A stretch of DNA of 64,000 nucleotides from Styela clava (lineage: Eukaryota > Chordata > Ascidiacea > Stolidobranchia > Styelidae). The notes under the pieces were generated by a model. It was not told the origin of the DNA. It worked only from the letters and a program-made list of their open reading frames with translations, and ran no database searches. The stretch lies in contig NC_135258.1 of NCBI RefSeq assembly GCF_964204865.1, forward strand, positions 16,049,001-16,113,000, in the 5' to 3' direction. Shown one piece after another: positions 1 to 64,000 of the stretch (position 1 is the stretch's first letter; each line of letters opens with the position of its first letter). The translations under genes were made by a program, and so were the position numbers.

Positions 1-52
1 TTAGGTTTTTCAGATTGTTATGTTACGTAATATAAAAATCATTCTTTTTTAG

Positions 53-814
53 ATGAGCGGTCCAAAGTACAGTCAAAAAGTTGATATATTTGCACTTGGT
101 CTCATATTAATTGAATTATTCACACCATTTTCCACACAAATGGAGAGAATTCGTGAACTCACCAAAGCTCGAGATGGAAAGATTGATAAAAAATTTGCAA
201 GAGAATATCATCATGAGGTTCGTTAGAGATTATCAATCATTGTCACTGTATAAGACTTTTGTACCATACTGTGTCATATTATTTTGCTGTCCACATTTTT
301 CACTATTTTTATTCAAGGCAATTCATAACATGATTATCCATTTCAATACTTATAAAAACTGCATTGCATTTAGTGCTGTCAAATAAATAACTAATAAACA
401 TGGCCTATTGTTTGAAGTGTTTGACTAATGGCATGTTGGCGTCACCAAAAAATTTCAGGTTTAAATCAAGCATCCCACCACCTCACTCAAGGTGCAATAA
501 AATGGGAAGGCAATGCTTAACCACAAAGATTCCAGTCCCTTTGAAAATAGTAAAACTTGCAATGCTGGTGGATACTTGCAAAGAGGCTTGTTTTGAGCAA
601 AAATGTGAAAACTTTCTAAAAAACATGAAAAATTATGTATACTTGCATTAAAAATAAAATTTACCGTCTTTTTTAGGCGACTTTGGCAAGACAAATGTTA
701 TGTCAAAACCCATCACAAAGGCCAACTGCAGTTGAGGCAATAAAACATGATGTTTTCAATAACAAAGACTTATCGCAATATCAAGTCAAACGAACAAGAA
801 CCTCGTCCAACTGA
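53..814 (+). CDS. EIF2AK3: PERK-like eIF2alpha kinase, C-terminal two exons (partial)
   Basis: Two exons, 53-217 and 677-814, join in phase 0 (tttttag acceptor, GAG|gttcgt donor, ttttag acceptor) and end at TGA 812-814. They give about 100 residues covering kinase subdomains IX-XI: the [14 protein letters not shown] helix, then PFSTQMER, which is diagnostic for the PERK/HRI group of eIF2alpha kinases, and the late QNPSQRPTA motif carrying the conserved Arg. The PFSTQMER wording fits PERK better than HRI (PFGTEMER). PERK is the ER-membrane sensor that phosphorylates eIF2alpha during the unfolded protein response. Upstream exons with the lumenal, transmembrane and catalytic parts lie outside the window. 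The tail after the kinase core is short (about 20 residues, basic, Ser/Thr-rich). An AATAAA lies at 822-827, eight bases after the stop. Exon structure is seen directly; the PERK assignment rests on family motifs. Confidence 0.8.
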
Positions 815-821
815 TCCTTGG

Positions 822-827
822 AATAAA
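822..827 (+). terminator. polyadenylation signal of the PERK-like gene
   Basis: A canonical AATAAA sits eight bases after the TGA of the kinase gene. The very short 3' UTR it implies is plausible in a compact genome, but a later signal cannot be excluded. Confidence 0.5.
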
Positions 828-1174
828 CATGCTATTTATTACAATTTATTTGTAACAATCATATTCATCTACAATCTACATCTACCTTATAAATGGTTAA
901 CATTAAAATGATAGGATTTGTCGAACTTCTGATTGACCTATTCCGGTACTCCTAGTGCTGTTCTGAAAATATTTTTTTAGTATTGTGTTACAGGTAACTA
1001 TCTATTCAACTGGAACAAACTGTAGCTTGTATTAAATTGCTTATTTTTCGTGTAATTAACATAGATCAATGCCAAGATTCTGAACCGGTCAAAGCGTTTT
1101 TTTATCAGCTGTATTTGTAGTATTTACAACTTCAACAACTTGATATATTAATTAAGAATTTGATTCAAAGAAAA

Positions 1175-1382
1175 GGACGCTCCAGAAGTATGTGTACCAT
1201 TATGGGGGGGTTACTAATTTAGTTAGCCTACTCCACATCAAGTTGTGTGAAGTGACTGGGACCCATGGGCAGGGGGTTCACTTGGCTAACACAGACCGTC
1301 CCCAAACTCATGATAGAACTAAAATAAAGAAAAAGGGAGTTAAATTATGGCCGAACCTGGTACATACATTACGGGAATACCA
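1175..1382. repeat. short TIR-bounded repeat, GTATGTG family (copy 1)
   Basis: The left end reads gacgctccagaagtatgtg and the right end ggtacatacattacgggaat, which are imperfect inverted complements. Related ends recur at 7082-7194, 25545-25760 and about 50000-50030, so this is a dispersed MITE-like family. It carries no coding capacity. Confidence 0.5.
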
Positions 1383-2049
1383 ATATAAAAGAAAAAACCT
1401 AAAAATAATAAGTCTTATATCAATTTAATTGTGCTTCATCCATCCACTGTACCTAACTGACAATCACATCCACCGGTTGTGCTTTTCTTAACAAATATTC
1501 ATTGCCTAAGCCCTAATTTTTCTTCCTTAAACATTGTGATTGATTCATGCTTGAGTGTATTTGAACATGATTAGAATATGTCATATACTATACTACATTT
1601 GTATTCGTTTTGCTTTGAACAACTACTTATTACTTTTTGTACAACATGAAAGTACTACCAGGTGCATTTACACCGCTTCATTTTTTTCTATTGTTCTAGA
1701 TTAGAACACGCTACTGGAAAGGTGAACTGTAAATTATCAGTTCCCATAGTTCATTTAAACTGGGAACCAGGCGAGAGTGTGATATTCTAAATGATTAATC
1801 CATCTTATCGGCTTTTTCCTGAGATAAATATGGAAATCCCATTGTCTATTCACTTTGGAAATTAAGCGGTATATTATTGAATAGTTCATATTGAAGTTTC
1901 CTAATGTTAGTATCGATTTTCACATTTTTTTTTAATTTGAATTCATATGCTAATCCTTATATTTCGAAAACAAGGTTAAAAAATTAGAACTCTGTAAACT
2001 TGCTTCTGGAATTGGTATCAATTTTTTGGTGGCAAGGTGTTGTCTGAAT

Positions 2050-2160
2050 CAGTGGTTCTCAACCTTTTTTAGTTTGCGAAGCGGTAAAATTTCAAAACTA
2101 ATTCTGCGGACCGGTGAACTTTCAAAATCAACCCAGAGCTCAGGACGTATCCCGTCGTTC
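2050..2160. mobile_element. left end of a decayed hAT element
   Basis: It starts cagtggttctcaacc, the classical hAT terminal motif, followed by gcggaccggtgaac. Similar gcggaccgg text occurs in the intact hAT at 52733-54212. No matching right end or 8-bp target duplication was found, so it is truncated or decayed. Confidence 0.5.
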
Positions 2161-2576
2161 AGGGCTTGAAATGAGCGTAGGACCTCCAACCAGTTTGGTT
2201 TACGCAATAATAGGAGTTAAAACTCACTAAATAAATTGACAGGTGATCAATGCTTAGTATTTTCCAATTGAGATATTGAAGTCTTCTATAAACACAATTT
2301 TTTATTTACTTTGCTTTGTGACTAAATAAGTTCATAGTCTTTATACTTGGCTGCTATTTGGTGTTTGAAAATATCTTTCGTTTATTATTTGTATGCTGTA
2401 TACAAAAAATTAAACTGTGCACTTCGTAATAGTGTGATTTAGTTGTGTTTTTCTTCAATAATGGCAAAAAGTGGATTTAAAGATGACATAACCGATTTGC
2501 CTGTCTGCCCATATTACCACGGCTTGTTCCCAGATTCGCGAACCTGGGTCGATTAAGCAGTTCAGTACAAAGCATC

Positions 2577-2674
2577 CAGGCTTGTCCATGGGACATATTT
2601 TTCTGTCCCATTCCCATCCCATAGCAATTATGCCTGCTCATCCCATTGGATTCTCATTCCCATGGACAAGCCTG
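2577..2674. mobile_element. 98-bp TIR miniature element
   Basis: The left end caggcttgtccatggga and the right end tcccatggacaagcctg are perfect 17-bp inverted complements enclosing 64 bp. Flanks aaagcatc and aagacatc agree at 6 of 8 positions, which would fit a decayed 8-bp hAT-type target duplication. It is non-coding and may fold into a hairpin. Confidence 0.55.
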
Positions 2675-3826
2675 AAGACATCCCCGGTAGAGATAAGAAA
2701 GTCTATCATTTTAGGAGTGGATTGTACGCCGTCCGTACATTTTCGCTCTCCAGGCCTATATCTAAAAATCTACGACTCGGCTGTCTCCTTAGCCCGTGGT
2801 TTTCGCCAGTACAGTCCAGGAGTTCCACAGGGTTGCATTCAAATCCTCGTATATTATTTAAATAAAACGAAATGCATATTAGGTTTGCCAATATATTTAA
2901 ACTTGCTACACTTTAAAGATCGGGCTGGTGCTCTCATTTTTTTCGCCCGTTAGCGAGCATCGGTTTTGCGCAATAAAGCAAGTCTGAGCTTCTGTGCATT
3001 AGGAGACGCATTTTTTTTTTCAACTCTGTGTATTGTGTTGGGTCTCTCGATGATAATAACTGTGTTTTCGACGCTATGATGTTCACTTTTACCACTTAAT
3101 GGTTCTCTCAAGTGGAAATACATATGTAGTGAGTGGTATACAGGCAATTTAACAACCTCTTTTGAGCTCTTGTTCGCCAGTTAACTAAAAACCTGCACTT
3201 TCCTCTTTCAATCGTGACGAGTACAGTGCATTAGTTTTTCAATTTTTTTTATGGAAATGACCTTACATGCCTTAGCACAGAAAGTTACCAGGCCACAAAA
3301 TTGGCCTTATTTATTGGGATCATCCATCGGAGTTAGGTAACTTAATTTGTAAAGAAAACTCCCCGAGGCCTTTCTCTATAAATTACCTCATTTATGTCGT
3401 CAGATTGGTTCTGAACATATCGTGTCTCTTAAATATTTGGTTGGAATATTATGAACCATTTAATTTGTGATAATAGCAGCTTCTTTGCCTAATCAATTAC
3501 GATGCAAGATTAGGCGTTACAATAATTTCAATACTTTTCATAAGTTGTGATCCTAGTGACCCGTTATGGAGACTGGAGCTAGCAAATAGCTTAGCAAAAA
3601 GCAGAGAAAACAGTGATCTAAATAGTCGTTAGTTAGTAATATAAACTTTTAGATAGTTAGTACAGCTGAGAAAAAATTCGAATGAAATACTGAGTTCTCA
3701 CTCTAACTGCTGTAATTTGACAAGAAAACAAGGGTTGCAACAGTTAACAGGTGGCCCATCTTATACACAAGTCACACATTGAGCCACCTTCCGTCTGAGT
3801 TGGTTGCTTGGTGCATCCCTATGGAG

Positions 3827-4604
3827 TAACAAATGTAAGTTTCAGAATATCGAAGCGATTCGAATTAACATCTATTCGAATTAATTTGGGAGACGACGCA
3901 GCGGCGTTGTCTCGTCATCGACCAAAAGCGTTTATTTTCCCTACGTTGACAGCGTGCCAACGCCTAACACTCTGGGATTATTATATTTCATGTGGGTCAC
4001 ATCTTTAGAGGAACCAATGGTTTCGTTGAAAAAAAATTATTATTCAAAATGGTAAAAAGTTTTACAAATATGTCATTATATAAACGTAGCTTTAAATTAT
4101 CTATGTAATGTCACTATAATAATAATAAAATTATTCCTTAATAACAACATATTCATGCGATGTTTCCCTCGTTATCATTTTCTTCCTCCTAAATCACAGC
4201 GTAAGTGGTAATAACGCATATTTCACTGGCACTTATCATTTGAATGAATTTTGAAGGTTACTTTTAGAAGAAAGGATCACTATACATTCGATATTGTTTG
4301 CAAACATAGGTTTATGTAATAAGTAAATATAACTGAGTGTGACTCTATGTAACAAAAAAAATGTTCGCTAATATATTATGTAGTTGAAGCATCAATTCAA
4401 TGTTTTCTTCTACTACCTTCACTTATTTTTCAAGTTCATTATTATTATTTAATCACAATTTATGCTGTAGTTCTTTCAAATTTAAAGAAAGTTAACGATA
4501 ATGGGGTGTTATGCTTAATAGAATCAGTTTCAGAAATATTCGAATCGAAACATTGCGATTTGGAATTCGATTCGAAAATAAAATATTCGAAACTTACATC
4601 CCTA
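3827..4604. mobile_element. non-autonomous TIR element with attcgaa-rich ends
   Basis: The left end (taacaaatgtaagtttc, then agaatatcgaagcgattcg) and the inverted right end (tagggatgtaagtttcg, then aatattttattttcgaatcg) match over about 40 bp with several mismatches. The tagggatg end resembles the tagggctggg ends of the element at 36180-36859. No clear target duplication was seen and no transposase is encoded. Confidence 0.4.
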
Positions 4605-5773
4605 GACAACCAATAACACAATAAAAATTGTCACGGTTTCGTATTTGTGGATAACTAAATATATCCAAGCCGATTAGGATGTTTTGCCTGCGAAATGGAT
4701 AACAAAATATTTACACCCCGAAGGCAGAACCACTGTTCCAATAATTTATTATTCATAACTTTTACCGTTTTTCTTTTGTTGTCTGCAGCCGTTTGCTATC
4801 TGCGTTATCGTGATTGTTATTGTTGCCTATTTATTTATTGAATTTTGAATGCGCTTCTTCTATTGATAAATAATACGCTGCTTGTTTATACACGCCGATT
4901 TTAATTGCCGCCTGTCGTCAGATCGACGCTCCCGGACACGCATATGTTACTGCGCGTCCGAGATAAGGCTTGTTATGTAGATAATATTTAGGATGATATG
5001 ATATAGTCAGACATTTTGAAACTGATAAGTTATGGTATCTGTTACGCTGTGGCCTCAGTCGACATTAGAATGTTTGTTTTTCTTTTATATTGTTCTTGCT
5101 TCCCATACTAGATAATTATTCGATCTGTTCAGTGTAAGCAACTGGGAGTGGGTTATTTTCAGTAGAGTGTATGGCCAATATCTGTGAACACGCAAGTCCT
5201 AAAAGATGGTAGTTTGTTCACCGAACAAAGGTATATGCGATACCCGGAAAGATGTTTAGGTCGAGAGAAGACTTTTCGTAGTGCAGGAGTAGCTTCACCA
5301 AGCTAATTTACACGTTAATAAGTTAGCAGACGCGCACATGAAACACGCTTTTCGAAAAGCTACCTTTCGTTAAAGATGAATTATATATGCGCCGCAAATT
5401 GAACTGTCCTGTACCTTATGCTCCATCATGGGGTTAAGCGACTGTTTGTGACAATAAATAACGACGGGGAATAATTTCAACTTGACGCTCTGGAGTCCGA
5501 GAGAAAGATAAAAGTAATATCTCAATTTTGATATGTAGGACAGTTTAATTTTACGGTACGTGAGAAAGAAAATTGGTACCCACTATAAGTATGGGTCGGC
5601 AAATACGACCAGTATTTGAAATTGCCCGAATCGATGATGGTTTGTCTCACATCATCATAGCTTAGTCATAAGTTTTGATAAATTGTTTGCGACTGTATAA
5701 TTTGTATTTTTATTGTCATTTATTGCAGCTATACTGAGAAAATGGTCGTTATTAAATCTTAGAATGAATCTCA

Positions 5774-8700
5774 ATGAAGCGTGAGAATATTTTTTGGACT
5801 GTTTTACTAATACTGTACAACATTTTGTCAAAGACTATCAATAGCACCATGTTTACAGATTTAAAACATTTTTATCACGGATTATTGAAAAATCACAAAT
5901 CGGCGGAATTAGCACTTAAAAAACATGATATTGGCGGGTTTTTGTTTTGGAAGATTTGCAAAAATCAAGGTATGATTGTTATTCTATATTTAGCATACAA
6001 ATATCTCATGCTATTATATGCATATAATAAGATTTTCTGTTGTATTATGATACGGACATCTAGATTTTGTTGGAATTATACCTGTACCGTGAGACAGATT
6101 ATTTTGTGTATAATATTATGACAATGAATGCTCCCAGCGTCTGTTAATCGACGCTTTGATTGGTCGAAATGCATTCCATACGTTCGAACTGAAAGTTTGA
6201 ATGAAATAACTTCGTCAAAATTTACGGTCTGATATACAGACCGATAGATACTTATATACGCCTTGTATGGTTCCAATGAAAACAGACCCCGAACTTACGG
6301 CAGAAAATATTCGGATTCATACCAAAAGCTTGGAATCCTTTTCCCGTGGCATTCGAACGTATCTTATAACAAAGATCGGATCTTTTAAAATCTTTATTAA
6401 TTCATGACTAACAGCATACCGAGCGTCTGGGCCTCAAAAATGCATTACGTAACATTTTGAGCGATTCATTTTGGACTAACTGAAACATTTTTCACCGCAG
6501 CTGATTACATCATAAGTTTGAAAGAGAATGATGATTGTTTCATCCACTACATTGTTCCAGCGTCTTCACATCGGGAACTTGAAATTGCTGTGCAGTATTA
6601 TAAAAACCATCCATTGGACTGTCATCCACTTAAAATGAAGTTAAAGAAAGGGGTGCATAAGGTGACTATTTATTTATATTTTACAAAACCTTTCGTGCGA
6701 AGATATCAGTTTTTCTGGGCGCTTTACATTTACTAATGTAAAATTATAACCACTTACGGCCGTTATGGTGCTGAACAACTAGATAAATCTTATTGCCTTT
6801 ATAATATTTCAATTTCGTTTACAGGATGTTAAAGATTTATCACGGCTTGAAAGTTCCGAAAAAGAAGATGATTTCCAACAATCGACATCTCTCTGGTAAG
6901 TTGTGTGCTTTTCTCGAATCTTTTATTTTAGGCAAACATTGTTATGCTTGCTATTTGGCAATTATCATGTTTCGATGTATTTCGTTTTATTGAATCTTAT
7001 GAATTGTAACAGATTTCAAAATAAATCCTAATGAAACTATGACATGCCCTAACATGGAAAAATATATCATACCTTAAATTTCGGACGCTCCGGAAGTATG
7101 TGCAACAAGATAGCGCACAACCTGAACCCTGACCTGGTACACATACTGTGTTCAGATGGTGCGCCATCTTAGTGCACATACTTCGGGAACACCAATTTTG
7201 TGGCCCGACTCAAATTATTTGGTATTAACAAATATTAACTCTCGGGAATTCCAATATCAGCACAAATACATTTTCTGTACATTACAGCATAGCAATTTAA
7301 AACGTCAGATACCTAATTTTACAATCGATTAAAATCATATAATTGGAAGTTCATCAATTATATCTATCAAATCATACTAGCGTGTGGATATCAGTTGATT
7401 ATATAGACAAAGCAGTAAAATTTGAATCACATGCAAAATACGATTAAATTTACGTATATTTTTTATGAGTACTATTTAGTTAATTTAAAAATTAATAACT
7501 GTAATTCACAAAGAATCCATTCTGACGTATGTTCCAATTATGAAAGTAGGGAGAATGTTATATTCGATAATTTAGCCTAGGGGTGGGGTAATTCACTGTT
7601 GAATGCACAAATATCAAATGCCAAAACGTTCGAGTTATTCACAGCGCGAAGGAGGTATTTTTGAACCCATTAATTATGTTTTGGAGTAATCTCATGAATC
7701 TATCCACACCACCTATATAGCTCACGTTTCAGTTTAGACTGAAATTTCTTGAAATTTTTTGACGATAGGGGTAAACAGTTTTTTAATTCCAACCTTTATG
7801 TGATAAATGATAATTATCACATGCGCAGCAATTAGAATAGCATCATATTTTTAAAACTTTCACTTGGTTTTCAATGTTTCATTAACCTCATATATATTTG
7901 CTCAATCGTGTGAGACGCCACCAAGTCGAAAATAATTTTTCAATTTTGATTCAAAGTCATTTGTCATGTCAAGTTTGTTTACTAAAATTAAGTCTTGTAA
8001 CAAAACGAAATTACTTACTCGAGCTTGGGCTGATCATAAAGTCACATTGATTACACATGTCAATGGACTAAACAGATAAATAAGATTGATTCATTCGAGG
8101 ACCATATTTACCCCAGTATGAAAATAATAGTGTCGAATAGTGCCTATTACATTGAACATTGCTTTATCCTTCTGGGTACAAAACTTTATGTCGTTGTGGA
8201 GTTATGACGCATGAGTTTCCAAAAATAACAAGTCTGTGTCTGTTATTCATCCGAGCACGTCGAGTTCACCCTTTTGGACAAAATCGAATATTATTTTTCA
8301 CATACCGTAACGCCGACACACCTTTGTCCGATCCTACGGGTGCGAATAATTTTGTACTAAACATTACAATTCTCACGCTAAATTTATTTCAGGTGCGTAA
8401 CGGCAGCGGAACCAAAGCATAAAACCTTCACATTCGAAACCCTGGCGTTAGACGACAACGTTGGTGAAGCGCCGACGGCATGTCACGTTATCAGAAATGC
8501 TGGATTTGATGATGTGTTTTCGGAAGACTCGGATTCAAAATCAAGTTCGATATTACCTTTCAACAATAATACCGATATGAAGCTGCCTCGCGGTGATTCG
8601 CGATGTCAAATATTTTTAGCAAACACCTTTATGAAATCGAAAGTAAACTTGTCGTTCATAAGAAAAGTACTTCAGAATTGGAAGAAACAGTCTACAAGTT

Positions 8701-11700
8701 GTTCTACTGACTCTGGGATTGATGGATACTACGCGTTTCCAATTGATGACGACATTTTTGATGTTTCTTCTGGTGAAGTGGCATCAAATGACGTCTTTGT
8801 TTTCGACCGTCCACCTCGGAATGATGCCAATCAGACGAAGCGCACTAATGTGCTGAATGCAACAAATTCAATTCCACATACGAAAACAGAACAAGACGCT
8901 CCGTGTCGTGAATCAGTCGCGGATAGAAGCACTTACTCAGTACATATTCGCTCAAAAATCGGGCAAACGAGCAAAAGTGGATTGTCGCGAAATCTGCAAC
9001 GACCAATTTCTTGTATCGCTTCATTTGAAAATTCAGAAAAATGTGAGACGAACAAATCCGCCACTGCTAATTACAACATGAGATACAACAACAAAACACA
9101 AAATTCTCCGACTCGTAATTCTCAATCACCAAAACGAAAAAGCTATTACGTAGCCGCAGACGAAATTTCCCCGGATTTAGACATACTCGACTTCGCAAAG
9201 TCATCTTCGACAGACCCATCACATAATTCTGACGGTAGTTCCACACCTTCGAACGGTTCTAGTTTGTTTCAATCGTCACCTTGTTTGCCAAACTCACGCG
9301 TATATGACGCTTGGGCTGAAGTTGGTGCTGAAGGCGGAGTAGTTCAAATACCCGGATCTGGTACTAGCTTGCACTTCCTTCCAAATTTGAAACTCAACGA
9401 CACAGAGAAGCATTTATTAAAGCAAAAAAGCATGTCAACTTTGGACTTGCATAGGACTATTAAAAATAGTGCAGGAAATAGCAAGCCCGAAGACGACATT
9501 GACGGTAGAGTTTTCATCGGGCTGGAAGACCCACCTGACCATTTGAATAACGATACTAGAATAATCGTAGGACCTATGGTGCGCGTAGACTATGGGAATT
9601 ATGGAATTATGTCTTCTGGAGCGGTGTTGCAAATCGACGTTAACGCTATTGTGAAATCTTCAGTCGAGGTAAGCCACTTAGTTTGTTTTGTTTCATATTA
9701 TTTTTGTTTGCTCTGGACTAGTGGTAGTATTTGCCTACTTTTATATATACATCTAAACTATAATTGTAATAGAAAATGCCCCTTTTTCACCCAAGCCTTT
9801 TTGTTTAAATTTCTGACGTGCTTACGCTCATGTTATGATTCATTCTTGTACGACCAAGCGTGGTATATTCACTTGGTGTGCTTTTTGCTTTTAAATCATC
9901 TATGCGTGGTAAACCATAGAACCTCGGATTGGTGTAATTTATATATTTTAGAGCTTTTTAGGAGTGACTTTAAGGCAAACACACTTACTCGCCTAAAATT
10001 ACGCGTAATGGAAACGGTCAATTTTTGAAGTGATTCGTTCAATTTAGTCTTTGTTGTGAAATATATACGATATCTGACGCAATGTCTGTAGTTCGACCAA
10101 ATTACCCTTGATTTAAATAGGATAATATCCCCATAGAAGTTGTAAATTTCGTCGTCTCAATTAGGGCTATTATCTAAATTGCCCAAGTACGTGTAATTCT
10201 TAATTGTCAAATCATGACCTTGTACTAAAATAGGTCGTAACGGAAATAATATGATACAATTTTAACCTTTCCGTCAATTGTCCATTTATATTTAAATGTT
10301 TAAATATAAAACGTGCTAGTCTAAATGTCAAAGTTGCCATAGTTTTGCAGACTAAATACAACTCCAAAGAGCATATGACTTTGTCAAGTAGAGAAATAAT
10401 TTTCTTCTCCAATGGCCTGTGTACGTATTTTTGGGCCATTAGATTCATCTTACAAAAAGGTTAAGCTTTGAGGTATACCGAAAGAACGAATTTCCAATTT
10501 AAGTCAATTGCTGTAGCCATATGTATGACGCCATGCGTGCGACTGAAAATTATAGAAGTAGGGAGTATCATAACAAAAATATGAATTGTTGCTGAAAATT
10601 TTCCCACAAATTGAAATTATGAAGGCATTTTCAGAATATCAACAAGCGCATAACAGCTTACGTGCAGTCAGATAGATTATCTTACAAAATTTGAAAAAAA
10701 TTAAAAAATGTTTTTTATTACACTATCCAATTAATTATCATTGTATTATAACAATTTTAATCCAAAACCATTTTTTGTGTTTGCAACTTATTTATAAAGT
10801 AGATACAAAGATAATGCAAAGTATATCAAAATCATTGTAGGGTAAAACGATTATGAAATATGACAATATCAAATATAAAATATTCTCAAAATATGATTCT
10901 GAATACGTTAACACTGTTTTTTCAACCTATAAATCTGACAATCGTGTGTTATTGTTGAAACTTATAACAAATTCCTTTTTTTCTTACAGAATGATTCAAC
11001 AATTTGTGAATTTACTTGTCTTCGATCAAATTCTACTGATGGGGAGTTTAAAGAAATCAAGGGGTCGTATTATCATTATGGAAACACTTTGCAAGTTTCA
11101 ATTTCTCCCGACATAACAGATCAAATGACAAGGATTCCAGGTAAGAAAGATATATATATATAATTTTTCTGGAGAAATTTATTTCTAGGTTAATTTCTAT
11201 AAACATATTTCATGCATTTTGATAAAACTCTCAAAGGTAGATTGAAAAATTCATACCCAGGTAACAGTTTATCTAGTAAAAATAGAAAAGTAATAGTGGG
11301 GAGGCAAACAGCGTCAATTTCACACAATCTCGTAAAATTATTTATTGGTTACTCAGCATTAGCAATCGAAACTGTCATCCTGCTGTCCCGCTATGATCGT
11401 AAAAATCACACAAAGCATCAGACGTAATTTTCTCACGGTATTCTACTTGGTTGGTGCTGTCTTTATTGTCTATTCTAACCGTTTTTCTTCTGCTAGGAAA
11501 TGGAGGAAGCATGTGTTTGGTACCGGTTGTTAAGCTGTCTAAAGGTGCGCTGTTGACCGAGCCATCTATCTCTGTGTGGGACAAAATCAGCACCAAAACG
11601 TTTTGGGTCGGAATTTATGGGCCAAAACGTCCTCACCAGGCTTCAACATGTTGTGTTTCAATATCATCAGCAAGTACTTCACCTCCTACGTTATGGATAA

Positions 11701-14700
11701 AGAAAAGCAGCAAGTAGGAATTCACATTAATAATGTTTCATTTGTCTCCTAATATCGTTAGATTAAGATTTTTAAATTATCGCTCTAGTTATCTGGTTTG
11801 AATCCATGATTATTTACAGCTAGATTCTCACCAACTTTGACATTAATAAGTAACTCACGTAATCCTTTGTTTTGTTTTAATTCAGAAATATGTTCATGCA
11901 TTTATGGTCGTCCTATCAAGTCGCGTTACAGAAGCCCCAAGAAATTCAAATACTTATACAACCAGAACCATCATCATCGGCAATTGTTGCGTCATGTCTG
12001 CAGGATGAAGACGATTTGATAGGAGAAAATGAAATTAGGACAAAGTCACGAATAAATCGCTTGTTTACGATAAAGTATCCCAAAGAAGTAAAACGTCCAC
12101 TACGAGAACGCAATTCGTCAGAAAGTGACTCCAGTTTGAATTATAGTTGCGAAAAACAAAATAATCACAAAGATAAATTAACTCTAAGCATTGTAGGTGT
12201 TCATAGTAAAAACATTCTCAACGAAATATGTTTTGTTGTCCCTAAACGTGCGTCTTCATGTTCCACACCTATCAAACGTTGGAAGAGAACTATTTGTTCA
12301 GCTCCACCGAAATCGATCCAAGGTGGTCGCGTACAAGATTACATGTACTTGTGGCATGAAGCTCAGCGTGAAGCCAAAACAAAATTACAACCAATTTCTA
12401 AGATTCCCGGAGCTGACAGGAGAATCTCAATCACACGAGTGGCAGTTGCAATAACTTCTAGAACGAGAAGTAAAAGGTACTGCTGATTTCTTTTTATTTT
12501 GAGCCAAGTCCTGGATATTTTCCTTTAGTTGTACAAGGTAAAACGTTCCTGTCGGCAGTGGTTTCCATTTTCCAATCTTGTACTGTTCGACTCATTTTTT
12601 TGAATATGGGCTCGATATGTTATAATTTTTCATAAATATATTTATTAATTAATAATATGAGCAAACTAAAGGATATTATGGCTTAATCGTATGGCAAACC
12701 AGCGCCTCTCATCCCTTTACCAATACAAATCGATTATGGCAATACATTCGATTCCGCCAATGCAACGCAATTTGTCTTTTAAAATATCGCGTGACATCAT
12801 ATTGGTATGGCCGACAATTCGGGAGTTCAATGTATCGCTCTTATATTCCAAACGAATGACGTAATCTAACAACAAATCCAATCCTCGTTTACCTTTGGCA
12901 TAAGTTTGGTAAACCTCTATAAATATTGATCATTATCTATCATTGAATTAAAAAATACACCAAATATTTTATATAACTCCTGATGGTAGTACAAAAAGAA
13001 TACCGAATATTAACCGTTTCCATTACTTTCCAGTGTTTCAGGAATCGCGCCACACCTTGCCCAGTATTCACAGTCCGATATTATGCCGATATTGAGCATG
13101 AATACACTGTGGGCGCATGGAACGAATCACTATAAGGAGTGGTACGTCGGAGTCTCTCAAGGAAAAGTCGGTAAGATAAAGAACACTGTTGATAAATATG
13201 ACAGTTTATATGAATCACAGGGCAGCCGGTATTTCATGTTCTATTGTACGGGGACAGTTCGTATCGTTTGAAATTATAGTATTAGGGTGAAATATGGGAC
13301 GATAATAACAAAAGTCTCATTTTAGGTTGAAATTTTTTTTAAATTTCCTCATTTAGTTTGATGTGGTCCAGTGGTGTAAAAGGCATCTCTTGCAAACGAT
13401 ATCAACTATAACTTCTAAATATATTGGGAATTTAACGATTACAAACCACTGAAAATTTTAAAATATCAGCATATCTACTTGACTCCATACTAAACAATCA
13501 TGTCTGAAAGTCATTGCTACTGGACTTAAACGTACACAATACATATTTCAGGTTTAATCCATACAAAATGTGTTCGAGTGTTCGATACAGATCAATGCTA
13601 CGACGGAATGGAGGGAAGAATTTCCGTTTCTGAGCTAGTTGAAAACATCATAGAACCAGGTAAAATTACTGTCTACTTCTTTCATGTAAAATACATTTAT
13701 TTATATTGCTTTGAAGTTTAACATTAGTTTCATTTGTTTTAAAGTTGGATCCCTCAAATATGACTATGCATCATTCCGAGAGAAACTTCTGGAGCATGTG
13801 GATGACTGGACGATTTTTGGCTCGAACCTACAATTTGGAGAAAACTATATTACCAGAGTATGTCGAGGGATGAAAGATGATTCAAAGCGGGAAACGCGGG
13901 ATAAACTTTCACTGTTCTTAGAAAGATACAAGGTATGTAGGACTTGAGTGTACTGGTGTTTTTTTCGTACATGTCTGTTGATAAAATCCGCCGTTTGGAT
14001 GTATTCATATAAATGGCCTTCTTCTTGGCTGCCTTTCACTTGACCACAACCCCGAAAAAAACTAAATTATAAAAGATAAAATGGCTTAGAAGCCAGGCCA
14101 TTGGTTGGGACTATGTTAGTATCATAATTGTATTATCTTGAATTCAAACTCCATGACCTGCACCGTAACCAAGACCATACTGTGTCAAATAGTCCCGTAA
14201 ATGTTGTTGGCAGGTTCTTCAGAACCTTTTCTAGATAAAAGTTGAGGTGTGATTACTATATCGTTATAACGCCTGTGTGTGTGTTTTACCGCTGATATCC
14301 GTGTTCTAATAATATTAATAATTTCTAGGATTATTGTGACACCGGACCACGAAAGAGATTATTTCATAAAGAAATAATCAGGACTCTTTTATATATGGAG
14401 CAATATGACCTCGTCACTTCATTGATAGCAGATTTTTGTTTTCTGACTTTATCCACCGAAATCGGTGAACGTTGGGGCGGACTTCTCACTATTCTCGACG
14501 GAACGAAATCATTATGCCGCGGTAATGACGTCACAAATGGGAAATGGCGAAGCAAATCTCTTTCTGAAAAAAAGAAGTCACAACACAAGAAATCAGGAGC
14601 TGTTACCTGCGATAAAGAAATAGACCGTACGAATCAGGTAAAACTTGTTCATCCGGCGTTACTAGACACGCGTTGGACATATTAATTGTTTTACTGAACA

Positions 14701-15208
14701 TTATTTGTTGTTCATGGAACTGAAACTGCTTTTCTCTTGAACTACTGGGCCAATCTCTTTTCAGTATATAGTATTTTCACTTATACTTAAAATGGCAGTA
14801 TCTCTTGTAAGCTTGGTATTTTGATTCAAAATTTTGCTAACTTTATTTCTAACGGGCTGTTCAGATCTATATTTCTATAATGATTAAAATTCAATATTGC
14901 CTGATATCAGTCCTTTTCAAAGTCCAAAGTAATCCTAAAACTCACGTATTGTAAAGCATTGTCGGGTAACGAAAACAGATACATTTTAACGTTTATTTTC
15001 TATTGATTTTTAGAATATCTGCAAGCAGGCAATAAAGTATCTTTCAATATGGAGACAGCAATTCAATAACAATCATATAAAAGAATTAATAAACTTACAT
15101 CACGCTGTCGACGAGCTTGAGGAATCACCGAACAGAACTTCAAGATTTTTAACCTCAGCAATAATTCTTATATTTTCCATCGAATCGTTAAGAAAACGGA
15201 TATCATAA
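5774..15208 (+). CDS. SH2-like / ZU5-UPA / SH3 / death-domain adaptor (SH3BP4/MACC1-like)
   Basis: Twelve exons keep phase throughout: 5774-5969, 6501-6661, 6825-6895, 8393-9668, 10990-11140, 11497-11713, 11886-12476, 13034-13170, 13552-13659, 13745-13932, 14329-14637, 15014-15208. They total 3600 nt, about 1199 aa plus TAA. Residues ~26-102 look like an SH2 domain (FYHG, GGFLFWK, DYIISL), but the FLVR arginine is Trp. A long Ser/Asn-rich region follows. From ~446 (VYDAWAEVGAEGGVVQIPGS) a ZU5-type beta domain and UPA-like region run to about 880. An SH3 (EWYVGVSQGKVGLIH, ~904-945) is typical of SH3BP4/MACC1, then a death domain (DDWTIFGSNL, ~970-1032) and a second death-like helical stretch (~1033-1100). 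SH3BP4 is an endocytic regulator and MACC1 a transcriptional/endocytic adaptor, so a membrane-proximal scaffold is a reasonable inference. The start is either ATG 5774, adding a hydrophobic FWTVLLILYNIL segment, or ATG 5849 just before the SH2-like fold, with a possible acceptor at about 5833. Confidence 0.75.
7082..7194. repeat. short TIR-bounded repeat, GTATGTG family (copy 2)
   Basis: The left end ggacgctccggaagtatgtg and right end gtgcacatacttcgggaac are inverted complements and match the copy at 1175-1382. It lies in the 1.5-kb intron between exons 3 and 4 of the SH2/ZU5 gene. Confidence 0.5.
12670..12745 (-). repeat. SINE 3' remnant in an intron
   Basis: The stretch atggcaaaccagcgcctctc and following bases resembles the part of the tRNA-derived SINE at 57071-57415 that lies away from its tRNA-like head. 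The tRNA-like part is missing. It sits in the intron after exon 7 of the SH2/ZU5 gene. Confidence 0.35.
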
Positions 15209-15214
15209 AATAAA
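15209..15214 (+). terminator. possible polyadenylation signal of the SH2/ZU5 gene
   Basis: AATAAA begins directly after the TAA at 15206-15208. It is closer to the stop than is usual for the sole signal, so a later site may be used. Confidence 0.3.
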
Positions 15215-15881
15215 TCATGAATTATTTTGCAATGTTTTTGGGAGACCAGAGAATACTTACAGTGTACTTTTATAAGGTTTCAAAACATATTTTTTAAATT
15301 CCGCAACTATGACTTGTAAAAACGCGTGGTGGGTGTCATTCATAAAACTAATTTCGCAGAAAACACTAAAAAAACCGAATGGTTTGAAAAATTTGAATGA
15401 ATCGCCAGAAGCATGTGTAGTTCGAGTATGCTGCTACAAAATATGAATACTCTTTTAGGTTTTACTATGTTGGGAAAATTGCCGGACTCCTCGTCGTACC
15501 CATGTGTACGTCGTTAAATTACGGCTTCCTATACCCTTCAATACGCATCTTGAGGAATTGGATTTTGGTTACTAATGAAAAAAGGCGAAGGAAAGTAGTT
15601 GTAGCTCAGACTCCGGATATTTTACCACCACAACAACTTATTTCCACAACGCTTTACTGTTGAGCCTGCTACAGTAATATTCATTTAAAAAACCAAGAAC
15701 GAAATTGAAGCACAAGTCCGAATGTAGAGAACCGATGTTGGTCCAGAATCCACTCCCCCGTAGAGCTTAGCACTTCGAATCTTCCTTCCCCATGCTTCGA
15801 ATTGCGAGTATCTTGTATTTCTGTATCAAAAGTCATTGCTTTTTGTGATTTTTATGATCATCGATAAACAGCAAACGATAG

Positions 15882-16157
15882 TTCATTCCCTTTTATGATG
15901 AATATTCTGATCATGCATTGGAACAGTCCGCATCATCAACAGATTTTATACGTTTTTGTGCTGATCATGCTACCCCTTTTATAGCCGCATATTTCAACAG
16001 CAGAATTGAACCAGAAGTTGAAGAAAATTTTTGTTATGACCTTGTTGAACTGATGCTATTTGATATAATGTCCAATACTGCACGCAAGTCGGGAAATCGT
16101 ATTAACGACGGCATAGGAATAAGAATCCCCAATGAAATTTCTAATTGCTCGACTAAA
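15882..16157 (+). CDS. orphan predicted coding exon, unidentified
   Basis: An open frame runs from a possible acceptor (cgatag|TTCATT) to a good donor (ACTAAA|gtaagc). It encodes 92 residues of balanced composition, with an amphipathic helical stretch around EVEENFCYDLVELMLFDIMS. A candidate next exon begins at 16328 in phase 0 (ttcag|AAACTTCAG) and closes after 20 codons; another frame from about 16326 is open to a stop at 16563-16565. It lies 0.7 kb past the stop of the SH2/ZU5 gene, so it could be an alternative 3' exon of that gene or part of a small separate gene. No family was recognised. Confidence 0.3.
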
Positions 16158-17340
16158 GTAAGCGATTCCCTTTCACCTCAATAAATAGAAGTGCACGTTC
16201 AATTCCAAGCAAAAAATGAGAGCTAGTTTTTTCGTACAAAAAACGGGCGAGCATAAAAATCCTTTCTTATACCTTTTTTTGCAATAGAACGCTATTTTCG
16301 CTTCCAATATGAACTAATAGTGTTCAGAAACTTCAGGCCAGAGATGTCAATGTCATCAAGCCGCAAAGGCGACAGGCGATGGCTCTGTGACGACACAAAT
16401 CTCCACAATTTGATAAAAAAGCAACTACCGTACTTCGCCATTCAACATTCCCGAATAGCAAGAGAAAATCAATACCATTATTTATTGCAGCAAAACGAAA
16501 TGAAACTTGCCTTTATAAAGAAGTATCTGCATATATGTAAATTAATATCACAAAAAATACAGTAAAATTGTAGGAATATTGCAACCTAAAAAATTACTAC
16601 AACTACAAAAAAAACAGCTATTGAAGAACGTGGTGATCTTCAGCATGGCTCACATAAATAGAAAAACAAATGAAGTGGTATTGGTTAACAATATACATCG
16701 TAATAGGAAACTTTGTGACATGCCCCATCAGCAGGGACGTTAGGCTGGCAGCTTATCCTCATTTATTTCAAAACCAAGAGCAATATTTTCAACCATGTGC
16801 CACTAAATTAATTCAAAAAAGAAAAATATATTTGGATTTGACAAGACTAAAGCCAATATTTTTTATTCGACACATCTATCGCATTTCACTATGAACAAGG
16901 CTTTGTACAAGCAGCCTCTGCTGGGTGAGGAGCAGGGCTGGGCATTTTCGGATACCTGACGATTTCAGAATCAAATCGAATATTTTTTTCGAATCGAATC
17001 TCAAATACTTGGGGGAGATGTATAATTGTATGTTACTTTTTTTTTATTGTAATTGGTCCTGGCAACAAATGAATTACTGAAAAACATAGAATACATCACT
17101 CCGACAGATGAGTGTTCAAACATAAAAAAACATGTTTCATCAATAACTCACTACAGAAAATAGTCATAATGCATTGAAAAAATATGGTTTGAATAACAAA
17201 AAATTGAGGATTGGATGAAAGGAAAAAAACAAGATGGTGGCGATTCGAAATTTCGCTCTGAACCGATTCAAATAATTTACTATTCATTTCGAAATGTCCA
17301 GTCCTAGTATAGAGCCACTTTAGTTTAGGAATACTGGAAT

Positions 17341-17470
17341 CTTTTCAGTTCGATATTGCCTAATCAATTATTGACACCGTGGGTGATGAGCATGGGATGT
17401 TGAACCCAAGATTCTAACCAGAGACTGAGATGCCATCATCAGTTTAGCCTAACACTTAAACCACTGAGCA
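17341..17470 (-). repeat. tRNA-like SINE, family B
   Basis: On the minus strand it begins tgctcagtggtttaagtgtt, contains a box B-like ggttcaacatccc, and ends in gattaggcaatatcgaactg. The same ordered blocks (aagtgttag, gatgacatctcag, ggcaatgccgaactg) occur on the plus strand at 30787-30900. Two copies of one tRNA-derived SINE family is the simplest reading. Confidence 0.5.
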
Positions 17471-18339
17471 AATTCTATATATTTATGACATCATTGGCTT
17501 TTCAGAAAACAATCTCATGAAATAAATATTGGATGTAATTTTTCAAGTTATTGATTGGCATAAAATTGTATATCTCATCGTATTTCATCACTTTTCTATC
17601 AGTCTGTGAAGGAAAATATTTTGTAGAAAATAATCCAACTACCGGTACTTAGCAGTAACTATACTGCAATAAGCAAAATCAGTCATGTAGTTTATATAGT
17701 GCTGATGGGACACATTACCAAGGCGGGTGTTCAGTTACGCATCATCCATTAGCAATAATTTCACTGGAGAGAAGTAAGATTTCAGCAAACAAGGAAAAGG
17801 TGTTTCAAAATGTTCAAAAGTAATAATATAACTGAATAACTGCTCCCAATTTATAATAAAAATTAGAGTTTAGATCATATGACAATGGTTATAAAGTTGG
17901 CTGCTTGATCCAAATATAATAAACATATATACAGCTTTTCAAATTACAAAAACATTGCAAACAATAATATAATAAATGATTAGTATTCGAAGAATGTGAG
18001 TGCATTGCAACTCATAAACTCTGTAAAATAGCAAACCCATAATCTCAAATAATAAATAAATAGTACGTTACTTGGTGAATTATGTACAAAAGACATCATA
18101 TTTTAACAGAAAATATGACTTGAAATATGAAAATATGATTCAACCAATTTAAACAAAAAAAAATCAAGTTGGAATTAGTAGAACAGCACTACTGAAAAAA
18201 CGCATAAAGAAAACAAATGGCTTGTTTTCAAACCTCACTAAATGCAAAGAAAAAAATAAATAAATATGCAAAGATCTAAAAATCTTGCTTGGATAAAAAA
18301 AGACTAATTCTAGCAAATAGCAAAATTGAAATTGCTTAA

Positions 18340-19009
18340 CCCTTTCCGTGCGGTGGGCACGTATACGTACCCACGACAAAACTCGCTAGTTTGCGGCGGG
18401 TACGTTGATGTACTCCACTGTTTTATTTAGCAATCGGTCGCAAACTGTTGGTCTAGTTTTTCCGGGTTTTAGTTTATTGATAAGAAGCCTTCTTCGAGAT
18501 TAACATAAGCGACGGTAAATCTCGCTTTCGTTTACCATGGGAGTTTTATTTGCGGCGGAACAAGGGAGTGTTTTTGATATATGCAAATTTCGGTGTTTTT
18601 TGGGTGGTAATAGAAGACATATTATCCCTTCCATCTACCAAAGTATTTTGAGTTAGATAACGAAATTGCTACAGTAATATCATGCTATTGTTTGCCAACC
18701 AAGAAGCGGTAACAGTAAAGGATTTAGCGAATATTTCTATTTTTTATCACGGCTTGAAGTTTCAACACCCAAGAAAAAAATGCCTTTTTTCTATCCTGTT
18801 TGTGACTCAGACCACCCCTTTTGAAAAAAAAAAATTTTTCAATCGCCAATTGCAAGCTCTTTAAATAAGCTTTCCAACGAGCCGTCAGTGGGCAGCAGAG
18901 GATCATTACTTTTTCGTTAGTCGATCGATTAGTTGTGGGCGTACAAATGCATAAAGTCGGCGTAGCAAATACGATTATTTAATAAAAAATAAAAATCGCA
19001 TGGAAAGGG
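18340..19009. mobile_element. piggyBac-like non-autonomous element flanked by TTAA
   Basis: The element starts ccctttccgtgcg and ends cgcatggaaaggg, and both ends abut TTAA (18336-18339 and 19010-19013), the hallmark of piggyBac insertion. It is about 670 bp. Internal frames are interrupted and no DDD transposase motif was seen, so it is a deletion derivative. Confidence 0.7.
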
Positions 19010-19209
19010 TTAAGAATTCGTAATGTATTGACCGTCCATTACCAATGCTTATCCTGCTGTGTTAATCCAAAACCAGTTTTTGACTGCCAAAATGCACTAT
19101 TTTTAATGAAAAAAGTTATACAAACCTCCATAGTTCTGCAACATCAAATTACACATTTTTTTAAGTTAATTTACACCTTTTTTTATAATTATTGTTTGGT
19201 ATTAAAACA

Positions 19210-22200
19210 TCATCGCCTTTTTTTGGCATCAGATTTATTCATTTTTTCTGCCTTCTTGTTGAGAACGTTATTTAGTGAAAAGAATATACCAGTGTTTCGT
19301 TTTTTCTTAACGTTACTTGGCTTAACAGCAGCACGTAGATCTACTTTTGGGTCAAGTTGAAATGATCTCGACGATCTGACACTTGTACTTGAAAAAGATT
19401 GCGTTGAGACAAGAACTTTTGAATCTCTATTTCTTTTTTCCGGGGAAGAAAATGAGGCGGAAGACGGTTTCAAAATAGGCTTGGGTTCGTTGCATGCCAT
19501 TGTTGTCGACAATGGATAGGAACGTCTATCATTTGGATTGCTTTTGCCAGGTGGAAGCCACTCGTATTTAACAAGCGGTGATGACATATCTGACCCTGAA
19601 ATTGACCTCATGTACTTCTTATTTTTCTTCGGTTTAGGGGGTGTGGCAACTTGAACATTATCAACAAAAGCTGCGTTGAGTGAATCCACACTACTACTCA
19701 TATTTCCACTTTCTTCTGAGCTACTTGCAGTACGTCGAAAATCATGTGACATCTTATTTTGCTTTCTACTTGCTTGTGATTTGTTTGGGGTCATTGTTTT
19801 GTAGTGTCCGTCATTTGCAGCTGACAATCTGTAATAAGCTACAGGGGATGGGGAAGCACTATGAGGAAGGCCATACCTTGGCACGAACACTTGAGTAGAA
19901 TTACGGTGAGCTGGAGAAGCAACAGACAAAGTAGATTCCACTTTGCGTCTTCTTGCAACATTGATATTACTGTTAGAAGCATGTTGTTCTACATCAACAT
20001 GGCTATCTCCAGGTTCACTTCCCTGAATTTAAAATATCATTATAAAAAATGTAATCACTTTTTAAGTAGATTATAAATATGATTATCATATACACCATTA
20101 ATAGAGATTTATACATATAATAGGTAATGACTAATTTGAAATGAATATGCTTCTACTCGCTATTATTAATGAAGGTTATACGTAAATGCTGTTCAAAGAT
20201 TTTAGCATCAATAACATTGAGGCATTTGGAAAATTGAAATTGTCATAATACCATCTTTTGAGGCGAAATGGTAACCTAAAAGGTTGTGGTCTTCTGTATA
20301 ATTAAATACAGTGGCACAGCCCCAGAGTGGGGGACAGTTCGGAAGTCAAAACACTCCCTTTTTCTGATATTTGTCAAAGACTGAAAAATTCGCTAATTTA
20401 ATTTCTGTACATCATCGAGTATCGGTAACTGTAATAATACTATACTATTATTTTTTTGAAACCAGTAGAAATTCCAGCATATCGGATTTCTTTCCTAATG
20501 CTTAGTGCAGTATCGAAAAAATTCAAATACCATTCTATATATGAAGTTACAGAGGATCAGGCAAATCAGGTAATATGAAAATTTGACAATATTTTGTTAT
20601 ATTGATTTGAAAAATTCGAATAAAAGAAAAAATTACAATCCACTTGCCTACATCCATCAGTCGAAGTTAGAAGATGTTCGAGATAAAAGATTCTTAACAG
20701 AACAAAAGCAAGAACATAAATCATGCAAAAATTAATAACACAAATACAATATTAAAATCAAAATACAACAGAAACAAAAATTTGAAAATGACAAAGATTC
20801 TTACAAAAGTAACATTGAATGAAAAGGAGTTCATTATTCATTACATATATCCAGGGAATTTAGATTCGACAAAATTTAAGTTTTATAATATTCTAAAAAA
20901 TGCAAAAGTTTTAGGAATTCGAATAATCAAAATGGCTGCTTGTTCTAGCATTTATTTATTATTGTGGTGAAATAAATTTGCTTTATTAAGATTAGAGTAG
21001 TGTAGTGTTTAAGTCATTGTGTACCTCTTGTGCATTGTAATATAATATTTTACTTTCTTATTTTATGTCTGTTATCTTACTATAATGCAGCAGTCCTACT
21101 ACTTGTATAGGGTATACATGTCACACAATTGTGTCTTAGGCCAGTAAGGTCTTGTACATTGATCTCGTCTTTGATATGCTATTAAATTTTTGTGTCTAAT
21201 AAATAATAATAGTAAACATAATATACAAGTATTTCAGAAAGCCCAGGTTTATTCAATATTATTTTATAAAAGACCGCGAAAATACATGAACAAAGTACTA
21301 TGCTTCCGCATGGAAACCATTTGCATATGAACTCTTGCGCATCAAACAATGGACAAATGCGTCTTGATTATGATTATACTATGCAACTATCTTCTATTTT
21401 TTACCTAGCGAATGAATGACGTCACTGTATTGTGTGATTGCCTGTTGCCCTTCTGAGTCATATAGAAACAAATGTACTTCCCTACTAAATAAGGTAATTA
21501 AAAATATATCAATCATTGAGACAAGTATTGTTTGCCTTGATATAACACCACAAAGCTAAAATATTTATTCATCTATGAGTAATTTACAATCAGGTAATCA
21601 ATATTGATATCACAATACATCATGGCCTACATGACATCTACAGCTTTTGCTGAAATATTTAACGGAGATTACCCTTATAATAATGACCTAAACACGTGGG
21701 ATTCCTTTCATGATCTTATACTGATTGAATAAAATTATCCAAAATCCGATTGTATTTATGTATCCATGGTCTATTGGCAATGAAGTATGCAGCGTTCACA
21801 AGAACCTAATTTTAAAATCCAATCTGAAACAGGGATGTCAAAAACAAATTGGATCCTCGAATTGACTTAATATATATCGTATTTGTTATTCACTTTTTAG
21901 GAACAATTGAGAATAGTATTATTTGAAAATTTTGAGCAATTGAAGTATCAAGTAATCACTTCATTTTTTTCTTATCTTCTGTTCCTAATGGAAACAATTA
22001 TATGTGTTATTTGTGGAATAAGATCCAATTTAAAATGTACGTTTCTCTATATTCCGAAATCAAAGTATATTATTTTAAAATGTATTCAAAAAAGTGGGTT
22101 ATCAATTTTGGTCATCTTTGTACGATACTTCGGTCAATATATTATGCAACAGAACTTGATTCATAGTGAAAATGTCATTTTGCCAGTGTTCAATAATAAA

Positions 22201-25200
22201 AACTATTCTCCAGGACAGGGTTTCTCAAACTATTAGTGTTATTGAGCCTGTGAAGGGTTGATTATTATTTATGAATCCCCACAATGAATTTATAAAATTA
22301 TCTATTGGAACTTATAGATGATGTCATATTTGAATTACCGCCTTGTTGCCACATTCCGATGCTACCAATGCCAAATTTTTTATTAATGCGGTATTGCTTC
22401 TTTGGACAGTTACAAAATTAGCCAAGTCGGTATATTATTAATAAGTATATGAATAGCTCGCAGAGCCCCTAGGTTTCTCTCACGGAGCCCTGGGGCTCTG
22501 TATGAAGCACTTTGAGTACCTATGCTTCAAGTCTAGGACAAATACAAATGTTGATAATCAGAAAATATTGTGCTGAAAAGCAACATCACGATTGTACAAC
22601 ACTGTACTTCCAAGTCAACATATTATTCTATTTCTCTTTATAAGATTTGGTATATAACAAGATATGAATACAGAGTAGGTACTATACACAAAAAAAACTA
22701 TTTTATTTAAAACAACCCTATACAGTATCTCATGCAGCAAACAAGGTGGGAGGGACATGGTTTGATCTTGAATTTGAACTTAAAATAATATATAATCAAA
22801 ATGAAATAATTTTGATTGACAATTTTGATGACAGAATGATTCTGGAATATGAAACTGTGAATAAGGTATGAGCATGTTGTTAGAGTGAAATTAAATCTGC
22901 TTTTTCAGAAATTCCTACATCAACATAGAATAATTTGACATGTTATGAACTTTTTTTAATCTGAAAAAGCACCATGGCAGCCATGTTTCAAATTTAAAAC
23001 AAAAATACTACACTACAATTGCAACCATGATGATTCCATATCCGGTCATTCAATATCTAATCAATATTATGACATCACATCATAGAGCAAGTATTACATA
23101 CAATAACATGACATTATCCCGGATAACTTGACTATGTAACGCTACATATGTTATCAGTTACAATAGGATGATACTATCGTATACAATTAAAAAAAATATT
23201 GTCTATTCAGCAACCTTATAAAATGCATGCATGACCTCACATTTTGATGGTTAGCTTAATTATCGGAATGAATAACACTAAATTGTATAGAAAGTGAAAA
23301 AACCTAATAATGAATGTACGTCATTCCCTACTGTATAATTTTCCCACAGATTACTATTACCAACATATTCATCGATTTAACAAAAAAATTTCGTTGAGCT
23401 AATTATAAATATTCAGTTAAATAAAACAAATTTTAGCTATTATCCAAAACTAAGAAAAATGATCAGAAAAGACAAGTGAAATTATTTAATTTTCAAAGTG
23501 ATTTTTAGCATTTCATCACATTTGAATAATATGTTCATACTCATTTACTCCGAACAAGACATACAGCCAAATAATAAACACATACAACCCAATAATAAAC
23601 ACATAAGCCAAATAATAAACACATACAGCCCAATAATAAACACATACAGTCACCATGACAAAAAGAACAAACATAGATACAATTTACTATGCATCACAAT
23701 ATGGATTACCAAATAAAATTGGACTGGGATTTTCTAATATGCGATGCTACCCGAGTACAACAGTTACATAGTAGCACTGAATGCTTCATGTTGGGAGTGT
23801 TTATTTTCATGTATTCTTTCCTTTAATAGTACTGAAAATTATATATTGTTATTTCGAATGTGAATAAGCAATAAATACCATATGTTGTGTTATCCCTTTA
23901 TTAACAACATAAACAACCCAGCCAGTCAAAAATTTGAGATCTATAAGCACATGATGACTAGATGATTGTCATGTATGAAACCCTCGATTCAAAATGTATT
24001 TTTGGTATTGCCTACTTTGTTACATATCGGGCATCATGGAATCAATATTTATGTGATTGGCAGCATCATTACTGTAATATTATAATGTAAACATTCTGGC
24101 AAGACAGGATAATTCGCAACAAATCATGGAAAAATCCAATACTTCCTATTTGTAACCTGTTCAGTGGAACGTTAAGCCTAACAATATGAATAGTGTGGTA
24201 ATGATATGGCATATGATTTTTCAATATTCGAATTTGTGAATGTATTTTCTACAAAGTTGATATTGAGTTGCCATGAAGTTTTCAGTTATTTTTAACAGTA
24301 GGCCATAAGTCACCAGCGTCATAAAATCATTATTCAAATTTGACAAGGTTAATAATTGGACATGATCAATTTGAGCCATTCCACTTATTCAAACTTTTTT
24401 TATACGATTACAGCAATGTTCAAGCAAAAAATAAAAACCATTTTAAATCAGAATAGAATGGATTTTAGATGGCGAATTGAGAATCACAATGTTTAGATTC
24501 AAAATATAAATTTGATCACTGACCGAGTAACAAAAACTAAACTTACATGCAAATAAAATGACACATAAAATATCAATAACGTTATGACAACAGCGAATGA
24601 ACGATACATTAGGTCACTAAAATAATGTAATCAGTAAACCATACTTGATTAAGCATAAATTTACATACCTTTGTCCGATGCTTCAAAGATTTTGTTGTAT
24701 GAACAATATCATTGAAAGCTTTAACCCATGATTCCATTTCTTGTTGATTATCAGCCTGAAATATTTTGATATAGATTCTAGAAATTATTTCCGCCTCCAT
24801 TGGCTGTGCATGATTGAGTGAATACTTCAGATGGATGACCAAAATGAATGAAATAACCATGAACTTTGAATTAATATCTAACATATATGAATCGATAGAT
24901 ACCGTATTTTCCGGCGAATAAGACGATTTTCTAGACCTAAATTTTTGGCCTGATTTAGGGGGGGTCGTCTTATTGGGCGAATATGGTAATATTGATTTTT
25001 TTCGATGTCAGTTTATTCTGCAATTAGGACCATGAAATATCTTGCGAGCGATAATATGCCCTCCCCGACAGTTTAGTTTGATGAATAGGCGTTCTCGCTT
25101 GGTAAATCTGGAATATAAACGCTTTTTAACTATTGTATTTGAAGTTTCCACATTTGCGTGTGCATCACGAGCAGAGTATAAGTCGCCAAGATGGCGTCGC

Positions 25201-28200
25201 ATTTGTGTGTGCATCACGAGCAAAAGTAATCGATGAAATGAGAGAGCATTAGCGCGTAACTGAAAAATACAACAACAGAATCGGTTAAAAATAATAGTGC
25301 GCTTTTTTGCTAACTGTCGAACGGAGACGCAGGGTTGCGATTTTCTTACTCGTCTTATTGGACGAATACACGGAAAAACCCCTTTTTTTGGGGCCAAAAA
25401 CAGGCCTCGTCTTATTGGCCGGGTAGTCTTATTCGCCGGAAAATACGGTATATTCGGATATGACATGGAACATTTGATTAGTGTTTGTCCGTAACTATCA
25501 GTCATTATAATGTGATACTTTTGGGCATGCTCATTTTTGGGTAATCCTGTAGTATGTGTACCAGGTTAGGGTTAGGCCATAATTTTATTCCGATTTTTCC
25601 TATTTTAGTTCTATTACGACTTACGAGTTCGGAGACTGTCTTTGTTAGCAAAGTGAATATTCTCCCTGCACATAGGTCCCTTTACACAACTTTATGTAAA
25701 GTAGGTGAACAAAATTAATTATCCTTATATTGGTACACACACTTCTGGAGTGCCCATTTTTGTGTTGATTAATTGATATTGTTGTGTCCTTTCATTGTTT
25801 AGAATATACTATTGTAATATAGAATTCTGTCATTCAATATGAGCTCAATTGAGAGATTAATTGATTATTTCTTCGCAACTCTACACCAAATAATTACTTT
25901 TTAGTAATAGTGATAATTTTTGGTTTAACAAACCTGTATGTAGTAAATTCTTTCTGTAGTCACAACCATGAATAAATTATCCTTATTAAATGAAGAAGGA
26001 ATGTTTGAGTCTACTTTGGCAGCGAGAATATCAGACAGTGGAATCGTACGAATTGGATCCCTGTCCTAAAAATTAAAAATATAAATTAATAAATTCAAAC
26101 TTCCACACAAATTTGATGCATTGGGCAGAATGACTACTTTCTTTTCAAAAGCAGCATATTGTAATAATAATATGTAAAGCTATTGATATGTAATTTAAAA
26201 AGAGGGTGGTGTGTATGTTTGTACCCAGAAGTTTCAGTAATCAATTTAGAACTCTTTGCAGAAAAGTTATGTTCTTTCTAGAATATGTTCCATATGACCT
26301 GGATTCTGTTTTTCGAGGTCACCCTGCATTACAGGGAAATATTGATAAATAGGGTGAAAGCTAATGGTTTTATTAGTGTACAAGGTTTTTTGAGTTAGGA
26401 TATAATACTAATTATCATTGAGAATTTCCTTCATTCTATTGATCTATCATAGATATAATTAGTTAGTAGTACAAAGTAGTACATTAGTTAGTACTAGTAG
26501 TAGTATAAATTCACATAATTTATATCAAATGCATTGAATAGAAATGACTTTCTCATTTTTCATTGTAACCATGTCGAAAAGATCAAGTGTTTGACTAACT
26601 GATAACCAATTATTTGTATAAGCAGTTACTGGTATACCAAGTTGGCGAAATAATAGATAGTCTGTTTTATTCCATCAAAATCATAGAGTTAGAGCAGGTG
26701 TGAGCAAATTACGACACACGGGGCAGATCTGGCCCACAGAAGTGTTACATCCGGCCTACTTGTGTCTGTTGAAATCACAACTATAGTTAAATAGATATAA
26801 ATATTTGTTGGAAATATATATGAAAATAACATCATAACGACCCCGATTGTTAAATTGTCGTTCTTAATAATATTTAAACGTTGGTAGCTGTTGTAAATAA
26901 ACAGTTTTTTATGCATAGTTTTTCACATTGAGTTTTGAGTATTTGGCCCAGTAACCAAGTCTATTATCAGTAACTGACCCACTCAGAAAAATAATTGTCC
27001 ACCCCTGAGTTAAAGTGTATGGATCACCCCTACATTTTCAAATAGCAGAACATGCTAAAGATAATTCTAATGATGTGAGGCAGATTCATCACAATTATAG
27101 AAAACTACCATTGGCTTTAAAACATTTCACGTTTCTTTTAGATAAATTTATTTCACGATAATTCTTAAAATTTCTGATTGATTTATTACACAGTGAAAAC
27201 CATGATATATCACAAAATTTACCTTTTCAAAAAAAAGAAATAAAATATGATTCCACATTACATGGTTTAATGATTGATTACACGAATAAAATAAAACAAT
27301 GAAAATTTTTGAGTATTCTGTAGTGTTTGCCTGAACAATATCAATCAGACTTCCTTCCTCGAAAAGTTTGCAATTCAATATTTGCACAACGAAGCACAAG
27401 TATTGTCAAATTCAATAACAATACATAAATAATCAATGTTATATTAGATAATTGATATAGGATAGTTGTATGGAAGTTTTGTTATAGTTTTGTTATATGG
27501 AAAAAAGTAACCATATCTAAAACAGGCATACCAGTAAATAACATAAAATTTCACTTACATGGTCTGTTTTGTGATATGTAAATCCTTTTGTTGTTAATAT
27601 GAAAAATCTTCTCTTCCAGTTCTTCCTCTGTAGAAAAAAAACATGTTACATTGAATATTTATATTATAATGAGAATTATTAAATAGAAACAAAAGCATCC
27701 TTTCATAAGAAATGAATGTTATATTTCAATACAGAGTTATCCCGATAAATCAGAACCCAAAACAAAAATGAAGAAATTTCATTATTAGACACTTGAACTT
27801 CTGTTTGTGTATGATTGTACCTAAAAGTTTTAGTAATTTAGGATGCTTAGAGCCAAAGTTATGTTCCCTCTACATTAAAAATATGTTCCAAATGACCTGG
27901 GAAATGGTTTTTTTGACCACCTTGTATAACGGGAAGTACTAATTAAATTAAAATTCAGAATGCAAAATATAGGAAGGAGGCAATATATAATTTAAGCAGT
28001 GGATTAGTAAATGGTACTTTAGCAGCTTATCCTTGAATGAAAACAGCAGATGCATGTAGAATATAGTTATAAAATAATGCGCTGGGAAGGTGTTGAAAAG
28101 GATTAGAAAGCATTAGAGGGGTTATTATTAGTAAAAGGTTTGCTCTAAGTATACCACAGATATGTAGAACTTAATTGAGCTACTACTAAAGAGTCATCAA

Positions 28201-31200
28201 TTTTACATATAATATTAAATAATGGAAACGAAATTCCAGCTAATTAATAATTACCACATGGCCTTGTTTCACAGCCCATCCTTCTTTTATAACCACTGAT
28301 GCCGATCTAATGGATTTCAAGTCAGCTTCATTTGAACCAGTCGATGCCAGGCTGTGAGATCTTGAGCTATTAGTCTGCAATACAGAAAATACAGCGGATC
28401 AAAATTTTTATATACTATGTACTATAATAGTTGAAACACTGGAATGATGGATAATACACATAAGTCTCTAAAACCCCAAGTCATTGGCCCGAGTCTTAAG
28501 GGAAGTCAGAGTCATAGCGGATTTTAAAACTAACTGCAAAATGGATAAATATAGGCGAAAAATACAAAAGACTTTCATCTCGTGTTCAACCATTGTTATT
28601 CTAAAAGTTTGATAATGCATTGGGCTGGGCCATTGGCAATATTTACGTCTGTATCAACAAGGTCTATTTTGTGAATTTTCAATTTTAGAGGTCAGCCGAG
28701 TTTGAGTCTTTTCGCTGGAATGACTCTTGTCACGTCGAGACTTTGAAAATGTGACCGAGTCTCCCAACACTGAAAATACATGCTACTGAGTACTGACACA
28801 GTGGCTGTCTGCCACATGCTAGCACAGAAATAAAACTCATTTTGGTGATGATTGATGACTTACGGGCAAATACAAATAACCTGGCCTGATATCAAGATTT
28901 CTGCCGAAAACTTGGTTTTTAACAAAATGAGGCCTGAGGGGCATATGACAAACTACCTATATTTCATTACACATTTTTTGTACTCCTTGTATCGCACGAA
29001 TGCTAGAATAAAAAGAGTATTTTAGCAAAAAAGTAGAACGGAATCTTATTCCACATTATGGAAGTTTACCAATCTTTCACTAGAGAGTGGTCTAGTTTCG
29101 TCAGGTATAATCCCTACAGGTAGCCTACCTGACAGAAAGTCAAATGAAATCTTATTAAAATATAATTGTGTAAAATGATAGTAAAAATACTTTATAAAGA
29201 AATGGCTTAACATTATTACAATTACACAGGGCAGGATGTAAAAAATATTTCAGATAATATCATCAATTACAATTCCGGCATCCTATTTAGCCAATAATTA
29301 AACAAAACCTATTTGATATTAATGGCGTAAATGAGTCAAACAGAAACTAGGTGCAGCAGATTAATGAACAGCCTACTTCAATGTCTGATTCATACTGACA
29401 GCATCCTGTATGCTACATTATTATTAAGGTCATCATAATGAAATTACCTAGCCTAAGCAACAAGATAATGAGAAATGCTATAAATGTACAACGTCTTCTA
29501 AAATAATACAACCTTCCATACTTGAACGGCAATGATATAGTATAAAATATATCCATGTCGGAGATTGGGATTTTTATGTAGTGCACAATGGACGATTTTT
29601 TGTATATTAGTAGACTGTAGTATGATATTATATCATGAATTAAAGCAGCATCCATCTAAACATATTCTCAATAGTTCTTGTACAAGCAAATAGCAATAAT
29701 AGGGTCAGTAAATTAATATGGTATACCAAAACATGGTTTTTGCAAACAATCGATAATATACACATTAAAAATATCTGGGTTAATGACAAATGGCATGGGA
29801 CTTGAAGATTACAAGTTCTTACAGCAGTTAGGAAGTCAATAAGCTCAGGAAAATAGCCATTCTGACCAGAGACACCTGAGCTTTCAACGAGAAGTTAATA
29901 TCCTAACATATGACTCTGAATGGGGAAATGACACTCAAACACTCATGCATTTAGATTGTATCGAATTGCCTGAATTGCATTATTATGTTTCTGAATGGAA
30001 ATGAAATTGCAACTGACATACTAATTTCTATTGTTCTTTATGAATGATGAAAAGATTGACTCAATTTGAAAAATTTGCAAAAAGCCAATTTTTAAATAGA
30101 AACCAAAATTGCAATTCGGACAAAACTAAGTCTAACGGATGTGTGGAAACTACTAACTAGCACTTCTATTTTATATAAAACGTTGAATTTAGAGTCTTTT
30201 TATTAATTGAATAGAATACGGACTAGCATTACCAAATTAGGATTTTCAAATGCCCGTCAATCAGCAAAGAGATTTGGCCATTTCAATCTACCGACCTAAT
30301 AGCCTTGTTCAGAGTTATCAACACAAAATATCAATGGTTCAAAGTGTTCAAACCCTAGTTTCTCCTTTTGAACACACAATACATTATCATTTCACGATCA
30401 TGATATGTGAACCCAACATAAGTTATAAATAAGTGTAGGCCACTTCCTAACGTCATCATTCAACGGCATATCAAGAATATAATATGTGCCATATGTGCTG
30501 CGAGTTGTATGAAGAGTACAGTCATAGTGTCTGCATGAGAGATATCACTGTTTGTTGGTATTCATATTCTATAACTCTTGACTTGCATTTATTTTATTTT
30601 GAATATTTTAGAATGTTGCACGATATGATATTCGTAAAATCTGCTGTCAATTTTCATTTCACCATATATCGAATTTTACCGAAAAACATGTTGATTATGA
30701 CTATTTTCATAAAGATTATACAACTGAATGAGGCTTTCCTGATACTTCATTTCGAATTCCATTCAAGATGAATTCTTCAAACAACTGGCCTAGCGATTGA
30801 ATTGAAGTGTTAGACATGCCTATGATGACATCTCAGTTTCAAATCCCAAGCACACCCGTCAGGGTAGGCAATGCCGAACTGAAAATATTCTGGTAGCTCC
30901 ATACATATTAATGAGTACTTGTGCGGAATGAAAGGCATTTAAATACGTCATATATACAAAATCAAAAGTAAGCTATTTTTTCATGATAATAATAATTTTT
31001 ATACTATATTAATACCTTAATTGCTGACGAAGTGTTACCATCATCATAAACTATCTTCTGAATCACAACACCAGCAACAATTTCAGTTTTATAACTATAT
31101 TCTTCGTGAAAATTAACAGAATTATCACCATTTAAACTTTGGTAAGCTTCATCTGTCTCTTCGTCAGAAACCTTGAAAATTACCAAAAAAAAAACGCTAT

Positions 31201-32712
31201 AAGTTATAATTCAGAAAGAATAATAAAAGTAATTGATAATAAAATGCTTGTTTTATCTGGCACCAACTGATAAATGAATGTTTCGATTAACACAATAAAA
31301 TCGTTTATCATACTGTAGTTAACTTACCACAATTTTACTAGCATTGTTCAGAATTTCAACCCATAATTTCATGTTGTCATCATCATTAGCTCGAAAATAA
31401 TATTTTCTCATTGGCGTATTTACAGCTAAAACAATGATGGAATGAATTTAGAAAAATGATCCCGCGATTTTTAACGAAAAGTAAAACTCTTGCATAACAG
31501 AGTTGAGTATAGAAGGGTCAGTCAGTGTTAAGATACCAACCAATTCTTTCACAATATGAGCTCAACACCAAAATTTCAGATTTGTGATGTCATCATAGTT
31601 CCATACTAACACCAATAAACCATGTTTATAAAAATTCTACATAATTCAAAGTCGTATCATAGACAAACTATATCTTTTTTAGTTTGGAAAGACTATGAGT
31701 TGCATAATTGGAAAATCAAAATACCAAGATAAAAAATAACTTACCAAAACAGTGTTTGGCTTTTGATTTAACTTTGACAGCAGTATCAACTTGTGTGATA
31801 AAGTTAATATCAATGCTGCCTTGAGCAGATGCATCTTTTGATAGTTTCTGCAAAGATCAAAAGTATGATAAAAATAAACTCACAAATCATGTAACGGAAA
31901 GTGATTGAAAACAATATATTAACGAATCACCCAGAAATAACCAGAGAAGCAATATTCAAAATGTGGAAATGGAAGTTGCAAATGGCTACCATTGGACATT
32001 AGCTGAAAAGATATATGTTGCACAAAACTAAATTTATGATGAAAAGTTGGGTCCAAAAAACTATTCTTTCAATTCATTACCGATAATTAACTAACAGTCA
32101 CTAAATATAAACTTATATACTTCAATAGGATTTAAGTTGATGTAGCCTGTAATTTGAAGATGAAAATGTAAAAGAATTCAACAAATTCATACAAAATAGT
32201 ACAGGCCACCATTATCGACAAAATTCAACTGCTGCATCTTGGAATCAGAAAACTGTGCCCTACAGATATATCAGCTTTATACTTTTTGCATCGCAGCATG
32301 GAAATAGAAAGATAAAGTACTGAAGTATGCAGAAATAAAATTACATCTCAAAGGAATAAAACCTAATAATCAAAATCTTTCTTATATATATATTTTATAG
32401 ATTATACGACTGTACTAATGATAATTTTTATAAAGTTGAGCTCATGGCACCATTATTTGCATTTGGAACATAAAAAAAGTTATGATACAAGGGCACCAGA
32501 AAAATAAAATATAACTTTAATAACTTGTAGTCTAAGTAATAAATTAAGTTGTTCTTCTTGTATAAAATTACCAGAGGATCGTCAGCAAACCATTCCAATA
32601 TTCCTTTCGATTTATCAAGTCTTAAATATTGCTGGATAAATTTCCCACTTTTTTCTTTCTCTTCAAATTCTATAAATCCACAATTTCGGTTTTCCTTGTC
32701 AAGCTCAATCAT
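19210..32712 (-). CDS. PLEKHA1: tandem PH-domain adaptor, TAPP1/2 (PLEKHA1/2) orthologue
   Basis: Nine exons in consistent phase, read on the minus strand: 32712-32572, 31847-31745, 31425-31328, 31171-31016, 28374-28255, 27627-27559, 26065-25934, 24755-24669, 20022-19210; 1719 nt, 572 aa. The start ATG at 32712-32710 puts MIELDKENRNCGF exactly where vertebrate TAPP proteins begin, seven residues before NRxCGF. PH1 spans ~8-110 (SGKFIQQYLRLD, MRKYYFRAN, LWVEILNNA). A linker holds YKTEIVAGVVI, matching the family's conserved YRTDIVGGVPI. PH2 spans ~194-296: IKEGWAVKQGHVRKNWKRRF is the basic 3-phosphoinositide-binding motif, followed by DNLFMVVTTERIYYIQ and MESWVKAF. TAPP PH2 binds PtdIns(3,4)P2 at the plasma membrane downstream of PI3K. 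The last 270 residues are Ser/Pro/Lys-rich and disordered, ending in basic KKRR without the PDZ-binding SDV-type tail of vertebrate TAPP1. PLEKHA1 versus PLEKHA2 cannot be separated. Confidence 0.88.
21060..21230 (+). repeat. retrotransposon 3' tail
   Basis: The block cttaggccagtaaggtcttg and its surroundings match 61555-61650 (tttaggccagtatggtcttg), and both end near an AATAAA-type signal. This looks like the shared 3' UTR of one non-LTR retrotransposon family. No coding part is attached here. Confidence 0.45.
22216..22530. mobile_element. hAT-like MITE, family 1 (copy 1)
   Basis: It begins cagggtttctcaaacta, a hAT-type end, and ends near gcactttgagtacc. Internal blocks such as gatgtcatatttgaattacc, acaaaattagccaagtc and the cagagcccctaggtttctc segment are shared with 46961-47257, giving two copies. 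Target duplications are no longer clear. Confidence 0.6.
23554..23651. repeat. 20-bp minisatellite, about five units
   Basis: The unit cacatacagcccaataataa repeats with small variants (some units lacking a base) across nearly 100 bp. It lies in the last intron of the PLEKHA-like gene. Confidence 0.8.
24900..25450. mobile_element. DNA transposon remnant with 26-bp TIRs
   Basis: The left end taccgtattttccggcgaat and the right end attcgccggaaaatacggta are perfect inverted complements, continuing as aagac/gtctt. The second motif layer (cgtcttattggg, tcgtcttattggc) also recurs near both ends. An internal stretch around 25150-25225 is duplicated (gtgtgcatcacgagc twice). No transposase was seen; the superfamily was not assigned because the target duplication is unclear. 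It is in an intron of the PLEKHA-like gene. Confidence 0.65.
25545..25760. repeat. short TIR-bounded repeat, GTATGTG family (copy 3)
   Basis: It runs from tcctgtagtatgtgtaccag to tggtacacacacttctggag, inverted ends related to those at 1175-1382 and 7082-7194. Intronic and non-coding. Confidence 0.45.
26215..26350. repeat. dispersed intronic repeat, copy 1
   Basis: Ordered blocks tgtttgtacccagaagtttc, aagttatgttctttct and atatgttccatatgacctgg recur with substitutions at 27800-27935. Both copies lie in introns of the PLEKHA-like gene, in the same orientation. Confidence 0.5.
26695..27007. mobile_element. hAT-type MITE with 8-bp target duplication
   Basis: The left end caggtgtgagcaaatta and the inverted right end caggggtggacaattat match partially. 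The flanks agttagag (26687-26694) and agttaaag (27008-27015) agree at 7 of 8 bases, as expected for an old hAT insertion. It is 313 bp with no transposase. Confidence 0.65.
27800..27935. repeat. dispersed intronic repeat, copy 2
   Basis: This is the partner of 26215-26350: it carries aagttatgttccctct and atatgttccaaatgacctgg in the same order. Confidence 0.5.
28375..31015. other. intron 4 of the PLEKHA-like gene
   Basis: A 2.6-kb intron between the linker exon and the PH2-starting exon. It contains a family-B SINE at 30787-30900. The open frames inside lack splice sites and family motifs, and nothing else was recognised. Confidence 0.5.
30787..30900 (+). repeat. tRNA-like SINE, family B (second copy)
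   Basis: The order of blocks matches the inverted copy at 17341-17470: aagtgttagacatgcc, gatgacatctcag, a box B-like gtttcaaatccc, then ggcaatgccgaactgaaaat. Confidence 0.5.
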
Positions 32713-33229
32713 ATTGAACCGCAAACAGGCCAGTATAATGGCCAAGGTAATAAATAATGGAACGATCACATAATTATACTACAGATTACGGTATATAAAA
32801 GCCTGGAATAAAAAAAATGCAGAAATGAAATAAGGGTCGTCGTACGGTGGTATGCATATTTCTATTTTACAAATGTGTATAATAATCAGACTGGATTCCG
32901 ATGACCTTATGGTCGTATCGCTCCCCCCAGTCTATACCGAATTAACTTTGTGTTTATTGTATATATTATTTTGTATACCATTGTTCGTTTACGGTTGACA
33001 AAACAATAAATCTCTCTCTCTCTCCATGACAGGTACGGTACACGGCGCGAAATTGCACGCGAGAGGGTGATTTTGCTCGCCAGAAATTCGCAATTGTTCA
33101 CCAGTGAAAACCTGCTGGTGTTTGAATCAGTAATACAGTAATATTAAGATACCAACAAATTGTAGCTCCCCACTTCACACTAGCTTCCGAGATTTTACCA
33201 GATCGAAAAATGCGTAGCAAAAATTACCA

Positions 33230-33515
33230 TTTTTGGACACGTCAGTGGACATAACGATCGCTTTAATATTATGTTGTTGTCCTTGTTTTTCTTCTCCTTC
33301 GTCATGACGAAATCGATTTTCTCCCCGAATACTGGACCAATTGCTTTGAAATTTTTAGTGGTTAAAGATTGATTTTTTTCGCCAGAAGGCTATTAATTTT
33401 ACCTATTTCAAAAATTTCTGTGGACTTCAAGAGATTCGTTTTTTATGTGTTACAATAAAAAATAGCGACACCTTGTGCCGTATCCATATTTTTGAGCATA
33501 GTTCTCTTGTTTCGT
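33230..33515. repeat. dispersed repeat with the actggaccaattgctttg core, copy 1
   Basis: The blocks gaatactggaccaattgctt, tgaaatttttagtggttaaa, gccagaaggctattaatttt and a terminal gtatccatatttttgagcat recur at 35690-35890, partly at 37060-37240, and at 59230-59660. It is a multi-copy family of unknown class with no coding capacity seen. Confidence 0.6.
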
Positions 33516-33549
33516 GTTCACTTTGAAGACAATCGGGGAATTGACCAGT

Positions 33550-33780
33550 TCTACTTTTGTACAAATACAGTAGCCTACTCAGAGTGCGTTTTCTGTGGTT
33601 GAATTGAAGAATTTCACTCAACTCGAATTCGAGTTCTAAATAAGAAAAATACGTGTACTTAGATTGTGATATAATTATATTCTACTTTTGCACAAATACT
33701 CAAAGTGCAGTGGCTCTGGTTGAATTGAATCTCACTCAACTCGAATCCGATTTCATAATATAAGAAAAATACGACTAGTA
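33550..33780. repeat. local direct duplication
   Basis: Two adjacent diverged copies share ctacttttg(t/c)acaaatac, gtggttgaattgaa/ctggttgaattgaa, cactcaactcgaat and aagaaaaatacg in order. The unit is about 100-140 bp. Confidence 0.5.
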
Positions 33781-34340
33781 CGAAAAATACATTGGTTATT
33801 TACCAATGTATGCAAAAAAGTTTGATCAAATAGTGATGAAAAATTGGCTCTTTATTAATCAAAATGATGTCGACTCAAAACATGACGAGAATTGTTTACA
33901 CTTGTCGGTATATACTCCATCTACAACTAGATTGTAAAATCTTGCAGTAAGTATAGTCGAATAAAAATTGTGTGGAGCTATCAATGCTAAGTTTCCTCCG
34001 CCATCTAACGGGATTGCTCTGTGCAAATTCAGGCTAGTTATATACGTGGAGATGTACAAATTGCTCCAAAGATTTTTCAGTTAATTTCATACTCACTAGA
34101 TGTATTTAGTGCCATCACTCTCCCTAATATCTCAATGTGAATATAGTATTTAAAAAAAAGCATTTTAAATTCACTGAACTAACAAATAATTCAAATCACA
34201 TGTGTGATATAACCTCATTGTAACTTACTCAGATAGAGCAATATATTTAATGCAAAAAATATCCTCGCTTTTTGTAGTATCAAATTTTGTTGAAATTGCA
34301 TCTGCTTAAATATGACATTTTTTTAAATTTTTGTGAACAG

Positions 34341-35103
34341 GTCATGTTTTGGACTTATGGAGGAGCTTTTAGCATGGGTTCTGAACGTTTCTATGATGGT
34401 ACAGTACTGGCGGGTATGAATAACGTTGTAGTCGTTGTCCAAACTACAGAGTGGGAATGTTTGGATTTCTATCACTAGGTCCATCATCTGCCTTCCCGGG
34501 TAATGCTGGATTAATGGAGCAGCAGATAGCGCTTCCGTCTAATTTGCAAACCTTTCTGTCATTTAACAACATTGGACGTATAGAATTCATAGATATTTCC
34601 CTCGTTCAGATGGATTCAGGGAAACATTGAAAATTTAGCCGGTGATAAAAACAACGTGACTATATTTGGTGAAAGTGCGGGAGGGGTTTCTGTGAACATT
34701 CACGTACTATCTCCTCTCTCGCATGGTTTGTGCCATAAAGCAATCAGTCACAGTGGACAAGCAACTGCAAAAGGTAATGAAGTACTAATAGAAAAGATGT
34801 GTAACTATTAGACACATTTGGGTTGCCGATGCAGAGATGCCGATAGCTTATCTAGGATGGTTAATGACACAGTAATTAAAATGGGTAGCCTATATGCAGT
34901 ACTCACATGCTCGATTGAATGTTAAAGACTATTGATTGCAGTTCGTAAACTACGTACATCGACAAAGTTAAAATTATGTTACAGTTAAAGTCCTGTCTTA
35001 TCTCAAAATTGAACAAATGGATGCCGATAAAACGCTTCAAGCGTTGCAAAACACTTCGGCCGAAGAACTGATCAATGCAGTTTACTGGGGTTTCTTGTTT
35101 TAG
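34341..35103 (+). pseudogene. type-B carboxylesterase/cholinesterase fragment, frameshifted
   Basis: Three exon-like blocks, 34341-34536, 34610-34773 and 34985-35103, have acceptor and donor sites and compatible phases at the two introns. Block 1 gives VMFWTYGGAFSMGSERFYDG (oxyanion-hole YGGAF), then after a one-base loss near 34437 continues as NYRVGMFGFLSLG and NAGLMEQQIAL. Block 2 gives WIQGNIENLAGDKNNVTIFG followed by ESAGG, so the nucleophile elbow GESAGG is intact. Block 3 reads on and stops at TAG 35101-35103. The family normally has about 550 residues; the N-terminal part and the downstream half with the catalytic Glu and His are missing. Either a decayed gene copy or a gene with a sequencing error plus undetected exons; missing halves on both sides favour a pseudogene. 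Confidence 0.7.
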
Positions 35104-35689
35104 CTATCCTATTCTAAAACACACATAAGACTGTCTTTATTAATAATATAAAGTCAAATTCAATCTGTCAAAATGGGGACACCGATCAAGAAAAGTCTCT
35201 GCAATTCGAGTCGTTTACAAATCTACAAGCATTATTATAAATTATTCCTTAATGCGAGGTCACGATCTCTCAGCAGCCAGCACTAAGAGCTACATAACAA
35301 ATTCATCACAGCGTTTGTCACATTCCTATCAGTACAATGGAAGAATACAATATAAGTAGACTTATCAGAATAAGCTCAGCAGTCAATATGATAAATTTAA
35401 AGATCAACTTCGAACAGAAAATTTTTATGTGTTTGTATATTATTATAAATATACAACTAGCTAGTTACAAAATTCAATTGCAATCATAACTCAAGCGGTC
35501 CCATGCAACGTAATGGTAGAATATGTGGCGGGAAATGTCTGGTTGGGAAAGTCAGTCATTTGTTTGTTTAATAATCTATACAAGAAACGATAAACGTAAT
35601 ATTTTTGCATCACTGAAATTAATTGAACATTCTCAACGATCCATATTAACCGATGATCATGTGACCTCGATAATTTATTGAACACGTAG

Positions 35690-35890
35690 TGTACCTATGG
35701 ACCATTTCAATATTATGTTGTTGTTCTTGTTGGACACGTTAGTAGACCTATGGATCGTTTCAACACTTTTTGATACACCTAGTCGAAATCTAAAAAGTCG
35801 CTTTTCTCTTTGATTACTGGACCAATTGCTTTGAAATTTTTAGTGGTTAAAGATGAAATTTTGCAATTTCCTATTTCAATTCACGCTGTC
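35690..35890. repeat. dispersed repeat with the actggaccaattgctttg core, copy 2
   Basis: It shares attatgttgttgttcttg, ttactggaccaattgctttg and tgaaatttttagtggttaaa with 33230-33515. Further similarity (ctatgacagtcactgtacc versus ctatgacagtccctgtacg) continues at 36910 and 37120 on either side of the hAT-type insertion at 36180. Confidence 0.55.
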
Positions 35891-36179
35891 ACAAGATAGG
35901 AACTTCTAAAGATAGGGCAGTTCCGGTAACGTAACACAGCGCGGTGACACTGAACTAACTCGAAGCTGTCTGGTAAAAGCGGGGCTTGCTTTTTAAATTT
36001 TGTTCCAATAATGAAAAAGGGAATGAAACGGATTAGGCTACTTAGTATTTCAATTCATGTTGCAATTGAATGGAGAAGAGTAGATCATTGTCACGGGACA
36101 TGTGAAATGGCAGGCAGACAACTCGACTACACACGGACAACTCACCAGAGACAACTCGACTACAGATAGACCTGGTGAG

Positions 36180-36859
36180 TAGGGCTGGGAATCCGTTAAC
36201 CGGGTAAAATTAACCGGTTAACCGCCGCTTGACGTTTGACGTAATAATTTATAATTTCAGCTTGTTACGTCACAATGCTTATAAAGCAATTTCGCGTGTT
36301 TTTATCCCGGTATCGCTTATTAAAATTTATTCACAAATCGAGACAGTTTCATGATTTCTCTGCTTCAAGAGATAGGCAGCGTGGTTCGGGCGTGTTGAAG
36401 TATTTTAGAAAACCTGATTCCGTTGTTAAACTTCATTTATGTGACAAATTATCAGTGTTCGATGTGCGAATTTTACTTCGAGATATATATCATAAAGAAA
36501 AACGGCATCAACTGCGCACTTGTTGTATGACATTGAATATCCGATTTTGCGATGAAATCGTGAACAATATATTTCGAAATCGACCAAAAACTGATTCTGA
36601 ATTCATCATTGTCAAATTTCCATAATCAGCAATCTTTGTACTTCCATTATTTTCACATTTATTGAGTCCTTACCCACACAATTAGTAATATTCTTTTGAA
36701 TTAAATGACACAAGAGATAAATTTGCGATGGCGTAATCATATTTGAAGAAATTGTACGGTATGAAGATGATTTGTACCTGAGATGTCAGTTAACGTTTAA
36801 AATAAATCGTAACTTTAACCATCTGAAATCGGTTAACCGGTTAACCATTCCCAGCCCTA
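36180..36859. mobile_element. hAT-type element with perfect 8-bp target duplication
   Basis: The ends are tagggctgggaatccgttaa and ttaaccattcccagcccta, inverted complements, flanked on both sides by ctggtgag (36172-36179 and 36860-36867). Subterminal ccggttaacc motifs repeat at both ends. An internal open frame (36275-36625, 116 aa) shows no transposase motif I could recognise. The insertion sits inside an older repeat that itself has inverted gacaactcaccag / ctggtgagttgtc flanks. Confidence 0.8.
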
Positions 36860-37649
36860 CTGGTGAGTTGTCCGTGTAGTCGAATTATCCACCAGCCCTA
36901 AACAGCTATGACAGTCACTGTACCAAAATTTGTAACCCGATTCAGGTGGTGTTAAGTTGACGCATGTTATTTAGTAACGTTTTTATGTGAAATGTTTGAC
37001 TGTGGTTCGGTACCTGATCCGGTAATACGGTACATAGTTGACTCATATCACGAGATATTTCAATAGATGTTTCAATATATTCAAGAAGAATGGATCATTG
37101 TCACATGGCCTAAAATATCTATGACAGTCCCTGTACGCTGTACCGTCACGGTACCCCGATACAGGTACTGGTAAGTCACCGCATATGATTTTTGGGGAAT
37201 TGTTCTGCGTGTCCATATATTTGAGCATTTCTCTCTTGTTTTAGTTAGGACTGTACAATATTTTTAGCCTGATATTAGTAAGCTGGTGGCACAAAAGAGA
37301 TACCAAACGTCAGGACATATGTAACGAAAAAACATTGAGTTTATTCTGTAGTATTTTTGTAAATTTTAGGTCTATATATTTAGATAAAGTCATTTTTAGT
37401 GTATGTATTATTCATTCCTTTTCAAAACTTTGTTCAAAAATGTTTTGGATAATTGTACATAAAAATGTATGATTTTTTGTAATAAATACAGTAAATTGCA
37501 ATGATAGTGAAATGCAAAAATTTACATATAAATGGGATTTGAAATTTAAGAAAATAATAAAACTTCATTCGGCTGTTTAATTGCATCACATCACAATATA
37601 TGTCTCAAACTACACTCATCTAAAAATATGCTTCAAGTAAACATTATAT

Positions 37650-37728
37650 CAAAAACTGTTTGCGGCCCTTTGCACAATTCCCAAATGGCAATGCGGCCCT
37701 CGAAAACCCACGAGTTTGAAACCCCTGC
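37650..37728. mobile_element. right end of a hAT element
   Basis: The end gagtttgaaacccctg, preceded by gcggccctcgaaaaccc, is a classical hAT-type terminus in inverted orientation. The flank is ctctagag. The left end was not found. Confidence 0.45.
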
Positions 37729-38319
37729 TCTAGAGTATTTTCAATGGATAATTAAATTCAATAAGACTAACTAAAGTTTTCGTAAAAGTTTGGTTCGCTG
37801 TAGTCCGTTTCGAAATCTTTGTCAAATTTGAATTATGGTCTAAATTTACTGGACTCCACAGCCTGCTCGGAAACTTATTAGTGCTGTTCCATAATAGCAT
37901 GGCATCTTCAGCATGATTCGTGCTAGTGCTAATCATTCATAAGTTTGGCTGACAGGAGATTGAAGTAGATGATACAGTTTATTGCTTCAACTAGAATTTT
38001 GGTTGAAACTCTCCTTAACAGACTGGATAAACTTAAATACCTCAAGCTTTTTATTTTGACAGTTGATAAAAAAAAAAATTGAAAATAGGATTGTTGCTAA
38101 TTTTTGTCTGGTCTAGTACCTCTGGAACCAGGTCCAGATGCCATCTATACAAACAATTTGTAAAACAACATTCTTGCATGTTAAAGCACCCTTATAAATA
38201 AATTCGTGACAAATCTTGCACTATCTTGGCACTTTCTTTGTGTATATTGCAATATCCTTGACATTGGTATCAAAGTTTTGAGACTCTTCTAAGTTTTGTC
38301 AATCTCTGCAAAGTCTATC

Positions 38320-38690
38320 TATACATTCTGTTTAGCACATTCCTGCGCTATTTTTTCCTCTACTAGTAGGAACATGAATGCTTGAGTTGGATATTTCAGC
38401 CTTCCCTTTGGGAACTGCAGTAATGGGATTGTTGATTGGGAAGGCCTTTCTGCACAAAGGGAATTCAGAGCTTTTGCTAATTCTGCAAATTTAATATAAC
38501 TCTTTTTCGGGGTATATCCTGCTATGTATTCAATTTGTTCAATGTATTTTGCCAATCTGTTTGCAAAATAAATTCACCGAAACAACAAACGTTACATTGT
38601 CATCCAGTGGCTTGAGAATGTGGTTGGTTATTTCCAACGTGGCTTTCGAAGTTTGTCGGAATGTGCAGCGAACAACTTTGGTGAGAGTGT
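38320..38690 (-). pseudogene. unidentified coding remnant with one frameshift
   Basis: On the minus strand an open stretch from about 38690 (VVRCTFRQTSKATLEITNHI, then LKPLDDNVTFVVSVNLFCKQ) shifts frame near 38555 and continues as AKYIEQIEYIAGYTPKKSYI to a TAG at about 38319. Composition is protein-like in both halves and the switch point is sharp. There are no introns, and an AATAAA-like signal lies further 3' on the minus strand, so a processed pseudogene is possible. Alternatively an intron acceptor (caaacag) near 38560 separates the two parts. The family was not recognised. Confidence 0.35.
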
Positions 38691-39353
38691 TAGCGAGAAT
38701 CATAACGTGTTTCTAATTTGATGACGTTTTACGTTGTTACGCAGACGTTGCAAACGTATCGACGCAGCATTATTGCGACATAGTCCTGTTTCTCGATTAA
38801 TCCCTGGAATTCTAAATTATCGCCACGCTGCTTCGATGAGTTGGCACCTTCTGTCCTTGTATACAGTGTAATCTATTGCGCTAGGAGTTGTTTATCGTGT
38901 TTAATATTGGATTTACTATTCGCGGTTAGGATAAACGATTCGAATTGAAGTTATTAATTGGGTTTAAAATCAACGGTTTATACTGGAGTTGTAATATAAT
39001 GTAGGGATACAGGTTAGGGTTGTAATATAGTCCAAATAGAATGATAAATGCCGTTTCTTGTATTTAGTCACATAAGTTAAGTTGTATTTACTTTGGATTA
39101 TAAATTGTTGAATTGAGTTGCCTGGAGATCCTAAACATTCGGTATGTAAATATTGTTTTATCTTGTATGATTTATTCTGTAATTTAGTATTGTGAATACT
39201 ATTTTATCCTGTGTGATTTAATCTGTACATAATTGTGACATATGGTTATCTGCTAATTAATGTGAATTGTTATTGCTTGTAAAATGGTAATACTGTTATA
39301 TTCGATTAATTGTGCCATATAAGCTATTTAGTTTTATCTATTATTTTGGCAGA

Positions 39354-39465
39354 AAACCGTTCCTTTAACAACGTTACGTTACGTTCCATTAACAACGTTC
39401 CTTTACGTTCCTCATACCCGGTATCAAGAGTTACGTTACGTTCCATTAACAACGTTCCGTTTCCG
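39354..39465. repeat. short tandem repeat, gttacgttacgttccattaa type
   Basis: The phrase gttacgttacgttccattaa followed by caacgttcc appears twice, with a shorter intermediate unit (gttcctttacgttcctcata). It is a small imperfect tandem array. Confidence 0.6.
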
Positions 39466-41810
39466 GTACCCGACAAGTTCTATTTTCCTGATTCATGTAC
39501 GAGATTTGATTTGAAGTGTCTGTTGATTGTTATTAAAGATATTCACCGATTTCAAGTTGAATTATATTGGGACAGCATTTGAAAGGCACAGAAGAATCTG
39601 GCGGCACTTTAACCGCTGTTTACAGACTTTAATTGCTTGAAAGCACGGACTAGTTGTAACAATTAACCGATATAGGTTGGGGTCAGGACTGGGGTATTGG
39701 GACGCGTTTTTGAAGTCTCCAATCACTTAATGTGCGTGAGAAGTAACCAGGCTACATAGAATCGAGCGCAACAGAGAGGTGTGAACATTGAGAGAATTTG
39801 AGCATGACTTGCTCAGCTCCTTTCTCTCTGGCGAAGACTTGCAAAGTCATGAACTAGAGATAGTCTGGTATGTAAACAATGAATTTCGGAGACTTGTGCA
39901 AGCTGACAATCTAAATGTATTCATGCTTTTGACTTCTAATTAATCAACAGTCATTTTTCTCTTACTAATTATGTGGCCGATTTCAGACGGATAACGATTA
40001 TAGCATCGATTTTGATTCCTGATCGGAGAGGCCAATATAAACTCAAAACATATTTAATATTTTTTATGCAAACTACGACCGAATCACGACCCTGAACTGA
40101 TAGATCGGCTAAATACAAACCTGCTACATCCTACCACTAAAGTTTAGTGACTAAGCGGTTCGCGCTTTGAAAGGCATCGCATTTCCTACGTCCTTACCTC
40201 TTTACTCATGGGGAACGACTTGTGAACCCGATAGTGAATTCTCTTATATCATTCCCCGTGTTAAAATGAAGTAGACACGGACTGTGAAGTTGAACATTAC
40301 AATTTGAGCAATAAGGTGGGTTGGACATTTGGTCAGGTCATGAACTTCACAAATACTGTAGCCTACGTATGAGTCACTGTCAATCTGATGGTCACCGTGT
40401 CAAAACCATATGAATGCTATTAAACGTACTATCAATTAACAGGGGCACCTGTGATTAGAGTATGATTCAGACTTTAATATGGCTATGTAGCCTACCTCTT
40501 AACGCACTACTTTGCAACAATCCAGCAATGCATGACCCCATCAATGTAATGGCACGACTTGTACATCTTCATGAAGGGAATATATTTGATCATGAACATT
40601 TTTATTTTCCAAAGGTATCATAGGAATCAGTGTTCAAGACTTTATGTCAGCTAAACATTTTACAACTACCAATTATATACATATATGAATAAAATGCTAT
40701 CAATATATATTTCACGCAACTTATCAAATATTGCATGACGTCCATATGAGTATCTTTTTTCGGCGATCACATAATATATATATATAGAGTATCAATAATA
40801 GGTATAAAAGCAAAACGTCACACAATTATATTCCTTACATCTATCGAATGTGAAGCATCTGAAGAATGTCTGAATAACGAAGAATGTCTGATAAGTAAAC
40901 TTCCAGAAATCTCCTAAGATGGTACTAACTATAATGACATATGAAAGAAAATATTAACTACAATATCTGTATAAAAGAATAGAGCTCAACATTGTTGAAT
41001 GCATCGAATGTTATATACTAAATCAGGCACTAAACCATTAACAGTCACTTCTATTTTTGGTAGAATTTCCTATATATACACTTATTCTTCATCCACGTTG
41101 TTGGGAAATACGTGTTTGAGACTTTATGTAAACAAAAACTTATAGCCTATACATAAACATTATCACAAATGAATTGATATTGCCGAAGAAGAGAATAAAA
41201 GACTAATCAAAAAGAAACAATTCCCTATAGGGTGAAACCTGAGCAGGCAAATTTTACTGACTCATGTCTAAAACTTTGTTTATTTTTCGTCGCATTAACG
41301 ACATTTTCGAAAATATATTAATTGACGTGTGGAATGTTCTTAGAGATTACATATAAGATAAAAGACGTAAATAAATCGACAATATAATCCAGTTATACAG
41401 AGAGAGAGATTTATAATCCACACATATGTGTAGAATATCTAAATACAATAAGGAAAAGAATGACCGACAAATTAAGTTTACAATAGAAATGCTAAGAATT
41501 TGTTGAAATCCGGAAAGACAACAGATAATACATTATCGAATATATATACATTGAGTGCATCGAATGCTATGTGGGTGAAGTAGAGAAAGCTACAACTACA
41601 ATACTTTATCTTTAATGTTTTGAAATAAGTAATATATATCTCTCTATATACTCACATATTTAAAACTTAACTAGCAAGACAGAAATGTTGGAGGATAGGC
41701 TATCCTAAAAGTCTGGGGTAAGTTGACAATCCCACATGTATCGATTGATAAAAGTTACAGACGGAACGAGTTGGTGGGTAATAGTTCTCAAATATTTCTT
41801 CAACAATGTC

Positions 41811-44800
41811 TTATTTAGGACGAACCTCGTTTTCACACTTTGGGCACTGTCCCTTCCATTGTTCTTGCTCTTTGCCCAGCTTTGAAATTTCTGTTGGTGT
41901 TTTGCATTTTAGACATATGTGTTTTTCCAGGACAGATACTTGGTACGCTTCTGCCCCGTGATTAGGATTAAATCCGACGTAAAACTCTACTCTTTGTTTT
42001 TGTTTACTGTCCGAACCGCTGAAGCCATAACGCTGAGGATTAAAGAACAAAGTGATTTCCGGCCTGTGACCCCCGTCTAAAACAATATGACCATACCATA
42101 TTTTGCAGGTTGAGATTCTTCCTTTACATACTTTCAGGCGGGCGGCTTTTTCCTTCTTCCAAAATGTCCCATCCCACTCACCCAGTAAATTACGATGAAT
42201 AATATTTCGTATTGATTGCGTACTTTCGTGATTAGCAAGCCACTCGGCTGTTCTATCCATTAATGGAAGAGGGATAGAGCAGTCCTTCATCTTTTCCTTG
42301 AGTCGACACGATATTTCACTGTAAGCATTAGCGACTTCCCCACGAAGACCATTTATGGCGAGCAACGTCGTTAAAACGTAGTTGTAGAATGTTGCTAAAG
42401 ATCCCCGTTCTTTTTTAGAATTCCAATTCTCCACTCTGGAATTAACCTGAGCAAGAGCGTAATCGGATTCATTGAATAACGGATGACGTATGGCTTGCAA
42501 CCATTCAATCATGTAGTTTGATATTAGGTGATGCTCCATGTCTCTCTGCTGCGCGTCAGTGAATATTCCTTCATAAAGCTGAATGAGTTGCTTCAAATAC
42601 TGTAATTTATCCACATCTTCATAAATTTGAAATCTGGACGAAACTCCCTTTTTCTCTGTCAAATGCATCTTCAATATTGCAACGTGACATTTCTTTGAAT
42701 GTACGGTCTTGTCATTGCCTACCCATCGTCTCAATGCCATTTCGGCATTCTTGAAAAATGTATTAAAATTGTTTATACAAAAATCCAACTCGTCTTGCGG
42801 AATATTATGCTCTTCGGCATGATACATGCATTGTACCAACAGCTGATCACAGTGGCTAAAGGACTCCAAGGTAAAATTCGCAAGCAAACAAAACGGCTCT
42901 TCTTCACGCTGCAAATTTGCAATATTGCCACTCGAGAGCGCGTGAGCAAATTCGGCCAACAGTAAACGAACTTTAATCTCGCCAATGTAGACGTAAGTTG
43001 GATTGCATCCCTTCTGGTAATGATTTTTACTCGCTTGAAAATGTTTAACTGCTTTCTCTGCTTTTTCTAAAACAGTTTTGACCGACTGCTTGGTAAATTT
43101 GTGCTCCGAAATTTCGTTTTTCACCTGTACATTCAAATAAAATCCGTACATGCTATGAATACGATGTAGGACTGGGTCACCGCTATTGGTATGTCCATCT
43201 GACTTGTTCTTCTTTTCCTCATTTCGAACTGTAAAAGCTTTTAGAAAACATTCTTCCGCTTTTTCAAACTGTTTTGTTATGCCGTAAAACCTACCAAGAT
43301 GAGCATGGAATTCTGCGTTCGCGGGAAAACATTCTACTAGATTCTCCAATATGCATCTCTTGTGATCGTCGGTTGGCGTATCTTTAATGAGTCTTGAATA
43401 TTTCGACTTGCTTCCAAATTCGTCATTTTCGCCTGCGTCTTTGTAATTCCGCTTTATCAATATTGAGGTCAGAATTTCCTCGATATGAGTAGGGAGATCA
43501 CTTGACCACGTCGATATTAGATTTTCTTTAACGAATCGAATGAAATTTACAGCGATCTGACAAAGACCGTGACGTGCATCATGCGACAGCGTTCTTTCCT
43601 TGGAATCGTATTCAGGGGACTGTCGTTTTACTAGGACTTGTTCTAAGATCTCTTTTGCAACAATGTAATAGGTAATCCTCCATTCCCCGTCACTATTTTC
43701 AATTACCAATTTTTTCGCTTGGTGGGGTAGGTCATCTAGAGTAACCGCTTGCTCGTTTGATTTACAGAAGAGGTTTGCAAATATTTTGCATGGTAAGCCA
43801 CAATGACCATAATAATGAGCAAGAGACAGATAAGTGAGAATTCGATGCCAGTTTTCTAATGCAGTTGTAGGATGTATTTGAAGGTTTCCGTGGACATAGC
43901 TTTTAACGCCTCGATATTCCGAATCATACGCTGTCAGACCGTATTCGAACATGCAGTGGCTTTTGTTTTCTCCGACGTCATCAGTCAACTTTTTTAGTAA
44001 AACTCTGGCATCTGGCTTTACAGTTGAGAATATATTATGCAAGGATTGTGCTTCTGTTTTGGACACGTGTTCCGGAAGAAAAATTATGTTTTTTTTCTTT
44101 TTGGTATAATTTTTAAAAGACGAATAAAAGCGTTGAACGTGTATAATAACCACCTTCTCGTAGCGACAATATTCAAGCAGGGTTTTTACATCCTGTAAGC
44201 TGTTACCATCAACTAGAAGTACTGCAGGCAGATGGGTTTCGATACGAATGAAAGTCAGTCGGTTTTTCACCTCATCAATTGATATTTCTAAAGAAAAGAG
44301 TTCCAAGCATGGTGCTTCTTTTCTTAACTCCCACAGAACTCGCCTTGCAAAAGTTGTACCGCCACCTCCCGGAGGATGAAAAATTGTTATTATGCCCGAT
44401 TTGCCAGTTTCAATGTATTGCTTCTTTACCAACTTAACGGTATCTTGTAAAATATCCCTTTCAGCATCATATTTTCCTGTCCCTATAATTTCCCATCCTA
44501 ATTTGCCACCTTTGAGAAAATCCTCCCCTTCCAAATCCACATTATTTGTCTCCGAACCAGTTTCGTTCGATGCAAGAACGACGAAACAAACACTGAGCCA
44601 TTTAAAGTTTTTGTCTGTTAAACGAAAACTGCTTTTTTCGCCTTTGATCTGTGAGAACTGAGGCAATGTTTTACTTTCAAATGTAGGCGTATCATCATTA
44701 TCGCTGTTTTTGATCCATTGACAAATGTAATTCAGGGGAATCACAAGCAAATTTTTCTCCAACTTTAGTCGTTTAACCATGTGACCAAATCCAGAATGCT

Positions 44801-47800
44801 TATGCGGCTTCGATCGTACACATATTATGCACGGAAAACTGTTGAGGTGACTTTTAAAGTGATGCTTCATGCATCCCAGAAAATTGTCAAGAGAGTCGTC
44901 GAAATTATTATTGGATGGATACCAAAGTACGATAATTTTTGGAATTTTCCTCATTACGCAGTATTTTACCATCGAGTCACAATGTTCAAAAACAAGTTTA
45001 TCTGAAATATCAGTGCCGGATCTAAACTCAACATCGTCACTATCGCAATAACCATTTATAAAAACCCAGTCCGTCGTCTTATCAACAGGAGGGACTACTT
45101 TATCTTTGGTGTCAGTTGTTGTGTAATATCTCCTATTCCTCAAGTAATCTTCAACATTTGACAGAAGGCCAAAGACTCGTGATTTTGGATCAAAGTCGAA
45201 CACTCTTATCCAGGGAATTTTCACCAAACACTGCAGATCTGGGTCATTTTCTCTAACCGGACCTATCACCAATATGTAAGCGTGCTTTGGGTCGTGTTGA
45301 CAATCGGGGAACCCAATACTGGTCAGTTCCTTTGCACACGCTCCAAAAAGAGAAGCGTCGATTGTTTCCGCTGGGTTCATTTCATTTTCGTCCTCCGGAA
45401 TATGAATATTAGGCTCACCTATTTGTTGGTGTGAAACAGGAATGTCATCATGGCCAGTGAATGCTAAAAAATAATATATATTAGGCTCTATAGTTATCCA
45501 AAACGTTACAAGGAAGTTATAGAGTTAAATATTACGCCAGAAACAATAAAAAAACATAAAACTAGATATCTTCAGACAAGATTTACAAGAATGCTTTGCA
45601 ACAACAAGATGTAGGTAAAAAATTTACATAATGTATATATTTACTGACTCTGACTTGTTGATAATTCTTTTGCCAAGTTTTCTTCGAGAAAATTGAATAT
45701 AATCCGGCAAAATTCTTCAGAACTCATTCCCTTTTCAACGATTCTCAAAGGAAGATCAGCTATCTCGGGATGGACTGTCGTTATCTTGCGGGCTATGAGA
45801 AGGTTTCTTTGTTGTTCACATTGCTGCTTCAGTAATTCCATAAAACATTCCAAATTGTTGCTTTGAAAAGGACCCGTCAGTATGAAAATTCTGAAAAAAT
45901 GAATGTCAATTTTAAAAATGTTTGTTTATGGCATCACAAAATCTGGTATAGAGCACTCACTGATCACGTGACTTTGTTTATGCCGCCATTTTGTACGGCA
46001 AAAACGTCCAGACCAGGCCGCCCGCTCCTGTCAGTTGCAAATCGCATTACGCGTTTCTGCTCCGCTTGACTGTTAAAAATGGTTATTTTGTGTTGTGCCG
46101 TTGGATGTACGTATCGAAAACGAAAACGAAAGGTATCTTCAGTTATATTGCATAGTTTTCCTGAAAATCCGAAAGCCGCGCAAGCTGGATATCATCTATT
46201 AGGAGGAAGGGTTGGCGTCCCAGCCATCTCTCTCATGTTTGCGGACAGTACTTCGGTGGTGGTGAGTGATCAATATCCATTTCTTTAAATATTCATAAGC
46301 TCCGTCATTTTAATGGAAAACATATGACAAACTACCGTTATTAATAACGGCACATTATCACTCACCACCAACGAAGTGCTGCCCGCAAGCACTAGAGAGA
46401 TGGCTGGGACACCAACCCTTCCTTCCAATAGATAAATATATTTTTCTTTGTCTATACGTACAGCGAACAGCACAACACGAAATAACCATTTTTAACAATC
46501 AAGCAAAACGGAAACGGATAATACGACATGCAAGTGACATGAGAGGGCGACCCGGTCTGAACGTTTTGTCACAGTTATGAAAGATGTAATCCTGGCGTGC
46601 TCGCCATTGTCATAGTTTCAAAGATGTTGCTACTGTGGTTGTAGATGAATCAGAAGACTCAGATTTCGGATTTGTGGCTTATTATACGGCAACTTCACAC
46701 TTAAACGCATATAACAGCCAAACAAAAAAGCGCAGGAGCCGGAGAAAGAGTGCGAAAGACATAGTTGTTCTCTCACGTGTAGTAGGTGTTCGGAGTCCAG
46801 ATCCGACAAAACAGCATGGAATAGGGGTTAACATAACAGTTTATAAACTTAAAAATATATGTACACACAATATAAACGCGGACGCTATGGTCCGCGACAG
46901 TTTTTGCTGTCCAAAATGGCGACATAAACGAAGTCACATGATAATTTAAGGTCCTTTATACAGGGGTTCTCAAACTTTTGGTGGTATAGAGCTCGGGAAG
47001 AGGTTGACTATTATTTACGGAGGCCCACAATACATTTATAAAAACAATTCTATTGGAACTGGATAATGCCATATTTGAATTATCACGTTGTTACCACATT
47101 TCGACGCTACGTGAGTCAAATTTCATTAATGCTGCTTTTGATTCTTTGGAGAGTTACAAAATTAGCTAAGTCAGTATTTTGATAAGTATAGCTCGTGGAG
47201 CCCCTGTCTTTCTCACGGGGAGTCCTGTGGCTCCGTACGTAGCACTTTGAGAACCTATTCTTTAGCTAGGAGCAGGAGTGGCCAACTCGCGGGCCGCATG
47301 CGGCTCTTTAACCGGTTTCATGCGGCTCTTTTCTCCTTGATTATTTTAAGGAAAAAATAAGTTGCAATCTATGATTCATCATTTTCAATTACACATATTA
47401 TGATTCATCGTGCATTCTTATTTCACGTCGGAGATTCATTTTAACATCATGCAGTCGGATATTATTACGTCACAAATAAAATCTTTGTTGTGATATGCAT
47501 TTACTGCACTACAACGGCTGCCGTAATCATGACTTCGTAGTTCGGCGAGAAACGCAGAATTTACCATTTGGGTGGGGTAGATGAAATGCAGATAAAACGT
47601 TACTCGTTCAATTCTGAGACGGACAGTTTGAAATTTCCTCTAGTCTCAGATGAGACTGCAACTGAGTTGAAGATGATCGATCTTTATGAGGAAGACCAAC
47701 TGAAATGTGCTTCAAATTAAAGAAAGGTACCATTGAGATTGAGTTATGGAAAAGCATGACGTATGTACTTCACAACACATCGTAGATTAAGTTCATATCA

Positions 47801-50800
47801 TTGCGGTGTACCGAGTGGTGGGATTCAAACTTTTAAATGCGGGTTATCACGGAAATATTTTGTTTTGTGAATTTGATACTATATATTTTTTTTACACATG
47901 AAGTCGACTTCTTTAGTCTCCTTATGAATTTTTAAAATCCGATTTAACAAAAATCAGCCTCAGTTCGGAAACGGCCTTTGATATTGTAGTACTGAAAACT
48001 CGTTACAGAACTTGTATTCACAGCATATCCACGAGTAGAGTTTTGACCCATGTTTTCTGTATTTAATTCTGTTTTGCCATCGCGTTGTCAAACGGAAATG
48101 CATATTTGAATACATAAGAAGGGAAGACTGATATATTTAGGCATTTCATTTTTACCAGCCATAAAATCAGTCTATTCAATTAAAGAGTCCAGCTGCACAC
48201 TTACACAAATGTATTTCTGTAACGTTTCGTCCGACCAGAGTCAAACTTCCTCAGACAAGCAGTTTACAACAATGGCAAGAAATAAATTTGCTAAATGAAT
48301 TTGAAATATGGTATTTGTATATTTCTTTCTTACAATCGTTGTCGAGTCCAGAGTTGTCGAGTTACAGAAATACATTTGTGTTAGTGTGCAGCTGGACTCT
48401 TTAATTGAATAGACTGATTTTATGGCTGGTAAAAATGAAATGCCTAAATAATATCAGTCTTCCCTTCTTATGTATTCAAATATGCATTTCCGCATATGAA
48501 TAGAATAGTCATATTTATTCCAGCTACAGTATCCTTGCAGTATACGCATACAGATCCACTAGCATAAAGGCATAGAGAAAAGATAGGAAGTTAGTCTCGC
48601 GCAACCTAACTCAAATTTATAAAATCAGTTTCGTTAAATATCAGCTTACCATACGTCCCGGTTTAGCCGGGACAGTCCCGTTTTCGACAAGTTGTCCCGG
48701 TCGGTAGACTCAAATGTCCCGGCTAGGCAGCACGGTTGTCATGAGTAAAAATTCATATTCAATATTATTAAATTTTTTTTTTTAACGGAGATACTGATTT
48801 GTGACACACTTCGCTAGTTCAGAGAGAAAGAAATTGATTTATTGTTATGTCACAATTGTTTTATGTTAATGCGTCACCTGAAGCTAACTGCAAGGAGGAA
48901 AGGTACACTGTTTTTTCTATTAGTCATAGCGGTCGTTAAGATGCCAACGATCATCACCAAAGCAGGAAGCACAAAACATCAATTAAGACATCATCGGCTT
49001 GACTGACCACCTTCTTTGAGATAACAAATTCGGATAATTCTTTGTCTTTCAGTCAGGGAGGCGACATTTGCCTATTCATGGCCAAAGTTTTGACTACATG
49101 TTTAAATTCATTTCAATTTTTTTTGAGCCTGAATTTGCATTGCTCTGCTGCTATCCTCTGAACTTAATGATGATTTACTTTGCCGACATTGTCGTTTAAA
49201 TAGGCACCTCCATAAAATAGGATGACATAATAATGGACTTTGCGATTTCTGTAATGTTCCAGAGACAGTAGAACATTTTCTAATGAACTGTCGTGCATAT
49301 AGAAATGAAAGACGCATACTAAAGATGAAATGCCACCATTATGGCATTGATTTTCAACTCAAAGCTATCTTACGCGACCCTAGCATTTTCCCTGCTCTTT
49401 TTGATTTTGTGAAATCTGCCAAGAGAGTACTATAGGCTTATACAAAGTTTGAATTAAATTGTATGGCGCAAAAGACTTAAATTGTTTAAAGCGCCATATA
49501 CTTTCATACCACACACACACACACTTCCAATAAGTTTCGTATCAGTAACCATCGATGCATCAAACAGAAAAGATATAAAGAGTGTTGTTCGTTATTTTTT
49601 ACCTGATGTTGGTGTGAAGATTTAACTATTAGAATTCTAATCTCCACCCGGGGAAATCACCAGAACTTTTACTGAATACTTGCTGTCTGTTCTTGATCAA
49701 AATCTTTTATAAGGTAAAGTTGTTGGGTTCTGTGCAGATAACTGCAACACAAACTTTCGAGGCGTAAAAAGACATGGAACAAATAATGCTTTTTTCGAAA
49801 CTAAAGGAAATCTAAGAAGAAATATAACTAGAATATCGGTATCGATCGAGGTTAGGCGATCCCACAAAACAGTGGTCTTACTCCATAGTGACACCGTGTG
49901 TCCCATCACTAATTAATTAATAACTCGTTAATTATATGACATAATCCATACAAAATCAATAGGCTTCTGATCCGAGCTATGATAGATAAATATTCTGGCA
50001 TCTTGGTGCACATACTACGGGAGTACCCTAATATCCTTGGAACGCTCCGGCGAAATCGACGTAACAGTATTTAAAAAGAATGTTTGTGATTTTTATGAAA
50101 AATGTCTATCGTATATAGGGCTTGCCAGGCCCCACATATGGACAAATTTGAAGGGTGAAATAAACTGGACTGGAGTATGTGTCATGTGTTGTCTAGCCGG
50201 ACACATAGGGCATATATATAAGAGGCTTTATATATTATTCAGCAAAGCATTTATTACGGATGACTTCTTAGTCAACAGACACAGTCAGATTAACATACAA
50301 CTGTAGCAGCCTAACACAAACACAGAATACTAAACACACGGTATGTCCACAAGAACATGACTAGCGTGAAGGTCATCTTCAGTGACCTTTGACCTAACAT
50401 GATCACTTATCATGACAGTAGGTAGTAATGCAAAATTGATTAATGATATGTTCGGTAGTCAGGTGTTGAATAGCGATGCACTTCACGCACTCAGTACGAA
50501 TACGCGTTGATAAAGAGATATTTATCTGAGCCCAGTTTAAATGAAATTTGGCTTACTTTGCGTGGTGAAGATGAGTGGGCAGAAATATTGAACGTATTTT
50601 GCAACAGAAATATTAGCATTTCGAAGTTGCAGTAACTTATTGAATTTGTTTGCCGAAAACATCGGCATCTGTTGAACGGATTTTCTCCATTGTTAAAAAA
50701 TTTTGGTCCGAAAGCAGGGGCAGAATGCTAGAAGAAAATATGCAAGCCCTCGTACCCTGCAAAATTAATGGTGATGTCTCATGTTATCAGTTTTATGACA

Positions 50801-53800
50801 AAATCAAATCGAGACAGGAATCTTTGGGGAGGGTTCTATCAGAGGACAAATACTTTTGGTCTAAATAAAAATTACAAACTAGACGTTTGTGTTTTTCTAA
50901 TTTAAAGGCCAGTATAGATTTACAGTTGTATCTATCCTCGAAGGCATGGTAGAAGTTTTAATTTTACTAAAACTGGCAATCGACCGAATGCTTGCCAAAT
51001 CCCACCGTCCTGTTTTTTTGTTTCAGATTTATCCAGAAGCCTAGAAATATTTGAATACTGGAGTGTAGAGAAATGATGAGCAGCTGCAAATTAGAAGTAA
51101 CGAGATGTCCAATGGAGATGTTATGGAATAGATAGTGATTGAACTTGGATAAAACGTTTAAAACCTTGCAGCGTCGAAAAACAGTAAAACATAATAGGAG
51201 TTGCAGCTTGAACAGCTGGGCGGTATAAATTGGTAAATTTATCGAGTGAGTGATAACAAGTAAACGTGGAATTCCAGCAATGGTTTGGTGTATTGATGAG
51301 GCAGCCCTATTATTTTATATTCCTTTTAATTTACTGTGCAACAAGACAGATCGTCACTGCAAATTCTGCAGCAACCACCAACTACACATGGACTAAGCAT
51401 TGGGATAGGATTACCACATCACCATATATATATATATATATATACAGTAGTGTTTATGCTAATTTCAATATATCCTATGTACCGACGGCGACAATGTAAA
51501 AAAATGACTGATTACAGAATAAGAAGAGCAGGATGCGTTATTTCGTTTGAAACTATGTTATAGCACAAAGATCGAGGACATACCAATGAGCGGTCCCTTT
51601 CTTAGAGTTTCAAAATTTCGATCGTCTTAAACGAAGACAACTTTATGTAAACGCGGATTATCACGACATTCCATGAACAAGTTCGAGCGAAACCCCATAA
51701 TCCGATCACTGCAAGTGCAGTTTTGAGCACCTTGTGGCGTCTGAGGCTGCCGCAAAACCATGGCAGGATTTCCAAACCATAGCCGCTATGGTCACACCAT
51801 GGTGGCTGACTTTTCAGCTGCCACAAACAAATGGCGTGAGGCGGAGTACCATGGCAACAAATTGAAAACCACGGCGGGTAATATTGTGCTGCTACAAACT
51901 AAGACATGTATACGCTCAGATGGCAGGACTGCGTCTGCAGTTGACACACTTTGAACATTTCCTTAAGGATACAGTTTTGATGTGGTTAGATTTCAGGTTC
52001 GTGTATGTATAATTTCACATGATAAACTCAAATCTGGTACATGACTTTATGAATATACCGGTAATAGCGCTATAAAATCATGGCGAGAGACGCCACGGTT
52101 CGTTCGTGGCAGGAGTCGCCATGAAGTGGTAAGAAGTGCGCTCAATGCAATCCGACCAGAACTACCAAAAAATCACATGTAAACACATTCCCCATACGAA
52201 CCATTATTCAGAATATTTTCTTTCTGCCGCTGAGAGGTATTGAATTTTCTGAAAAGAATACCTGTAGGTAAATTTTCGGACAGTATTGAGTGTTTCGGTT
52301 ACGTCGTCCAATTTTCCGTTGCATGATAATAGTTGAACGTCTTTGCATTTTTCGAGCAATTTTTGTTTTGCCTTTTCTGCTTGGGGTAGAACTTTCTCGT
52401 CAAAGATCAATATAATGCTGTCGTACTGTGCAAAAGCACATTCTGAAAAATAGACATATGACGAGTACATATTATTGCTTCACAAAAATACCTTAATACG
52501 TCGTTAACAGTGTTCCCTCTAAAGCAGTGATTCTCAAACTAGGGTTTGAGAGCCGCATGCGGCTCTCGACAACCTTTCCTGCGGCTCTTGTTAATGGTTT
52601 GAAAATTAATTACTTTCAAAGAAAATTTTTTATTGAAAACTAGCCATTGACTTGAAATTAAAATGCAGAAGTCTATTAGTCAGTCGAATGGATTCCCCCG
52701 TGTTTATTTGCGTAGTGTTGACTAATCTAGAACAGTGGTTTCCAACCGCCGGTCCGCGGACCGGCACCGGTCCGCGAAGCTTTTTTGCCGGTCCGCGAGA
52801 GATTTCGTCCTTTTGTTTTTCTGCCGTCTCAATCGATTTACCGATATCGAAAAGATGAAGTTGCGTCAATTTATTATACGCAATTTCTCTTCCGCCGTCA
52901 TATTTCTGTTTGATAAGTGCGGGCCGGCGACGTCTTGGCGCCGTGTAATCACACTTTTCGCTTTCCCGGTTCAGATTCATCGCGAAAGCGCTCCGTCAAA
53001 TCTCGCAAGAATCCAAAACCTGAAAATCAGCTTGTGTGCTTTTTTCTTGATTAATAAGACGAAGTTACGTTGGTTAATTACGCAATTTCACTTCCGCCAT
53101 CATATTGCTGTTTAACAAGTTCGATATTAATGTTCTGGCGACGTCTTGGCGCCGAGTAATCACACTTTTCGCTTTTTCGGTTACGATTCATCGCGAAAGC
53201 GCTCCGTCAAATCTCGCACGATTCAGAAAGCTGAAAATCAGCATGTGTGCTTTTCCCGATCAGCATGCTTTTCTTGATTAATATAACCATCCAAGTAAAA
53301 GGTTATGAATATTTATTTGTTCAAACCCGAAAACTGTCAAGAACGGTATAATATTCCAGAGCTTCACCTTGACACCCAGCGAAACAGGAACTTGTTGCGA
53401 CCATGAAGGTGGCCACAATACGCACAGTAAAAGCACTGGCCGCTGAGATCTTTTCCGAGTGATGCACAACAGGATTTTGAGCCTGGTGCAACTTAGCAAC
53501 GATTTTATCATTGTAATATTCATTCTTTTTTTTTTTTTGGGGGGGGGGGGGCGTGAATCAACTGCAGAAGAATTGATATGATGAACCCGATAAACCTCTT
53601 CTTTACAGTCTAGATTTATAAAGGAATCACTGTCACAATACTTGAGCTATCTTGATAACGAATATCCATCGCAGGCATCGCTAAGTTATCGAGCAATCAA
53701 ACTGTTGTTCGAATTTTCAACCTATTACTTCTCGCTTTAATTAATTAAACCGAAGCAAATAAATCAACTGTGAGCCGCTGCAGAGCTAAGTGTTACAAAA

Positions 53801-56681
53801 CGCTTTTTTGATGCCCCGTTTGCAATCATGTATTGGAAACAAAACAGAAGCAAAATTCTCACTTGAAATAATTATGTTTGTACATGATATGGCATGTATA
53901 TGTTTTTTATGTGAGGTATGTGCCTTTTTTACGCATAATGGGTGCCCAGAACTGCATTTTATTACGCAAATATATGTTTTTATTTTATATTCCATCCATT
54001 TCAATTTTTGGTCGGCACATTATTTGATAGTTTTTCCTCATGTAAAAATGCTTTTAAGTGTACATTTTTCTTCTAAAAGCATAGTGATTGCTTGACATTA
54101 CGTAAGTATATGTTATTATTTTCTGTTCAACACATTTCAATTTTTGCCGGTCCGCGAGTACATATTATTTAATTTTACCGGTCCGCCAGGGTAGAAAGGT
54201 TGGGAACCACTGATCTAGAATATGTAATAGTGACTCAACAGTAAGCGTTTTCGCGACCACTCGGACACTTTTCACTTGGAAAGATTTTAGACATGACTGT
54301 AATCATTGGCTTGCTTTCGTGGATTTTCAGTTTTTGTCGCATTTCCGAATGTTATGTATAAATCAAATAACTCAATGATTGTTTTAGTATTTAGTATACC
54401 CTTGCGTTCACATCAGCGACAGCTGTTGAATACATTATGGGCTGATTTCAAAACCAAATTAATTTTATTCTGAGTTTTATCCCCTGCCTTGGATTTAACC
54501 TTCCTTATTACCGCTTGGAGATTAACCGTGCCTGTTTAAAGTGAACAGTAACCGAGATGCAGATATTTATTGAAATGATAATTGAGTTTCTCATGCTTTT
54601 CCATGGTGTTCGTGTTATTTTATTATTAGATAGATAAACTTAGCAAATTTACGATTGCGTGAATCCTGAATGTTAATAAGAAACAGCGATCAAATAAATT
54701 GGCAATAAAGGCCTTTGGGCCTAATAGAGGGTCGGACGCCAATTATGACTAATTCCTTCAAGTTTTAACGTTATTTCCCCAAAAACAACACCCCGATGGT
54801 TATTGTAGATAAAATACTTACTGAGTGATGCTCAATTTTCTCTACGGAATTTACAAATTCAGCACTTCACTTAATGGTTTTGATTATGTCATGCCTTAAG
54901 GCTTAATTATTACTGCCCAAATGCTTCAAAATTCAACAATTGTAATCATTTTCGTTGATAATAGACGCAACAATTCGTGAACAAGTCAGCGTGCATTGTT
55001 ACAACGAAATGCACGATTGATTTTACGTTCTACAACTTTTAATGAGTGCTTTTCATACAAGTAACTCATACCAGCTTTTGGAAAAACTTTTGGTCATTTT
55101 AAATCCATGCTATTTATATAACTAGAGTTTTCTAACGACCCAAAATCGCCCTTTTCACATTGAAACGCCGAAAAGTCATTTTAACATTTAATTTTAATCA
55201 ACTTTATGTTCGGTAATGCAAGAAATGGCAAATGACATGTCACCAAGCATGCGGAGTTTAAAATCTGGGAAATTTATTTTAAATACCCAATTTGGTTTGA
55301 CGTTTCTAAATTTACGGAACGGTCGGTACGTTTTTTTTTTGCAAAATATGGAATTGAAACGATACGTTAAGTGCAAAGATAGCATATAACACCATAACCC
55401 AAAGACAACGACTTTTCAAATTTGTCGTTTTTTTCTGATAGCGAGCGCCGTTGGAAAATCTCACACAATCCACGATTGAGTTGAGACGCGCGAATTCGGT
55501 GTTCAAGCAGAGCGATTCAGGTTACGTGGTACCAAATATTCGAATAGTAAAATATCATTCGAATATTTGCCCAGCCCTAGTTGTTACGTGTGTTGTTGTT
55601 ACGATGACTTGATATTTTAAATACGCGCTTAAGGTTTGTTGCTATTTTACCTTGCGTTATTTGTGTGCGGCTCTTCATAACTTTGAGGTGTGAAATGCGG
55701 CTCTGGGACTGAAAAAGGTCGAGAACCACTGCTCTAAAGTGTGCGCGTGTGCGCGCGCCCACGGCTTTCAGAGGCTGCGCACAGACGTATTTCGATGTAA
55801 TGTAACAATGTTCTCGGTTGGCAGGTTGAGAAAGTTTGTTGTTGGCTCACCTATTACCCGGCTAGAACGCCAAAATTTCTTCATAGTTTTTTGCACAAAT
55901 ATTAGTCATTTCCAAAAAAATGCGCACACAACAAAATTTCTGCGCACACATACTACAAAAAATTAGAGGGAACATTGGTCGTTAATATAATGTTTCAGGG
56001 CTTAACAAATAACCACTGAGCGATTGGTAGTAATCCAACAATTATGTATCACAATTGATAGAGGAGAGTTGGATGTATGAATGGAATACAATGTTTGGAA
56101 GAACAAATTGTAGTATGTTCCCAATATATATTTATATATATATATATATATACTTTGTTAGCTGTAGCCATACAAGACATCTTTTAAAATTTTATTTTAA
56201 GTTTCAATCTCCCAGTGTTCACTTGTTTTAGAATATAGTGTTGAAAGTACGATGGTATCGTTGACATGAAATGATAAAAATGTCAATAGAAAGTTTAACG
56301 ATTGGCAGCTTTCACTCGTTTAAACGGAAAGTCTTGTACACATTATAATGGCGCGTAGAAGTGAAATGATGGTTTTATATACATATATATGTATATATAC
56401 GAAAATTACATACGTGATCCTACAGGCAAGTCATTTGATTTGAATTTATCAACTAGTTCATTGTACATTTGTACAGATAATGGTTTTCTCTGCCTTCCTT
56501 CCCACTTCTTACACATTTGAATCTTTTGCTCTTTTATGTCATTGCTGTAATTGTATTCTATATCATCCAAGATTTGTTCATTCAGCTGCAACGCCGTTCG
56601 AGCAAATTGTTTCCAATCTTTGTTCCGTATAATTTCGAAAGAGGCATAATATGCTCGGCTCAGGTCAGCTTGATGTGACAT
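41811..56681 (-). CDS. death domain - TIR-like - SAMD9-type NTPase/TPR/OB fusion protein
   Basis: Four exons chain in phase on the minus strand: 56681-56414, 52442-52262, 45890-45655, 45463-41811; 4338 nt, 1445 aa. Exon 1 (ATG 56681) is a death domain (~10-80: NKDWKQFARTALQLNEQILD, W60). Exons 2-3 (~91-228) look like a TIR alpha/beta domain: YDSIILIFDE, an amphipathic helix, then IFILTGPFQSNNLECFMELL, matching the TIR strand-D/helix region with C165-x-x-E168 at the usual NADase glutamate. Exon 4 is SAMD9-like: Sir2-like/Rossmann part (VFINGY, IIVLWYP), P-loop HPPGGGGTTF (~591-600, Lys replaced by Thr as in SAMD9), Walker B PAVLLVDG (~641-648), winged-helix and TPR parts (NLVECFPANAEFHAHLGRFY), OB-like fold, and a C-terminal Cys4 ribbon (C1412, C1415, C1435, C1438). 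SAM and AlbA_2 nuclease regions are absent. Vertebrate SAMD9/SAMD9L restrict poxviruses and repress translation; an innate-immune role is inferred. The exon 3 donor (ACAA|gtcaga) is the weakest junction; the large exon alone is certain. Confidence 0.75.
45958..46940. mobile_element. foldback element with two convergent THAP-domain remnants
   Basis: Block gatcacgtgactttgtttat at 45961 recurs inverted at about 46912-46937. Inside, an ATG at 46079 opens MVILCCAVGCTYRKRKRKVS and a FHxFP-like LHSFPENP, the start of a THAP zinc finger; after a frameshift WRPSHLSHVCGQYF matches its later part. An inverted copy begins at about 46491 on the minus strand (MVISCCAVRCTYRQRK, then GWCPSHLSSACGQHF). THAP domains occur in P-element-type transposases and domesticated genes. 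Both copies are broken, so this is a dead element. Confidence 0.6.
46961..47257. mobile_element. hAT-like MITE, family 1 (copy 2)
   Basis: It begins caggggttctcaaactttt and ends near cactttgagaacc, so the termini are inverted. Internally it shares gccatatttgaattatc, acaaaattagctaagtcag and gtggagcccctgtctttctc with 22216-22530. It is non-coding. Confidence 0.65.
47273..47345. mobile_element. left end of a hAT element
   Basis: It starts caggagtggccaactcgcgg with the gccgcatgcggctc motif seen in many hAT families and also in the middle nested element at 52525. The right end was not identified; the transposase fragment at 50635-50868 may or may not belong to it. Confidence 0.45.
48090..48497. 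repeat. long near-perfect inverted repeat (130-bp arms)
   Basis: The left arm, 48090-48224, begins cggaaatgcatatttgaata and ends aatgtatttctgtaac. The right arm, about 48365-48497, is its reverse complement apart from one or two changes. The spacer is about 140 bp and contains gtttcgtccgaccagagtc and cctcagacaagcagtttaca; the same spacer text recurs in diverged form at 61820-61910. The pair could form a hairpin or cruciform. Confidence 0.85.
49130..49435 (+). pseudogene. non-LTR retrotransposon C-terminal fragment
   Basis: In one frame the stretch reads LNDDLLCRHCRLNRHLHKIG, a stop, then CDFCNVPETVEHFLMNCRAY and RNERRILKMKCHHYGIDF, ending at a stop at about 49433. C-x2-C ... ETVEHFLxxC is the typical zinc-knuckle-like tail found after the RT/RNase H region of many LINEs. 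It is truncated and interrupted. Confidence 0.55.
50635..50868 (+). pseudogene. hAT transposase C-terminal dimerisation fragment
   Basis: The reading LIEFVCPKTSASVERIFSIV, then KKFWSESRGRMLEENMQALV, ends at TAA 50866-50868. ASVERIFS is the hAT-C dimerisation signature (S-x-E-R-x-F-S). The rest of the transposase upstream is missing or interrupted by stops. Confidence 0.65.
52525..55731. mobile_element. middle hAT element (about 1.72 kb without its insertion)
   Basis: The ends are cagtgattctcaaac and the inverted cagtggttctcgacc, flanked by perfect ctctaaag duplications (52517-52524 and 55732-55739), which are part of the outer element's own terminus. Subterminal gccgcatgcggctctcg resembles other hAT families. 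No intact transposase frame was seen. Confidence 0.85.
52733..54212. mobile_element. inner hAT element (1480 bp)
   Basis: The ends are cagtggtttccaacc and the inverted cagtggttcccaacc (14 of 15 identical), flanked by perfect atctagaa duplications (52725-52732 and 54213-54220). Subterminal gccggtccgcg blocks occur at both ends. It contains a direct duplication of about 200 bp (52846-53042 and 53055-53250, sharing gcgacgtcttggcgccg and gcgaaagcgctccgtcaaat) and a t(14)g(12)-type run near 53526-53551. No transposase was recognised. Confidence 0.85.
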
Positions 56682-57070
56682 GGTGTATTTATTCAGTTAC
56701 AGTAAGTGAATGCTTCCGATCCGTTCAATATTTTGATCCCGAGCTATTGTTACAAAAAACTACCACGTCCATCACAGATGGGGTTAAAAACCAGAGCACA
56801 CAACACGAAAATCATGGAGCCTAAAACTAGGATGATATTTGAACTTGAACAAATATGAAAAACGTTATTTCTAAAAGCATAATTTATATCTATGTCAATT
56901 TACAATAGCACATAGCCTAAATGGGAGAGACGATAGCCTTTAGCAAGAGAGAATATTGAAGGATTATTTTCGGAACAGCAAAAGAATATCATCACCCTGG
57001 CACGTCATTCTAAAATCTAAATAATCTGATTTGTAACCAGTAAACTAGGGTAAGAGTATGAGGTCTACTT

Positions 57071-57415
57071 AGGATAGGATAGGATTTACATATTTATCCC
57101 GGGGGAGAGGAAAGCCGATAAGACGGCTTATCCATATGGCGAACCACGGCCTCTCGTCCGGTTACCATTCCAAGTCGGGTATGGGATTAGTTTTACTGTA
57201 TTGTTTGTTTTCGGAAGCATGGACTTGGTGGTGGAGGAAGCCGTAACCGACCAGCGGTCACGTGAACCACCCAACGACGGCGAGGAGTCCAGCAATCCTC
57301 TCGCACATAACCATCCCTGCATGGGATTCGAACCTGCGAACCCACGCAGAGTAGTTAGAGGTGCGGTGGCGAGCGTATTCCTAACGCTTAGCCCGTTGAG
57401 CCACACCGCCGCGCC
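57071..57415 (-). repeat. tRNA-derived SINE, family A
   Basis: On the minus strand it starts ggcgcggcggtgtggctcaa with a box A-like tggctcaacgggctaagcg, then a box B ggttcgaatccca about 60 bp on (57323-57335 on the plus strand). It ends in a tail of repeated tccta units (57071-57085). This is a standard tRNA-SINE layout; a remnant is present at 12670-12745. Confidence 0.75.
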
Positions 57416-58587
57416 TACTTGACTTCGATCCTGCACTCGCGAACAAAACAATTCTCTAGATCTAGGCGGTTATAGTTTGCCATGGACACCACCACTGCAA
57501 GGATGTTTAACCCGCCTAATGACTAAGCTCAGGATGGAAGCTCAGCAACGGATGTCGTGCACTGCGATCACGACCACACACGGCAATAAACCTGATTTTC
57601 CCGATACGCACGGCTAGTTCGACTCAATAGCATTGAAAATACATCCGGCGAATACATTCATACTCCTTCCCGCTCATTTGCACAATATTACAAAAGAAAA
57701 TGATCAGACGTGGGGTTTTTTTCTTTGAAAAGTATTACATAACATTTTTAGGTAGGCTAACTACCATATCATTGCAAATACAAAAGTTTAGTCTTTTTGA
57801 TAATTCTCTAAACTACTATATATGCCTGTATTCATCTTAATAGTTATTTGTTGCATTCTTCATTTCAATCGAATTATTCAAAGTCGAATATTTCTACTCA
57901 AATTCAAATCTAAAATCCAATTCAGTGCTAGGAGATCCAACATTTTGATTAATAAGCTTCAACTGATACGCATTGCTGATCAATTCATCGCTGAAGACAC
58001 AAACATTAGTGACAGAACTATAAATCTATATATTGCTCTCAATAGCCCATATTGTCATAAGATTAATTAATAACTAATAGGATTTATAGTGTGCTTTTGA
58101 ATGTGTTTGCATTATTATTCCGATGTTTAAAACTAAATTGCAAGTGATCCAATGTTTTTTTTATCAGCATCAATCTCCTACTGAAGCAGAAAATGTCATC
58201 ATGTGTATTAATTCTGCGATACTCGAACGGTAATTCGGAGCTCGAACGCCCAAATGCGCAGCCAAATGAGATGACGCCACCCGAACCGTACAGGTTGAGG
58301 ACTTTTCGGAATTCAGGGCTTTTTTGCCGTTGACAATGACTGCAAAGGAAAGTAGCGATAAAAGGGAAGAGATGAGGAAAACAGTGAGAACGACAATCGA
58401 GTTGAAGAATAAAATGTGAAATACAAGAATGATGTTCGAGTGTCTGATCTTGTCTTTCTTACAGTATGACAATTGACAAGGCGTGGCGAAGTCTGCTATT
58501 TCCACATTTTTGAAAAATAAGGAGAAGATAAAGAAGCTAATGTTGCGCAACTAGTGACAGCGTGGACACGAAGCGTACATACTAGAC

Positions 58588-59203
58588 CACTGGAGACATT
58601 TTGAGGTGGGCCACAGACCAATTATAAATAAGGGTTGTTGATTGAATTAATTGATTCGTTTACAAAATCAGCTTCACATATTTTGTAAAAACAAGATATC
58701 TATTTGCAAAACATGCTTCGCCGTTAAAACGCATTGTGACTCAACAAACACATTCTACGGCGTGATGACTGTAGAAGGGGAATAGCAATTTCAATAGTAG
58801 CGTATATCGAAACATGGGAATCAGACATCAGTTGAATGGCAAAACGAAAGTTCATCAAAAATTACATTCCATATAGATTCCATCTTCTCCTGAAAACTGT
58901 GAAGTAAAAGGACAGTGTGTTTTATGCTATAAAGTTCATGGACATCATTCATTGAGACCATCAAAATTCAAACTTTATCTGAAAGCAGGGTTTTCCATAT
59001 CGATGCAAATCAAAACAGAGGCTCGGAACCCACCAAAAATTAATGTATTCGTTGATAATGTTCAGCATCAGTTAACCCACTAATAGTCAGTTGAATAAAA
59101 ATCCATTCGGAAAACTCTTTTCTATAATAAAAAACTTAGTGGGCCACAGAACTTTCGCGCAACAAAAAGTGGGCCACGAACGAAAAAAGGTTGAGAACAA
59201 CTG
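58588..59203. mobile_element. hAT MITE with perfect 8-bp target duplication
   Basis: It is flanked by tactagac at 58580-58587 and 59204-59211. The right end, inverted, reads cagttgttctcaacctttt; the left end has drifted (cactggagacattttgagg), but gtgggccac motifs lie near both ends. It is 616 bp with no transposase. Confidence 0.75.
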
Positions 59204-59229
59204 TACTAGACTAATACATACTAGACATA

Positions 59230-59660
59230 CCTACTGGACCAATTGCTTTGAACTCATAAAAGAAAGCCAATACTTTTTATTGGACACGTAATGGACATGA
59301 CAATCGTTTCAAAATTTTGTTGTATTGTTATTTGCCTCCATCATTTTTAAAAAAATCACTTTTCTCTTCGAATACTGGACCAATTGCTTTGAAATATTCA
59401 GTGGTTGAAGATAAAATTTTTCCCCAGAAGGCTATTACTTTTATTCATTTTAAATATTTCTGTTAGCTCTGTGAGATTTGTTTTGGTTTGCTATGACGTC
59501 ATTAAACGTTCTGCGGCCATCGGACGCCATTTTGTGTCCTACTGTACTGCTTCGCTTGGTGTGAATATATTTGTAGACTGTAATCTGACGGTACGGTAAA
59601 CCGTACTGTACTGCGAACAGACGTGTCCATATATTTGGGCGTAGCTCTCTTGTTGGATAT
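59230..59660. repeat. dispersed repeat with the actggaccaattgctttg core, copy 4
   Basis: This is the longest copy: it has gaatactggaccaattgctt, agaaggctattacttttatt, ttggtttgctatgacgtcat and a terminal gtccatatatttgggcg. It matches 33230-33515 and 35690-35890 in block order. Confidence 0.6.
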
Positions 59661-59980
59661 GCAATGGACCTTGCCCCGACCTTTGACCCCCCAAAAAATT
59701 ATTCCTATACTGTACCATTGCAAAATTTTCGGGGCTATTTTAAGAGTGCTTTTGCGAGTTGGCGCATGTAAATTGAGTTATGTGTTTCAAACTATCATTA
59801 TGATTCATCGCATACAACAATCTGTTTTTTAAAAGTACCAGTAAAGAATTTTAGCCTAGTCTATCACAGCTATTTCTACACTAATTTTTTATCACTGCAA
59901 TTAAATTGAAACTTTTAGGAAGACAGATGGATCATTGAATTATCTGATTTATATTTCCGAAACACAACTGAAAACTAACA

Positions 59981-60421
59981 ATGGAGTTCAAAAACGAGAT
60001 GCCTCAGCTTTTGTTCATCGCCAATCTTCCATCCAAAAAAAAAATTCAAAGTGTTTGTAATCGTTTTATTAGAAGAGTTTTCCATAGAGGAAATCGAGAA
60101 AAAGTCAATGACCTATTCAAAGAGTATGGGCTACTACGAGTAGATGATTTAGCTAACTTCGAACTATGTACTATGGTGTTCTCTTTCTACATTGGAGAAC
60201 TCCCGTCCAGTCTGAACAGCTTGTTCCGAGCAAATCCAAATTCAAACAGCAGAAATAAAGATAATTTTTTCATTCCATTCGTCAGTAAAAGTATTTTACA
60301 AGAATCAATTGTAGTATTTGGGCCAAAAGCTTGGAATTCCCTACCTAATGACATCAAAAAGTCAAAATTAAACTCAGAATTTCGTTCCAAACTCAAACAA
60401 TATATATTGTCGTCATATTAG
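59981..60421 (+). pseudogene. non-LTR retrotransposon C-terminal fragment (LINE)
   Basis: An uninterrupted frame of 146 codons ends SKLKQYILSSY. IQSVCNRFIRRVF, then LLRVDDLANFELCTMVFSFY and FGPKAWNSLPNDIKKSKLN, are the conserved end of CR1/L2/Jockey-type reverse transcriptase proteins (kIQ..QNR, L.I..R, WN.LP..IK). The RT core upstream is missing, so this is a 5'-truncated insertion; the matching 3' tail is probably 61555-61665. It is not a host gene. Confidence 0.7.
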
Positions 60422-61554
60422 CAAATTTCTCTGCTTTGAACATATTATTGTCTTTGAGATTACTTTTTTAAGGTGAATTCAACACTGAAAAGGAGAACCG
60501 TACATGATTTTGATTGGACAACTATCAGGAACCGGTCGAAATCTTCAGTCGCCGTAGAACAGATGGCAATTTCAATAACTCCACAGGATACTTCACCCGG
60601 ATTCAACATGAAACAATGGACTGATTCAATAACTAGCACACCATTCTAATTTCATCACCATGCTTAAATAATCAGACAAAGAAACAAAATTTAAATGTAG
60701 CAAACAATAGGGACAATGATCACTGTCAAAGTAGCATGCTGCTTTATTTAACTTCATTCCATTATTCTCGCCCAGCACCAAATTAAACAATCTCATTCCT
60801 TTCTTTATTCTAGGATATCATATTATTCAATTACATTATTGTTTTTATTTTATTATCAGCACTAAATCGAACAATCCTAACCCTTTCTTCATCACAGGAT
60901 ACCATATTTTATTATTATTTTAATTCAATTTGGAAATTCCATGACGTGGCAAAATGATACTCTTTATAATTTATTGTTCTCTATTTCAATATACTTTTAT
61001 ACCTTTGAATTTTCTGGCTGAAATGCGATCATGATAGGTTTTATGGAAATGCAACCTGAATATCCTTTTTTTGAATCCTGATCTTTTTTGGCGGTATTCA
61101 GAACTATAAAATACAAAGTACCTCGAAAAAGCGTATAACTTGACAGAACTTATTACATTGCATTTCCCCAAGCCTGGAAGGAACGCATTTTTGCTAGATT
61201 AGCCATTTATTACTTAAGGCACTCACCCTTGAGTGGTACATACCATATATGCACATTCTCCTATAAACTTGACTCTTTCTCCCATTTATAGTATGTGGTA
61301 TCATTATTCGAGGGTGCTATATGTCCAAATTTTATACTTATGTATATATATATTATATTTCATGTTGTATTGTCTCTATTTATTGATGTTGTCTTGTCCT
61401 ACCAACTCCTTTGTACAAACAGTTGGGCATACTCCACCGTTACCCATGTTGCCTAATCCACCCTCCTCGCACAACTGTCTGTATGAAGGACCATATTATA
61501 CTTATTCGATTTATTGCATTTTATGCTTATCATAAGGGGTGTATGCCGCACGTT

Positions 61555-61665
61555 CATGTGTTTTAGGCCAGTATGGTCTTGTGTATACATCCCGTCTTCA
61601 ATGTTGATATTTACTAACTCCTGTGTTTTTGCTTTTACGGGACGAATAAACATACATACAAACGA
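61555..61665 (+). repeat. retrotransposon 3' tail, second copy
   Basis: The block gttttaggccagtatggtct, followed by an acgggacgaataaac end, matches 21060-21230. It lies 1.1 kb downstream of the LINE coding fragment in the same orientation. Confidence 0.45.
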
Positions 61666-62673
61666 GGTAATGTTCACGACCACGCTCGAAAATCTGTCTG
61701 AGCGAGAAAAGTGACTGAGCGGATGCGAAAAGGGAGCATTGTTACGTCACTTTTTGCATCTTGCTGATTGGCCAAAGTCACGAAGTAAACAAGGAAGTCG
61801 ATGGTTGGGGTTAAGGTTCATTTAAGAGTCCTGCTCCACACAAAGATATTTCTGTAACGCTTCGGCTTGACCAAAATCAGTTCTCCTCAGACAAGCAGTT
61901 CACAAGAACTATTTTTCGAAAATTTCCGGTGGCTCTATGGGATTCGTTTTTTTCTGTGTGCGAGGACGTCATCATGTTATGTATGCTTCGTGTCGCAGAT
62001 GAATAACTCCGATTCTTTCTGGACTTGGAGCCTACCTAAGTCGAGTCGAGAAAATTTGAGAATAGGACTTGTGTTGAACCTATTTCGCCATGGCCTAAAA
62101 TCCATAAAAAGTGGGTCAAAATGAGACCATAGTTATATGCTGACCCCCGGATGCAACAGTGACACACTTAACAATCTTCGTAAATTATGGACCCAATTCT
62201 TAGTTTCTTTGGTGGTGGGTCTTATGCTGTAACACTTTACGTTTTATATGTTGGTTAAACGCGATTACATTTATTTCGGGAGTCAGAACAAATTGTCAGC
62301 CATCAGGGCTAAATATAGCACGAGGTGAGAGTATGTGGTTCCCCTTATGACTAAGCTGTCTTAAAATTCCCAGTTTCGGCAAAAAAATCTAATCTAGTCA
62401 TCGGCTGACGAAAGAAGCCGACTAAACTCTTGGTCCTCAAAATTCGCACTCGCCAAACAACAGAGAATGAGATAAGAATAAGTTAGAATAGCATAGATAA
62501 GTATACATTTCTTAGTTAGGCATAATATAAAAACATGATCTGTGGCACGGGAGAAGCCAAGAAAAAAATCTACAGTTACAGCAGCTTCAATAATTAAAAA
62601 TATATGATAATATAAAATAAATGCTTGAAGTAATACTAAATATCTAAATTAATTTTGTGACGAACTATGATAC

Positions 62674-64000
62674 TCATTTAGGCTTATCATGATCACACCA
62701 GGGTGTTTTAATGATATCACATAGTAACTCTACATTATACACTGTGACAGGAGCACCATCAATTGTTATATCTTTTTGTGAAGCTAGTTTGTATTGCACA
62801 GTATCAAAACCAGTTTCAGTATCTCTTTTGAATTGCACCTGAGTAAATAAAATGTTCACATTGTCTGAATTGAATAACTTAAATAAGTTTATTTTTCTCA
62901 CCAACAAAAATTTTGTGAAAATTGGCACATATCACGTTAATATAATTATAAATGGACAGCCAATCTTCGAGAGAGTATTCAAGATGGTCGGGATTCCAAA
63001 ATCCGTAATTGTGTAATAGTAAAAATGACTACATTATAAAAAATAGCTTCATATAAACCTGTTTTTGTGATCCATATCTTTTATAATCTCTTGGTCTCTT
63101 AACTTTATCGTGGATATGTTTGAAAGTGTTGTAACCAGTGGTGATTCCTGTTGGCCTGAGCAGCTGTAAAAGAATACAGAATTTTTTCTTGCCGACCATG
63201 CCATTCAACATACCGTAATACATAAATCATATTCACAAACACAGCCATTTTGGTAACATGGATACTATAACATGGAAACTATATAGTGCTAGAGTGGACA
63301 AAAAATACGCAAATATATGATTTAAGTGATATAAGATTCAAAACTAACAATATGGACTAATCACTAGGGCTTTGTAAACTGACTAATAGAATGCTGTTAC
63401 AACAAAGTACAATATTCTTCATGAAAACATATACAAACAAAATGTCTATTAATTTGAGAAACAGCTCTATAAACTCTAAATTGCAGGAAGTAGTACAATA
63501 CCTGTAAATTATTCTCTTTCATTCTCATAAAAAATTCATCATCTTCTCTCCCCCATCCCCAGAATATATTTGACATTCCTTTGCACTAAATAAGAGACAA
63601 TATTATTCAATAATACAATGTGAAAGGAATACCGGTAAATATAAAATCTTTCTCGAGATTTTCAATATATTTCTTTTTATCTATATTATAACAAAAACAT
63701 GACAGATCCTTGTTTTATAGACATATTTCCATTCACATTCTAATCTTTTCAGCCCTTACGGAACCAGAGAATGAACATCCATATAAATCTAATGGGTTCA
63801 CTCAAAAATTAACTGATGATTGACCAAAACTAGACTTGTGAGAATATGGGAAGTGTAAAAAACTTTTAATCCCATACAAATGAAACTTACTTCACTACTT
63901 GTCTGAAATAAACAACCATTTATCTAACATTCCAAATTCATTGGAACTCACCAATGCAAAATCAGACATTTTCAACATTAATACTCCACCGACATATTTA
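62674..64000 (-). CDS. B4GALT7: beta-1,4-galactosyltransferase 7, C-terminal exons (partial)
   Basis: Four exons on the minus strand in phase: 64000-63952 (partial), 63585-63502, 63163-63059, 62838-62674 with TGA. They give [15 protein letters not shown], then [40 protein letters not shown], and [20 protein letters not shown] followed by [11 protein letters not shown] is the galactosyltransferase family's GWGxEDDD-type acceptor/metal region; ITTGYxTFxHxHD and the late TPWC are characteristic of B4GALT7. The enzyme adds the first galactose of the GAG-protein linker (Gal beta-1,4 to xylose) in the Golgi, so it is needed for proteoglycan synthesis. The type II membrane anchor and N-terminal half lie beyond the window. 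It ends with four extra polar residues after CDH. A possible 12-nt microexon lies at 63891-63902. Confidence 0.9.

Follow-up and report, generated by a model that had tools for sequence, protein, structure and literature searches.

The protein encoded on the minus strand at positions 41811–56681 of a 64,000-nt stretch of Styela clava contig NC_135258.1 (the whole stretch is referred to here as the window) appears, on balance, to be a STAND protein of the SAMD9 family in which the AlbA_2 tRNase module is replaced by two other domains, one a death domain and the other likely TIR-derived. The prediction is that it recruits death- and TIR-domain partners rather than cutting tRNA itself. Human SAMD9 and SAMD9L have a SAM domain and an AlbA_2 tRNase at the front, where the Styela protein has death and likely TIR domains; in human SAMD9 the AlbA_2 region is described as the effector, acting as a tRNA endonuclease (PMC13245274).

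The gene has four exons (Table 1), which join in frame and run to a single stop at 41811, and a splice-site check found a GT donor and an AG acceptor at all three introns. This structure had been proposed in an earlier note on the same DNA, and it agrees with a Styela clava protein in the public databases (LOC120338761 isoform X1, here P0001; 1446 aa), to which the product is 97% identical over 100% in a database search. One boundary was changed: exon 3, previously ended at 45655, was extended to 45649 (donor GTCAGT) from the alignment with P0001. Both donors preserve the frame, giving products of 1447 aa (45649) and 1445 aa (45655). When P0001 was searched against the window by tblastn, as two queries (residues 1–300 and 301–1446), all strong matches were on these four exons, and the remaining ones in the window were few and short, with E values of 0.027 or worse. 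Given the P0001 match and the tblastn placement, a chance joining of exons can be dismissed, and the gene is taken as real, its model being confirmed at the sequence level by agreement with an independent public protein. No second set of front exons was found within the window by tblastn or blastn. Elsewhere in the window, an open frame at 24612–25007 (minus strand) has a weak match to a PH domain (E=0.0016, below cut-off) and is perhaps an exon of another gene.

Table 1. Features of the Styela clava gene, in window coordinates; residues are those of the 1447-aa product.
Feature	Position	Strand	Content	Basis
Exon 1	56414..56681	-	Start codon and death domain; domain core 56469-56624 (residues 20-71)	GT donor
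Exon 2	52262..52442	-	Likely TIR-like domain, first part, from residue 95 (nt 52428)	AG/GT sites, in frame, P0001 match
Exon 3	45649..45890	-	Likely TIR-like domain, second part, to about residue 227 (nt 45659)	P0001 alignment and donor check
Exon 4	41811..45463	-	Linker, SIR2-like region, P-loop NTPase, TPR, OB-like region, C-terminal zinc-ribbon-like motif, stop	
Lysine-less P-loop	44352..44381	-	FHPPGGGGTT, residues 592-601	Sequence; SAMD9-family hallmark per PMC5445408
Best-scoring TPR	43233..43325	-	Residues 944-974	Pfam TPR_8 E=0.0045, below curated cut-off
Zinc-ribbon-like motif	41835..41915	-	CxxC-x19-CxxC, residues 1414-1440, after OB region	Sequence
Foldback, intron 2	48093..48492		About 400 bases	Arms of 42 nt (100% complementarity) and 90 nt (99%)
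Further inverted repeat	46001..46567			80%

The death domain assignment is a solid one by profile comparison. Pfam Death (PF00531) matches with E=1e-6 on the whole protein and 7.9e-7 on exon 1 alone, its 29.2 bits lying above the curated cut-off of 22.6, and the closest solved structure is that of FADD (E=0.0016). Further downstream, residues 61–433 of the exon 4 protein match residues 257–659 of 37id_A, the best of the solved SAMD9 chains matched, with E=1.7e-13, across the SIR2-like region and the NTPase, and the exon 4 product is 33–34% identical to proteins from Clavelina and amphioxus. The hallmark of the SAMD9 family is described as a P-loop in which GGT/S replaces GKT/S, with a histidine upstream (PMC5445408), and the Styela motif has both the glycine in place of lysine and the upstream histidine. 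On the strength of the chain match and the P-loop, the SAMD9 core, like the death domain on exon 1, was correctly recognized in the earlier note, and membership of the product in the family can be considered confirmed as far as sequence comparison goes. The order SIR2-like region, lysine-less P-loop, TPR, OB is that of vertebrate SAMD9 and SAMD9L, the TPR and OB regions being putative in the Styela protein. The TPR matches in the Styela protein are weak and below cut-off, and its OB region is placed only by alignment with homologues. Like the Styela protein with its zinc-ribbon-like motif, eight of the 14 homologues retrieved have a CxxC..CxxC motif near the C-terminus, those of amphioxus and the two from Clavelina among them. 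P0004–P0007, P0013, and P0014 lack one; the vertebrate-like relative P0007 differs from the Styela protein in this respect.

There is no room in the product for an AlbA_2 domain, because the linker from the TIR-like segment to the SIR2-like region is only about 60 residues long (228–290), as it also is in P0001, whereas the AlbA_2 Pfam profile has 118 positions. The absence of AlbA_2, as put forward earlier, is concluded from this short linker and not from tblastn: full-length Clavelina and amphioxus proteins searched against the window for an AlbA_2 exon matched the core, but they also missed the TIR-like exons, so the search was too weak for the purpose. Its only match to the Clavelina AlbA_2 region covers 22 residues outside the gene (16927–16853, E=9.9). 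AlbA_2 has been described as ancestral in the SAMD9 family, lost in some members, and not required by the family definition (PMC5445408), so its absence is no ground for excluding the Styela protein.

The segment encoded by exons 2 and 3 (residues 95–227) was labelled TIR-like in the earlier note. Taken alone, it matches no TIR model: Pfam scans of the Styela front (259 aa) assigned residues 95–227 to no significant family, the P0001 version of the segment matched no TIR model either, and the front domain of a further relative, P0013, had no Pfam match at all. Scanning the front domains in isolation with the PADLOC and NCBIfam models also returned no TIR, the Styela segment giving weak unrelated matches (E=0.018 and 0.012). 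The label is instead supported through homology with the N-terminal domain of a SAMD9-like protein from Clavelina lepadiformis (LOC143465358, P0002). The Styela segment aligns with this domain at z=3.85 (none of 1000 shuffles as good) and with the P0013 front domain at z=3.67 (one of 1000); as a yardstick, the accepted TIRs of MyD88 and SARM1 reach only z=1.6 against each other with the same scoring (68 of 1000). A local test gave z=2.47 for the Clavelina domain (14 of 500), and in single-sequence hhalign comparisons with the Styela query the Clavelina (E=0.028) and P0013 (E=0.043) domains came out on top, with AlbA_2 at E=0.18 and all probabilities below 2%. In the Styela–Clavelina alignment the first half of the domain is gappy, and most of the match comes from the second. 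The Clavelina domain alone, in turn, matches Pfam TIR_2 with E=0.0073 over profile positions 2–65 of 122, scoring 17.2 bits, below the cut-off of 28; in a scan of the full-length protein the match weakens to E=0.12. Because the Styela–Clavelina match is clear and the Clavelina–TIR match weak, residues 95–227 are called likely TIR-derived, by homology, and are not filed as a TIR. Direct comparisons with known TIRs add little. The Styela segment has no significant similarity to MyD88 (z=1.08) or SARM1 (z=−0.39). The Clavelina domain scores z=2.01 with SARM1, 1.71 with MyD88, and 1.81 with its own protein's AlbA_2, and the P0013 domain scores 2.49 with the Clavelina AlbA_2 and 2.16 with SARM1; since TIR and AlbA_2 scores are so alike for these two domains, z values near 2 are regarded as noise, uninformative in either direction.

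It is less probable, though it deserves serious consideration, that the front alpha/beta domain is a Rossmann-like fold other than TIR, conserved in this lineage, with signalling left to the death domain alone. Besides the lack of any TIR model match for Styela and P0013, sequence profiles of the domain matched no TIR structure in the PDB, their best matches being designed alpha/beta proteins (E=0.026). Structure prediction, which the earlier note had proposed as a check for a TIR fold, was run with AlphaFold and gave two models of the front domain, each with a pLDDT of 42 and built from alignments of only three and two rows. Foldseek and VIA-align searches with the second of these low-confidence models (pLDDT 42, two-row alignment) returned PII-like and ferredoxin-like folds and no TIR fold among the best 50 matches of each program. 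With alignments of two to three rows and a pLDDT of 42, the models and the fold searches are treated as uninformative, and the PII- and ferredoxin-like matches are not counted as evidence for those folds. What speaks against a non-TIR fold is the chain of matches given above, from the Styela segment to the Clavelina domain and from there to the first half of the TIR_2 profile.

That the segment is instead a degenerate AlbA_2, and the layout an ordinary Death–AlbA_2–SAMD9 one, is improbable. A whole-protein MAFFT alignment does put part of the segment over AlbA_2, and the amphioxus AlbA_2 comparator reaches z=1.67. Across the four comparators, however (P0004, above the Pfam cut-off; Clavelina, weak at E=0.018; amphioxus and P0014, assigned by alignment only), z ranged from −0.82 to 1.67 and no comparison was significant, the best being equalled by 52 of 1000 shuffles; in the local test, between 221 and 366 of 500 shuffles did as well. 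Furthermore, Clavelina has both domains in series, and it is the first of them that the Styela segment matches.

Very unlikely, too, is the suggestion in the earlier note of an NADase front end, in which the TIR-like domain would be an active enzyme depleting NAD on activation in the manner of SARM1 or of the TIR effectors of bacteria. It would follow the general logic of TIR effectors (PMC8195603), but with no TIR model matched by the Styela segment and no BB-loop proline/glycine motif seen in it by eye, it is not supported; the catalytic glutamate cannot be placed because there is no reliable alignment with SARM1, and the Clavelina and P0013 relatives have no obvious one, judging by eye only. 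On these sequence features, the NADase reading is disfavoured. Least probable of all is that exons 1–3 form a separate gene, which both models would have wrongly fused to exon 4. The public entry does resemble an automatic isoform model, but the frame and splice sites fit, that independent model uses the same four exons, and the Clavelina and P0013 proteins carry front domains similar to this one.

Database searches for relatives returned 14 distinct proteins, and a search with the front half of the Clavelina protein returned only itself. The Clavelina protein resembles that of Styela in its likely N-terminal TIR and C-terminal zinc-ribbon-like motif, with 34% identity, but it keeps an AlbA_2 domain (weakly recognisable, at the E value given above) between the likely TIR and the core, and has no death domain by Pfam. 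P0013, a 1291-aa protein from a 4.5-kb assembled contig, has a long branch and may be incomplete. As in the Styela protein, its SIR2-like region is immediately preceded by a front domain, similar to that of Styela, and there is no AlbA_2; unlike the Styela protein, P0013 has neither a death domain nor the zinc-ribbon-like motif. For the front of P0003, a LOTUS reading found no confirmation in a Pfam scan and is set aside.

In a ten-row tree made from the core only, without front domains, the three carriers of the TIR-like domain (Styela, P0013, and Clavelina) group together (81/85), and within this group P0013 is sister to Styela (92/92). The long-branched P0004 and P0007 and the window's own row, a near-copy of P0001, were left out of this tree. 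In a 13-row tree that includes the two long branches, Styela and P0013 stayed together (89/92), but Clavelina did not group with the other two carriers, at an unresolved node. P0005 and P0006 are in neither tree. The presence of TIR-like and AlbA_2 domains in a single Clavelina protein suggests that gain of the TIR came before loss of the nuclease. The simplest history would then be a single gain of the TIR, loss of AlbA_2 before the split between Styela and P0013, and a later gain of the death domain or its loss in P0013.

The position before the SIR2-like region also varies among bacterial relatives. The fronts of 17 bacterial SAMD9-like loci were inspected by eye, and four of them were scanned with Pfam. 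The four scanned fronts carry four different modules: AlbA_2 (L010, E=2.4e-14), TCAD9 (L013, E=3.4e-16), a calcineurin-like phosphoesterase (Metallophos; L014, E=8.2e-11), and a nucleoside phosphorylase (PNP_UDP_1; L015, E=2.7e-20), the last two in the N-terminal part of the matched open frame, in the AlbA_2 slot. An AlbA_2 signature was seen by eye at the front of 11 of the 17; in L009 and L016 the open frames are shorter than the match, and L012 has no front domain. No TIR was seen by eye in the N-terminal stretches of the 17 loci (up to 200 residues per locus, more for five). The four modules indicate that this position is changeable within the family, and another such exchange in tunicates is therefore plausible. 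The likeness to prokaryotic TIR-STAND defence proteins drawn in the earlier note holds in this one respect.

The introns had been described as filled with transposons, and intron 2 does contain near-perfect long inverted repeats (Table 1), which by their sequence look like foldback elements. The front of the product changes much faster than the core, apparently within one species: of 46 amino-acid differences from P0001 in the protein alignment (one of them a single-residue gap), 37 are in residues 1–300, 14 of these in residues 1–90, and just nine in the other 1147 residues, with none in residues 901–1250. Such a concentration would fit diversifying selection on a signalling front; recombination between two old alleles would account for it as well.

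MyD88 has a death domain followed by a TIR domain and no STAND core. The Styela product has the same order of death and likely TIR-derived domains, but departs from the MyD88 family layout in continuing into a STAND core, and its TIR-like segment is not significantly similar to that of MyD88. Among invertebrates, SAMD9 proteins with domains of the death superfamily have already been described (Mekhedov 2017, PMC5445408), with a death domain before the core, as here, and with AlbA_2 lost in some members. A word search of the main text of that paper found no mention of TIR, tunicates, Ciona, ascidians, or Branchiostoma. Bacterial Avs5 shares SIR2, STAND, and repeat domains with the Styela protein, and structural similarity between it and human SAMD9 has been reported, but as described there it has no death or TIR front end (PMC12931631). 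No description of a TIR fused to SAMD9 was found in the literature searched, by titles and abstract openings and with subscription journals mostly outside its coverage; SAMD9 and TIR are mentioned together in PMC8195618, where the two are unrelated. The earlier reading of the layout needs one correction. In the sources as consulted, a death-superfamily front on an invertebrate SAMD9 protein is known, and the TIR front is apparently new within the literature searched.

We infer that the shared front domain is a TIR with a non-enzymatic, scaffolding role, and the following mechanism is proposed on that basis. In the off-state, the C-terminal half (TPR, OB, and zinc-ribbon) would restrain the protein. 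Sensing would open it and allow the STAND module to oligomerise; this would bring the death and TIR-like domains together in a cluster that could nucleate an adaptor complex with MyD88- or FADD-like partners, leading to an NF-kB- or caspase-type output. The site before the SIR2-like region would be an exchangeable effector slot, occupied by a tRNase in vertebrates, by various enzymes in bacteria, and by an adaptor cassette in this tunicate lineage. According to a review, SAMD9 and SAMD9L depart from other eukaryotic STAND proteins, which recruit adaptors, in having an effector of their own (PMC13245274). A broader and more tentative proposal, which seems possible but falls somewhat short of probable, is that in one tunicate lineage an animal SAMD9 swapped its built-in tRNase for a Death–TIR adaptor cassette, with the Clavelina form (TIR and AlbA_2) as a living intermediate; the slot would then be swappable in animals, just as among the bacterial relatives, and a STAND protein with an intrinsic effector would have reverted to recruiting adaptors.

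SAMD9 and SAMD9L restrict poxviruses, and their overactive forms cause human disease. If the Styela protein is as proposed, it would be a natural relative that has adaptor domains and no effector, separating sensing from killing, and would reveal what functions remain to a SAMD9 sensor and SIR2-like region once the tRNase is gone. In the sister group of the vertebrates, it would also connect SAMD9 sensing with death/TIR signalling.
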